In this document: in pieces, positions 1-64,000 of the stretch | Layout of the letters: each line of letters opens with the position of its first letter | How positions within the stretch are numbered: position 1 is the stretch's first letter | Source: Anastatus disparis | Lineage: Eukaryota > Arthropoda > Insecta > Hymenoptera > Eupelmidae | Assembly (NCBI GenBank): GCA_017163975.1 | Contig: JAFFSR010000370.1 | Coordinates: forward strand, 2,530,001 to 2,594,000 | DNA length: 64,000 nt | Direction of reading: 5' to 3' | Program-made: the position numbers and the translations under genes | The notes under the pieces: generated by a model | The model's input: the letters and a program-made list of their open reading frames with translations, nothing else | Told to the model about the DNA's origin: nothing | Databases searched by the model: none

Positions 1-92
1 ATGTGTATGTGTATATGTGTATGTGTATATGTGTATGTGTATATGTGTATGTGTATAAGTGTATGTGTATATGTCTTTGTGAATGTATTTAT
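1..92. repeat. TG/GTATG microsatellite
   Basis: Alternating tgtg and tatg words fill this stretch and translate to low-complexity Cys/Val/Tyr peptides in every frame. It abuts the helicase relic and has no coding meaning. Confidence 0.9.
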
Positions 93-560
93 GTGACAAT
101 TGTGCAAAGAATATGGTCGTCAGAGAAAAATTTCAATCCTTTACCTTATTATAATAGTAGTAATGGTTTGAATTTAACGAAAGGAAACTATGATGAATAT
201 TTAAATATTGATACTGCTGAAGATGATAACATAGAAGAATCAGATATAATGTTAACTAAGGAATTTTTGAATAGTTTAACTCTTGATGGACTTCCACCAC
301 ATAAATAACATGAAAAAGTAGGGGCTATCATAATACTTCAAAGAAATTTAAATGTCAATAAGGGACTTTGTAATGGGTCAAGGCTGATGGTCAAGGAAAA
401 AGTTGGTATTTATCTGCTGTTACCAGTTTATTGTTGTGGACAATTATATGTTGTCTGTTAAGGTCAAGAAAACAAATTATTTAAATTTTTTTTTTAGGTC
501 ACAACGCTATTGTGAACAAAGAAAATAAAAATGAACAGGACATAATCAATAAATAGAACA
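93..560 (+). pseudogene. Helitron-type Pif1-like helicase, C-terminal remnant
   Basis: Translation shows the run EFLNSLTLDGLPPHK, a stop at 306-308, then in the same frame HEKVGAIIILQRNLN and GLCNGSRLMV. These match the 2B-domain region of Pif1-family helicases encoded by Helitrons (the family pattern is a LNSL...GLPPH block followed by a VG-I-LLRNLN--GLCNGTR block). Further on, GQLYVV resembles helicase motif VI (QLYVALSR). Walker motifs and the Rep/HUH part are absent, and a segment between the two blocks seems deleted. The reading frame is broken, so this is a dead 3' fragment of a rolling-circle transposon. No Helitron 3' hairpin with CTRR end was found. Confidence 0.72.
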
Positions 561-737
561 TTCTTTATTAAAATATATTGTAAAAATTACGTCAATAGAT
601 ATTGTATATATTAATGTTTCTGATTGTAAAACAGTTAAACTCGAATATATAATAAAAAATATGATATTTACTGAAATATGAAATATTCACTTAAATATAT
701 GTTAATTGACGCTATAAAAATCAATAGTTTGATACGA

Positions 738-1172
738 TGTTGAATTGGTTGCATAAGAGGATTCGCTGTTTAATTGGTTGCATATGGAGATGCGCTGTTA
801 AATCGACTGCATAAGAGAATGCACTATTGGATCGGCTGCATATGGGAATACGCTGTTAAATCGGCTGCATAAGGGAATGCGCTGCTGTATCGGCAGCATA
901 TGAAGATACACTGTTAAATCTGCTGCATAAAAGAATACGCTGTTGATTCAGCTGCATATGGGGATGCGCTGTTTAATCGGCTGCATATGTGGATGCGCTG
1001 TTCAATCGGCTACATTTGAGGATGCGTTGATGAATTAGCTGCATGTTGAAATGTGCTAATAAATCAGCTGCATATGGGGATCTGCTGTTTAATCAGTTGC
1101 ATATAAGGATGATCTGTTAAATTAGCTGCATATGGGGATGCGCTGTTGAATCGGCTGCATATAGGGATGTGC
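738..1172. repeat. 29-bp tandem minisatellite, about 15 units
   Basis: The repeating unit reads roughly tgttaaatcggctgcatat then ggggatgcgc, with units alternating between 'cataag' and 'catatg' variants. Spacing is 29 bp with point differences but few indels. It lies between the Helitron relic and the GGGCCC-rich satellite. No open frame crosses it usefully. Confidence 0.85.
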
Positions 1173-1379
1173 TATTAGATTCGCAATGTCTGATGTCTAA
1201 GTGTGACGTACAAACATATTTCATTCTAAATAAAAAAAAATATTAAAACGTCTAGAGTGGAGCCTGTATAAAACATTATAAGCAATACGCACCACTGTAG
1301 AACCCGATGTAAAAGTACAGGCTTGTATAAAACGGTATGTTTAGAAATATAGGACATAGGATAATGTGAGACCTCAAAA

Positions 1380-4300
1380 AATAAAGCCCAAGAAAATATA
1401 GGAATAGAAAAATTACTAGGCCCAAAAAATATAAAGCTCAAGAGAATATAAGAATTGAAAAAATATTGGGCCGGAAGAAATATAAGAATCGAAAAAATCT
1501 TGGGCCTAAAAAAATATATGAATCAAGAAAATATTGGGCCCAAAAAAATATAAAGCGCAAAAAATATAAGGATAATCAAAAAAATATCGGGCCCAAAAAA
1601 GATAGAACCCAAGAAAATATAAGAGTAAAAAACATTGGACCCAAAAAAATACAGAGCCCAAGAAAATATGAGAATCAAAAGAAATTAAGCCTAAAAAATA
1701 TAAGAATCATAAATTATTTGGCCCAAAAAATATAGAGCCCAAAATAATATCAAGATCAACAAATATTGGCCCCAAAAAATATAGATTCAAAAGAAATATA
1801 AGAATCAAAAAAATATAAGACCTGAAAAAATATGAGAATCAAATAAATACTAGGCCCAAAAAATATAGAGCTCAAGAAAATATAAGAATCAAAAAAATAT
1901 TAAGGACGACAAAATATAGAAATCAAAAAAATATTGGGCCCAAAAACATAAAAAAATCAAAAAAATTTAAGGCCTAAAAAAATGTAGAGCCCAAGAAAAT
2001 ATAAGAATCGAAACAATATTGAGCCCAAAAAAATTATTCAGAAAAATATTGGGACCAATAAAATATAGAAATCAAAAAAATATTGCGCCCAAGAACATAA
2101 ATAAATCAGAAAAATATTAGGCCTGAAAAAATGTAGGGTTTAATAAAATATAAGGATAAATAAAAATTGGGCTCAAAAAATATAAAACCCAAGAAAATAT
2201 AAGAATGAAAAAAAGTATCGTGCCCAAAAACAATAGAACCCAAGAAAATATGAGAATAAAAAACATTGGGCTTAAAAAAAACAGATCCCAAGAAAATATA
2301 AGAATTATAAAAAGAAAAGGCCCGAAAAAATATACAAATCAAAAAAATATCAGAACCTAAACAATAAAGAGCTCAAGAATATATAAAAATAAAAAAAAAG
2401 TTAGGCCCAAAAAATATAAGAAACAAAAAAATATTGGGCGCAAAAAAATATAGGGCCCAAGAAAATATAAGAATCAAAAAAATATTGGGGACGATAAAAA
2501 TATAAAAATCATAAAAATCTTGGGCCCAAAAAGATATAAGAATTAAAATAATATTGAGCCCAAAAAATATAGAGCCCAAGAAAATATAAGAATCAAATAA
2601 ATATTAAACCCAAAAAATATAAAGCCCAAGAAAATATAAGAACCAAAACACTATTGGACCCAAAAAAATGGTTCAAAAAAATACTAGCCCTGAAAAAATA
2701 TAGGGTCCACAAAAATATAAGAATTAAAATTACTGGGCTGAGAAATATAAAGAGCCCAAGAAAATATAAAAATAAAAAATATTAGGTCAAAAAAATATAG
2801 AGCCCTAAAAAAAATAGAACCCAAGAAATTATAAGAATCAGAAAAATATTGGGCCCAAAACAATAAAAAGCCCAAGGAAATATAAAAATTTATAAAAATA
2901 TTAGGCCCAAAAAATATAATTAAGAAACCATTAGCCTCAAAAAAATATAAAGCCCAAGAAAATATAAGAATCGAAAAAAAATTTGCCCAAAAAAATAAGA
3001 ATCAAAAAAATCTTGGGCCCTAAAAAATAAAGGAATCAAAAAAATATTGGGCCCAAAAAAATATGAGAATCAAAAAAACTAGGCCCTAAAAAATATAGAG
3101 CCCAAGAAATTATAAGAATCAAAAAAATATCGGGACCAAAAAATCTATAGCCCAAGAAAATATAAGAATCGAAAAAATATTTGACCCAAAAAAATATAAG
3201 GCTCAAAGAAAATAGGACTTAAAGAAAAAGTTGGGCCCGAAAAATATTAGGCCTAAAAAACATTGGACCCAAAAAAATATAGAGTCCAAGAAAATATGAG
3301 AATCAAAAAAAAATTAAGCCCAAAAAATATAAGAATAAAAAAAATTATTTGGCCCAAAAAATATAGAGCCCAAAATAATATCAAGATCAACAAATATTGG
3401 CCCCAAAAAATATAGATTCAAAAGAAATATAAGAAACAAAAAAATATAAGACCTGAAAAAAATATGAGAATCAAATAAATACTAGGCCCAAAAAATATTG
3501 AGCTCAAGAAAATATAAGAATCAAAAAAATATTTAGGACGACAAAATATAGAATTAAAAAAAATATTTGGCCCAAAAACATAAAAAAATCAAAAAAATTT
3601 AAGGCCCAAAAAAATGTAGAGCCCAAGAAAATATAAGAATCGAAACAATATTGAGCCCAAAAAAATTTTTCAGAAAAATATTGGGACCAATAAAATATAG
3701 AAATCAAAAAAATATTGCGCCCAAGAACATAAATAAATCAGAAAAATATTAGGCCTGAAAAAATGTAGGGCTTAAGAAAATATGAGGATAAATAAAAATT
3801 GGGCTCAAAAAATATAAAGCCCAAAAAAATATAAGAATGAAAAAAAGTATCGTGCCCAAAAACAATAGAACCCAAGAAAATATGAGAATAAAAAACATTG
3901 GGCTTAAAAAAAACAGAGCCCAAGAAAATATAAGAATTATAAAAAGAAAAGGCCCGAAAAAATATACAAATCAAAAAAATATCAGAACCTAAACAATAAA
4001 GAGCTCAAGAATATATAAAAATAAAAAAAAAGTTAGGCCCAAAAAATATAAGAAACAAAAAAATATTGGGCGCAAAATATATAGGGCCCAAGAAAATATA
4101 TGATCGAAAAAATAAGGCTTAAAAAAATAAATATTTTAAGAAAATATAAGGATAAAACAAGAAGGGCTCAAAAAATGGACATCAAATAAAAATATAGGGC
4201 CCAAAATGAATGAGAATCAAAAAAGTATTAGGCCCCAAAAAATATAGAGCCCAAGAAAATATAAGAATCAAAAAAATATTGGGGACGATAAAAATATAAA

Positions 4301-5520
4301 AATCATAAAAATCTTGGGCCCAAAAAGATATAAGAATTAAAATAATATTGAGCCCAAAAAATATAGAGCCCAAGAAAATATAAGAATCAAATAAATATTA
4401 AACCCAAAAAATATAAAGCCCAAGAAAATATAAGAATCAAAACACTATTGGACCCAAAAAAATGGTTCAGAAAAATATTAGCCCTGAAAAAATATAGGAT
4501 CCACAAAAATATAAGAATCAAAATTACTGGGCTGAGAAATATAAAGAGCCCAAGAAAATATAAAAATAAAAAATATTAGGTCAAAAAAATATAGAGCCCA
4601 AAAAAATATAGAACCCAAAAAATTATAAGAATCAGAAAAATATTGGGCCCAAAACAATATAAAGCCCAAGGAAATATAAAAATTTATAAAAATATTAGGC
4701 CCAAAAAATATAATTAAGAAACCATTAGCCTCTAAAAAATATAAAGCCCAAGAAAATATAAGAATCGAAAAAAAATTGGCCCAAAAAAAATAAGAATCAA
4801 AAAAATCTTGGGCCCTAAAAAATAAAGGAATCAAAAAAATATTGGGTCCAAAAAAATATGAGAATCAAAAAAACTAGGCCCTAAAAAATATAGAGCCCAA
4901 GAAATTATAAGAATCAAAAAAATATCGGGACCAAAAAATCTATAGCCCAAGAAAATATAAGAATCGAAAAAATATTTGACCCAAAAAAATATAAGGCTCA
5001 AAGAAAATAGGACTTAAAGAAAAAGTTGGGCCCGAAAAATATTAGGCCTAAAAAATATAGGACCCAAAAAAATATAGAGCCTAGAAAAATATAGGATCCA
5101 AAAAAATATAAGGTTCAAATAAATAAGGCTCAGAAAAATAAGAGACCCACAAAAATAAGAGGCCCAAAGAAAATAGGACTCAGAAAAATGTAGAGCCCGA
5201 AAAATATAAAGCCCAGAAAAATATAAAACTATAAAAAAAATAGGACCTAAAAAATGATAGTAACCAAGAAAATATATATTTCAAAAAAATATTGGGCCCA
5301 AAAAAATATTTGACCCAAAAAAATATAAGGCCAAAAAAAATAAGACTAAAAAATATTAGGTTTAAAAAAATATAAGGCCCAGAAAAATAAGGCTAAAAAA
5401 ATAGCCTAAGAAAATACAAGGAGAAAAAAAGAAGGGCCTAGAAAATTGGCATTTAAGAAAATATAGGGCCCAAAATAATATGAGGCCCAAAAAAATATGC
5501 CCCAAAAAGAAGCTTATGTC
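1380..5520. repeat. GGGCCC-rich A/T satellite with a ~1.63-kb higher-order tandem duplication
   Basis: About 4.1 kb is built from variants of two words, 'gagcccaagaaaatataag' and 'aatattgggcccaaaaaa', in irregular alternation. A long segment occurs twice in direct orientation: about 1,628-3,255 and 3,256-5,050. Matching landmarks are 1,630-odd bp apart in the first part and 1,794 bp apart later, because the second copy carries about 162 extra bp near 4,080-4,240. Minus-strand open frames here (Phe/Ile/Trp-rich peptides) are artefacts of the repeat composition. Confidence 0.88.
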
Positions 5521-5589
5521 TAATGAGTACTAATTATATAGAACCCAATAAAAAATTAATACTCTTATTACCAAAAGATTGAACACAGT

Positions 5590-5640
5590 TAAAAAATGCG
5601 GAGAACCGGAGAACTGGAGAACCGGAGAAACGGAAAAAAA
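5590..5640. repeat. Short 9-bp tandem repeat (ggagaaccg)
   Basis: Four or five imperfect copies of a 9-bp unit (ggagaaccg and variants such as ggagaactg). It marks the right edge of the satellite region. Confidence 0.6.
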
Positions 5641-5947
5641 GTGGTTTCACTTTATTATAATATAGGATTTTCGTATGCATTATAGCCGTGATTTATTAAC
5701 TTATTTGATTGATTCTAATTAAATTTTCGTTGCTTTTAATAGGCTCAGCTTTATATATTTTTTTTACATCTGAAATAAAGTTTTGTTTTTATTTGTAAGC
5801 CAGAGCTATTGTACTGAGCATTTTCTTGTATTCGAACTGCCTGAGATACGGTCTCGTACTCTAGTAGGTTAAAAATTAAATAGCAACAAGTAGCAATTTT
5901 TTTTGCGAGTAACCCTAGTATAGTATAATACCCCCTTTATTGTAAAT

Positions 5948-6259
5948 ATGATCAGCCGACAAATGAACGTAGAGCCCCTGTGGATTTCTGAGCATATATG
6001 TAAAAATAATGTTTTTGGAGTAACTGGCAAGATTATTCAGATGGCTACCCGACTTTCCGCTGAGCAGCTTTTCGAATACCACAGTAGAGAAGTTAGCATG
6101 ACGGATAATATTAAGACGTTCAAGTACAGGGTTTTGAGGTATGAGCTTATGCAACATCTTGGTGCCGGAGCAGCTGTTTGGATGCCAGAGTATGACGAGA
6201 CTACGGAATACTCGCAATTACGATGTCACACTCCTCCCCCAGGCAACTTGACTACGTAG
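5948..6259 (+). CDS. Uncharacterised open frame, 103 codons
   Basis: An ATG-started frame of 103 codons with more balanced composition than its surroundings (GC visibly higher between 6,020 and 6,360). I recognise no domain; no signal peptide or membrane segment is evident. A minus-strand frame of similar length overlaps it, so which strand (if either) codes is uncertain. It could be a single exon or a decayed transposon fragment. Confidence 0.2.
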   Translation: MISRQMNVEPLWISEHICKNNVFGVTGKIIQMATRLSAEQLFEYHSREVSMTDNIKTFKYRVLRYELMQHLGAGAAVWMPEYDETTEYSQLRCHTPPPGNLTT

Positions 6260-7863
6260 AAAAACGCACAGCACAACCCTACCCAGGTTGCAGCAACCGT
6301 TCATGACGACAATAGATATTCCCTTCCTTCCCCCACCGGTCAAAGAAATTGGCTATCAATGACTACCCCTTGTACTACCGCGATCGTGAATAATATACTA
6401 TTAAATGTGAAATATTCTTGGAAATAAAGCTTAAGTTTTCTATTTTTTTTAAGTTCCTGGTTCTATTCAATTACTTTATATTATTAAGTTTCACTAATTT
6501 TTAATATGAAGTAAATCTTCATGCATGTGTAATTATTCTTGTAATAAGATTTTCTTTTTATATTGTTTCCTATATAATTAGTAGTTATTATATATTAAAA
6601 TGAAACTACCTTTTTCTACAGTTCTTGGCTCCTATGGATCTGCGCATTTTATCGTAATAAGAATAGCAATTTTTATTGAGTCCTATATAATGAGTAGTTA
6701 TTATATACAAACACTTTTTTGGGCCTCTTTTTTAAGTCTTATATGGGCTTTACTATATGTATTTCTCTCTTCATCTATGTTTCACTATATTTTGTTTTAT
6801 TATCTTTTTTCTCTCTCTATTCTTTCTTCCTTCATTTTTTTTACTCTCCATCTTCAGCTAACCTTCTTAATTTTCTTTTTCCTTTAAAGTATAGATTTTA
6901 ATAATGATATAATATTAGAGTCTACACTTGATTAGCTTCTATAAAAAAGAGAAAATTTTTGTCGACAGCACATCTCTGAATGCAGTTAAATTGAACTTTA
7001 TCAGCTAATTTTTGACTGACCTTTTATCAATTTTTATCTAAATTTTGTATGATTGAACTGACTTTATAAATAAATTTAGCTAATTTGAAGGCAAATTTAT
7101 CTTGCTTCTGCTGAATTTTAACTAAATTTTCGCTAACTCTTATACAACTTTCAGCTATTTTTTAACCAACTTTAAGCTAATTTGCTACTTTTATTTTAAC
7201 GAAATTTCAAATAACTGGGGCCACGATTGATTTTTATACTCGGCGGCAGCGTCGATAACGATGGCAGAAAACTTTTTATAATATAATAAGATATATATCT
7301 TTCTATATGAAATAGTTTTTAAAAATTTTAGTTGTTGAGCCCTCATATCTTACGCATAGGCCTCTTATTTTCCACTCTTTTATTTGATAAAACCCATTCT
7401 CTACTCATTTTACACCCATTTTCCACTTTTTTCTACTCTACACCCCACCCAACAAAAATGACTGCTGATACCCTTGTAAAGATACTCGAGTTCCAAGTTA
7501 TACTTAATACTGAAATCACGTTTATGAATTCAAACCTTATAGACGAACATCAATCTTGTGAATACTGAAAATTATCAAATTCCAACCTTAATCTTGAATT
7601 TGCACATGCGCACACAGAGGAAGAAAAATACCTAAAAAAATGTACTAACTTGAGTCAGTAGTCAAAAAAACATTACCAGTCGTTTTTCAATTGATACTCA
7701 GTACTTAAATTATGACAACCTATATTAGTATATCTTTCAACGCGTCTCACCAAAAATATTATTTGGTGTGGTACCGAATTTTTCCGTACTACGGAACTTA
7801 ATTATCTTATACTAACATATTACCTATATAATGCGCACTGCGGTGCGTCAAGTATAAAACTTC
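6260..7863. other. AT-rich intergenic stretch without callable genes
   Basis: Contains a ~50-bp direct repeat ('cctatataat-agtagttattatata', near 6,570 and 6,680), and degenerate repeats of 'agctaatttt' around 6,995-7,190. T-rich frames at 6,600-6,900 encode hydrophobic low-complexity peptides and are not credible genes. Confidence 0.6.
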
Positions 7864-7878
7864 AATATAAGTAGTATA

Positions 7879-7930
7879 TAGACAGGTATAGCGAGTCATA
7901 ACGAATGACGTCACTCGCTATACCTGTCTA
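7879..7930. promoter_or_regulatory. Subterminal palindrome with full TGACGTCA site
   Basis: An 18-bp perfect inverted repeat, tagacaggtatagcgagt (7,879-7,896) and its complement (7,913-7,930), flanks a 16-bp spacer. The 8-bp palindrome TGACGTCA at 7,906-7,913 overlaps its inner edge. The right end of the element carries the same arrangement (TGACGTCA at 36,637-36,644). TGACGTCA is the classic CREB/ATF site; whether it acts here, or whether the palindrome is a transposase or terminal-protein site, is inference. Confidence 0.5.
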
Positions 7931-8044
7931 TGTTTACATAAACAACCCCATTAAGAAAACGATGTTTACCTAACAAATGAGATAAGATAACACATCGATT
8001 ACATAAACAATCAATTAAGATACGATAATGTCTTATTTATTTAA

Positions 8045-8414
8045 GGGGAGACACAAGTAAAACACGAAAAAGATGAGGTTTTTTAGTTTTAACTTCTGAT
8101 CCGTTGCACCTACAATGTTATCCATGCGTAATGTTATTCAAAATCATCTAAAGAATCTATAAAAAAAATTTTAGCTTGAAATATTAAAAACTGTGGGACT
8201 AGTTCCATTTTAACGACTGCTCGATTCAGTGATAAGTGAGGAAGCGTTAAAATGGAGCTAGTCCCACAGTTTTTAATATTTCGAGCTGAAAATTTTTTTA
8301 TAGATTCTTTAGATGATTCTGAACAACATTACGCATGGATAACATTTTAGGTGCTACAGATCAAAAGTTAAAACTAAAAAACCTCATTTTTTTGTGTTTT
8401 ACTTGTGTCTTCCC
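8045..8414. mobile_element. 370-bp fold-back MITE with TTAA target duplication (family 1)
   Basis: Starts ggggagacacaagtaaaac and ends gttttacttgtgtcttccc; the two ~170-bp arms are near-complete reverse complements around a short centre at about 8,210-8,245. TTAA flanks both ends (8,041-8,044 and 8,415-8,418). The homologous position of the right arm (36,552-36,555) has a single TTAA and no insert, which proves the duplication. TTAA is the target of piggyBac and Kolobok transposases; no transposase is encoded. Confidence 0.92.
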
Positions 8415-8520
8415 TTAAACAAACAATTAAGATACGATAATGACTTATTTATTTAAACAAACAATTAAGATAAAATAATTACTCATTTACATAAACAATT
8501 AAGGTAACTTTGTAATCATA

Positions 8521-8528
8521 CACACACA

Positions 8529-8576
<48 letters not shown>

Positions 8577-8604
8577 CACACACACACAAACACACATACA
8601 CACA

Positions 8605-8700
<96 letters not shown>

Positions 8701-8702
8701 AT
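8521..8702. repeat. (CA)n microsatellite
   Basis: Long CA tract with cg interruptions; Cys/Val repeats in its open frames are artefacts. A corresponding TG tract occupies 36,368-36,450 in the right arm, on the opposite strand as expected for inverted arms. Confidence 0.9.
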
Positions 8703-8713
8703 GCATACACTCA

Positions 8714-9345
<632 letters not shown>

Positions 9346-9558
9346 TGTATACATATATGAGATTTTAGAAGAGTACAAAAAAATGTCACTTACTTTTTAT
9401 ATCTTGTGGTGAATAGCTGGTGTAGTTCATTATTAAAACACGTTAAATACAGTAAAAAAAAATACACTTTTACACTTACACTATTAAATTATACCAACAC
9501 TTTTTTAATTTTTTTAAAGTATTTTTATTAAAACAGTTTTATTTTATTTTATAACTTT

Positions 9559-9967
9559 TCAGTTCACTATGTCTATCTCCTCATTGTCTTCTATGGGTGG
9601 AGAAGCAGGTGATTTCATAAGTTCGATGCATGGAGATGATGAATGTCTGCATGCAACGTAGCAAAATCTTTGGCAATGTTCGCAAATCACCCATTTGTTT
9701 CGTCTAGTGGCCACGAAAAATTGATTGTGGCATATGACGCACTCTTCACCTCTACGTAAAAGAGGTTAAACATCTTCACCGATTAAACTTTCACTTTCAA
9801 TTATTTCGTTTTCCACTTTATCAATTTTATTTTTTATTTTCTTTTGATTTTTAATATTCTTCTTGAATTTTTATTGCTCTCCTTAAAACGTTGATCTGAT
9901 TTAAGCACTGCACCGCATCAGCTTGCTCGCGTATTAACAGATCGTTGTATTTTATTCTTAGAGCCAT
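9559..9967 (-). pseudogene. Broken left-arm copy of the zinc-finger protein
   Basis: Reverse-complement reading gives a protein clearly paralogous to that at 34,551-34,976, from an ATG (9,967) to a TGA (9,559-9,561). Two lesions break it: a 1-bp indel in the lysine-rich coiled-coil stretch near 9,865, and a nonsense TAA where the right copy has a serine codon between the coil and the zinc finger (near 9,767). Conserved cysteines CVIC and CEHC are still visible. It is transcribed outward, toward the left tip, mirroring the right copy. Confidence 0.82.
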
Positions 9968-10755
9968 CTTGCTCGATGGCCCTCCGGCTAACAACTGTCT
10001 AAATTGAATATCGGTAATTGTTGTCTAAAATCTTATAGTTACAAACAGAATGCTATAAATTCAAAATTATGATTGAATACTCTTATCTCTTTTTTTTTAG
10101 AGTGTAAGTAGATCTCTTTTTTCTTTGGGTGACATACGATGGAGAGAGCGAAAAGATATTTTTTCATCATAGATTAATTAAAAAAATATCTAATATTTCT
10201 CCAACGAAATTTCATCTTCTAAAAATCAATGTTTTAATATAGGTAGTAAATAAAAATATTCTTAATTTTATAAAGATATTTTTTTCACTTCTTAAACCCG
10301 AGAAGAAGATATCCTTTTCGACAACCAAAACTTTGAATTGAAACACCGACAGGATATTTATAATAATATTCTTCATATGATAAAAATATTTTTTTAAAAA
10401 TAATTAGTTTTCCTAGAAGAAATATAAATTTTAACGAAGAAGATTGATAACAATTAATGCGCCCTCCAATATTATTTTTTGATAGAGATATTTTTGATCC
10501 TATGAAAGAAGATATTTCTTTTCAACAAGAAAAATTGACAATACAAACTCCGACAGAATATTTATAAAAATATTCTTTACATGATAAAGGTATCTTAAAA
10601 AATTCTTAAGATTTCTTAAAAAATTTTAATTTTTAGATGGTGATAAAATTAATAATATCACCATAAAGTTTATTATTAATAATTTATTTCCCCACCATAA
10701 TTCATTTAGAAAGAGGGTATAAAAAAACCCTTAAATAATTTATCAATAACATTAA

Positions 10756-11755
10756 ATTAACGTATTATTTACTATAATAATATTTCTTGCGATAAAAAAT
10801 TTACTTATTTCCATCATATGATACTTAAATTAATATTTTAACAAAAATATATACATCTAGTTGTATGTATATATCACTGTAATGAACAAGACATTTTAAT
10901 GAAAAAAAAGTTTTAAAATTAAAAATTTAAATGTTTAGTATACTTTAATTTAAGATTACTATAATCCTGTAGGCATCATTAAGAGAATAGAGCATACAGA
11001 GTTACTTATCTATAGAGTCATACATAAATTACAATTTTTAAAAATCGCAAATTTTGATAAAATATGAAATTTTACGATTTTATTCGATTCCTTACTATTC
11101 AAATAATATTGGTACCAAAATTCACTCTGATATTATTCTTGGATCGATAAATGATCGATTATGAATCGATTCTTGTTATATTGATCGTGGTGAGGTGATT
11201 TTTGGAATATATACTCATGGGAATATTAAAATCCGGATGACATTATAAAAATTAATTTATATTGATAATTGATAGATTTTAAAAAATTGTAATTTTGAAA
11301 TGTGTCATCGTACGCAACACTTAGAGCATACAACTCTGTTTTTTATCTAATGAGTCATACATAAATTACAAATTTTAAAAATCGTGAATTTTAGAAAAAC
11401 ATAAAATTTGCAATATCATTCGATACTCTACTGTCCAAATAATATATGTATGAAAAATCATCTCTCTAGGATCAATAGATCAAAAATCCATACATGATCG
11501 ATTATCTATCAATTTAATAAAGATATTGTGGTTAGTATTGGTACATATATTAATTAGTTAGCAAGGATTCGAACGGTATTGTAAAATTTCTTGTTTTTAC
11601 AAAATTCACGAGTTTTAAAAAACTGTAATTTTTGTATGACTCATTTAAAAATAAGCAGTGTTTTATGTCCTACGTGTTATGTATAATGACTAACCCCAAA
11701 ATTACATTTTAAATCTATTAATTATCAATATAAATTAATTTTTATAATAAAATAC
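10756..11755. repeat. Diverged copies of the ~338-bp satellite family
   Basis: Three strongly diverged units share landmarks with the satellite at 54,041-55,865: 'agagtcatacataaattacaa', 'cgattc.ttactattcaaataat', a '...ccaaaaatca' step, a 'gatcgattatgaatcgattcttg' dyad and 'attgatagattttaaaaa'. The last unit runs into the inner arm. No gene is seen. Confidence 0.65.
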
Positions 11756-12659
11756 CATTAGGTTTTTAATGCTGCAATGAATGTATGTTTCAAAAATCAC
11801 ATTGGTAGGATCAGTAGCATGATAAATCAATACATAATCGGTTATCTAACGAAGTAATAAAAAACATAGTGAGTTTTTGTACATATATTATTTGAGTAGC
11901 AGGGAATCGACGATATAAAATTTATTGTTTTTACTAAATTCGTGATTTTTTAAAAAATTGTAACATAAGATAAGCATGATTATATGGCGAATATTTCAAT
12001 AATAATTTCTGCTTTTAGTCGATATTGTTAATAATATAGTATCCCACATAGCACGAAAGCTTCCGTGAAAGCTTCAATTAAAGCTTCTTGGAAGCGTGAA
12101 ATGTCCCGCGCACTTTTCTTTCAGAAAGATTCAATGGAGGATTCCAAACAGCTTCCATGGAAAAAATCAGTAAGCTTCCATGGAAGCTAGTATAAAAGCC
12201 TTTTGAATCTTACAAGAAGCTTTCAAGGAAGATTGCCGTAAGGTTCTAAAAATACTTCATGGAAGCTTCCATAAAAAAATGCTAGAAGCTTCCAGGATGA
12301 TTCCAGTGTCAATATCTTATTTAATATAGGTATTCAATATCATTTGGTTAATTTTATCCTTTTTCACCGTTCAATAGGTATTGAGTTGAGATTCTGTTCA
12401 ACATTCTATTTTTCATTTTATATTTTATAAATATTTGCTGTGCAAAACACATATTTACTTACAACATACTATTTTATATACTATTATATCATATTTATAC
12501 TTCAATACATATTCACATATATTAGGATTTACGTATAATTATAAAGACGCATTTACATTTTTAGGGCAGGCACTGTGGGTACATACTCAAAACCGCATAC
12601 GTTCGACTTATATAGTAAGTGTGGTATCATCTCACCACTTAGAGACAAAACGCCCATTC

Positions 12660-12765
12660 AATGCGTACCCACCTGTAGGCGTAACTGCGAATCGAAGGTA
12701 ACGGACTTGTATGATATCTGTCGGTAGTTCAATTCCCGACCAAACAAAATTTTTTTTTTTTTTAT
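12660..12765 (+). repeat. Possible tRNA-derived SINE fragment
   Basis: AGTTCAATTCCCGACC near 12,727-12,742 fits a Pol III B box, and 'taggcgtaactgcg' some 50 bp upstream could be an A box. A run of 15 or more T follows at once, which would terminate Pol III. Acceptor-stem pairing is not evident, so this is not a tRNA gene. Confidence 0.35.
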
Positions 12766-13040
12766 AAATTATGTTACACATGTATGTATTTCACTATTTT
12801 TTTTAATTTAAATATTTTCCATGTATACAGATAAATGTATATGTACATGTACCTACGTATTATTCACACACAAACATTTCCATGCTATCTGAAGTCAAAA
12901 AATTCATTTTATATAGATTTTAAAAAACTTAAATAAATAATACAATACTTTTTCTCAAAACTTTATTCAATTAAAGACTTTTCTTTAAAAAAGCAGCAAA
13001 ATGTTTTGTGTGCTTATTTACTAACTTAAATTAATATTAA

Positions 13041-13418
13041 GAGCAGGTCGTATATCTCTATCCTTTTCTAACAAAAAAATTCATTTTTTTGCAAAACCTA
13101 ATAATTGTGGCAGAAAATAAGAAGAAAGCCCCATCTCATATAATAAAAAGCAATATTTTCTTTAATGAGAAAAAATTATTTTTATCGCTTAATTTTTGGA
13201 AAAACTTTGAAAAACTGAATTGTCCATCCTAACCTCTCTTTTCTAAGTTCTTCAAGGTTTTCTTCAAAATGAATAGATAATAATTTTTCCTTATCAAAGA
13301 AAATATTGCTTTTTATGATACAAGATGGGGCTATCTCCTTATTTTTTGCTACAATTAATAATTTTTGTAAAAAAATCAATTCTTGGATTAGATAAGGACA
13401 GATATACTCGACCTTCTC
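13041..13418. mobile_element. 378-bp fold-back MITE, TTAA duplication (family 2, diverged copy)
   Basis: Arms start gagcaggtcgtatatctcta and end with its imperfect complement ...accttctc, flanked by TTAA (13,037-13,040; 13,419-13,422). It is the same family as 48,628-49,008: shared centre words 'ttgtccatcctaacctct' and 'caaggttttctt'. It is nested inside the 3-kb CCCACATAGC element. Confidence 0.85.
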
Positions 13419-15505
13419 TTAAAAGAAATTTTTTATCCAAAGTTATACAATTATAGAAACTTTTAAGAATTTAATTTGTAATCTGTTTTATTCGTATTCA
13501 TATAATAATCCGATATTAATTTTTAATATTCAAAAGAATATCTTTATACATTAATTTAACATAAAAGACTATATTTTTAATGTATAAAATTAATGAGGGA
13601 TTATTATATAAATACGGAAAAAGCAGATTACAAATTGAATGAATTAATTTTCATAATTATGTAACTTTGGGTGAAAATTTTTATTACTATTAATTTTTAG
13701 TTAGTAAAAGAACACAAAATATTATGCTTTTTGAGGAAAAATCTTTTATTTTATAAAAGTCATATATTCAAAACATTGTAAAGATATTTAGACTTTGTAA
13801 TTAATTTATTTAATTTATAAAATTTTATTAAATTAACAACTTTCTCTTAAAAAAAAACATATTTGTTTGTGTTCTTTTTTATTAATTAAAATCAATAATA
13901 ATAAAAATTCTTTATCGAAAGTTATACACAATTATAAAAAATTTTTAATCATTTCAAATGTAATATGTTTAACTTCATACCTAAATAATCTACCATAAAT
14001 TTTGTAAATTAAAAAGAATATGAGACATTAATTTAATGGAAAAAAAAGAAAATTTTTTTTAATCTATAAAATTAAATTAATGTAAAGCAGACACATGTAC
14101 TTATAAATATTGCCTGAATTTTCATTTTATTGTAAAATTTTAGAAAAAAAATGCCTGAGCTTATAGTATGTACCATTATTCTCTGAAATTTTTAAATAAA
14201 TTCATTCATCAGTTATTTAAAATGTTGAAGTCCAATGACATATATAAAAATTATTCGATTTTGTACGAGGAATACAAAATTTCTATAAACAAAGAAATAG
14301 ATTTATTTAAAAATTCAACTGAATAATTTTCATGATATTTACTACAAACTTATGTATTTTTTTTCTGAAACTTTGCAATAACTTTCCGTGAACATTAATA
14401 TATCCTTCCTGTAATATTCTGTGAAAGGCTGCAAAAAGTTTGAATAGAATTTTCCGCAAAATGTTACTGCAAGCTTCCTGCAAAATGTAAAGTAATCTTC
14501 CAAATAACATTCGGATATAACTTTTCGGAAGTTTACTGGAAGCTATTTTGTAATGTTTCATTTAGCCCTCATGGAATATTACATGTTAGCTTCTCTGAAC
14601 CTTCCGTAAAGCTTATATGAAAGATTCCAATGTAAGCTTCCCGAAACTTTCATTTAGCTTTCGGGAAGCTTACAGAGAATCTTCCTGATAAGTTACTGGT
14701 AACATTTCGTAAACAATGAAATATTCTTCCTGTAACATTCCGTTGAAAGCTGCATGAAGTTTGAATGGAATCTACCACAAAATATTACTGGAAGCTTCCT
14801 GCAAGATATATTGCAATCTTCCAAATAACGTTTCTGTAATATTGCATGTAATCTTTTTGGAAGCTTACTGGAAGCTATTTTGTAATGTTCCATTTAGCCC
14901 TCATGGAATATTACATGTAAGCTTCCCTGAACCTTCCGTAAAGCTTACATGAAAGATTCTAATGGAAGCTTCTCAAAACTTTCATTTAGCTTCCAAGAAG
15001 CTTGCTAAAAGCTTACATTGTAATCTTTCTCGAATCTTTCGATGGAAGCTTCCCGAATCTTTCGTGCTATGTGGGAGTCGATATGGATATTGAATAAAAC
15101 TGGTGATAATTGATTTTTGTAATATATTAAAAATGATTTTTTGTTACGAATTTGCACATAAAAGAATTTTTATTTCTTTTCAATTAGGCAACACAGAAAT
15201 TATATTGAAATGGATAATAATGAATAATCAAAAAATATAATACATTTTAAATTATTAATATATTTAATATATTAATAAATATTATTACATATTATATTTA
15301 TTAATATTCACTATGTACTTCAATTAGAAATTTTGTAAATATGATGCTCGAAATTTTGTACTCATTTTATATTTAATTATGATTCTATATAGCTTTAGAG
15401 CTCCTTTTACGTGACACGGACAGTCATTCAGATATTTCATTCAACTTTGAAAATTTTGGTATATCATGAATTAATAAGTGGAGTAAAATCAAAAAGTAAG
15501 TTTGG

Positions 15506-16700
15506 CAAGTTATTTTGTAGATATTTGGTTAAATTTAATATATTTTACAGCACTTGAAAATAAAAAGATAGTGTGATGAGATAGAGAATGCATAATTTTA
15601 TTTTATTATAAGTATTACAATTAAAATGGGTATCTTCCCTGAAAGTTTTAAAAAGGCATAAATAATTTTGAAATTGATAGCAGCAAATTCTCAAATATAA
15701 GTTGTTAGAAGCTAATGGCTCTTCTGCCAAGTTTTTAGAAATAAAATTGCACAATTTTGTTCTTCAACCGTAGCATATTAGATAGAAAATTATTTCGAAA
15801 CTTTGAAGCTAATCATTTCGGAAATTGTTTATTAAGTAAATCTTTCATCATAAATAAAATAAAATAGATATCACCAAGATCAAGTATAGTTCATCAATGT
15901 TTAAGTAGTAATATTCACTCATAAATGAAATAATAAGTTGATCTGATATATCATTTTTTTTCAATTTTGATGTGTACTATCATCGCTATCTTCATCTCAA
16001 TAATCCCTTTTTTCAAAAATTATTTGGCAAAGTTTTTCCAAATATTCGTCTATTAAAGAGAATATAAATTGAACATTTTATGGATTTTATATTATTAAAA
16101 AGTAAGAATTGAATACAGAAGTACTCGACGATTGCTTCATTGATTTCAAAACTTTCTTTAGCCGAAACTGTAAATATTTCATGAATTTCATATTATTAAA
16201 AAGAATGAATTGAATACACAAGTACTCGACGATTGCTTGATTAATTTCAAAACTTTCTTAAGCAAAAACTATAGATAAATCTTGTGAAAGGTATAAACTT
16301 AATAATAATTACTCAATTCGTTTCAGTACTCTCCAGAAGTGAAATTGAAAAAAAAATATGATGTATGTAGTAAAAAAAAAGAAATGTTTAGAAAAAATGT
16401 TCTATAGAATACTATACTGTTTAATAACTCAACTCACCTAAAATATACTTTTTCAAAAGTAATAATAACATAATAAAATAGTATTCATCAGTTTGAATAA
16501 TGACTTAAAACAAAAAATAACAGACATAATATTCAAAAGCTTTGAAGAAATTTTATTACATTCGAAAATTGAAAGATAGTGTAATAATATTTTTATGAAT
16601 TTAATATTATTTTAAAAAGAATGAATTGAATACAGAAGTATTCGACGATTGCTTGATTGATTTCAAAACTTTCTTAATAAATATTAATATACATGGGAAA
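15506..16700. repeat. AT-rich unique stretch with a ~65-bp block present three times
   Basis: The block 'gaattgaatacagaagtact' followed by 'cgacgattgctt' and 'atttcaaaactttctta' occurs near 16,105, 16,210 and 16,620. Otherwise no gene, RNA or element end is visible. Confidence 0.6.
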
Positions 16701-16724
16701 AATTGTCATAAAACGTCCTATGGA

Positions 16725-16725
16725 T

Positions 16726-16779
<54 letters not shown>

Positions 16780-17098
16780 GATATATAGCTGTGTGTGTAC
16801 GTGGGTGTGCGTGCATGTGAATTGATATAAAATATCCCATGTATATGTATATACATATATATATATATAAGCCCTTGTGAGTGCGTGCATGCGCCATGAC
16901 AGGAACAGTCCCATATATATATAGAGAAAAATATATATAAACTCAAGTACGTGTGTCATGCGTGTTAATTGACATGAAACGTCCCGTATATATAAATCTG
17001 TGTGTGTGCGCGCGCTTGTGAATTAACATTAAATATTCCATGTATATAACTGTGTGTGTGTCTGGCCGCGCATGTGAATCGACATAAAATATCGCATG

Positions 17099-17162
<64 letters not shown>

Positions 17163-17204
17163 TAAGCCCATGTGCGTGCGTGCATGCGTCTTGACAGGAA
17201 CAGT

Positions 17205-17255
<51 letters not shown>

Positions 17256-17405
17256 AAAATATATATAAACTTAAGTAGGTGTGTCATGCATGTTGATTGA
17301 CATGAAACGTCCCGTATATATAAACCTGTGCGGGTGCGCGCACGTGTGATTTAAAATTAAATATCTCATGTATATGTGTACACAGATAGACACACACATA
17401 TATAT

Positions 17406-17458
<53 letters not shown>

Positions 17459-18125
17459 TAAGCCCATGTGTGTACGTGTATGCGAATTGACAAAACGGTC
17501 CCATATATATAAATACAAATCTGAAGTACATGTTAAGATGTGTTTGCGCGTTTGAGTTGACAAGAAATGTCAAATGTATGAAAACCGGTGCGTGCGTGTT
17601 GACATGATACGTCACATATATGTAAACCTAAGGGCACTCGGATAGGTGTATTAGAGTTGTCATGAAATGTCCCATATGTATAAGCCTGTATGGGCGTGGG
17701 TTATAATTGACGTGAAAAATCCTATGTATATTAACGTGTGTGCATGCATGCGAATTGATATGAAATGTCCCATATGTATAAACCTGTGTCTGTGCATGCG
17801 TTCGAATCGACATAGAAAATTCCATGTTTTCTAACGTGTGTATGCATGCATGCGAATTGATATGAAATGTCCAATATATATAAACCTGTGTGTTTGTATG
17901 CGTTTGAATTGACATTAAAAATCCCATGTATATTAACGTGTGTGTGCATATATGCGCAACGACATGGACTTTCCCATATATATATAAAACAGTGTGTGCG
18001 TGCGTGCCCATTGACATGAAATATCCCATATATATGAACCTGTATGTGCGTGCGTTCCAATTGACGTAAAAACTCTCATGTTTATTAAAGTCTGTGTGCA
18101 TGCATGCGAATTGACATGAAATGTC

Positions 18126-18178
<53 letters not shown>

Positions 18179-18332
18179 TGTGTATGTGCGTTCGAATTGA
18201 CGTGAAAAATCCTATGTATATCAACGTGCGTGTAAATGCATGCGAATCGACATGAAATGTCCCACATATATAGAAAAGCCTGTGATTATGAGTACGTACG
18301 AGTTCACATGAAATGTCCCATATACATATATT

Positions 18333-18382
<50 letters not shown>

Positions 18383-18390
18383 CAATTTAT
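16725..18390. repeat. ~100-bp dimeric TG/TA tandem array
   Basis: Each ~50-bp half carries a 'gaattgacatgaaatgtccc' type word, a TA tract of variable length and a 'tgtgtgcgtgcatgcg' tract. Two alternating half-types (gaaatgtccc and gaaaaatccc) give a ~102-bp dimer in the best-kept part (17,650-18,120). Open frames of up to 198 codons on the minus strand follow the repeat and are not genes. Confidence 0.85.
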
Positions 18391-19424
18391 GAGATTAAAC
18401 TTAAGTGCGGATAACTCAAAAGATCTATTAAAATACTATGCATAAAAAGTTATAAACTAACATTCAATATATAGTATTTTGAGTTAAAGAATACTCCTAT
18501 CGGTTAAATAAAAATAAAAATATATATTTAAATAAATAAATAAAGATGGGTAGTCAGAAAGCTTTTGTTTATAATCATCCCCAAAAAATTCATTTAGTGT
18601 GTGTTCCAAAATTCTATCATCATTTTCTATTGAACAGATACTTTTTCTAGAAAGTTAAGGTAAGAAAAATAGTAATTATTTGATTATTTTTTTTTATTGA
18701 GGAATCAATTCTTTGAAATAAGTAAATTCTTATTGAAAAATAATTATTTGATTTTGGAATAATTCAGAGTCTAATTTTCCTTTGAAATTAATTGTAATTA
18801 TAATAATAACGAGTGTTGTTTAATTAATAATTAGGCTTATAATTGATAAATGACATTTTACTAAATGATTTTTGAACTTATTTCAATAGTTTTTGAGTAT
18901 TAAAACCAGATGATCATGTTTAGTATGTGACAGGCTATTTTCAATAAGAAAAATAAATTTTACATGAAAATGTATATTTAAAACTGTGATAACTCCTTAT
19001 TGGTGACTTTTGCTTACACGAACCAAAATTTATTTTAAAGTTAATAAAAAATAGAAAAAAATAAGCCTTCGAAAGCCAATTTTGGCAGTGGCAAACATTA
19101 AATAATTTCAATAACCATGTTTTACATATAAGAGCCAATCAGAAAACTGCGAGATTCAGGTCTGTAAAAAATCCTGTTAACTCTCTTCTTTATTTACAAC
19201 AAGAAGTGTTATTATGCATTTTTCTGTAAAACATCAGGATTTTCAGAAAAAAAATGATAAAGTTGGGACTTTTCCAAAAATTTTGAAAAATTTTCAAATT
19301 TCAAGGTCCTGTAACTCTTGATTCTTTTAATCTAGATCCTTGAAATTTTTTTTACATATTTTGGGTAACAAAAAGAATAAATTCTTAGAGTTTCAACGAT
19401 TTTTATTTTTTTGCTCTATCAGTT
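18391..19424. other. ~1-kb unrelated block interrupting the tandem array
   Basis: The array stops at 18,390 and resumes at 19,425 with the same 'gtgaaatgtcccatatata' word. The ~1-kb block between is AT-rich, non-repetitive and without a credible gene. Inverted terminal repeats or target duplications were not found, so its origin is unknown. Confidence 0.55.
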
Positions 19425-19437
19425 GGCGTGAAATGTC

Positions 19438-19474
<37 letters not shown>

Positions 19475-19764
19475 TATATTTATATATAATCCTGTGTGTG
19501 TTCGTGCGCATTGGCATGAAATGTCTTATATATATATAAACCTGTATGTGCGTGCGTTCCAATTGACGTGAAAAATCCCGTGTTTATTAAAGGCTGTGTG
19601 CATGCATGCGAATACACATGAAATGTCCCATATATATAAACCTAAGGGTACTCGGATGGGTGTGTGCGCGTTGTCATGAAATGTACCACATATATAGAAA
19701 ACCTATACTTATGATTACGTGCTAGCCGATATGAAATGTCCCATGTATGTATGTATGTATGTAC
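19425..19764. repeat. Continuation of the ~100-bp dimeric array
   Basis: Same half-units as at 16,725-18,390, ending in a short (GTAT)n run just before the GC-richer LTR-like segment. Confidence 0.8.
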
Positions 19765-20070
19765 ATGTGGGGACCATGTAAATGGTTTTGTATTGCGCAA
19801 GCGCGAATCGTCTTCATCATTGTTAGAGACGAAGCAGCGGCGTTGTATTAGTAGCGTCTGAACCTTTTAAGATACAAGTTCGACGCGTAAGCCGGTGGTT
19901 GCTGGCGAAATATTAATTGAATAAAGAATTAATATTCACATTTAGTTTGTTGCAGATTTATTATCTACCTTCCTTTAACACGCACAATATCCAGGTTATA
20001 GGTCCTGGATTAATATTAACTGGAGTCGGATATATTATATCATTTACAACCACATACACTAACCTATATT
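19765..20070 (+). mobile_element. Putative 5' LTR end and primer-binding zone of the gypsy-type element
   Basis: From TGTGGGGACC the base composition changes sharply. An AATAAA follows (19,920), then 'acctatattggtgacttcc' at about 20,072, which resembles the LTR/internal junction of many insect Ty3/gypsy elements ('TTGGTGAC...'). No matching 3' LTR was found downstream of 26.9 kb, so the LTR call and its limits are tentative. Confidence 0.35.
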
Positions 20071-21681
20071 GGTGACTTCCTTGGTAGGAGGTTTTTCTTT
20101 CTTTTGTCTGCAACATGAGAGCCGTTTCGCCTTGGGTCTTTGGATTTTTGAAAAGGGGACCCTCAACGCCTGGTGCAATTAAGAAGAGTGTACGAAGAGG
20201 ATTTTCTTTTTTAGAGGTTCTGTGGGCATCACCCTTTTGCCCACGAGGTTGCAACGTAGTTCGCAGCCATCGTCTTGCATCATCTTTCTCTGCACATCGG
20301 GCGGCCATCGCTTCGCATCGTTTTTGTCTACACGTCGACAGCGGCCAAGCGAGGCTTCTCTACAGCACAGCGAAGGTATTAAGGTATTTATTTAGTTTTT
20401 GCGAAATTCGCTCCTTACTAACATAGTATCATCAAGAGATACATATTTGTTTGAATACCTTGCGCTTATTTATTCTCAAGTGAATTTAACGTTTAAAAAA
20501 GCGTAATTTTGTATATAAAATACGAGCGCATATATTTTTTTTGCTGTGCGGGAAAGCATCTTGACGGCCATGTTGGCGTCATTTTTATATATACACAGTA
20601 TATAGAAGCTTTTTGACGGCCATATTGGCGTCGTTCTGTGTTATGTAACAAGAAGGCGGTTTAGACGCCATTTTGTATTTTAACGCGTCGATTGCGTTAC
20701 ACGACTTTCGTCAACACACGCAACTCGATTAGATTTTCTTTTTGATGACGTACTTCCGGGACGCGGCGTGCGTTTTAAGCTTTGTAATGTGAAATTTTCG
20801 TTCGTGTTTTTATAACTAACATTTTGCGTTGGAGCGAATTTTAACTTAATTAGACGTTTGCTTCTTGGTCAAAATAGTAAAATTTAATTTTTTCCTTTTT
20901 TCAAAGAAATTTCTTCGCTAAAGTAAATTAATTTTTTTTAATTAACTTGAAAATTTAAAGGAATAAAGTCTATTTTTTTTAAATTTTTATAAATTTATTT
21001 AAAGTGCGATTTGACAAGATTTTTTTCTTTGTCATTAAAAAACCAAGAAGCAACATAAAAGACCGAAAAAGTCAAGCCTGTATTAAATCAAGTTACTGAA
21101 AATCAATCTAATTTGAATCATGAAATTGTAATTGTTAAAATGAATTATTTCTTTGAATATTAAGTATATTTTACGGCTTGAATTTCGCTCTTTGTATTAA
21201 GATGCTACGCACGACCAGCCGATTTTCTAGTCAGTTTTAGATAGAGAGAAAATTAAACTTTAAATAGTATTTCATTCTTTTTGCGATAACAATTTTCGAT
21301 CTCGTAAAGGAGCCCGCAGGTCAGTGGACTAAGAATTTAAATAGTGTCATTTGAATAGTATGCGGTGTTCATTCGGTTTGGAGTTTGTCGGGGCGGTCAC
21401 CTGGATACTTAAGGTGCCATCCTTGTCCACCTGGCTGAATTGACCTCTGGCAGATTTCCAGCTTGCTGCGTGAACATTTGCTGTTTGATTTTAATATTGT
21501 AGTAAGTTTTAAATGTTTTAAAATATTGAACCTTGATTTTGGTCCAGTGACTTGGTTTGCCCCCTGTGTGAGTTTGTGTATGCACGAGTGTGTGATAAAG
21601 AATTGTGATGTGGTGACTCAGACCAGCTGTTAGTGTGGGTACTGAGCACAGGAGTGTTAAAAAGCGTTTTGTGAATTAGTT
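20071..21681 (+). other. Leader region of the gypsy-type element, no clear gene
   Basis: GC-richer than the surroundings. A phrase 'ttgacggccatgttggcgtc' is repeated near 20,561 and 20,612. Frames are short. It could be a long untranslated leader with decayed 5' gag, or a different fragment. Confidence 0.4.
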
Positions 21682-22975
21682 ATGCCAAATATTGAGCATT
21701 CGCCCCCCGATCAACATTCTCGGACTAGAAGCCTAGCGATTTATAAAATAACTCCACCTGAAACCGAGGTACTAGAGATCGGTAGTGGGAGTAATGAGGA
21801 CAATAGTTCAGGTAGCTAAGGAAAAAAAAGTAACAAAACGCCTAAAACGACAAAGAAGACCACAGATAGCGAAATAATAGGGTTATTAGAAGAAAAATTG
21901 GCTTTTATAACCAATGCGCTGGACAAGCTTGCACAGGCTGCTGTTGATCAACACAAACAAGCCCCCAACGTTGGCACTAGCTATTCCCAGGAAACAATAC
22001 CTGTTATTGCACTCAATTCTGATGATGTGACGGTATCTGCAATGTCAACTATAACGGTATCTGCTTTGGTCCACACGCCACCTGTGTATACGAGTGCTGG
22101 GGTTAACTCTCCTGCAACAACGACTTTTTCTCGGCAAGAGTTGCCATTAATCAATACAGGGCAAAACTCACAAAATAATTCATCAGCTAAAATCAAGTTT
22201 CTACCGTTATGGAGAGATGAAGTCGATACGTGGTTCTCTCTCTTAGAAGTACAGTTGTCACGTAGAAATGTATGCCGAGACGAAGATAAATTCTGGATTC
22301 TGTTACAGAATCTTGGCAAGGATAAGGTGCAGTTGTTTAAGCATACAATTAAACGTTCACCCCCCAGGCTCAAAGTATACTGACCTAAAGCAAGCTGTTA
22401 TTAAACAGTATGCACAGTCTCCTGAGCAAAAATTGGATAAATTATTTGCTGATCAAAAGATGAGTTCAATTGGTCCTATGGATTTCTTTCATAGACTAAT
22501 TGACCTTGCAGGTGTTTATGTACCTAGGTCCACCATATGGAAGGTCTGAAAAGAACGACTTCCTAAAGAAATATTTCTGTATTTAGGCCCAAATGCTGAT
22601 CTGTTAACTGAGCAGATGCTCCTTGATCAGGCACAGAAGATCTGGGAAACTTTTCAGAATAAGGAAAACGTTGTGCATTCTGTCGCTCAGCAACCTAGCA
22701 ACATCTCAGATATAGAAAGTAGAATTGAGGCTAGAGTTGAGGCCTTGGAGAGAGCTTCTAAAAAACGCCAATCTGATAGAAAACAGAAACAGGGTAACGA
22801 AAAAAAGGTAAAGCGATGCCAAAGATAAAGATGCCAAAGATGGTTCAGTGAACTTATGTTAGTACCATAAGAAATTTGGTAATAAAGCCCTGAAATGCAT
22901 AGAAGCATGTAGTAGATATGCTGAATTTACCGCCCTGGCTAATAAGAAAAAGCCAGATCAGGGAAATGCATAAGA
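21682..22975 (+). pseudogene. gag: Gypsy-type Gag, broken
   Basis: ATG at 21,682 opens a Gag-like frame that carries a nonsense TAA at codon 46 (21,817-21,819), continues in frame to about 22,360, shifts by one base in a C-run (ccccccagg), stops again at 22,547-22,549, and continues in pieces to about 22,970. The middle shows the retrotransposon Gag capsid pattern: WRDEVDTWFSLLE, DKFWILLQNL, YTDLKQAVIKQY, RLPKEIFLYL. Near the end 'YHKKFGNKALKC' with a following Cys matches the arthropod gypsy pattern YHRRFG--A--C--PC, a likely zinc-binding tail. Gag builds the intracellular particle. Confidence 0.85.
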
Positions 22976-24895
22976 TCTGCTGTAGCGGAGGTATCAGCAG
23001 ATAATAGTAAAGGATCAGCTCGCCTCCATATCAAAGATTTAATCAGTAAGGATCTTTTCCTGATTGACACTGGCGCAGAAGTTTCTCTGTTACCTCGAGG
23101 TTCTCTTAAGTTGGATCATACTCCCAACATTAAGTTATATGCAGCTAATGACACTTTGATTAAGACTTATGGAACTATAAGTAAGAAGTTAGATATAGGC
23201 ATTGATAGAATTATAGTGTGGAATTTCATCTTTGCAGATGTGCCTTACCCTATAATAGGAGGAGACTTACTTAAGTTTTATCATTTACTTCCTGATTTAA
23301 AGGATAGGAAGTTGGTTGATGGCAACACACTGCGTTCTGTTAATGCCATAGAGAAAAAAGTTAAATATTTTAGAGTGTCATTGATAGCATCCAATCACAG
23401 CTATGCTCATGTGCTTAACAGGTTTCCTAAAGTACTGGGAGTTGAACAGGCAGCACCTTTGGAAGATCGTGGTGTCAAGCATTATATAAAGACCACTGGT
23501 CCACCGATTGCTCATAGAGCAAGACGTTTATGTCCAATTAAGCTCCAGGCAGCTAAAAAGGAGTTTAAAGAGCTCTGCGATTTGGGCATTTGTCAGCCAT
23601 CAAGTAGCCCATGGGCAAGTCCCATTCACATGGTTCTTAAGAAAGACGGAACTTGGAGAATTTGTGGTGATTACAGGGCCCTAAACCAGGTTACAGTACC
23701 TGATAGGTACCCAGTACCACATCTCCATGATTTCCCATTATTTTCGAGCAGAAAATCTATTTTCTCATCTCTGGATTTAAAGAAAGCTTATTATCAGATT
23801 CCGGTTGCGGAGTCTGACATTCCTAAAACAGCAGTGATAACACCATTTGGCCTTTATGAATATAAAGTCATGACTTTTGGACGGCGGAACGCTGCTCAAA
23901 CATTCCAGCGATATGTCAATAAAGTGCTCGGAGATCTGGAGTTTGTATTCGTCTATATTGATGATATACTCATCGCCTCTTCTAGTGAAGAAGAACATGA
24001 GTGTCATCTTCTTACCGTTTTGAAAAGGTTAGAAGAATCGCATCTCTTACTTAATATTGAGAAATGTACCTTTGGAATAAAGGAATTGGATTTCTTGGGT
24101 TATAACATCAGTGAAGAGGGTTTTAAGCCTTTACCGAGTAAAGTTCGGGCCATCTTGGACTTTCCGAAACCAGAAATCGTAGATCAACTTCGTCGTTATA
24201 TGGGAATGATCAACTTTTATAGGAGATGCATCCCCAGCGCAGCTCACACGCAGCGTTTATGAAATCAACATCTTAAAGATTGTCGAAAGAAAGATAAACG
24301 CCCTGTTAAATGGGATCCTGAAAGTGAGACTGCGTTTGAAAAAAGTAAAAAAGATTTAGCTGAAGTCACATTTTTAGCGTATCCTGACGATAGTGCTAAA
24401 ACACGGTTGATCACGGACGCATCGGACTTTGCTATGGGAGCTGCCTTAGAGCAGCATATTCGTGGTGAGTGGCGACCTTTAGCCTTCTTTTCTCGTAAGC
24501 TAACGCCAGCGCAGAAGAATTATTCAGTGTATGATCGAGAGCTTACAGCTATTTTCGAAGCATTGAAATACTTCCATTATTTTGTCGAAACGAGACAATT
24601 TAAAATATACACTGATCATAAACCGTTGGTTTTTACCATGTCGCAAAGCTTGGAGAAAGCTTGTAGCCGTAAGATCCGTCAGTTGACTTATATTGCTCAG
24701 TTCAACTGCGAGATCTGTTACATAGAGGGCGAGAGCAATACAGTCGCTGATACTTTATCACGAATACAGAATATAGCTGAAGTTAAAATACTGAACTTAA
24801 ATGAGGTAAAAACTTGTACTTCATTTAATCAGTTAAACCCAAGAGTCGATGCTTTCCGTTTTTGCCCCTGTGCAACGGATATAAACATTTATTGA
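22976..24895 (+). pseudogene. pol: Gypsy-type Pol: protease, reverse transcriptase, RNase H
   Basis: One frame, broken by a TGA at 24,260-24,262. In order: aspartic protease with LIDTGAEVSLLP (about 23,060); reverse transcriptase with WRICGDYRALN, SLDLKKAYYQIP and the catalytic YIDD (FVYIDDILIA, about 23,950), then NIEKCTFG and LDFLGY; RNase H with ITDASDFAMGAAL, YDRELTAIFEALKYF, YTDHKPL and ADTLSRIQN (24,400-24,770). Order and motifs are those of Ty3/gypsy. The catalytic residues visible are intact, so decay is recent or mild. The start of pol relative to gag is obscured by the gag breaks. Confidence 0.93.
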
Positions 24896-25680
24896 CCATC
24901 ATAGACAGATATACGAGATGGCCAGAAGCTGTTCCTATTAAAGATGCGTTGGCGACAACGGTAGCTAAAGCCCTTGTTGAAAACTGGATTTCGAGATTTG
25001 GTGCTCCTGAAGTCATAACTACGGACCAGGGAGCTCAATTTAAGTCACAGATGTTCACTGAGTTACTAAGCATACTTGGCTGTGCTAGGATTCGCACTAC
25101 TGCTTATCATCCTCAGGCTAACGGATTAGTTGAGAGGTGGCATAGATCATTAAAGGCCGCTCTTCGTTGCCACGCTGATAATGGCAACTGGGTTGACTCT
25201 CTTCCGTTGGTTTTACTTGGTTTGAGAACTTGTGTGCGTAACGACACTCAAGCGTGTCCTGCCGACTTTGTTTACAGGTCCGGTCTGCGAGTTCCTGGGG
25301 AATTCTTCGCTTCTTCAGACCGTGAGCCGTGCAAATCGTCGTTCTTAGAAGAATTTAGAGCGTACATGGGGGAGTTAAGACTGGTGCCAGTTCAGCACAA
25401 CAGTGCGATCAAAGCGTTTGTACTTAAAGATCTTGACACGTGTTCTCACGTGTTTCTCAGAGTAAAAGCTATTAAACCAACTCTCGATAGGCCTTACTCA
25501 GGCCCTTACAAGGTGATTTCCAGAACTCCTACTGGCAGAAATTTTGTCATAGAAGTGAAAGGTGTTAACAAAACTGTCGCCGCCGAATTGCTTAAGCCAG
25601 CGTATGAATTGTTTGACGACACGGATGAGGATACTCCGTCGGAAACACAAGCTAATGAGGAACCACAGCTGGATAACTGA
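24862..25680 (+). pseudogene. Gypsy-type integrase lacking its zinc-binding N-terminus
   Basis: [20 protein letters not shown], then [10 protein letters not shown] (second catalytic Asp) and [15 protein letters not shown] (catalytic Glu) form the DDE core; a C-terminal domain ([20 protein letters not shown]) follows. The first Asp is probably in VDA just upstream, in the other frame, so a 1-bp shift lies near 24,860. The HHCC zinc domain expected between RNase H and core is missing; only about 25 residues separate them, so a deletion of some 120 codons is likely. The frame ends with TGA (25,678-25,680), and the same frame continues into the kinase. Confidence 0.9.
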
Positions 25681-26901
25681 ACAGTTGTGCAGGTGCAGGT
25701 GTATATTGGTCCTAACGCTGTGAATTCCAGCGTTCACGACTCAGATACGGCGAATTTAGCTCCAGATAATGCTGTTGCCGACCTGGAACCACAACGCAAC
25801 ACTGACTCTGACAACGCTATTGAACAAGCGGCTAATCATGAATTACACCGCAATATCGATGCGGATGATGATATCATTGCCTCTGACGACGTTTTAGACA
25901 GAGTTGACGATAATAATGAGACTGTAGCTAGCGAAGATCCTCCAGATTATCCTATAGATCTTATCATTGCTGATAATCAAGGACAGAGATGGTCTTGCGG
26001 AAACAAGATTCATCAAGGTAAATTTGGTTTAATTTTGGAAGCCCTGGCTTGTGGTGATTCTACTCACGAGTTTCCATCAGCAATTCCCAAGTTTGAATTA
26101 GTTAGGAGATCTCGTTTGGCTACTGAAACTAACTTTTATCTTAAGCGTGCCAGCTTTAATAAACTGGAAAGGTGGTTAAATCAATTCCAGCTTCCTGCTC
26201 TTGCTATTCCTAGATTTTTAGCGCAAGGAGAGTTCTTAATTAATGAGGACTTATATAGATTTGTAATCATACAGAGATACGGTGCTAATCTAGAGAAAGT
26301 ACCAAGTGATTCCGATCGAAAGTTACCTCTGCAGCAAGTACTTGCAATTGCATGGCAGCTTACGTTGGCCCTTGAGTTTATGCATAATTCTAATGTTGTG
26401 CATACTGACCTTAAACCATCTAATATTTTGTTTGATTTGGTGAAACCAGATCAGGTTTACCTAATCGGTTTTGGTCAAGTAACTACGGTATATTCTGGTC
26501 CATTAAAATCAGATTTATCGAAAGTTCAGAAGGGATATTACTTGTATAGAAGCAGAGACGCCTATAATGGTATGTACACCAAATGCGGCGATATGGAATC
26601 GCTCATATATAACATGATTGCTTGGGTAACTGGATCTTTGCCATGGATGGGGTCACATAGGATCCAGGCGTTACAATCACACAAAACCCAAGCCTTTAAT
26701 GATATACCTGCATTTTTACAGGTCGTTTTTGACGCAGCTGAAATACCTAGTGCTTTCGCTAAGTGTATGGAAACATTGGCACATGTTGGCCATAATCGTG
26801 CTGTCGACTACCAGCGAATTGGTAATATTCTTTTCGACGGAATGATAAAATGTAATTTTATTCCTGACATAGGATTAGGATTTAATTCAGATCTATTATA
26901 A
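25681..26901 (+). CDS. VRK-like (pseudo)kinase domain fused in frame downstream of integrase
   Basis: 404 open codons in the same frame as integrase, separated from it by one TGA. Residues 1-105 are acidic and Asn/Asp-rich. A kinase domain follows: glycine loop GNKIHQGKFGLILEA, candidate VAIK lysine in AIPKFELV, ETNFYLKRAS, LEFMHNSNVVHTDLKPSNIL (catalytic loop), PDQVYLIGFGQVT (activation segment), GDMESLIYNMIAWVTGSLPW and AKCMETLA. Spacing and wording match vaccinia-related/casein-kinase-1-like kinases, where these read VHGDIKASN, VYLVDYG, GDLEILGYCMIQWLTGHLPW and AKYMET. The metal-binding Asp of DYG is Gly here, so it is probably a pseudokinase. The first in-frame ATG lies inside the domain (FMHNSN), so independent translation is unlikely; a Pol-kinase polyprotein is inferred. 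There are no introns, which suggests capture through RNA. The frame is intact although gag and pol are broken. Confidence 0.85.
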   Translation, partial: TVVQVQVYIGPNAVNSSVHDSDTANLAPDNAVADLEPQRNTDSDNAIEQAANHELHRNIDADDDIIASDDVLDRVDDNNETVASEDPPDYPIDLIIADNQGQRWSCGNKIHQGKFGLILEALACGDSTHEFPSAIPKFELVRRSRLATETNFYLKRASFNKLERWLNQFQLPALAIPRFLAQGEFLINEDLYRFVIIQRYGANLEKVPSDSDRKLPLQQVLAIAWQLTLALEFMHNSNVVHTDLKPSNILFDLVKPDQVYLIGFGQVTTVYSGPLKSDLSKVQKGYYLYRSRDAYNGMYTKCGDMESLIYNMIAWVTGSLPWMGSHRIQALQSHKTQAFNDIPAFLQVVFDAAEIPSAFAKCMETLAHVGHNRAVDYQRIGNILFDGMIKCNFIPDIGLGFNSDLL

Positions 26902-26974
26902 TCGCGATTAAACACTTGTAAATAGTTATCGTAGCACGCGCGCGCTAATAATAAACTACCGGTAGATAGATGAT

Positions 26975-27008
26975 TAATTTTCTTCCTTCTCCCCATGTTA
27001 TTCTGCAG
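26975..27008 (+). promoter_or_regulatory. Strong 3' splice acceptor
   Basis: Pyrimidine-rich 'tttcttccttctcccc' followed by 'ttattctgcag' and G. It stands 107 bp after the kinase stop and 5 bases before an ATG, which would suit a spliced subgenomic message as in env-bearing gypsy elements. No matching donor was identified. Confidence 0.4.
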
Positions 27009-27013
27009 GTGAC

Positions 27014-27154
27014 ATGGATGAGTTAGACAGAACCATTGAAGAACTATAGCGTTTTAATGAAAAGACCAACCAACTGTTTGTTGAGATAGTAAAATGTAAA
27101 ATAGGTCGTGCGAGCAAAAGCGTAGTTTCAAGAAACTTATATTGTTTGCTATAG
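27014..27154 (+). pseudogene. Small downstream frame after the kinase, one internal stop
   Basis: ATG just after the splice acceptor reads MDELDRTIEEL, a TAG at 27,047-27,049, then RFNEKTNQLFVEIVKCKIG... to a second TAG at 27,152-27,154. It looks like a short helical peptide of 46 codons interrupted once. No family is recognised. It lies in the env position of the retroelement. It may be chance. Confidence 0.25.
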
Positions 27155-28059
27155 AAAAATGTAAAATATTGCATTTTTTTCTTTTGTACTTAGAAAATAA
27201 GTATTTACAAGCAACCACCTTAGTTTTATACGCGCTTATTATTAAAAAAAAAACCTTTAACAGGTACTAGTTTTATATTAAAACTTAACATGTATATACT
27301 ACTCTATATTCTTTATATTTAACTCTGTGATGTTGTATAAACGCATATTACTTAAATTCCCAGTAATAAGAATATCAAATCCCTGTATTAATATTTTTAT
27401 TAGTTGCAAAAATATTAAAAAAACCATTTAGAAAAAAATTTACTTTTTATCTATTTTGATAAATACAATAACTTATCATTTTTATTCTTATATGTATATA
27501 GTTGTTATAAATTAATAAAATTGTTTTTATTATAAAATTCTTTGAAAAAAAGTAAGCATACTTTGTTTATATCTTCTTATATGCAAAACAGATGTTACCT
27601 GATATGTCTGCGACACATCTTTGCGAGTGATGACGATAGAAAGAACTATAACGTAGGTCATTCATTATAGTTATATATATTCATATATAATTTCTACTAT
27701 GATAAATATGTTCCTTCTAAAGTTTCTATAAGAGCCTAATACTAAGACGAGGAAGAGACAGAAAAAAAGTTACTTGCTTTATGAAGGCAAGAAGGAGATA
27801 GAGAGAGGATGTCACTTGCTTTTACTTTTTTAATCATAAATAGCTATAAAAATAGGAATAGGTTATGAAATTAAGATAAAATCAGTTTTCAATTTATTTT
27901 ATTGAAATTTTTTCATAACCAGAAAGGTAACAAAAATTTTTCGGTTATGTAACAACACATTTTTAATAAGCCACAGCAAGTTTTTTGTTTCTTTTTTCTT
28001 TTTGGTTACAACGTTGAGCTTTTTGACTTCATCTGATTGCGCTTAATCGTGGTTTAAGG
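27155..28059. other. AT-rich stretch, no feature seen
   Basis: Probable 3' untranslated or flanking DNA of the retroelement. No 3' LTR, polypurine tract or gene could be identified. Confidence 0.5.
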
Positions 28060-28296
28060 TTTTTACTTAAAATTTCTTTCTGTACATGATTTTTAAAAAA
28101 TTACTATTTTAATATATTACAAAAATTATTAAAATTTTTTATTCATTGCTCATAACGTTTGTTACAAATATCGAATAAAGACAGAAATCAGAATTAAAAT
28201 ATTCAGTACAATTCACGAAATCATACTACGCTACAAAAGACTCTCTTATATCCTCTCACTGTTGGTGCTCATGTAACACAACTGAATACAAAAAAC
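28060..28296 (-). repeat. Inverted copy of the segment at 32,500-32,760
   Basis: Reverse complement shares 'tataagagagt', 'attttaattctgatttctgt' and 'tgtacagaaag-aatttt' with 32,545-32,745. Together with 29,100-29,139 it forms an inverted duplication around 28.4-29.1 kb, independent of the main arms. Confidence 0.65.
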
Positions 28297-28996
28297 TTAC
28301 TTTTTGATTTTACTCCATTTATTAATTCATGATATACTAAAATTTTCAAAGTTGAATGAAATATCTGAATGACTGCCGGTGTCACGTAAAAGGAGCTCTA
28401 AAGCTATATAGAATCATAATTAAATATAAAATGAGTACAAAATTTCGAGCATCATATTTACAAAATTTCTAACTGAAGTACATAGTGAATATTAATAAAT
28501 ATAATATGTAATAATATTTATTAATATATTAAATATATTAATAATTTGAAATGTATTATATTTTTTGATTATTCATTATTATCCATTTCAATATAATTTC
28601 TGTGTTGCCTAATTAAAAAGAAATAAAAATTCTTTTTTGTGCAAATTTGTAACAAAAAATCATTTTTAATATATTACAAAAATCAATTATTACTAGTTTT
28701 ATTCAATATCCATATCGAATACTATATTATTAACAATTTCGACTAAAAACAGAAATTATTATTGAAATATTCACCATATAATCATGCTTATCTTATATTA
28801 CAATTTTTTTAAAAATCACGAATTTAGTAAAAACAATAACTTTTATATCGTCGATTCCCTGCTACTCAAATAATATATGTACAAAAAATCACTATGTTTT
28901 TTATTATTTCGTTAGATAATTGATTATATATTGATTTATCGTGCTACCGATTCTACCGATGTGATTTTTGAAACATATATTCATTGCAGCATTAAA
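28297..28996 (-). repeat. Inner inverted arm, right
   Basis: Reverse-complement partner of 11,756-12,042 plus 15,076-15,505. It preserves the uninterrupted site (about 28,716-28,722) where the left arm has a 3-kb insertion. Confidence 0.85.
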
Positions 28997-29819
28997 AACC
29001 TAAAAAATAAATTTTCACAAACTAAATGTATAAACTTCAATTTATTCATTTATTATAAAAATAAATATTTGACATTTCTAAAAAATTTTATTTGAAAATG
29101 TTTTAATTCTTAAATTTTGTGTACATCATGAATTAATAACACAGGCCAACATGGTTTTGTTGTCAAAAAGTGGAGGGTCATTTCCGAAGTAATTTTTTGC
29201 GTAGAATCCGAATCCGGGGTCCGAATTGCTCTATCACGTCAGGATTTTGAGATATTTGAGGTTTTTTACCCAAAAAATGGCGTTTTTGGCTACTTTTAAG
29301 GTTATGTACAGAAGAGACAAAATTTTTTGGGAGTTTTTTTTTAGTTGCATCTTATAGCACTACTCTTCCTCTTTAATTTAAGAGTCGCAGAGTTCAATTA
29401 CGATTTTTCTACACCATGTTACGCCAATTTGAAATCACGAGCGGGAGTCCCTTCGCCAATATTAAAACATGTTTTCTTTTTAATTTTGCCCCGTCTCACT
29501 TTGGAATTGCTTTAAGCATACATTTCTTTAGTGTGAATCATTTAGTATAATTTTGCCCCGTCTCATTGATATACAATTTTTTATTATTTGTACAAAAAAG
29601 ACCATTTGTATTGATTCTGTATTTATTGTAATCGCAAATAAATCATTTTTTTAATAACATTTTAAGCAACAATTTACTAGATAGCTCTTAATTGTTCATT
29701 CATGGTGCCTTATTTTTTGGAAAAAATTTTGTGAATATTTGTATTTGATCTGTTGGTTAACAACTCGCTGGAGGTATAAAGTATTAAATTAAATATTCTA
29801 ACTGTTGATCATTTCAATA

Positions 29820-31517
29820 ATGACCTCGCGTAAGTGTTTAAATAATCCTGACAGCTTTTGCTACATTTGTAGTCGCTTCGTGTTCGCAAAAAATGCGATG
29901 AAAATCAATGAAACGATAAAAATATTTTATCTTAATTACTTCAATATTTCGATAACTAATCAGGATAAGTCTTGGGTTCCACATACGGCTTGTAAATCAT
30001 GTGTTGAAACATTAAGACGTTGGTATAATGCCCATAAAGAAGTAACACCAATGCCTTTCAAAACTCCTGCAATTTGGTGTGAACCTGTTAGCCACAATGA
30101 ATGTTATTTCTGTTTAACCAAAACATTTGGATATAATATTAAAAATGCTTGTAATATAAAATATCCGAATGTAGCAAGCGTAACGAAGCCTATTCCTTTT
30201 GCATCTGGTGATGTTCCTCCAAGCCCTCCATTTGTAAGAATAAATATTGAAGACCATACAGTCTGTGACGATATTGAAAATCAGGATTTTGAAGACATCG
30301 AATCAACCTCTGATGCTCCTATTTTATTTGATCAGGCTTCTTTAAATGATTTAGTCAGAGATTTAGGCTTGTCGAAAGAAAAATCTGAGTTGTTAGGATC
30401 AAGACTTCAAGAGAAACACCTTCTTGCTCCAGGAACTACTTTTAGTTGGTATCGTAATCGAGAGAAGGAATTAGTTGAGTATTATTCTGCATGTGATGAA
30501 TATGTTTTTTGTAATGATGTTAAAGGCTTAATTGAAAAATTAGAACTTCCTTATGATACTGATCAATGGAGATTGTTTATTGATTCCTCAAAAACAAGTT
30601 TGAAAGCAGTTTTATTGCATAACTCAAATAAATATGCGTCAATACCTATTGCTCATTCTGTACACCTAAAGGAATCATATGAAAATGTAGAAACTATTCT
30701 TAAAGCAATAAAATATGAACAGCATAAATGGGAAGTATGCGGAGACTTAAAAATGGTTTCAATGCTGCTTGGACAACAATTGGGTTATACAAAATATCCG
30801 TGCTTTATATGTTTGTGGGATAGCAGAGATAGAGTTAAGCATTACGTTACAAAGGATTGGCCTCTTCGTAAAACTTTAAAACCTGGAGATCCCAACATTA
30901 TTCAACAACCGTTAATTGACTCTAAAAAAGTTTTGTTGCCTCCGCTTCATATAAAATTAGGATTAATGAAGCAATTTGTAAAGGCTCTTGATACCGATGG
31001 TGCATTATTTCAATATCTTAGAGATAAATTCCCTTATTTAAGTGAGGCGAAGATAAAAGAAGGAATATTTGTTGGACCACAAATAAGAGAATTAATGAAA
31101 ACAACAGAGGTTGAACAGGTTATGACAAATGTAGAAAAAGAAGCCTGGATTAGCTTTTAAAAAGTTGTTAAAGGATTTTTGGGTAATAATAAAGTTAGTG
31201 ATTACAAAGAAATAGTTGACGATATGATTGAAAAATTTCAGAATTTAGGTTGCAATATGAGCGTAAAATTGCATTATTTACACTCTCATTTAGAATGGTT
31301 TCCAGAAAATCTAGGTGCCGTAAGCGAAGAGCAAGGTGAGCGATCTCATCAGGACCTCAAAGAAATGGAAAGACGTTATCAGGGTAAATGGTCTCCAACA
31401 ATGTTAGCGGACTGTTGCTGGTGTCTTCAACGAGATGAGCTAAATGTTCGTCATAAAAGACGGTCTGGGTCAAGATCTTTACTAGATCAAAAAAAAAGAT
31501 TTCATAAGTTAAACTGA
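29820..31517 (+). pseudogene. Zinc-finger DDE transposase, one nonsense codon
   Basis: From ATG 29,820 a 565-codon frame is interrupted only by TAA at 31,158-31,160 in ...EAWISF. N-terminus: CYIC (about residue 15), HTACKSC and CYFC, a probable zinc-binding module. Core: FIDSSKTSLKAVLLHN with the first Asp; WEVCGDLKMV with the second; then a CxxC (CFICLWDSRDR), HYLHSH (an HxxxxH pattern) and EEQGERSHQDL with a candidate Glu. A CxxC and HxxxxH between and around the second Asp and Glu is typical of CMC (CACTA/Mirage/Chapaev) and Transib/RAG1 transposases. I know similar proteins as uncharacterised, widespread arthropod sequences. Start chosen at MTSRKCLNNPD, where family similarity begins. Nearly intact, so young. 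Confidence 0.85.
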
Positions 31518-31530
31518 AATAGTTTCTAAT

Positions 31531-31775
31531 CGTGAGAGGCGAGGGGACTCACGTAAATTAAGCACCCCGATCGTGAGAGGCGAGGGGACTCACGGAAATT
31601 AAGCACTCCGATCGTGAGAGGCGAGGGGACTCACGTAAATTAAGCACCCCGATCGTGAGAGGCGAGGGGACTCACGTAAATTAAGCACCCCGATCGTGAG
31701 AAGCGAGGGGACTCACGTAAATTAAGCACCCCGATCGTGAGAGGCGAGGGGACTCACGTAAATCCAGCACCCAAA
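31531..31775. repeat. 41-bp minisatellite, six units, each with a hairpin
   Basis: Units start at 31,531, 31,572, 31,613, 31,654, 31,695 and 31,736. Each contains CGTGAG...CTCACG, a 6-bp inverted repeat around 'aggcgagggga'. Units are head-to-tail without spacers, 14 bp after the transposase stop. Confidence 0.95.
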
Positions 31776-32498
31776 AGGGAACAGATTTTACTACGTCCAC
31801 GTCGTTGTTCCTGGGTAATGCTAAATGTAAAAAAAAGTTTAACTTGAAATGCACTTGAAGATCAAGCTGAAGGTCAAATTCAATGTCACGATACCTGTGT
31901 AAATATAAATTACTATAATGTATTATGTTTATCGTAACAACAAAAGTTATTAGATAGCAGAAAATGAAAATATGTTTCATATTTGCAATGTTTTTTGAAA
32001 ATTTTTATACGCCATTTTGAATCCGCCATCTTGAATTTGAAAATTTTAATATCTCAACTTCATATTCGTAATCAGTAACCCCAAAAATCCCCAAGTAAAA
32101 ATTTTGAAGAAAAAATACCCAGTACACAAATGTCTGCCTCAACGTATTCAATGCAAATGGTCATGCAATTAATAGGACATATCTCGTAATTTCAAATTGG
32201 CGTAACTTGGTGTAGAAAAATCGTAATTGAACTCTGCGACTCTTAAATTAAAGAGGAAGAGTAGTGCTATAAGATGCAACTAAAAAAAAACTTCCAAAAA
32301 ATTTTGTCTCTTCTGTACATAACCTTAAAAGTAGCCAAAAACGCCATTTTTTGGGTAAAAAACCTCAAATATCTCAAAATCCTGACGTGATAGAGCAATT
32401 CGGACCCCGGATTCGGATTCTACGCAAAAAATTACTTCGGAAATGACCCTCCATTTTCCAACAACTTTCATGACCCCAATATTTGTAGGCCTGTGTAA

Positions 32499-32760
32499 GT
32501 GGTCAAAGTCGTAAAGGAGCTTTTGTAATTACATAAGTAAAAGACGTAAGAGTATAAGAGAGTGGATTTTTATCATGTTGCATGGCTCTGAGAATCATAT
32601 AGATCATTTTAATTCTGATTTCTGTTTTTATTCACTATTTATAACAAAATGTTATGAGTATTGAATAAAAATTTGAAATGAATAATTTTGAAATATATTA
32701 AAAGTTAATTTATAAAAATATGTACAGAAAGGAATTTCAAATAAATACCTTTTTTGTTTA
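32499..32760 (+). repeat. Partner of the 28,060-28,296 inverted duplication
   Basis: See the 28,060 entry. The DDE transposon inserted at its left edge. Confidence 0.6.
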
Positions 32761-32860
32761 TTATAATATCAAATATTAATAAATATAAATATATGAAAAT
32801 GAATTTTCATAATTTTTAAATTAATTTTTTTTCAGAAATATTAATTATTAAAATTAATTA

Positions 32861-33342
32861 TTTTTTTTTTTTATTTTTTTATTTTTATTTGGTTCGCCCT
32901 ATTGGCCCGGTGCAGCCTCTTGGCCAAGCTACCGACATCCTTGACAACCTCTGTATCAGGATGTTTGCCTACCTTTTTTACCTTACCTATGTTTCCTGTA
33001 CCTCTATTTTTTCTACCTAATTCCTTTACCTATTTACTCTAACCCATCCCCGAGAAATCACAGACTGCCGCGTTCCTAGAACAGTCGGTAAGTAGATTTC
33101 TACGGTAGATTCCTGCATTTGCCCAGGCCTAAGCCTGTGACGTAGGGAAAACTCCCCCAGGAGAAAACCTACGCCAGGAATATTTACCCATCGCGCTCAG
33201 AGGTTCTTTTTCCGATGAAAAACATCTGAAAAAAATTTCAGGTGTTTTCACCGGGAATCGAACCCCCGACCACTCGGAGCGAATGTGTAGAGACCGTATA
33301 AGGCGTATGCCTTAGCCGATTACGCCACAGACGCTCCTTATT
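32861..33342 (-). mobile_element. tRNA-derived SINE with ~24-bp target duplication
   Basis: On the minus strand the 5' end (about 33,337) reads as a tRNA-like head: A box TGGCGTAATCGG and B box GGTTCGATTCC (complement near 33,250-33,263), followed by a ~370-bp body and an A-rich 3' tail (32,861-32,890). A 24-bp AT-rich direct repeat flanks it (32,837-32,860 and 33,343-33,366). Such elements move with LINE machinery. The head does not fold as a complete tRNA, so it is not a tRNA gene. Confidence 0.85.
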
Positions 33343-33429
33343 AATATTAATTATTAAAATTAATTATTAAAATTAATTATTAAAAAAGTAGTTATTAAAA
33401 ATTAATAATTAATAAAAATAAATACTTAC

Positions 33430-33739
33430 CTTGTCTTTCTTCGAAGGAAATTATAATTTCATATAATACGGGTGATTGCTCCCATCCTCGTCGTTTTATG
33501 AATTCAACAGCTGCTTGATGAGCTGCATAACAACTATGGAATAAACTCCGATATAATTCGGCTATTTTCCGAGGTCTATAAAAACTCAAAAGAAACCGTA
33601 TTTCTCTTTTCAATTCAAAGCACGATAATCTTCTAATGCGTTGTCGCCAACGAAAATCACATCGCTTTGATATAGAATGATACCGGTATTTCAGTTGACG
33701 CGATAAGCGAAAAACTATATCACGTAAATCCTTCTCTTC
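33430..33739 (-). CDS. Candidate internal exon, 103 codons, unknown protein
   Basis: Minus-strand stretch open for 310 nt, bounded by an acceptor (ttaaaatag, AG at 33,740-33,741) and a consensus donor (G|GTAAGT, complement at 33,425-33,429). The peptide is very basic: RDIVFRLSRQLKYRYHS, RWRQRIRRLS, RPRKIAELYRSLFHS. No family is recognised. It sits just inside the homologous outer arm, with no counterpart on the left. Partner exons were not located. Confidence 0.4.
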
Positions 33740-34550
33740 CTATTTTAACATCATTATTCGTATGATGCCGACTGATGATAAACTATTGAAGGGTTTCTTT
33801 TTGTACCCTCATTTTTAATAAATTGTGGTGGGGAATAAATTATCTATAGTAAACTTTATGGTGATATTATTAATTTAGCACTATCTAAAAATTTAAATTT
33901 TTTTCTAAGAAATTTTAATAGTTTTTTAAGATATCTTTATCATGTAAAGAATATTTTTATAAATATCTTGTCGGAGTTCGTATTGTCAATTTTTCTTGTT
34001 GAAAAGAAATATTTTCTTTCATAGGATCAAAAATATCTTTATCAAAAAAATAATATTGGAGGGCGCATTAATTGTTTTCAATATTCTTCGTTAAAATTTA
34101 TATTTCTTCTAAGAAATCTGATTATTTTTAAAAAAATGTTTTCATCATATGAAGAATATTTTTATAAATATTCTGTCGGTGTTTCAATTCAAAGTTTTGG
34201 TTGTAGGAAAGGATATCTTCTTTCTTGGGTTCAAGAAGTGAAAGAAAATATCTTTATTAAATAAAGAATATTTTTATTCACCACCTATATTAAACCATTA
34301 ATTCTTAAAAGATGAAATTTCGTTGGAGAAATATAAGATATTTTTTAATTAATCTGTTGATGAAAAAATATCATTTTCGCTCTCTCCATCGTATGTCACC
34401 CAAAGAAAAAAAAGAGATCTACTTACATTAGATAAGAGTATTCAAGCATAATGTTGAATTTATAGCATCCTGTTTGTAACTATAAGATTTTTGAGAATAA
34501 TCACCGATGCTCAATTAAGACAATTGTTAGCCGGAGGGCCATTGAGTAAG

Positions 34551-34976
34551 ATGGCTCTAAAAATAAAATACAACAACCTGTTAATACACGAGCAAGCTGA
34601 CGCGGTGCAGTGCCTAAATCAAATCAATGTTTTAAGGAGAGCAATAAAAAAATATAAGAAGATTGTTAAAAATAAAAAGAAATTAAAAATTAAAATTGAT
34701 AAAATAGAAAACATATTAATTGAAAGTGGAAATTTAATCGCTGAAGATGTTTCACCTTTTTTACGTAGAGGTGAAAAGTGTGTTGTATGCAGCAATCAAT
34801 TTTTCGTGGCCACTAGGCGCAACAAATGGGTAATTTGCGAACATTGTCAAAGATTCCGCTACGTTGCATGCAGACATTCTTCATGTCCATACATCGCGCT
34901 TATGGAATCTCCTACCTCTCCACCCATAGAAGACAATGGTGAGATAGATGTAGTGAACTTAAAAGTTATAAAATAA
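34551..34976 (+). CDS. Coiled-coil zinc-finger protein, intact right-arm copy
   Basis: 141 codons from ATG 34,551 to TAA 34,974-34,976. The frame is open 20 codons further upstream (from 34,491), and similarity to the left copy also extends upstream of the ATG (TDAQLRQLLAGGP), so an upstream exon or non-ATG start is possible. Residues 30-60 form a lysine-rich helical/coiled region; residues 75-110 hold CVVC, CEHC and a CxH...C set, a probable treble-clef/RING-like zinc site. Acidic tail. Transcribed outward to the right tip. Function unknown. The family is not one I recognise, and it is not a standard Polinton core gene. Confidence 0.65.
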   Translation: MALKIKYNNLLIHEQADAVQCLNQINVLRRAIKKYKKIVKNKKKLKIKIDKIENILIESGNLIAEDVSPFLRRGEKCVVCSNQFFVATRRNKWVICEHCQRFRYVACRHSSCPYIALMESPTSPPIEDNGEIDVVNLKVIK

Positions 34977-35275
34977 AACTGTTTTAATAAAAATACTTGT
35001 AGAAAATCAAAATAGTGTAATAGTGTTAGTATAATTTATTAGTTTAAGTGTATAAGTGTATTTTTTTTACTGTATTTAATGTGTTTTAATAATGAACATC
35101 GCCAGCTATTCACCACAGGAAATAAAAAAGTAAGTGACATTTTTTTTTGTATTCTTTTAAACCCTTATATTTATATATATACACTCAATTATTATTATAT
35201 TGCTTTGTTTATATTAACAATCCAATAAATTAAATGTTTATTTATGTAAATAATAATATAATTTATTAAAACATT

Positions 35276-36280
35276 TGTAACAGTCCACCGGGGATTCGGG
35301 TGGAAGTTTTCAATAAAGGTGTATTACAATTATGAGAAATTAAAGTTAGAGTCACTATTCAATTATAATGTTCAATTTACTGAAAGTTTATTAGTTGTTA
35401 TAACACTAATATCACTATGGGCGCCAGCCACGGAAGAACGCGACAAAGAATTTTATGAAATTAATATTATTTGCTCGTACGCACCACGAGAAACGCAAAA
35501 GCAAATAGAAATATATAAATGCTGAAGCTAAAAATAATACACAACACTCACTCACGAACTCATACAAGCAATAAAAAAAAGAAGCTGTACCAAGGAATTA
35601 TTCCATAAGGATTATTAAATAAGAGACGTATTGATACGTAATTGTGCACGTGGTAAGATAAATTTAGTATGCTATATTCGACAATAAGAGTTGCGTTTAG
35701 GCACGCCGCTAGGAACAGTCTGTCTGTTCCGGCGTGGCTGAGCCCGCAGCAAGCTACAGTAGGCCCATGAGCTGCGCACGCATCCTTAATGCCCGCAATA
35801 GCTGCTAGCTGTAATACACGCTGAAGCGTGAGACTTGCCTAACTTAAATGGATATACGTCATGTTATGCTATACTACATGAATTAAAATGCTGTGATGTT
35901 GCTTACTGCTAGTGGCAGGTGCAACCATCACATAATTCCTTTTATATAAAAAGAGAATCTTGAATGAAATTTTATCAAAATCCTATATAGCCTGTGAGTG
36001 CTCGCGAGGAATAGAGAATTCAGACTTTACATAAAAAGGTTTTGCATTTCTCTATAGTGCGTATAGGTTATAGCCAGGTTTACGCAAATCTATCTAAAGT
36101 CAATCTGTTTCTTTGCCTTGTGCCTTAACAGTTCGCAACTTTAGCTTATATCTAAGGTGTATGTGTGTTGATGCTATATGACGCAGGGATATAGCTTCAG
36201 CATGGCCCAATGAATAATTATATTATAAATATGTTTTAATTATGCTAATTTGTAGCAGGCAGCTTAGTTGCCTTGTTACA
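35276..36280 (+). mobile_element. 1,005-bp solo LTR with CATT duplication
   Basis: Begins TGTAACAG and ends TTGTTACA, TG...CA termini with a 7-bp inverted TGTAACA. CATT flanks both sides (35,272-35,275; 36,281-36,284). The left arm has the uninterrupted site (gaaacattaatgctttaat, near 8,778-8,796, and its duplicate). No internal retroviral sequence is present, so the element recombined out. AATAAA occurs at 35,312. Confidence 0.88.
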
Positions 36281-36408
36281 CATTAATGTTTCTTATCATA
36301 ATCGGTCCTTTTCAGGATCACCAATAAAAAACGTAGAAACTTTTATTTTTACCTTGAGTGTATGCATTGTGCGTGTGCGTGTGCATGTGCGTGTGCGTGC
36401 GCGTGTGC

Positions 36409-36450
<42 letters not shown>

Positions 36451-36686
36451 ACAAATACAAAGTTACCTCAAATGTTTATTTAAATAAGTAATTATCTTAT
36501 CTTGATTGTTTGTTTGAATAAATAAGTCATTATCGTATCTTAATTGTTTATTTAAATAAATAAGTCATTATCGTATCTTAATCGGTAGTTTATGTAAACA
36601 TCCTTATCTGATGTAAACATAGACAGGTATAGCGAGTGACGTCATTGTTTACGTCTCTCTATACCTGTCTATATACTACTAATATA

Positions 36687-37680
36687 ATTAATACTCAATA
36701 ACGTAAAAACCATTAAATTGTAAAACAGTTTTTAACAATTGATAAATATAATGTAAATCATATAATATATAACAATTTCGAATTATTAATAATGAATTTC
36801 AAACTCAAAAGCTAACTATTTTAAAACGAAGTATAGCAGATGAACATGTATCGTTCTATTTCTTAAATATCACGAATTAGAAAATTAATTATTAGTAAAT
36901 TAAAAGTGTTATATATGATAATAATAATTCTATATTTATCAATTTTTAATTTTAGTCACAGAAAAAGCCGCACCAAAAGAGAATAACAATTACATTTTCT
37001 GGAAAATATTGCCCTTGAATTAAGTAGGTGAAATGTCGGTCTTAGTACTGGAAAAAAAGACACTGTGCATCGAAAATTTTTGCTCTCGCTTAATAATATA
37101 ATAGTACCAACATTAGTCCCTAAAATTCAAGCTATGTACTAATTGAAATTATATTGTCACTTTCATTTCAAATACCTAAGTACATAAATTAGATGTACTA
37201 GATTTAGTACCTATTTCAGTACCAACGAATATAGACGCTTATAGAAGTGTACTCTTAACTGGGAAATTTCTTCCAAAAATGAGGTACCCAGCTACTGAGG
37301 GCACCACTAGATCCCATGTATTTTTATATCTATATATATCAAATTTTTCATATGTATAATTATACAAACAATGTTAAAGTGTTACCCAGGTTTTCGGACG
37401 AAAAATTTAACCCAGAAGAATCCTTTTATAAGCGTCAATTTTCTTTGACAGTACTTTCCTTTATCCGTGTAGTTGTTAGTTCTAGGAAACGTCAAATACT
37501 GTTTTCGATTATTTCATGGTTCGTGATTGAAACACGTGATTAAAAAGAATGAATGCCTATCATATTTTTTCATTGATTTAAATTCAATCTAGTATAATAA
37601 TTAATTCTGGTATTAAATCAGAAATTGAAATCATAAGCATAAGAAAGCTCAACCGAAGAGATAAAACAACCAAAAAAGGT
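36687..37680. other. Flank of the giant element, no gene seen
   Basis: AT-rich, short frames only. A 75-codon frame at 37,316-37,543 has no recognisable content. Confidence 0.5.
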
Positions 37681-38262
37681 AATGGTGAGGGTTTTGATAA
37701 CTCTTTTTGGACAAGTCTTGCCAAACTATATTTCTATTTTTAGAGTAAGGACCAAAAAAGAACCATATGTTGCTAAGCTCATGCAATGTTACAGTTGCTT
37801 AAGTTTGGACATACTGCTAAAACATGCAAGAGTGAAGAGATGTGCTCAACGTGTGGTGTTAAAAGACATAAGACAGAATATTCAATTGGATTTAGCGGAT
37901 AGGATTGCGCTAAAATCACTGCCAGATTGCCAACTTCCAGAGCTGCAATCTACACTATTTTTGCAATATGTTTTGATTCTCACCAAGATTTGGCTCAATC
38001 AGAGCATTGCTGACCGGGAACTGAGTTTGCTTGATTACAACATTATAAGGTGCAACCAGTCAAATCGAACTAGTATTAAGACTAAAGGTGGTGGTGTGCT
38101 ATTGGGCATCAGAAAATCAATTAAACTTCAAGTATTACTATTAAAAAAAGATTCATATGAGATGATAGCCATCAAGATTTTAAAGAAGACAGTAGGTTGT
38201 TGATAATTGCTGCTTATTTGGCACCGGATTTGATTATGCGAGAACCAGATTATTTCTTAAGG
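37681..38262 (+). pseudogene. LINE fragment: ORF1 zinc knuckle and start of AP-type endonuclease
   Basis: Near 37,775-37,880, across a frameshift, a Gag-like zinc knuckle is seen (CYSCL then FGHTAKTC, and CSTCGVKRH). At 37,970-38,190 LTKIWLNQSI, LSLLDYNIIRCNQ and GGGVLLGIRKSI correspond to the endonuclease of Jockey/R1-like LINEs (family form LTETWL, YTIFR-DR, GGGVLIAV). A deletion joins ORF1 directly to ORF2. Several frames, so dead. Confidence 0.75.
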
Positions 38263-38707
38263 TTTGTACAATATATATATACTAGGGGGGGGAGTACCCC
38301 CCTGCTCGCCCTGCTCGCCAGCCCCCCAATTTGTGATGTACTTATTCTTGAATATTATAAAATTTAATGCCATAAATTCAAATGAGGTGTTAAAGTAATT
38401 ATGCTGTAAAACATATCAAGTTTAACACAATTTGCAATGATTATTGTGCAAATTGCATTAAATTATTGCATTATAGAATTCATATATAATAATGTATATA
38501 TCCGAAAACTTTTCGAATGCTCTCGATTGAATCGAGCCCGAGATTGCAAACTTGTTTGGATTCAAGCTATATCAATCTCACAGAGGCTGAAAAAAAAACC
38601 TATATTTACGTTAAAAAAATTTAAAAATGTGAGGCTGGGGGAGGAGGGGGGGGAGTGGGGAGGACGCAAGAATGCTATTTTTTGAGGCTTACGTCTATAT
38701 AATATAG

Positions 38708-38745
<38 letters not shown>
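38263..38745. other. Inserted block with C/G-runs bounded by TA repeats
   Basis: Lies inside the LINE fragment between (TA)n tracts at 38,268-38,282 and 38,709-38,743. It contains 'ggggggggagtacccccc' and a G-rich run with four G-tracts at about 38,635-38,660. No gene is seen; origin unknown. Confidence 0.4.
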
Positions 38746-38748
<3 letters not shown>

Positions 38749-39227
38749 TGGACAGCTTAGCAATTATGATACGATGGATAATGTGGTTTTGTTGAGAGAT
38801 GGTATTTACCAGGTTATAAATGGACATTTGTCATATGGCCAATAAGATAACAAAAATGTTAGGCCTTACCAAGCATTTTTTCCCAACGTTTTTTGTAAAA
38901 ATGATTCATTTAGATCATTGTACTCTGCATATGATAAAAAATTTGGCGAATATTTTTTTAGATAAGACATATAGGATTTATAATAACTTTATACTGATGT
39001 TATCTTATTTGTAATTATGTAGTTTTGTACAGTTGTTTTTGATTAATTGTATTCATCAAATTATTTTGTAATTTTCTGGATTTCTTTATAAAATTGAATG
39101 CTCCTACTAACTGACGCTATCTAGTGATTAGATGTAATTTTATTTCAACTCAAGTGATTCTTGAGCTTTTGTTTTATTTTGTATTGGGTAACTCCCGTTG
39201 ATAATATTCTAAATAAATAAATAAAGA
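38746..39227 (+). mobile_element. LINE 3' end with TAAATAAATAAA tail
   Basis: Ends 'gttgataatattctaaataaataaataaag', a typical LINE 3' tail. The reverse transcriptase region is missing. Confidence 0.55.
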
Positions 39228-39234
39228 ACTTAAA

Positions 39235-39590
39235 ACCCCTCATGTACTAATTGCAAAGGCCAACATAAAAGTTTTGTTTCTTTTTGCCCAGTATGCCAAA
39301 AGCATAAAGAAATTAATATAATTATGGTGTATGACAACGTATGCTCTATTGATGCTAAAAAGAGCTTAGCAAGGGACAGCTTTGAAACTCCAAGAAGAGC
39401 CAAGGAAAACTTTCCAAGCTTGAAACAGAATGCAACTATTAATAAAAATTTTAATTACGTCGTAAAAGAGACCAATAAATCAAAGAAACCAAAGGTAAAA
39501 CAAAATTCAGTCAAAGAAGATGGTACTGTGGCTGACGGTAGCATGAATGCCACTGCTGCCCCACTACTGGAAAAGTACAACACCTGAAAC
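39235..39590 (+). pseudogene. Second LINE ORF1 fragment (zinc knuckles)
   Basis: CTNCKGQHKSFVSFCPVCQK reads as a CCHC-type knuckle of LINE ORF1, followed by a lysine-rich tail to a stop near 39,585. It probably belongs to another copy of a related family, placed directly behind the first LINE tail. Confidence 0.6.
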
Positions 39591-40769
39591 CTGTAAAAGG
39601 TTACAGTCAAGAAGAATCAACAATTAAATCATAATCTGCGCGCTCATCGACGGAAGATATTAATTCAACTGAAAAAAAACTAAATAATATAACGAATGCA
39701 TCAGCAAAGGGAAAAGAAGAATAGGAAAAGATTCGCATGTTAAAGAACTTGCAACTTCAGCTTGTGATAATAAGGAAAATAATCCCATTATAAAAAAAGT
39801 AACAATAAAAATAGAAAATAAAATTTGTAACAATATAAATAGAATGATTATGTATACTGCATATACGTCGCTTTAATTGAAACATGCGAGTGCTGGGAAG
39901 GGATATAGACGAGAACCGAACGCGTTCTCATGCGCGCAGCTACGCCCATGCTTCTTACCATTACTAACACTTGTACATGTATGCGATACGCGATTAAGAT
40001 TACACATATGAGCGATGATTAATGTATCTCTCTCTTTCCACAGCGTCAATAAGGGCTTCGACTATGAGAAGTAGGAGCGCGTAAATGCTGTATGGGAGAA
40101 GAGAAGCGGCGATGAGAGCATTGGCGGCTCGAATGAGAGTTGATATGTTAAAGCCGAGTATATAAAATCACTTTTCTGCTTTCCTTCAAGAATAAAGTTT
40201 TCTTCTGAAGTTAAATCGCGAGTTTACCAATGTTTCATTGCTAGAGGCAAATAAGATGACGGCGAAGCTTTCTGACTAACGTTTAGATTGCAAACCCGGT
40301 TATTTGCCTGCAGCATTACTTGCCTTTGTTGCCGCGCTTTAAAGTTATCAATATTATCTGAATTAAAATTGTCTAAAGTCAGCTTATTGAATCATATTTT
40401 ATAATCACGCGTTTAATTGTTAACTACTTAAATTCGATATATTTAAAGTTTATTTTAGTGAAACTTTCATGGAATTCATAACAGGAAAGGCAGAAAGAGT
40501 CATAACTTTGTGAATCCAAAAACTCGTACTTCCTTTTTCCTTTCCTATTACCTGGGCATACGATCCCGAAGTAGTCAGGCATGGCGACCTGGCTACAAAC
40601 GAATTAGCTCTTTCCATTCTTACACGTATGAACAAAACTTTTATATTAGCGCGTGGTTGTGACCGCGTTATATGTATTGCATTTCCTTTAAACACGTGCG
40701 ACGGCTTCACCGCGCACTTTTTACTAAAATAAATCCGATTCTCATTTTCACGCAAATAAATTATGAAAG
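39591..40769. other. Possible LTR relic and unassigned DNA
   Basis: 39,850-40,260 has an LTR-like promoter layout: GC-richer upstream part, 'gtatataaaatc' at 40,158, AATAAAG at 40,191. Ends were not defined. The rest is AT-rich with no credible frame. Confidence 0.3.
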
Positions 40770-41165
40770 TTATATTTGTATTAATAAAAAGAATAAGTAG
40801 TGATGAGTAGGCATACGATTATTCGGGAGTCTTAGTCGACTAATATTATTATTCGTGTTTTGAAAAACAAGACTTCTGAACGTACTAAATAATAACGTGT
40901 GTAAAGATTTGTGTATTCGTTATCTTAATTATAAGAGTAACGACGCACGATATCATATATTAATTATAACAATTGAAGACTTGGCTTTTCTTCAATAAAA
41001 GCCAAGCATACCGTTGTTATTACAAACAAACTTGGTCTTCAATGGCCAACAACTTTATACAAAAACAGTAATCGAATTATTCTTTTCTAATGAATATGAG
41101 CTATTGCAGCTTTTTCTACAGGTTAGAGCTAGGTAACCTCACAATGGCGCCCACTGGCTTTACTC
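40770..41165 (+). mobile_element. LTR-like end followed by a primer-binding-type site
   Basis: AATAAAAGCC at 40,997 (poly-A signal), then an end '...gtaacctcaca' and 'atggcgcccactgg' at about 41,143. TGGCGCCCA is a frequent retroelement primer-binding core. Downstream to 42,400 only AT-rich decayed sequence follows, possibly old gag. Confidence 0.35.
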
Positions 41166-42725
41166 AGCGTTCGATAATTACTGTTTGTAATTTTATTTAA
41201 AAATTGGATGTTAAACGGTTAGTAAAAGCTTCATGCCCTTTTATTAGGTTTTATACTGTAATTTTACAGTTAAATATGAGGATAGAAAAACTAGCAAATA
41301 AATATAGATATGTCACAATCACATAGAATAAAGTAAAAAGGCGCGAGAAATATTATAATAAATAGCGAAATCAGCACAAAAAAAAGAATAATTATAATGA
41401 AAAACATGAAAATTTAGTTCGAAAAGTTCAAAAATTGTTAGAGAAAAACGTAAAAGATAATACAAAAAAAGAATATTTTATTATAGAAGCGAAAGAATTT
41501 GCTGAATCATTATAAAAGATACATAATATTGTTGATATTCGAAATTGGGAGATAGATTTTTCTTTTTTTAACATAAAAAAAATGAGACAAACGTAGAAAA
41601 AAATGAAAAAAAAATTATTTTATTGGCTGAAAATATTGTCCAAATGGATAGAGGAAGTATAGTCTAGACGCCAGAGGTTTCGTATGAAGTTAGACGTCCC
41701 ACCAAGCAACTAGGTGATTTATATGTATTTTGAGCTGCTGAATCCGAATTCGCTACTTGCTTTTCGCGCAAGTGGTCGAGTAATTTGTTATAAACAAATT
41801 GATTGTTTAAATGGCTATAGTTTATGAACTACAATAGATGCAGTAATTTTCTCTGCAAAAACTTGTTCTTTAATAAAAAAAAACAAAAAAAAATCTCTTC
41901 AGTTGCATGTCAATTCGATAATTAGAACCAGAGATGTGGCAAATATATTGCAAAAAAACATAGAGACGTAGCACAAGCGCAGTATTATAATTCGACTACT
42001 AATTGATATTTTTTAAAGTTCAACATGTATTTCAAAAATGTCAGAGTCTCAGCTTTAGTGATAAATTGTTATATATTACTTTCAAATGTTAATAAATAAG
42101 CTAGAATGATTTGAAGCAGAAAAAATTTTCAATTTTTAAGAATTTTGTTTGTTTGTAACGAAATGATATAGATTAGCAAACAAAATATTTCTATATTTTT
42201 GAAATAGAATGATAGGAAATTTGATCTAGTAAAATAATTGTAACATTAATTTATCCTTTTTTATAAAAATATTAAATTTTAATTTAGTACGAAACTTCAA
42301 TATCAAAATTCATGAGTTCAATTCTTTTTCATTTTAAAATTGGCTAATTTAACTATTTTTTATTCAACTAAATATAGTGCGATTTAATATATTGCGCAAA
42401 TGATTGTATAATTTTAAAGTGCGTGAAGTATAGGTGTAATAATTGTATCTTTGGAAGTACTTATTGGAAAGTGTGGGTAAAAGTGCTCGTAGAAGTTCTT
42501 TGAAAAAGTGCTTCTTAATCTTTAATATAATTTGAATTTCGAATTAATCTCAATCGATGGAGTAATGCTTTCTATGCATTTTGACTCTTATTGAATGATA
42601 TGGTTGACATGGTAAATCTGATTCATGTAGCCTTTGCATTTTTCTTGCTTTGTTGATTTTGTAGATCGCATTGCACTTTCTTTTGTTTCTTAAAAAATCA
42701 CTCAATTTTACACTATGCTTACTAA
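41166..42725. other. AT-rich decayed sequence, nothing callable
   Basis: Lysine-rich frame fragments at 41,280-41,700 may be remnants of a retroelement gag; no motif supports this. Confidence 0.3.
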
Positions 42726-43389
42726 CTAGGAGAGTGTCACACCTCCGGATCATGGATTTCGCTCAAACTTCGGGATAAGTTTTTAGATGATAAAATATGA
42801 AAAAAGCTAAAGTTATAGTCATAAACACTTAATATCTCCCTAATTACAGGCAATTGAAAAAAATCACTAAAAAAGTTACTAGATTTTTAAACGCGTATAG
42901 TTCTTTAGCATTGATAGCTAGAAGCTTAAACCTTTTTTTAAATTAAAGCAGAGCTTAAATCCTTTCAAAATAATAGTTATAACATGTGAAAATATTATTT
43001 TTTCCCAAAGTTATAGCGTAATAAAGATTGGACCTGAATTTTTATTTGAAAATATTAATTAATAATAAAAGCTAAAATTAGGTCCAATCTTTATTACGCT
43101 ATGACTTTAGGAAAAAATAATATTTTGATATGTTGTAACTACTGTTTCGAAAGGATTTAAGCTCAGCTTTAATTTAAAAAAAAGTTTAAGCTTCTAGCTA
43201 TCAAAGCTAAAGAACTATACGCGTTTAAAAATCTAGTAACTTTTTTGGTAATTTTTTTCAATTGCCTGTAACTAGGGAAATATTGAGTGTTTATGACTAT
43301 AACTTTAGCTTTTTTCATATTTTATCATCTGAAAACTTATCCCGAAGTTTGAGCAAAATCCGTGATCCGGAGGTGTGACACTCTCCTAG
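42726..43389. mobile_element. 664-bp palindromic MITE with TAA duplication
   Basis: Starts CTAGGAGAGTGTCACACC and ends with its complement; arms of ~310 bp (42,726-43,036; 43,078-43,389) pair nearly end to end around a ~40-bp centre. TAA flanks both sides (42,723-42,725; 43,390-43,392). No gene. Confidence 0.9.
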
Positions 43390-44149
43390 TAAGTCACATT
43401 ATCTGATTGATTAATAACTGCATATTTTAAAATAAAAAATTTTTAAATAAAATGCGACGACCTTGGGGATCAGGAAGTCTCACGAAATTTAAATTAATGG
43501 AAATTAGGGAGTTTGATTAAATGAATAAAATGAATTTAAATAATTAGACTATTGTTGCACGCACGCTCAAAATGGACGCCAGCCGCGTATAGCGTACGCG
43601 ACGCCGCTTGTACTAATCACGTTACTGTTAGCACGGCGGAAAGCAGAGACTACAAAAATAAATTCAGTTAAAAAAAAAAACTTTAAATATGTTGCAATAA
43701 GATAAATGAGTACTCGATTTTATTTTATATAAAAATAAAAAGTCTTTATTTATTAAGATACAAAAATGTAGTTTTATATAAAGTAACACGGTCTGCTCTA
43801 TTCAACCGATATCTATGGACTGACTCTAAAGAAACGTTAGTCGACTCACGGCGTCTACATATAATAGATGGCGCTACCTTACATATGATGTACTGAGCGT
43901 GCATATTTTTAAAACTTCCTCCCACGCTCAGATAGAAAATAAAATAAAATAATATAAATTAACTGTCGTTTCAACAAACAAAATGAACGTTTCCATTAAT
44001 GTATTTGATCAATTTTATTCTTTGGTAGAACTTACCATCTTCTATGCATTATTTCACCTAGAATCTGAAATACACACAAATTCAATTGATTAGTGATATA
44101 ATTTAAATATTAGAGCAATATTAAAATAATCAGTCGTATCAGTGATTAA

Positions 44150-45350
44150 GTGTTAATTTTGACAGTCTTTATGCAATTTAAAGGGCAATGGTTTCGTGAA
44201 CACATTGACTATTTGATTTTTAGAGGAGATCCAGCTGACATTTATTAAACCTCTCATCACACACTTATTTACATCATGATCTTTACTTTCTGTTATATAT
44301 CTTAGTTTTCACTCCCTGTCTCTACATTTGATTCGGCTGCTTCATTATCGCACCAAAGTATCATAGGTGACAACTATCGTTACAGAAACTTCTTTGATAT
44401 TAAGTATAATGATATTAATTCTTGAGCACACTTACTGGTTGTGACATATTCTTTCTGACAGTTAAATAATGCCACTTGTCTCGGTCTATGTACTCACATC
44501 ATTTATTGTAAGAGATTTTTTGCAGTCTCCGAAGCTTGCATCTGAAAATTCTTGTGAGCGGTCATCTTGTGCCTTATGCTTAAATTCAAGGTGCTTGATT
44601 TCTTTCAGATATCTGAAGTTTCATTAAACCATTTACCAGTCGCTTTCTGTCACATGTATTTAATATCTGTTCAAGACATGTACAGCATAAATAAAGTCTG
44701 GCCTGCTTGCTTTTGCCAAACTCATCAATGTGTCCATTGCTTCTCTATAAGATCTATTGCATTGATTTTCTGTCGTTTATCTCTTCAGTCTCTTCTCTCT
44801 CGATTAACCGGTTTGTTATCATAGATACTCGTAGAGAGTGTACTTGATCATAACCAATTTTTTGTCGGTATTCTGTTGAAATATTCTTCCTGCTTTATAC
44901 TCTGTTGTTCTTTATGTCTGTTTCTTTTAATTTTAAGCTTAAGAAGCTCTTGAGCTCTCCAATATCTGTCGTTTCAAATTTTTGTTTCAAGTCAGACTTC
45001 ATCCTTTCTAATATACTTAAGCTGTCACATATTAATAGACTGTTATTTACATAGAGAATCAGAATCATAAAACCGTCTTTGTCTTACTTGGTAAATAAAC
45101 ATGGCTTATCGTTAAATGGTTTCAGTCTATATTTTTCTGTTACTTTGAACCTTTTGTTCCAACACTGGGTTTATTTTCAGGCCATACAGTGCTTTTTCTA
45201 GTTTGGTTTTCTTGATTTCTTCATCCGTTTGACATATTTTTCAAATTCAATTTGTTCATCATTGCTAATATTAATCTTATCAAAAACAGTAGTGCATGGT
45301 TTTCTTGTAAATCGTAGATATTACTGTCTTTAAATAATAAGTTATTGATC
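44150..45350 (-). pseudogene. Copia Pol remnant: reverse transcriptase and RNase H
   Basis: Minus-strand fragments in several frames: KALYGLK (about 45,190), YREAMDTLMSLAKASRPDF then IYAVHVLNRY (about 44,700), RYLKEIKHL and SDASFGDCKKS (about 44,550). They follow the Ty1/copia order (K-LYGLKQ-P, YR--VGSLMYLA-TRPD, YLKGT, SDADWAGD). Many stops and frameshifts. The YVDD box is not intact. Confidence 0.75.
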
Positions 45351-45819
45351 CAGCCTCATATTTTTCTTAGTTTCTAGCTTCTGTCTTTCTTTTAAATACT
45401 CATTTAGAGTCGATTATGTTAGGACTTTTTCCATCCTTGCTGACGTTAGATTATCTACCAGTCATTCTTATACATAGATTTAAATTCTTAATTAATGGTT
45501 CAGTCTGTTTCTCCTTTTCTTTAGATTTCATGAGTTCCGTGTATGTGCTAATAATGTGTGTATTTCTTCATCTGTCTTATTTATATATATATGCGTTGAT
45601 TTAGATTTTTCTCGGTCATCAAACTGGTCTTTTTATTTTCTGTTTTTCTGTTTCTTATAAATTTCCTCTCCCTCTGTTCCTTATATTTCTGAGTCTTTTT
45701 CATCTAAATCTACAAACTATGTATCTGTCTTTATAATTTTCCCAGTCTTTTACATCTGTCTCTTTTTATGTCTGTCTTTTTGAATGAATAGATTGAATAT
45801 TGATAACCGTCAAGTATAA

Positions 45820-46070
45820 ATGTATTATTTGTAGAGGTTTGGTCAATTTCTGCCTAACTGTCATGGAGGGCAATTTATTAAACTTTGCAATTATACATAT
45901 TTTGCAATCTGTGATTGTGTTTTCGAACTTAGTTTCTTTGAGAGTTATAATTTCAGAAAAATTTTAATTGCAATTCCTTTCAAAGTATTTAAGTGATGCG
46001 TTGCATTCAGATGTGCCATATTATGGCATCGTTATTTGAGCCTTTCTTATCTGTTGTCTTAAGAGTTCAC
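45820..46070 (-). pseudogene. Copia pre-integrase zinc motif
   Basis: Minus-strand reading gives ITDCKICIIAKFNKLPSM and TKPLQIIHLYL, matching the gag-pre-integrase/integrase zinc region of copia elements (C--C-KAK--R-PF ... -KPLELIH-D). A His-rich start (LWHI) lies upstream. The integrase core is not recognisable. Confidence 0.6.
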
Positions 46071-46949
46071 AATCGGGTTCTTCACTCATTTCACCTTCGT
46101 TTAAACTGTATATTATTCTATAAGAAATTATGCTTTCAAAATCCAAGAATTTTTTCATATTTGCAGTTAATTGATTCTCTTCAAATTTATTAATTTGACT
46201 GTCTCCATTATGTCTTTTTGCCTTTTCTTTTATCATTAAATAAGCTGTAGTCCGCCTTCGTCTTAAATTATTATTTTCTGTCTCATTGTCAATTTCAAAT
46301 TTAATAACCACAGTATGGTTTCTCATAAATTTCTATTATAAGGGACTCATTTGAAAATGGGTCGCATATGTCTATAATTTTATTTTCTGAATAGATATTT
46401 AATCTTGAATCTGTAAATTTCCGCAAAGATAGCAAATTTTCATTAAATTACTTTGTCTAATTATTTTTTTCTTTATTATCAGTCGTATTAATGTGTTAAC
46501 GTGTATTAATGTGTTCATGCTTCCTTCTCCCTCCGATTCAAGATTTGAATTACTGTCTTTATCCATGCATTATGTTTTATTTGATTGTTTAGTTAATGTT
46601 CTAAAAATTAATTTTCACTAATAACAATACGTCCGACTTTTCTTTATTTATATTAGTTACTTTTACGGATATCTCGAATTTATTATTTCTCATTTACTTT
46701 TATGCAATAGTCCTTCTGATAATTAGATATATCATCCTTGATATTAGATTTGTAATTTACATTTTTTTTCTGAAGCCCTTCTTTGTCGAATTTACAATAA
46801 TTTCCATTTTCTCTTTTATTATCGAATCTTGTTCGTTTCATCTTATTACAGTCGTTCGTGTCAATCTGTTCGCACTAAAAACCAATGTCATCTGTGTTAT
46901 TTTATTTTTGTTAGTATTCCATAATTTCATTTCATATTCCTTTTCATCG

Positions 46950-48300
46950 TTCTGTCTCGAAAACCTTGGTCATTTTGGGCAAGTTGTAGCAACATGGCTT
47001 TGTGTGAACTGCAAACTGTAGAAACATCTCTTCATTCTTGTTTCTTTTCATGAGTAGTTATCAGCATTGTCCACACTCACCACACTCGTAGCATTGTACC
47101 TTTTTCAACTGCTCTAGTATTAGTTGCCATGACTGTCGTGCTTGGATTTTCCGTCTTTCGGCCTTCTATCTGCATAATAAGCAATTTTAATTTATCAAAT
47201 GTCAGTCCTTTTCTTGTCACGCTTTCTGTCATAAAGTCTATTTTTTTCTACTTGAAATTCTTTGTTTACAAATGCATTATTAAATGCATCTCTTTTGTTT
47301 TATTCAAACTTGGCTTTGATGTTAGGTAAATCATTAAAATTTCTTACGATTTCTTCAAATCTTTCTCCAATGGTCGTTGCCTTTTCTTTAATTAAATTTT
47401 AATTGTATACTATACATTTTTCTTTCCTTCTCTTTATTTTTATTTACTGGCTGTGGTTCGTCTCTGCGAACCGGTGATGATGTATAATTGTCTTTTAATG
47501 TAAAATAAAATTATAATAACTTCACTCAATTGATTTCTTCAATTCTATTTAATAATTTTTCTGGACCTTTAATTTCCATTACTGTGACATAATAATTTTT
47601 ATCTATTCTATTTATAAAATGTTACAGACTTTAAATTCATATTTTCCTTTTACTGTCTCACTCAAATTATCATTTATTTCAATAAAATTGTCTATAACGT
47701 ACAATTCAGACATAAAATAATTCAAGAAATTTGATTTGTTAACTTGTAGTCGTGTTTTACCGATCTGTCTTTATTAGTCGATCCGGCCTTTAATGTTTCT
47801 GTCAATTGTTTAAAAATGTCATTTATTTTGCTGTCATCTTCATTGAATCTTTTGTCTACTTTAAATTGAATCAATCACGATATTTCTACATCGTTTATTC
47901 GTTTACCGTCATTATCTAAAATAGTCAAATTTTTTAATTCACTGACAAACATGTCTATGTTAAAATTATTACTTGCATTACCGATTGATTCTCTCTCTCC
48001 TGTCTGATCGGTCGTTTTTCTATCTTTTACATCACATATTCTGGCTTCACCTGTCATTTCATCTGCCGTCTGCATTTTATTTACATCAGTCGTTATTTGT
48101 TCTTTAAATATGAGTTTTAGTTCATCCATTGAATTTTCCAACTATGCTACTATCGCTTGCTTTTCTTTAATAAACGCTGCGATTAAGCTGTCCATCACCT
48201 TATGTCCTACATCATAAAGTAACTTTTAACTTCCTTCATTGTTTTCTTTACAGAATCGAGTTCTTCTAATTCGATTCAGTTTGCTGTCTAAATTTAAATT
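46950..48300 (-). pseudogene. Copia gag remnants
   Basis: CYECGECGQC and a damaged CFY...HVATTC zinc knuckle near 46,990-47,095; an 88-codon acidic frame at 47,875-48,141 that may be Gag. Assignment rests on position and knuckles. Confidence 0.4.
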
Positions 48301-48627
48301 CAGAAATTCATTATTAAACAGTAAATCAACATTTACTGTTTCTTTTATAATATTTCAAAATTTTGTTGATAAATAATTTATTTGTGACGATTTTATCAGT
48401 CTTAATAATAGGTTTACCTCGTACTTTTTTTTCTTTTTTGCCTTGTTAGCTGTCTTATTACACTCTTATAAAACTAATCGATTTCAATTTTTAAAATAAT
48501 AAACTCAGAATGATATGCCGAACACAAGCTATATCAGTCGAGTCTAATTTTTGAGGTTATAAACTCAGTGCGATATGCCGAACACAAGCTATATCTCTCA
48601 TAATTTTCCTCAATTTTGACCAGTTAA

Positions 48628-49008
48628 GAGGAGGTCACGTATCTCTGTCCTTTTCTAATCAAAGAAATGATTTTTTTACAAAAACTAATAACTTTAACAA
48701 AAAATGAAGAGAAAGCCGCATCTTGTATCAAAAAAAGCAATATTTTCTTTGATAAGAAAGAATTAATTTGATTGCTTCGTTCTCAAGAAAACCTTGAAAA
48801 ACCAAATTGTCCACCCTAACCTCTATGATTTAAGTTTTTCAAGGTTTTCTTGAAAACAAAGCAATCAAATTAATTCTTTCTTATCAAAGAAAATATTCCT
48901 TTTTTTATTACGAGATGCGGCTTTCTCTTCATTTTTTGCTAAAGTTATTAGTTTCTGTAAAAAACTCAATTCTTTGATTAGAAAAGGACAGAGATACGTG
49001 ACCTCCTC
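48628..49008. mobile_element. 381-bp fold-back MITE, TTAA duplication (family 2)
   Basis: Starts GAGGAGGTCACGTATCTC and ends with its complement; TTAA on both sides (48,624-48,627; 49,009-49,012). Arms pair almost perfectly, so it is younger than its relative at 13,041-13,418. Confidence 0.92.
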
Positions 49009-49581
49009 TTAATATTTATTTATACTTATATGCTGTCTTTCACATACACTATATACCGAACACAAGTAATATTATATGTGCGAATTCAGCAAGAAAAATT
49101 TAATGTTAATTTTTAACATATTTATTTTAAAATAATAAATCATTTTTAAACGTATTTTTCCATATAATATATATGGTGCACTTTATGTTATATGTACTCA
49201 TAGATACAAGCTTGATTAGATAATTTTGATTAATTTTGTTTGGTACCCAGTCTATTTTGCCTTTCAGATTCTGTCACAAAAATTATACAGTCGTCCCTGA
49301 CGGTTGCATGTAGCTTCTCCTTAGCATGCTGACATCGAAAGTCATTGACGGCTTCTTGTCTCTTCAAGAATAATAGCAGACTTGTCTTATCTGTGCATAA
49401 AATTTCATTTTAATATTTCATATTTTCATATACATGCACATACGCACATACGTGTATATGTAACTTCAGTCAAACGTGTTTTATTTTATTTTTTGTTTAT
49501 TGTATATACACACTTACGTTTGTGATCACATACTGTCGTCGTACTGTCTACATTTTCTTCTGTTCTTGAATTTATACATAT

Positions 49582-51321
49582 GGGTGATTCTATTCTAACG
49601 GGTAATCACATGCAATCATTTAATAAACTATCAATACAAGGTTCAAATATTATTAACCACAAATTTTTCATATACTTTCAGCTTGTAACTTTATGATCCG
49701 TTGACTTTTCAATCGCTAATTTCAATGTAGCTTTTGTAGGGACCCTTAGAAAGTATAAAAAGTAATCTCCCCTGTCTGGAATCATGTATAAAATTTTTTT
49801 TCAAACGTTGTAGGGATACAGGATGGATGAATTAATACTTCTGAAAGATCAAAAAATATTTTTTTCCATCCGTACATACATTTCAGCAGAATGGTTAAAA
49901 AAAAAATATTTTCTTTGACCCTCTGTTATTATAAAAAAAAAAGTATATTTTTTCATAGATAAAAAGCAATAATAATAAAAAATGTTATATTTGAATCTTA
50001 TGAAAATATAAGCTATTCCTATCACATGGAAATATTGTTATTATATTTTTATTTCGCTAAAAAATTGCTTTGTTGATCATAGAATACATTTTTGTTTACG
50101 TGTAAACATCATTTCTTTTATGAAAGCTAAGTTACCTTTTCTACGATAATTCCCCTGGCTCTAAACATTTAACTGTCACAGATGATATAAGCGCATATTC
50201 AAATACGTAATAGACGTTTAAGAAAGAAGTAATGTACAACCAAAAAAGTTTGTATAGCAGTGAATGTAAGAGACCGTTTACTTGGTGAAAATTTCATTCG
50301 AATTATCAGGTAATCTCCCCTGGCATATAATTCCCCTGCCTTTTTTGAGATGCACTCACAAAATTCTAATTAAATAATAAAGTCAACAATTTTATTCATG
50401 AATTTCATACCATGAAGTGTTGAATTATTTGTACACTTGAAATTTAATGCATATTATACTGCTTATAATTTTTATATATTCAAAATTGAATATATATTTG
50501 TGGAGAAGTTCCGAGTAAGCACATTCTCAAATCTTTTCGTAAACAATCACTGTAGTCATATTTACATACTACACTATATACTACGTATATACTACAAATA
50601 AATAAAGCGAAATCAAAGGTTACATCGTAGTATTCAGAAAATAAAAATATCAGTTTGTCATTAGCCTTCATGAAGAGTTTGTCGTTGATATCAAAGTAAG
50701 TATATAATTATTTGAATTTAAATGAAAAATCTGAATTGGAAAATCTATAAATTGATAATATATTATTTTAGATTGTATTGGTAATAAAATGGTTTCTACA
50801 CGTGGACGTGGCGAACTTCCTACTAATCCTTTATCATCAAGTACACTTAACTCCACTCCCAAACACAAAAATAATGTTATTATATATTTTGAAAAAGCAA
50901 ACTTTCTCAAGTATGGATATATTTGTTCTTTAACTTTCTTCTAATAATTTTTAAAACTACATATTTTTGCTGTAACTCTTCGTTTTTTATTTTTAAAAAT
51001 CCATCCATATATGTTAATAGCTAATTCTAAAGTATTTCAGATAGTTTAGAATCTTTGTTCGACATAAATATTATTAGAAAATAATATATCAAGTGATGGT
51101 AATAAAAAAAGTAATTCCCCTGGAATAAAAGTAATTCCTCTGTATCAGTATATTTTTATCTATCAGTTTTTCTGGGAATAACCTATGGACAGCTTAGCTA
51201 CTTTGGGATACTGTTCTATTAGATATAACCATAAAAAACCCTGAGTAAAATTTTTAAAATGAACATCTTTATTTTCTATTATTTCAAAATTTGAATTTGA
51301 CCCGTTCGAATAGAATCACCC
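49582..51321. mobile_element. 1.74-kb element with GGGTGATTCTATTC ends, ATAT duplication
   Basis: GGGTGATTCTATTCTAACGG at 49,582 is mirrored at 51,321 with one mismatch; ATAT flanks both (49,578-49,581; 51,322-51,325). The word 'aattcccctgg' and near variants recur at least five times inside (about 49,768, 50,147, 50,312, 50,331, 51,114). A possible intron (GTAAGT at 50,696 to TTTTAG at 50,771) lies in the middle on the + strand. No transposase is recognised, and the superfamily is unknown. Confidence 0.75.
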
Positions 51322-52659
51322 ATATACGTGTATTGAATCGTGCGTATACTAATATTCATATGTACGCATATAACTATACACATATGCATTCATTCGTTCC
51401 TTCGATTATAAATTTTATTTAGTCGTACTTGTCTATTTTATTAATTTTAAGTTATTTCCATGCTTTTAATTTTAATTTATTATAAACGTTTATGTTGAAT
51501 TTTTTTGTTTTAATTCATCGCTGTCTTTTTATTTGTAGAGTGCATAGCATGGCGTCATCTTTTCGGTAATTTTTGTTAAGCGCATATGTATACGTATATA
51601 TGTATTATCTTACATATATAGTCGCGCTATCATTTTGCTAGCTAGTCTTTACGTTTGTATAGGTATATACACGTATTCACTCGCATCGTGTTATAGACGC
51701 TGTCTTTCCGTCTTTCTCGCATGCGCGCGCACTTCTCCATTTAATAAGAGTCTTACTCTTATTGTCTTTTTTGTTCTTACTCGCAGCCGCCATTTTTGTG
51801 CGCGTCCCGGTCTTTCGGTTTCTTGGAATTGAAAATCACGCTATGCACACACCTATATGAACTTGCATAGAAACGCGTCCGTTTTTATGCATTTATTCTA
51901 TCAAATTTTAACATTTTTAAAATATTTTACTTATAAGAAAAACTTTTCACTATTGTTTCGAAACATTAAAAATTCATTATTCACTAATAAGTATTATTAT
52001 TTTTCTTTGTCAAATTGCCTGTCTTCTTGCAGTTTTTGTCTTTATACTAGTATCGCGCTTCAATCGATAAATCATTGTGTTTTGCTAATTTTGAATTTGC
52101 TGCGTGCCGGTCGTTACACAAAAAATTTCACTTGCGTAAACGATTATTAATACAAAAAAACACACTTTTTCTTGCCACTTCTGCAAATTAATCAGATTTT
52201 CTTATAATATCTGTCGTTATACAATCTTCCGTCTTTATGTATATAAATATATATTTTTGCGGCTTAGATTTATAAACTCTTTTGGATATATTCATTTTAC
52301 CACGAACCGGTCATTACTCGCCACTCAAAAATTTTTAAAATTCACTGCCGTCATTATTCGCAGGCACCAATAAACATATTCTCTTTTTTACCCTTCTTTG
52401 TACTGCGATCGCTTTCCTGTCGTTGTGCCTGCTCTCGTGCACTCATCTTATCCTATGTTGCGAAAGGCAGATAAAACTGTACTGCACTTCGGGCACACAC
52501 AAAAAGTTTTCAACAACACTCGGAAAAGTCACTACACGTTTTTAAAAGCTTTTGATTATTAATTATTCACGTGCAAATTAAGTGAGCTGGCGCCCATGAC
52601 CTTTTAAATATATTGCAATAAAATAAATGAGTACTCGAGTTTATTTTATATCCATCTAT

Positions 52660-53010
52660 ATTATCAAAGGTTTTCGCCGCTGCCGCTGACGTTGCCGCTG
52701 CCGCTATCAGTCTCTCAAAATCCTCCCTTAACTCCTCCTTTTTACTGATAAATTTAGATAATTTATGGTAAATATTACCTAATTTATCATAAATTTCAGC
52801 TAATTTATTGTGAATTTTAGCTAAAAATTTCATTTTTTAGCTAATTTTAGCTGATTTATTGAGAATTTTAGCTAAAAATTTAATTTTTCACTTAAAATCT
52901 GATAAATTAAGTCAACTTGATTTTAATTATTATAAGATTTTTTTTAGCTAATTTTAGCTGATTTAGAGAATTTTAGCTAAAAATTTAATTTTTTAGCGAA
53001 CAAGGAGAGT
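52660..53010. repeat. Degenerate 'ttttagctaa' tandem repeats beside a GCC-rich patch
   Basis: Short units of aatttagctaatttat type at 52,740-53,000; 'gccgctgccgct' at 52,675-52,705. The minus-strand 88-codon frame here (KLAEIYDKLGNIYHKLS) is a translation of the repeat. Confidence 0.55.
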
Positions 53011-53213
53011 ACTCGACCTTCGGGAAACGGATTTAATTAAAACTGCGGGATATAATTTTTCGACGAAAAAATAAGCCCGAGTTTTTTCTTTTCTTTGAAT
53101 GGGCCCCATGAACAAAGATAAACACATTTTTTCGAAAATATAATAAAAAGGAGCATCTATAAGATCTTGAATAACCAAACAACTAAGACTCCTACAAAAA
53201 CATGAGTAGTATA

Positions 53214-53318
53214 GGTACCACTATGGAGCGTCACAACGAACCCCCACTCCTGACCCTCCCCAGAGGTGAATGACCTCCAAGCGACATCAGGAGTGGGATG
53301 ACCCACTATGACACCGTA

Positions 53319-53362
<44 letters not shown>

Positions 53363-53418
53363 ATGATGTCATGTGCGGAAGGGTCGGAGGAGTTTGTTAT
53401 GACACTCCATAGTGGTAC
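53214..53418. mobile_element. ~205-bp MITE-like inverted-repeat unit with TA core
   Basis: 'ggtaccactatggag' with 'gtcacaacgaac' at 53,214-53,241 is mirrored at 53,391-53,418. The centre holds a (TA)n tract (53,325-53,358). A (CA)n tract follows (53,432-53,495). Target duplication not clear. Confidence 0.6.
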
Positions 53419-53427
53419 CCAGATTTT

Positions 53428-53498
<71 letters not shown>

Positions 53499-53499
53499 T

Positions 53500-54032
53500 T
53501 TAAAATTTATAAATTAAAAAAAAAGGTACTTACCATTTTTTTATCTTTATATTTTTTTATCAGCATCGACAGTTTTTTTTTTGAACACCTTGCACTTCCA
53601 TGTGTTTTCAAAACACAATTTTTGCACTTTATTAGTTTTTAAAACACAGTTTTTCACTTTTTTAAAGCACCTTATTTTTTATTTTTTAACCACTGTTTTT
53701 TTGAGTTTTGTTTTTTATTTTTAATTACTTTACACAAAATTTATTATTCGAACCGTCGACAGCAAAACATCCTCGCCCAGTGTGTTGCTATCAAGAATAT
53801 TTTTTGATACACTGGGTCTGAGGTTACGTCGGTGTTCAGCGCGACGTTAATGGTCGTGGAAGTCATCTCAGTGAGCTTGGCTCACGGCTTCGCCACCGAC
53901 CAAAATCGTCCAACACCACCGGGTGTTCATAGGAATAAGAACGCCAGTGGTCCTCCCATAATAGGAGGCTTATCTTTTATCCGCATGTGGATAAAAGATA
54001 AGTCTGCATTTTGGTATCATCTCCAAGGATAG
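53500..54032. other. Intergenic segment with a 14-bp-stem hairpin
   Basis: CTTATCTTTTATCC, 6-nt loop, then its perfect complement at 53,969-54,002. A longer imperfect stem (cccagtgt ... acactggg) lies at about 53,777-53,818. A 66-codon + frame (53,832-54,032) is unsupported. Confidence 0.45.
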
Positions 54033-54040
54033 GTATATGT

Positions 54041-55865
54041 ACCAAAAATTACCTTGATATCTTTATTAGATCAATAGATAATCGATCATGTGTCGATTCT
54101 TGATCTATTGATCCTAGAAAGCTGATTTTTTTGAACATATAATAATCTAAACATAAGAAATCAAATGGCATCATAAGAAATCATTTATATTATTAATTGA
54201 TCGATTTTAAAAATTGTAATTACGGTATAAGTCATCATACATGCTGCTGAAAGCACACGAACATCCTTATCTTATCTGATGATTCATACACAAATAACAA
54301 ATTTTAAAATTCACGAATTTCGGAAAAATAAAAAATTTTACGATGCTATTCGATTTTTTGCTATTCAAATAACATATGTACCAAAAATCACCTTGATATT
54401 TTTATTAGATCAATAGATAATCGATCATGTATCGATTCTTGATCTATTGATCCTAGAAAGCTGATTTTATGAACATATACTAATCTGAACATAATAAATC
54501 AAATGGCATCATAAGAAATCATTTATATTAAAAATTGATCGATTTTAAAAATTGTAATTACGGTATTAGTCATCATACACAGTACTAAAAGCATACGAAC
54601 ATCCTTATCTTATCTGATGATTCATACACAAATCACAAGTTTTAAAATTCACGAATTTTGGAAAATTAAAAAATTCTATGACGCCATTCGATTTTTTGCT
54701 GTTCAAATAACATATGTACCAAAAATCACCTTGATATCTTTATTAGATCAATAGATAATCGATCATGTATCGATTCTTGATCTATTGATCCTAGAAAGCT
54801 GATTTTTTGAACATATACTAATCTGAACATAATAAATCAAATGGCATCATAAGAAATCATTTATATTAAAAATTGATCGATTTTAAAAATTGTAATTACG
54901 GTATTAGTCATCATACATAGTATTGAAAGCATACGAACATCCTTATCTTATCTGATGATTCATACACAAATCACAAGTTTTAAAATTCACGAATTTTGGA
55001 AAATTAAAAAATTCTATGACGCCATTCGATTTTTTGCTGTTCAAATAACATATGTACCAAAAATCACCTTGATATCTTTATTGGATCAATAGATAATCGA
55101 TCATGTATCGATTCTTGATCTATTGATCCTAGAAAGCTGATTTTTTGAACATATACTAATCTGAACATAATAAATCAAATGGCATCATAAGAAATCATTT
55201 ATATTAGAAATTGATCGATTTTAAAAATTGTAATTACGGTATTAATCATCATACATAGTATTAAAAGCATACGAACATCCTTATCTTATCTGATGATTCA
55301 TACACAAATTACAAATTTTAAAATTCACGAATTTTGGAAAATTAAAAAATTCTATGACGCCATTCGATTTTTTGCTGTTCAAATAACATATGTACCAAAA
55401 ATCACCTTGATATCTTTATTAGATCAATAGATAATCGATCATGTATCGATTCTTGATCTATTGATCCTAGAAAGCTGATTTTTTGAACTTATACTAATCT
55501 GAACATAATAAATCAAATGGCATCATAAGAAATCATTTATATTAAAAATTGATCGATTTTAAAAATTGTAATTACGGTATTAATCATCATACATAGTATT
55601 AAAAGCATACGAACATCCTTATCTTATCTGATGATTCATACACAAATTATAAATTTTAAAATTCACGAATTTTGGAAAAATAAAAAATTTTATGACGCTA
55701 TTCGATTTTTGGCTATTCAAATAATATATGTACCAAAAACCATCTTGATATCTTTATTAGGTCAATAGATAATTGATCATGTATCGATTCTTGATCTATT
55801 GATCCTAGAAAGCTGATTTTTAGAATTTATACTAATTTTAATATAAGAAATGCAATTGCATCATA
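54041..55865. repeat. ~338-bp satellite, five full units and a partial sixth
   Basis: The landmark 'accaaaaat' starts units at 54,041, 54,380, 54,718, 55,056, 55,394 and 55,732, so the period is 338-339 bp. The middle units are nearly identical and the outer ones drift. Each unit has a dyad, gatcaatagataatcgat...atcgattcttgatctattgatc. Related diverged units lie in the giant element (10.8-12.0 kb and 28.75-29.0 kb). Confidence 0.95.
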
Positions 55866-55965
55866 AAAATTGTAATTACAGGTTTGTTGTATTACCTGTA
55901 TCATTTACTCTTGAAGATTTTATTTTTTATTTCAATACTGTTTGATAAGAAAATGATTTAAAAGA

Positions 55966-56290
55966 AAGTATCACGTGTAGCTTGCAATTTTCAGAATGCT
56001 TACTACTGCTATTTTATTGGTTCTTGGTATAAGACATGTTCATCATCACACGTGTGCCTATAATTTTTAGAATGCTTACTATTGCTATTTTATAGTTTCT
56101 TAGTATAACCCGTGTTCGCATATCATCATCATCACACGTGTGCTTGCAATTTTCAGAATACTTACTATTGCTATTTTATTGTTTCTTGTTATAACACGTG
56201 TTCATCACATATCATCATCACACGTGTGCTTGTAAGTTTTAGAATGCTCACTATTGGTATCTTATTGTTTCTTGGTATATAAAATTGTAT
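55966..56290. repeat. ~80-bp tandem repeat with CACACGTGTG palindrome, four units
   Basis: Each unit reads cttgcaattttcagaatgct ... tgctattttattgtttcttgg ... cacacgtgtg, with ATC-rich length changes. It lies directly upstream of the Polinton-like gene block, where a terminal repeat or promoter would be expected. Confidence 0.8.
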
Positions 56291-56478
56291 TATCTCTTTA
56301 TTTGCGCCACAGCTGCTTCTCATTTCTTTTATTCTGACAGCTATAAAATGCGCTCGGAACAGTACTTGCTCCATAGTTGTACTTGAAGGCTTGATAGATA
56401 ATCATCGAAAACGTATCTAGATTTCACGCTTTTAGTGTGCTCAATTGTGTGCTACGTTTTGCTATTGCACACGAACCG

Positions 56479-57087
56479 ATGATAGGCACATTTTGTCAAA
56501 ATATACAGCGTGGCAATTTAAGAAATTTACCGACAGAAGCGTTATTAAGTAGATTACGTTTTATTTTATTACATTATACCGTACGAACAATAAATTATTT
56601 ACAACGACGAAGATTATTTTCCAATAGATTTATACTTGATATGGTTGACAGTGTCATACGACAAAGAAATCTTTCAGATCCAGATTCGAATGAGGTACTG
56701 CGACGAAATGGTAATTAATTAATTCAAATGCTTTAATCTATATCTACACATAATTAATACATTAATTATTTTAGCACTACGACGGATGACAGACGATATT
56801 GAAGGTGACGAGGTTATCGCTGGTTGTGAATACGTGTTTGGTGAGTGAGAGAGATTTTTAAAAGCTAGAAGTTTTTTACAGAAGAATATTTTTTAACTTT
56901 TCATAATTTATTTTTCTTGTATTTCTAGAACCTACAAGTGCAAGTGTTGTGGAAGTAGAAGATGATGATAACCCCGTCATTCCTGAAGATAAGATAACTC
57001 CACTTAAAAAGTTTATCATCATCATCATCATCATCATCATCATCGTCATCATCTTCATCTTCATCGTCATCGTCATCATCATCTACT
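56479..57087 (+). pseudogene. Three-exon small gene at the start of the Polinton-like block
   Basis: Exon 1 56,479-56,710 (ATG, MIGTFCQNIQRGNLRNLP), intron 56,711-56,774 (GTAATT...TTTTAG), exon 2 56,775-56,840 (LRRMTDDIEGDEV), intron 56,841-56,928 (GTGAGT...TTCTAG), exon 3 from 56,929 (SASVVEVEDDDNPVIP). Phase is conserved at both junctions (each intron interrupts after codon base 1), which supports the model. Exon 3 then meets an ATC/TCA repeat. The present frame gives poly-Ile and a stop, while the adjacent frame gives poly-Ser to a TAG at 57,123, so a 1-bp slip in the A-run before the repeat is likely. Basic helical N-terminus, acidic C-terminus. No family recognised. Confidence 0.6.
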
Positions 57088-57225
57088 GATAACTCTTTAT
57101 CGTCTTCCAATGATGTTAAAATGTAGCGTATATATAATCGATATATATTATTACTTCTATGTTTTTAGTAATACATATAGATATATATTAAGATTAAAAG
57201 AAAAAATATAGTTGATCTGTTACAG

Positions 57226-60200
57226 AGTGGTGAAGATGTGGAGCGAGAAGTGGAGGAGCCACAAGAAAGACCAATATTCTTAACTGAAAACCAAACTTCC
57301 CGATTTTACCAAAGGTTTAATGCAGAAGGTGTAGAGATTTCGGGAAGAATATCATCACCACCAGCAGGAGCAAACATTTTTGAGTGGTTAAATGGATCTT
57401 TAGATGATCTGCGTAATCAATTAGTGAATGGGCATAGTCCTTCCGATTTTATAGGTGTAACGATACTATCTGATCATTTTGTTCATGGACCATTATGGCT
57501 ATCTTTCAGACTTATTAGAAATTTCACCACTCAAGATTTGTCGGAAATGATATTTAGTGTTGCACAGAGTTCTCAAGACTTTGACATAGATGAAAACTTT
57601 GTGATCAAGTGTGTTATAGTGCTGGACATGAGGGAAGACGGACGTGTTCGATTAAGTGATAATCATGTGTACAAAAAATCCATTTTAACTATACGCAACG
57701 ACGATAATCTTTGCTTTCCGGGATCATTAGTTACGGCACTCGCCTATGCTGTAAGAGGACAAATTCGCTCTGGTACACTACACGATTACTGGAATAGTAT
57801 TAGACAGCACAATAGTAGGGAGCAAAAAAGAGCAGCTCTTGATCTCATTGATCAAGCACAGGTTACTATACCATCAACAGGGTGTGGTTTACAAGAAATT
57901 CATCAGTTTCTAATTTTTCTGGCTACAAAAAGCACAGCTATTGTGGTTTACTCTTTCCGGAATTTTGGGTGTGGGGATACCTCTTTATGATGGTACAAAA
58001 GTTGTAATTGATACATACCAAAACATATCTTATACACTACGTATAATGTATTATGAAAATTAAGGACATTATCAACCTATTCTAAACTTGACTGGTGCAG
58101 CCGGTAGTAGAGAGTATTGCATACCATGTAATAAAAGTTATAAGTTCGCTATGGATCATAGGTGTTCTAATAGATGTTTTAAATGCATGCAATCACCAGT
58201 TTGTGACAACAGTGCGGATATAAAAAAAGTGCTTAAATTGCTTCAGAGAGTTTTTTGGTAATACATATTTCAAGAACCATTCGAAATCAGGATCGTTTAA
58301 AAGAAACGTAAGTGTTTGTAAGGCGGTAAAATTTGTCAAATTTGTTGTAAAACTATCCGTGTAAAAAACCGCGGTGAAAAACATGAATGCGGAGTTATAT
58401 TTTGTGACATTTGTAACAAACGGCTACCGATCAACCACTTTTGCTATATTGAGCCCATAGAGCAAAGTAAGGAAAGATCTAAAATATTATATTTATTTTA
58501 TGATTTTGAAACACAACAAGTTTGTAGTTTTTGTCTAGAGGATACTAATATATCAAATATGTGTGAAAAGTGTGGTATTCGTGAATTTGTATTTCAAAAA
58601 GATCCAGTAAAACAATTTGTCGGGTTAGCTCTATCACGACGTGAAAAGTTTAAAAAAGTTATTTGTATAGCACACAATTCGCAAGGGTTTCATTGTCAAT
58701 TTGTATTCAAGTATATCGTAGAAAACCATTGTTTACGGGAGAAATCAATGGTGATTTTAAACGGTTCCAAAATAATTCTGATGCAAATTTCAAGTGTTAA
58801 ATTTATTGATAGTCTAAATTATTTTCATATGCCACTATATGATTTACCAAAAACTTACGGGTTGTCAGATATAGAAAAAGGAACTTTTCCACATTTATTT
58901 AACACAGAAGAAAACCAATTATATATCGGTCCTTTACCGAGCCTAGATATGTACGGTGTCGATGGTATGAACAGTAAAAAAAGAGAAAAATTCATAGAAT
59001 GGTATATTCGACAGACAGATACAGGATGCATATTTAATTTCCAAGAAGAAATCGTAAAATATTGTAAACAAGATGTTAAAATACTGAGAGAGGCCTGCTT
59101 AGAATTTCGAAAAAATTTCATGAAGTTTAATGTAGACTCATTCGAAGAGTGCACAACCATAGCTTCATCGTGTATGCGTGTTTACAGGAAAAAGTTTAAA
59201 AAAAAAAAATCAAATAGGTGTTATGCCTGTGAGAGGGTACAGAATGGCTGATAATCAATCCATTAAAGCTATACAATGGCTTTATTGGATGGAACAAAAG
59301 GTTCTACAGCGTGGAATCGAGCATGCAGGGCATGGACGCGAGAGGAGACTTATTGAAGGTATTCTTGTTGATGGATACGCTTTACCACGGACAGATGAGG
59401 ATAATAATGGTACAGTTCTTCAATTTCACTAGTGGTACTGGCATGGATGTTCACGATGTTACAGAATAAATAGAAATGAAATATTATCATCAGGCGAACT
59501 GTTTGACGACAGATATGAAAGAACATGTGCTATATCCTTAAAAATTAAAACATGCAATTATACACTCATTGAAATATGGGGTTGCGAATTTGAGCGGGAA
59601 ATTTCACGTAACCAGGAATTGAGAGAATATATAGATGCGAATATCGATATCGTTTATCGTAAACCGCTGGACCCCCGTGATGCATTTTTCGGTGGTAGAA
59701 CTGGTAACACAATAAAATTAAACGAGTGTGAGGGTGATGAAAAAATTAAATACGTTGATGTATGTTCATTATATCCATACATTTGTAAACGAGGTAAATA
59801 TCCTGTGGGTCATCCAACGTTATATGTAGGTAATGAAACTCAAACTCTCATAGGGGGTAACAACGACATCAGTAACGTTGAAGGTCTTATCATGTGTGAT
59901 GTACTCCCGCCCAGAAATTTGTATTACCCTGTTTTACCAGTTAAAATGCATGGGAAATTAATTTTTCCTCTTTGCCGTACGTGCTGTTAACAAATGATTC
60001 AAATGGATTGTATGCACGATAATACGATAGATTGGGTATTACACGGAACATGGGTGTCGGAAGAGCTTAAAAAAGCTGTAGAAATAGAATAAGTGATTCA
60101 AAATGTTTACGAAATATGGCAATATGAGATGGTCCTGAAGTGGTTGTAAACAGTATCATCCCAGTCAACGATCATGTATTGTACGTGAACTGGCAGTATC

Positions 60201-60770
60201 AGGATGAAGCTCTCTTACAGTCACGCACGAGTGATAAGTGTTACGACGATAAGTGTTGTAATTGTAGCTTTCACAACAGCACAAGCCCAGCTTAAACTTT
60301 TTGATTATCTAAACAAACTAGGATCGCGCGTACTGTACTACGACACAGACTCCGTTTTCTATGTCAGTAAGAACGACGAACACGATTTGCCGATCGGTAC
60401 ACTGCTTGGTGAACTTACTGATGAATTGGCGGAGAAAGGTGTTGGTATATACATATCATCTTTTGCCTCTGGTGGGCCGAAATTTTACGCGTACAAGTGT
60501 TAACTTCCAGATGCTTCTAAACAAACAGTATGTAAAATTAAAGGTATAAGACTAAATCATTCAAATAGTCAAAAAATCAATTATAGAAGTATACGCGAGT
60601 TAATATCGGGTAACACGGACGAAATTATTATATCTTCACCGGCAATAAGAAGGACAGATTTTCACGAAGTATTATCACTTACAGAGACGAAAACTTGTAA
60701 AACCGTATATGGTAAAAGAAGATTTGTCGACTTGAAAAAAAGCTACCCGTACGGATACAGACACAGTTAA
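57226..60770 (+). pseudogene. Polinton/adintovirus-type protein-primed DNA polymerase B, decayed
   Basis: Starts after an acceptor (TTACAG, 57,220-57,225). A 250-codon N-terminal part follows (SDFIGVTIL, IRNDDNLCFPGSLV, TGCGLQEIHQF), as in Polinton polymerases. Then, across frameshifts, come a Cys-rich finger (GAAGSREYCIPCNKSYKF, about 58,100) and an exonuclease: ExoI FYDFETQQ (58,505), ExoII AHNSQGFHCQF with His at the usual Asp, ExoIII YCKQDVKILREA (59,070). The palm follows: motif A YVDVCSLYPYI (59,755), GSRVLYYDTDSVFYV motif C (60,340), FASGGPKFYAYKC (60,480), end near GYRHS then TAA 60,768. At least five breaks (for example near 57,980, 58,060, 58,260, 59,200, 59,430, 60,000-60,200), and the region around motif B is damaged. 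It would have replicated the element from a terminal protein. Confidence 0.92.
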
Positions 60771-60779
60771 CGACTGAAC

Positions 60780-61080
60780 TCTACATCGTCTGAGCGGGTA
60801 TACAATGATAAGAACGCACGCGCAAAACAATTTCCAATCCAAAACGCTCGTGAGACCGTAAGTGGTAGGGGGGGAGAGGTAATATTGCAGTGGTGGAGAG
60901 ACGAGCTCGTCTCTAACGCGCTCGCGGTTGTGGGAGCCAATCGCGCATGCACTAAAAAGCTAGCTGTTCTGTAGCGCTCGCAAACGGCGTGTGTTAATAT
61001 TACTACAGTGGGAGGACGAGCTCTTCTTCAACGCTCTCGCGGATCCGCGAGCGGCCGCGCGGGGGCCCTACCGCGATGAC
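60780..61080 (+). repeat. GC-rich spacer with ~110-bp imperfect direct repeat
   Basis: 'taatatt-c-acagtgg' followed by 'gacgagctc-tct' and 'aacgc-ctcgcgg' occurs at about 60,880-60,935 and 60,993-61,045. CTCGCGGATCCGCGAG (61,037-61,052) is a perfect 16-bp palindrome. It is the GC-richest stretch of the gene block. Confidence 0.65.
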
Positions 61081-61346
61081 ATGATTGTCGTAGACTCCAG
61101 AAAAACTTTAGCTTTGTCAGCAGACAGCTCTGGTAATATGGAGAAAAAAAGTGTGAGATTTGATCCAAACTCACCAAGTATTCGTATATTACACGTGTGG
61201 AATTACGCCAGTTGTTGCTGCATGGGCGTGGTGAGTGGGAACAAGCGGCACGAGATCGGGTACAGTTTAGATGGAGGATCGAGAGAATTGGTAAAATTAT
61301 TGAAGCTGTGTTGGTGAAAAAGTACATGGATTTTACAAAGTCATAA
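61081..61346 (+). pseudogene. Small Polinton-block protein between polymerase and ATPase, frameshifted
   Basis: ATG 61,081: MIVVDSRKTLALSADSS ... SVRFDPNSPS. The frame then changes near 61,175-61,200 to LRQLLLHGRGEWEQAARDRV and ERIGKIIEAVLVKKYMDF, ending TAA 61,344-61,346. The second part (charged, helical) looks more protein-like than the alternative frame. No family name can be given; location in a same-strand gene row supports it as coding. Confidence 0.4.
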
Positions 61347-61430
61347 ACTATAACTATCAGTGTTTTTTGTTGGAACATTTAGTGTGCTAACAGTTTCAGA
61401 GAAGAATAGTAGTTGTTATAGTAGTAAGTC

Positions 61431-62057
61431 ATGGATATTAGATGGAAACACCCGTGGGCATCTATGCTTTGCGGACCTACCGGTTGTGGCTAAACAGTGT
61501 TTGTAAAAAAATTTCTAAAATACATCGATCGTATGAGTGACACACGTTTCGATCGCGTGATCGTTTACTATGCTGAATGGCAGGCAGGTTACACAGAGCT
61601 TGGGAGACATATAGAATTTTGCGAGGGGCTTCCTCAAAGTACGGATTACGCTGGTGACTCACGCCCAAAGTTATAAATATTGGATGATCTGATGCGTGAA
61701 TCATCCTCAAGTAACGCCATTGTCAACTTATTCACAAAGGGGAGTCATCACAACAACCTAAGCGTCATATTTATTACACAGAATAGATTTCATCAAGGAA
61801 AAGGCCAACAAGACATTTCGCTCAACGCGCAATACATGATCGTGTTTAGAAATTTACGCGATCGTACACAAATACAACATCTTTCGCGCCAGCTCTGTCC
61901 TGAAGATCCACGATTCTTACAAGAGGCGTACTGGGACGCCACCTCACGGCCATTTGGATACCTATTTTTAGATTCAAAACAAAGTACTCCAGATAATTGT
62001 CGTTTTCGTGCTTGCATCTTCCCCGATGACGAATATCAGTACGTTTACGTAGCTTGA
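61431..62057 (+). pseudogene. A32-like genome-packaging ATPase, two nonsense codons
   Basis: ATG 61,431; 208 codons to TGA 62,055-62,057, one frame throughout. Walker A GPTGCG is followed by TAA (61,491-61,493) exactly where the nucleotide-binding lysine belongs. A second TAA (61,674-61,676) directly precedes the Walker B strand ILDDLM. Later motifs include LSVIFITQNRFHQG (sensor-like strand), ISLNAQYMIVFRNLRDR and FGYLFLD, all typical of FtsK/HerA-class packaging ATPases of Polintons, adintoviruses and NCLDV. It would have pumped DNA into capsids. The lysine loss alone would abolish activity. Confidence 0.93.
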
Positions 62058-62110
62058 AGGCAGTTTAAAGGCATTGATTCGAGTAATCACCTTCCAGTCG
62101 TATCTTTGTG

Positions 62111-62544
62111 ATGGAGCGGAAAACTAGAGGTCCTATCGGGCAAAAGCGTACAGATATTTTAAGAGCGCTTTACCATTTAAACGGGGAACAACGCGCTGCC
62201 GTGCTCCGTAAGGCCGATCCCAAATTGGTCAGATACATTTGTGAGTGTGCTCTCACGTGCTGCGCGGTAACGTTTCTTTCAACAGAACACACAAAACTCG
62301 ATTACGTAAACACGCAGGCATTCTTAGACGATTGGCAAGTCCTCAAAAGAATCTAGCTACGAAAAAGAAACTTATCGTACAGCACGGCGGATTCTTTCCA
62401 ATATTGTTTGCACTCATTGGTACAGTATTGTCAAGTCTTATATCAAAATTTAAAAAAAATGGAACACACCAAAAAAAATTATTTTGTTACCACAAGAGAG
62501 TGTGGAACGCTTACAACAAAAACTTTTCACCAACGCTGGGTTAG
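62111..62544 (+). pseudogene. Small basic Polinton-block protein with hydrophobic C-terminus, frameshifted
   Basis: ATG 62,111: RTDILRALYHLNGEQRAAVL, LVRYICECAL, then a frameshift near 62,245-62,260 into RGNVSFNRTHKTRLRKHAGI, KKKLIVQHGGFFPILFALIG. The layout (helical N-part with ICECAL, Arg/Lys-rich middle, Gly-rich hydrophobic tail) recurs in insect Polinton-like loci as I know them, and recalls small basic or membrane-active adenovirus core proteins. That comparison is only inference. The second-frame stop (62,544) overlaps the next gene. Confidence 0.6.
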
Positions 62545-63271
62545 AGTCGAAACACCAGGAACTGCTGTTAGCAGGCTGGATGCAGAGATGAGTGATATTT
62601 TGAATTCTACGGACGATTTGAGCGAGCGGGATAAATGGCAACGATATTCTCAAGCATTACAACGTTATCTACATTTTAAAGATATTAGTAACAAGAAGAC
62701 AGAAATTACAAAGAAAGACGATGATATGCAAGATGCTGATATTATCAACGATGATAATAATGATGATGCTGAGGCAGAGTCAAAACGAGTCGTCAAAGAA
62801 TTAGAAGATCGTGTAGATGCACGAATTTTGGAAAGTGTACCTTTAAGATACCGGTCCAATGCAGCGGGTCTTTTACAACATTTACGTGGCACAGGCATCG
62901 TCACTTGGGATGGTAATGGTGCAACATGTATAGATGGCATTTCTATCCGTGGCGCAAATATTATCGACTTGGTTAACGACGCTATGAGAAAAAGACAACA
63001 CGTGAATCCAGCAGGTGCTCGTCAGTTTGCTCTGGCACTTCGACGTGTCGTGACGCCTCGGCTTTTTATTGGGAACGATCGTGTGTTACAGATAATCGAT
63101 GAGGCTTCTCCTTTCGCTTCTCCAGAGTCTGGTAGTAGCAAATCAAAATCCGGTGGTAGTAACAAACTCAGCGAGGAAGAACAAGGGCGTAGAAAGAGAA
63201 AGAGAAGAAAGAAAGTCGCCAGATCACCGAAATCAGGGGAAACATGGAGTCGTCTGGGCACAAAATTCTGA
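62459..63271 (+). CDS. Conserved Polinton-linked protein of unknown function, 270 codons
   Basis: ATG 62,459 (MEHTKKNYFV) to TGA 63,269-63,271. The frame is open upstream, but the ATG fits the gene order. Segments: DAEMSDILNSTDDLSERDKW and QALQRYLHF (helical), an Asp/Asn-rich acidic linker (residues 80-105), VPLRYRSNAAGLLQHLRGTG with WDGNGATCIDG, GANIIDLVNDAMRKR, and a very basic tail (RRKRKRRKK) that suggests nucleic-acid or nuclear targeting. I recall similar proteins in insect Maverick loci but know no function. The frame appears intact, unlike its neighbours. Confidence 0.7.
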   Translation: MEHTKKNYFVTTRECGTLTTKTFHQRWVRVETPGTAVSRLDAEMSDILNSTDDLSERDKWQRYSQALQRYLHFKDISNKKTEITKKDDDMQDADIINDDNNDDAEAESKRVVKELEDRVDARILESVPLRYRSNAAGLLQHLRGTGIVTWDGNGATCIDGISIRGANIIDLVNDAMRKRQHVNPAGARQFALALRRVVTPRLFIGNDRVLQIIDEASPFASPESGSSKSKSGGSNKLSEEEQGRRKRKRRKKVARSPKSGETWSRLGTKF

Positions 63272-63723
63272 AGTGAGAGAAAGATGATGAAGGGGAAAAG
63301 TCTGTTCTAGATTCTATAATTGATTTAATGCCTTTTGAGATGCACGTACCAGGATATAATTTTTGCGGGCCCGGAACAAAACTGGCTGATCGTCTTAAAC
63401 GTGGTGACGTTGGAATTAACCCGCTTGATGAAGCGTGTTGTGAACATGACATAGCCTATGCCAATAAGAAGTCGACAGATCGTCGTCGAGCTGACTAAAT
63501 ACTAGCAGAGAAAGCTTTTTCTCGAAAGCTTGGTAGTGAAACCCCACCTGATGAACGTACAGTTGCAATGATGACTGCTTATTGTATGGTTAGTAAAATT
63601 ACTTTTGAAAAATTTTTTTCGCGTATTAAGAAGGTTATAAAATGCAGGGATAAGAAAATAAGGAAGACAAAAGCGTGTATGATTCCGACGAAGAAGCAAG
63701 CAAAAGGAAAAAAACAAGAATAA
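63244..63723 (+). pseudogene. Phospholipase A2-domain protein (parvovirus VP1-like PLA2), two stops
   Basis: ATG 63,244 overlaps the end of the previous gene in another frame; 159 codons to TAA 63,721-63,723. TGA at 63,274-63,276 and TAA at 63,496-63,498 interrupt it. An internal ATG (63,328) gives an alternative start. The PLA2 signature is complete: calcium loop VPGYNFCGPGT and catalytic DEACCEHDIAY with the His-Asp pair. Small PLA2 domains of this kind serve parvovirus capsids in membrane passage and are also known from some adintovirus/Polinton-like elements. The C-terminal part is basic. The stop codons make it a relic here. Confidence 0.9.
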
Positions 63724-64000
63724 TGCAGAAACAATTTAGTAAGCTTTATTTTGGTTCACCAAGACCAGAAGCATATTCGGGGGCTAATAAAATTATAACC
63801 TCTGTACGAAAGAAATACCCAGCTCGAAAAGTAATCGACTAGCTCGAGAGTCAGGATGTTTACAATCTGCACAGTCCTGTACGACACAGGTTTCCTAGAC
63901 GTCATTACAATGTTCGAAATCGTGATGACGTCTGGGAGGCAGATTTGATGAATATGAGAGCGGTCAAAACTTATAACGATAATTACACTTATATCCTCGT
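63723..64000 (+). pseudogene. Polinton retroviral-type integrase, N-terminal part, cut by window edge
   Basis: ATG 63,723 overlaps the PLA2 stop (taATG). SKLYFGSPRPEAYSGANKI and SQDVYNLHSPVRHRFPRR, then DDVWEADLMNMRAV with the first catalytic Asp (EADLMNM; family form QADLVDM), NDNYTYIL. A TAG sits at 63,840-63,842. Polinton integrases insert the element and make the 6-bp duplication. Zinc-domain residues are not evident in this part, and the rest lies beyond the window. Confidence 0.88.

Follow-up and report, generated by a model that had tools for sequence, protein, structure and literature searches.

In the window, by which we mean the whole 64,000-nucleotide stretch of the Anastatus disparis genome analyzed here, the integrase frame of a retrotransposon ends in a single TGA, and the same frame then stays open and encodes a kinase-like domain. 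This locus raises the question of whether a Ty3/gypsy element carries a protein kinase as part of its Pol polyprotein and, if so, where the kinase came from and what it might do there.

Layout of the window copy

All features of the window copy lie on the forward (+) strand. A blastn search with a related copy's LTR (91.5%) located a 5′ LTR of 303 bp (TGTGGGG...CTATA) at 19766–20068; its ends were set by comparing copies with 4-bp target-site duplications. Remains of a DUF7041-type gag (21661–22970) were recovered by tblastn with the gag of relative L010 as three pieces in three frames, with a frameshift near 22364; the DUF7041 match in the window is weak and below the cut-off (1.4e-4), and two scanned relatives gave 1.4e-11 and 7.4e-12. 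The first part of pol (22946–24862) corresponds to amino acids 1–639 of the relative, contains matches to RVT_1 (6.4e-32) and RT_RNaseH (4.7e-29), and is interrupted by an in-frame stop at 24260–24262. It also contains a DTGAE motif, which we take to be the protease and which is the sole basis for that call. At 24862 the tblastn alignment breaks, and the N-terminal part of the integrase (amino acids 640–778 of the relative, about 139 Pol residues) is missing. The second part of pol (24862–25677) comprises the integrase core and C terminus, with the core (PF00665, rve) scoring 4.4e-14 within an open frame at 24829–25677.

The integrase frame ends in the TGA at 25678–25680, and the same frame is open from there, as the preliminary description had it; the stretch encodes the kinase but runs from 25681 to 26898 before a stop at 26899–26901, giving 406 codons and not the 404 first counted. 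It comprises a linker between integrase and kinase with low constraint (25681–25971) and a VRK-like domain at the C terminus of Pol (25972–26898). There is indeed no in-frame ATG ahead of the catalytic loop, the first lying at 26380, seven codons before HTDLKPSN. The suggestion that the kinase could only be made as an extension of Pol is supported, but the accompanying suggestion of read-through fell away: all nine A-family relatives examined have a sense codon at the site of the TGA, so that read-through is unnecessary. By this comparison, the TGA is damage private to the window copy and not a feature of the element. Beyond the kinase are a remnant of the start of a third ORF (26978–27061, a 28-amino acid match at 82%) and the 3′ untranslated part of the element (27062–27353). 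Homology to related copies ends at 27353, and no 3′ LTR was found for the window copy. The window copy is thus a damaged representative of a large family.

Recurrence of the fusion across the genome

A search of the insect's own genome gave at least 102 scored kinase matches, and a second kinase search listed 120, two of which are pieces of a host gene. Twelve of the 102 listed matches fall within a single stop-free frame of 1438–1499 amino acids, and the 10 of these that were read consist of Pol plus kinase. Among the 124 integrase matches listed, 66 have a same-strand kinase match no more than 3 kb downstream; the other 58 are an upper bound for absence of the kinase, as one of them (L036) has it when read. 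The order RVT_1, RT_RNaseH, rve, which in the window is spread over separate pieces, occupies one frame in the relatives examined for it. Four divergent families, termed A–D, carry the fusion, and their sequences show that this Ty3/gypsy Pol (protease, RT, RNase H, integrase, linker, VRK) ends in a VRK-type kinase. The preliminary description had asked whether other copies of the element lack the kinase. Those copies of the related families E, F, and G that were read do lack it, and all nine A-family relatives examined have it. Relatives were not found in the viral contigs scanned.

Seen by itself, the window could be read as an accident in which a host VRK pseudogene came to lie beside a gypsy fragment, as a stop separates the two frames and the element is broken. 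The dispersed copies keep the same order, however, and 12 of the 102 listed matches sit in uninterrupted long frames, leaving this reading a vanishingly small probability. Many copies with gag, pol, and LTRs are scattered through the genome, which rules out both the accident and a domesticated single host gene. The kinase is accordingly no single host-adjacent locus, and the in-frame fusion of a Ty3/gypsy Pol to a VRK-like domain, first proposed from the window alone, is borne out by the uninterrupted frames of its relatives. We put the probability that the Pol–VRK fusion is real at about 0.95.

Kinase identity and catalytic motifs

The kinase frame of the window matches the Pkinase profile (PF00069) at 2.1e-13. 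Against solved structures, positions 25981–26898 scored best with VRK1 (2.6e-37), followed by VRK2 (6.2e-29), VRK3 (1.7e-18), and CK1 (3.1e-14), and the kinase of family C gave the same order with stronger values (1.8e-67, 5.4e-55, 5e-30, and 9.1e-18, respectively). Over the domain, VRK is in both cases a closer match than CK1 or other kinases, which places them in the VRK family, itself part of the CK1 group. Nearly all of the domain can be aligned with VRK1, and family C keeps the VRK-type stretches VIKVEP..NGPLFVEMHFY and GTLEFMSRDAH; unlike the VRKs, the element kinase is intronless, lies within Pol, and is without the C-terminal tail that follows the kinase domain of the host protein.

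An active kinase is recognized by its G-loop, β3 lysine, HxD motif, and DFG aspartate. Alignment of the window copy to VRK1 and the host VRK shows the β3 lysine (26089–26091, in AIPKFE) and the aspartate of the catalytic loop HTDLKPSN (26401–26424) to be kept, and GFG to stand in place of DFG (26467–26475), with loss of the metal-binding aspartate. The DFG aspartate is lost in all copies compared of families A (9/9), B (2/2), and D (3/3); family B is also without the HxD aspartate, and the two aligned family D copies (L025 and L027) are without the G-loop glycines. Judged by these motifs, the kinases of A, B, and D resemble pseudokinases. Family C has HxD and DFG in five of five copies and the G-loop and β3 lysine in both copies aligned, a complete catalytic motif set. 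The term pseudokinase, which had been applied to the element from the window, therefore suits the family of the window copy but not the whole group.

Selection on the kinase

Evidence for selection comes from pairs of subfamilies within A, C, and D, family B having no such pair. Between subfamilies, dN/dS of the kinase was 0.09 (C1–C2), 0.13 (A1–A2), and 0.12 (D1–D2), and neutral simulations never fell below 0.49 in 3 × 200 runs. The linker gave 0.17–0.32 between subfamilies of the same three families. The kinase values show purifying selection in all three families, two of which (A and D) have lost catalytic motifs. Between families, synonymous sites are saturated, as in the comparison of C1 with D1 (dN/dS of 0.52, bootstrap 0.32–0.78), and the estimates are silent on the periods immediately following capture and the loss of catalysis. 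With its recurrence and a dN/dS far below neutral, the kinase frame is not a product of chance.

The third ORF and the position of env

The preliminary description had placed the kinase in the position of env. This could not be upheld: the kinase is the C terminus of Pol, and in 11 of the 20 copies examined the env position, beyond the kinase, holds a separate full-length ORF3 of 587–602 amino acids, so that the kinase as a replacement for env is ruled out. Errantiviruses (gypsy, ZAM, and others) carry env, and the present element resembles them in having gag, pol, a third ORF in many copies, and LTRs with 4-bp target-site duplications. It differs in that ORF3 has a leucine-rich-repeat signal only (best 2.9e-4), with no envelope match and no membrane segment, the highest 19-residue hydropathy being 1.05–1.43 in six of six proteins; ORF3 as an envelope is not supported, as the membrane segment is absent. 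The Pfam search of ORF3 also gave two weak, unrelated matches below the cut-off. F-box-like and RRM-like stretches were noted by eye only, and searches gave them no support. The ORF3 tree resolves only A with B. Subfamily A1 is without ORF3, like the window copy, and yet has spread: its three copies examined (L009, L010, and L011) have LTR pairs 88.8–99.7% identical, differ in their 4-bp target-site duplications (GACC, GGAA, and TGTA), and have kept the kinase.

Origin of the kinase and number of captures

The VRK gene of the host (L029) has six GT-AG introns, five of them within the kinase domain, and the element copy has none. Identity to the host VRK is 48% for family C, 32–34% for A and B, and 29–30% for D; family C is 37–38% identical to human VRK1. 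An intronless copy set against an intron-bearing host gene, together with the greater nearness of C to the VRK of its own genome than to human VRK1, points to a host-type VRK mRNA as the probable donor, as had been proposed. The fusion and its captured origin, taken jointly, are very likely.

A single capture is likely. One host-type VRK mRNA would have been captured at the end of a pre-existing disordered Pol tail, with catalysis then lost at least once. Pol of family E continues for 9 residues past a K-K-V-x-F motif and that of family F for 12, and in C and D, which have K-x-I-R-F, VRK-like sequence starts 15–18 residues later. Two or more captures, in which C took its VRK more recently and is still active and A, B, and D derive from an older capture, seem unlikely. 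The higher identity of C to the host VRK speaks for them, as does a tree constrained to hold C with the host VRK, which is not rejected (AU p = 0.077), but lost catalysis alone could explain the faster divergence of A, B, and D. In the kinase tree, moreover, the element kinases fall on one side of a branch as one clade, with support of 93/90 that is unstarred and carries a long-branch warning. By eye, the alignment shows A–D to have in common AW before the catalytic loop (AL in the host, SL in VRK1), ES after the GD/SD of the activation region (EI in both), and N-x-x-P after the last helix, which is absent in the host VRK and lies past the end of the VRK1 row; C and D also have the same junction after the K-x-I-R-F tail. 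The Pol-core tree, for which a rearranged E copy (E_L031, Pol running into ORF3) and a B copy uncut at the core end (B_L019) were kept, puts the kinase-less family E inside the kinase-bearing group (82/84), and the data do not reject a tree uniting the kinase bearers in a single clade (AU p = 0.107). With E so placed, the kinase may have been gained later, or gained early and then lost in E.

Possible roles of the Pol-tethered kinase

BAF, the barrier-to-autointegration factor, is a VRK target, and BAF genes are present in the genome (PF02961, six pieces over the cut-off). VRKs have reportedly been found to disrupt the preintegration complex of MLV (Suzuki, in 2010). BAF is among the host factors of retroviral preintegration complexes (PMC4063967), and the vaccinia pseudokinase B12, although catalytically inactive, complexes with VRK1, acts on VRK1 and BAF, and lowers BAF phosphorylation (PMC9175622, PMC6395007). 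A Pol-tethered kinase could enter the preintegration complex together with integrase and act there on BAF. BAF or chromatin could be the substrate of the family C kinase, and the pseudokinases of A, B, and D could bind BAF or host VRK while tethered through Pol and, like B12, stop host VRK from stripping BAF from element cDNA. This mechanism is offered tentatively, and equally tentative is the wider proposal that a retrotransposon lineage hijacked the VRK–BAF switch, with one lineage having an active kinase and others having pseudokinases that block host VRK. Given the disruption described for MLV, an active kinase should be costly, and family C is left unexplained by the BAF idea alone.

Chromoviruses are Ty3/gypsy elements with a chromodomain at the C terminus of integrase/Pol, and VRK1 has chromatin substrates. 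The kinase could act on chromatin or the cell cycle through histones or other VRK targets, steering the site or timing of integration, and not on BAF; this is about as possible as the BAF mechanism. The likeness to chromoviruses lies in a chromatin-related, host-type domain at the same place in Pol, although the element has a kinase of about 310 amino acids behind a linker of 96–156 amino acids, and the absent host tail and the missing catalytic motifs of A, B, and D argue against such a role. A structural spacer, or a module for folding or dimerization of Pol with no host target, would also fit both the position at the C terminus of the polyprotein and the purifying selection seen in A and D in spite of their lost motifs. 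This is a less probable reading than either of the other two, as E, F, and G manage without a kinase and family C retains its whole catalytic set.

No protein kinase within a retroelement Pol was described in the titles and abstract openings searched, a set that mostly leaves out subscription papers. Vaccinia B1/B12 is similar by description, in that a foreign genome also has a VRK-family kinase and a pseudokinase, but as separate genes of a DNA virus unfused to a polymerase. In the present case, a host-type kinase was taken up, four families that have diverged deeply all have it, and in two of them, A and D, purifying selection acts on it even though catalysis seems to be gone. Its source family regulates BAF, making the element a natural experiment on the roles of kinase and pseudokinase in integration. 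Beside the poxviruses, it may offer another instance of active and inactive versions of a VRK in the genome of a virus or mobile element and, if the proposed mechanism is true, would be a convergent replay in retroelements of the poxvirus B1/B12 pair, controlling BAF on element cDNA.

A kinase-bearing retrotransposon group and its copy in the window

In the window, the integrase frame is terminated by a TGA at 25678–25680, after which the same frame stays open for 406 codons (25681–26898); the preliminary description had given this open frame correctly, apart from a length of 404 codons. A protein kinase domain was identified within it by Pfam search (PF00069, 2.1e-13), and its closest relative of solved structure is VRK1 (2.6e-37), with VRK2, VRK3 and CK1 ranking behind. 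In this frame the first ATG comes seven codons ahead of the catalytic loop. The copy is broken: downstream of a 5' LTR at 19766–20068, gag is frameshifted, Pol carries a stop at 24260–24262 and a gap at 24862 (about 139 residues missing, the N-terminal part of integrase), ORF3, the third open frame of the element, which lies beyond the kinase, is a remnant, and a 3' LTR of this copy was not found. The TGA before the kinase proved not to be a shared trait, since all nine fetched family A relatives have a sense codon at that position; one of them, L011, has its own stop four codons further on.

A search of the window's own genome (939 Mb) with the window kinase gave at least 102 matches, and among those listed 12 lie inside stop-free frames of 1438–1499 aa (10 of the 12 fetched), in agreement with the earlier proposal that the kinase was captured by a gypsy element. 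The family C kinase domain gave at least 120 matches, two being fragments of the host VRK gene. Twenty copies were fetched with flanks for reading. The usual layout is gag (DUF7041 type in both copies scanned), Pol in an overlapping frame and, in many copies, ORF3; PR, RT, RH, IN, linker and kinase form one polypeptide in all five long-frame copies whose sequence was read. Kinase-bearing copies fall into families A (including the window copy; subfamilies A1 and A2), B, C (C1 and C2) and D (D1–D3). For the two pairs computed, Pol-core identity is 59% (C–A) and 62% (C–D); kinase identity is 24–33% across families, and higher (47–52%) for A–B.

Elsewhere in the window, an open frame of 452 aa at 29802–31160, about 2.4 kb downstream of the element end, had no Pfam match, and a tandem repeat of 41-bp period occupies 31488–31813 (inner copies 96–98% alike, outer 68–70%). 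An ORF at 58322–59248 matches PF03175, the family of organellar and viral type B DNA polymerases (6.6e-17), and is perhaps part of a Polinton-like element; neighbouring ORFs of 269 aa (57181–57990) and 304 aa (62357–63271) had no Pfam match.

Origin, catalytic motifs and selection

The host VRK gene (L029), with exons predicted from homology and splice signals, comprises seven exons with GT-AG introns throughout and encodes 530 aa. Its kinase domain holds five introns whereas the element kinase is intronless, which supports the suggested capture of a host VRK mRNA. Identity of the family C kinase is 48% with host VRK and 37–38% with human VRK1; between the host and human proteins it is 49%. 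A resemblance of the host protein to Drosophila VRK suggests an arthropod host. By eye, similarity to host VRK begins about 20 residues upstream of the kinase core and ends with the core, the host tail being absent. The kinase tree sets the element kinases apart from host VRK and VRK1 as a single clade (support 93/90, with a long-branch warning).

The preliminary description called the kinase a pseudokinase, which fits family A, where the catalytic loop is retained as HTDLKP(S/A)N but GFG is found in 9/9 copies, and does not fit family C, where HNDIK and DFG occur in 5/5 copies (L023 alone deviating, at the second residue before the Asn end of the loop) and the G-loop and VIKVE lysine are intact in both aligned copies. 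Family B has HANIKPSK and GFN (2/2 copies), and family D has HTDIRPSK and GLG (3/3), with the G-loop glycines gone in both aligned copies. Several G-loop/beta3 rows were read off the kinase alignment where the automatic motif search had missed or misplaced them.

Selection was assessed between subfamilies of A, C and D. Kinase dN/dS was 0.09 for C1–C2 (bootstrap 0.06–0.14), 0.13 for A1–A2 (0.09–0.20) and 0.12 for D1–D2 (0.08–0.18); neutral simulation gave medians of 0.83–0.88 and a lowest value of 0.49 (3 x 200 runs). Set against the simulation, these low ratios show constraint on the kinase domain in A and D too, where catalysis looks lost. The constraint is weaker than that on the Pol core (0.04–0.06); linker and gag gave 0.17–0.32 and 0.14–0.22, respectively. 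Across families synonymous sites are saturated (kinase C1–D1, 0.52; 0.32–0.78). Recent-copy pairs gave higher, noisy ratios (0.08–1.64; 26 pairs, two without synonymous change), as expected for copies decaying after insertion.

Relatives without the kinase and the Pol junction

Among the 124 integrase matches listed, 66 have a kinase match on the same strand within 3 kb downstream; the remaining 58 are an upper bound for kinase absence, as L036, one of them, bears a D-type kinase on reading. Copies of the same element lacking the kinase would, in the preliminary description, have counted against its proposal. Such copies do exist in related families: on reading of listed frames of at least 90–100 aa, the kinase is absent from L030, L032 and L034 (family E), L033 (F) and L035 (G), whereas the nine fetched family A relatives bear it. 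The stretch separating Pol from ORF3 was read in L030, L032 and L035. Another family E copy, L031 (C44:255500–262000), has a single 1477-aa frame in which Pol runs into ORF3.

Family E and F Pol end 9 and 12 residues beyond a K-K-V-x-F motif; the C and D Pol tail has K-x-I-R-F, with VRK-like sequence beginning 15–18 residues further. Thus, in C and D at least, the kinase lies just past the point where Pol formerly ended. Family G (L035) has K-K-V-R-F in a shifted frame, and no K-[KQR]-[VI]-x-F motif was found in the family A tail. This motif lies in the disordered Pol tail of families C–G (L022, L024, L025, L027, L033, L034 and L035); we take it to resemble the PP1-docking RVxF motif, which would place a phosphatase site beside the kinase.

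The Pol-core tree places F and G outside and joins E to A and B (support 82/84), but the AU test does not reject a tree with all kinase bearers in a single clade (p 0.107). Either the kinase was gained after E split off, or it was gained earlier and then lost in E.

ORF3

ORF3 is one frame of 587–602 aa in 11 of the 20 fetched copies (L012–L016, L020–L023, L025 and L028; for example L013:7793–9568, plus strand, and L020:374–2143, L022:546–2351 and L025:210–1970, all minus strand) and is split into two pieces in L017 and L019; no ORF3 frame of at least 150 aa is present in the other seven (L009–L011, L018, L024, L026 and L027). Kinase-bearing copies without it thus occur in several families, among them the window copy (26978–27353). 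In A1 (window and L009–L011), ORF3 was lost through internal deletion relative to A2; either the kinase is kept where ORF3 is not, or ORF3 is provided in trans. L009, L010 and L011 have differing 4-bp TSDs and LTR pairs 88.8–99.7% identical, and occupy independent sites.

Pfam matches of ORF3 were all below cut-off, a profile from six sequences led to leucine-rich-repeat proteins (2.9e-4), and no membrane segment was found. Judged by these tests, ORF3 is not an envelope protein. Leucine-rich-repeat-like ORF3 occurs in env position in kinase-less families as well (L031, L035), and F-box-like and RRM-like stretches were seen by eye.

A possible role for the kinase

No relatives of the element were found in the viral contigs scanned, and no Pol–kinase fusion in the literature as covered by titles and abstract starts, a coverage outside which most subscription papers fall. 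Barrier-to-autointegration factor (BAF) is phosphorylated by VRK1 and the vaccinia VRK-family kinase B1, which inhibits its DNA binding, and retroviral preintegration complexes carry BAF, which in vitro protects from autointegration (PMC4063967). Vaccinia also encodes B12, a VRK relative without catalytic activity, which is described as forming a complex with VRK1, whereupon BAF phosphorylation drops (PMC6395007, PMC9175622). Judged by motif, the element kinases of A, B and D look like pseudokinases, and BAF genes are present in the window's own genome.

On these grounds we infer, as one possibility, a BAF-based mechanism. VRKs reportedly disrupt the MLV preintegration complex (Suzuki 2010, cited in PMC4063967), which speaks against a simple version of this mechanism. 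Under a BAF-based mechanism, tethering to integrase could let a VRK pseudokinase shield BAF on element cDNA from host VRK, and the active-looking family C kinase could time the release of BAF or else modify chromatin.
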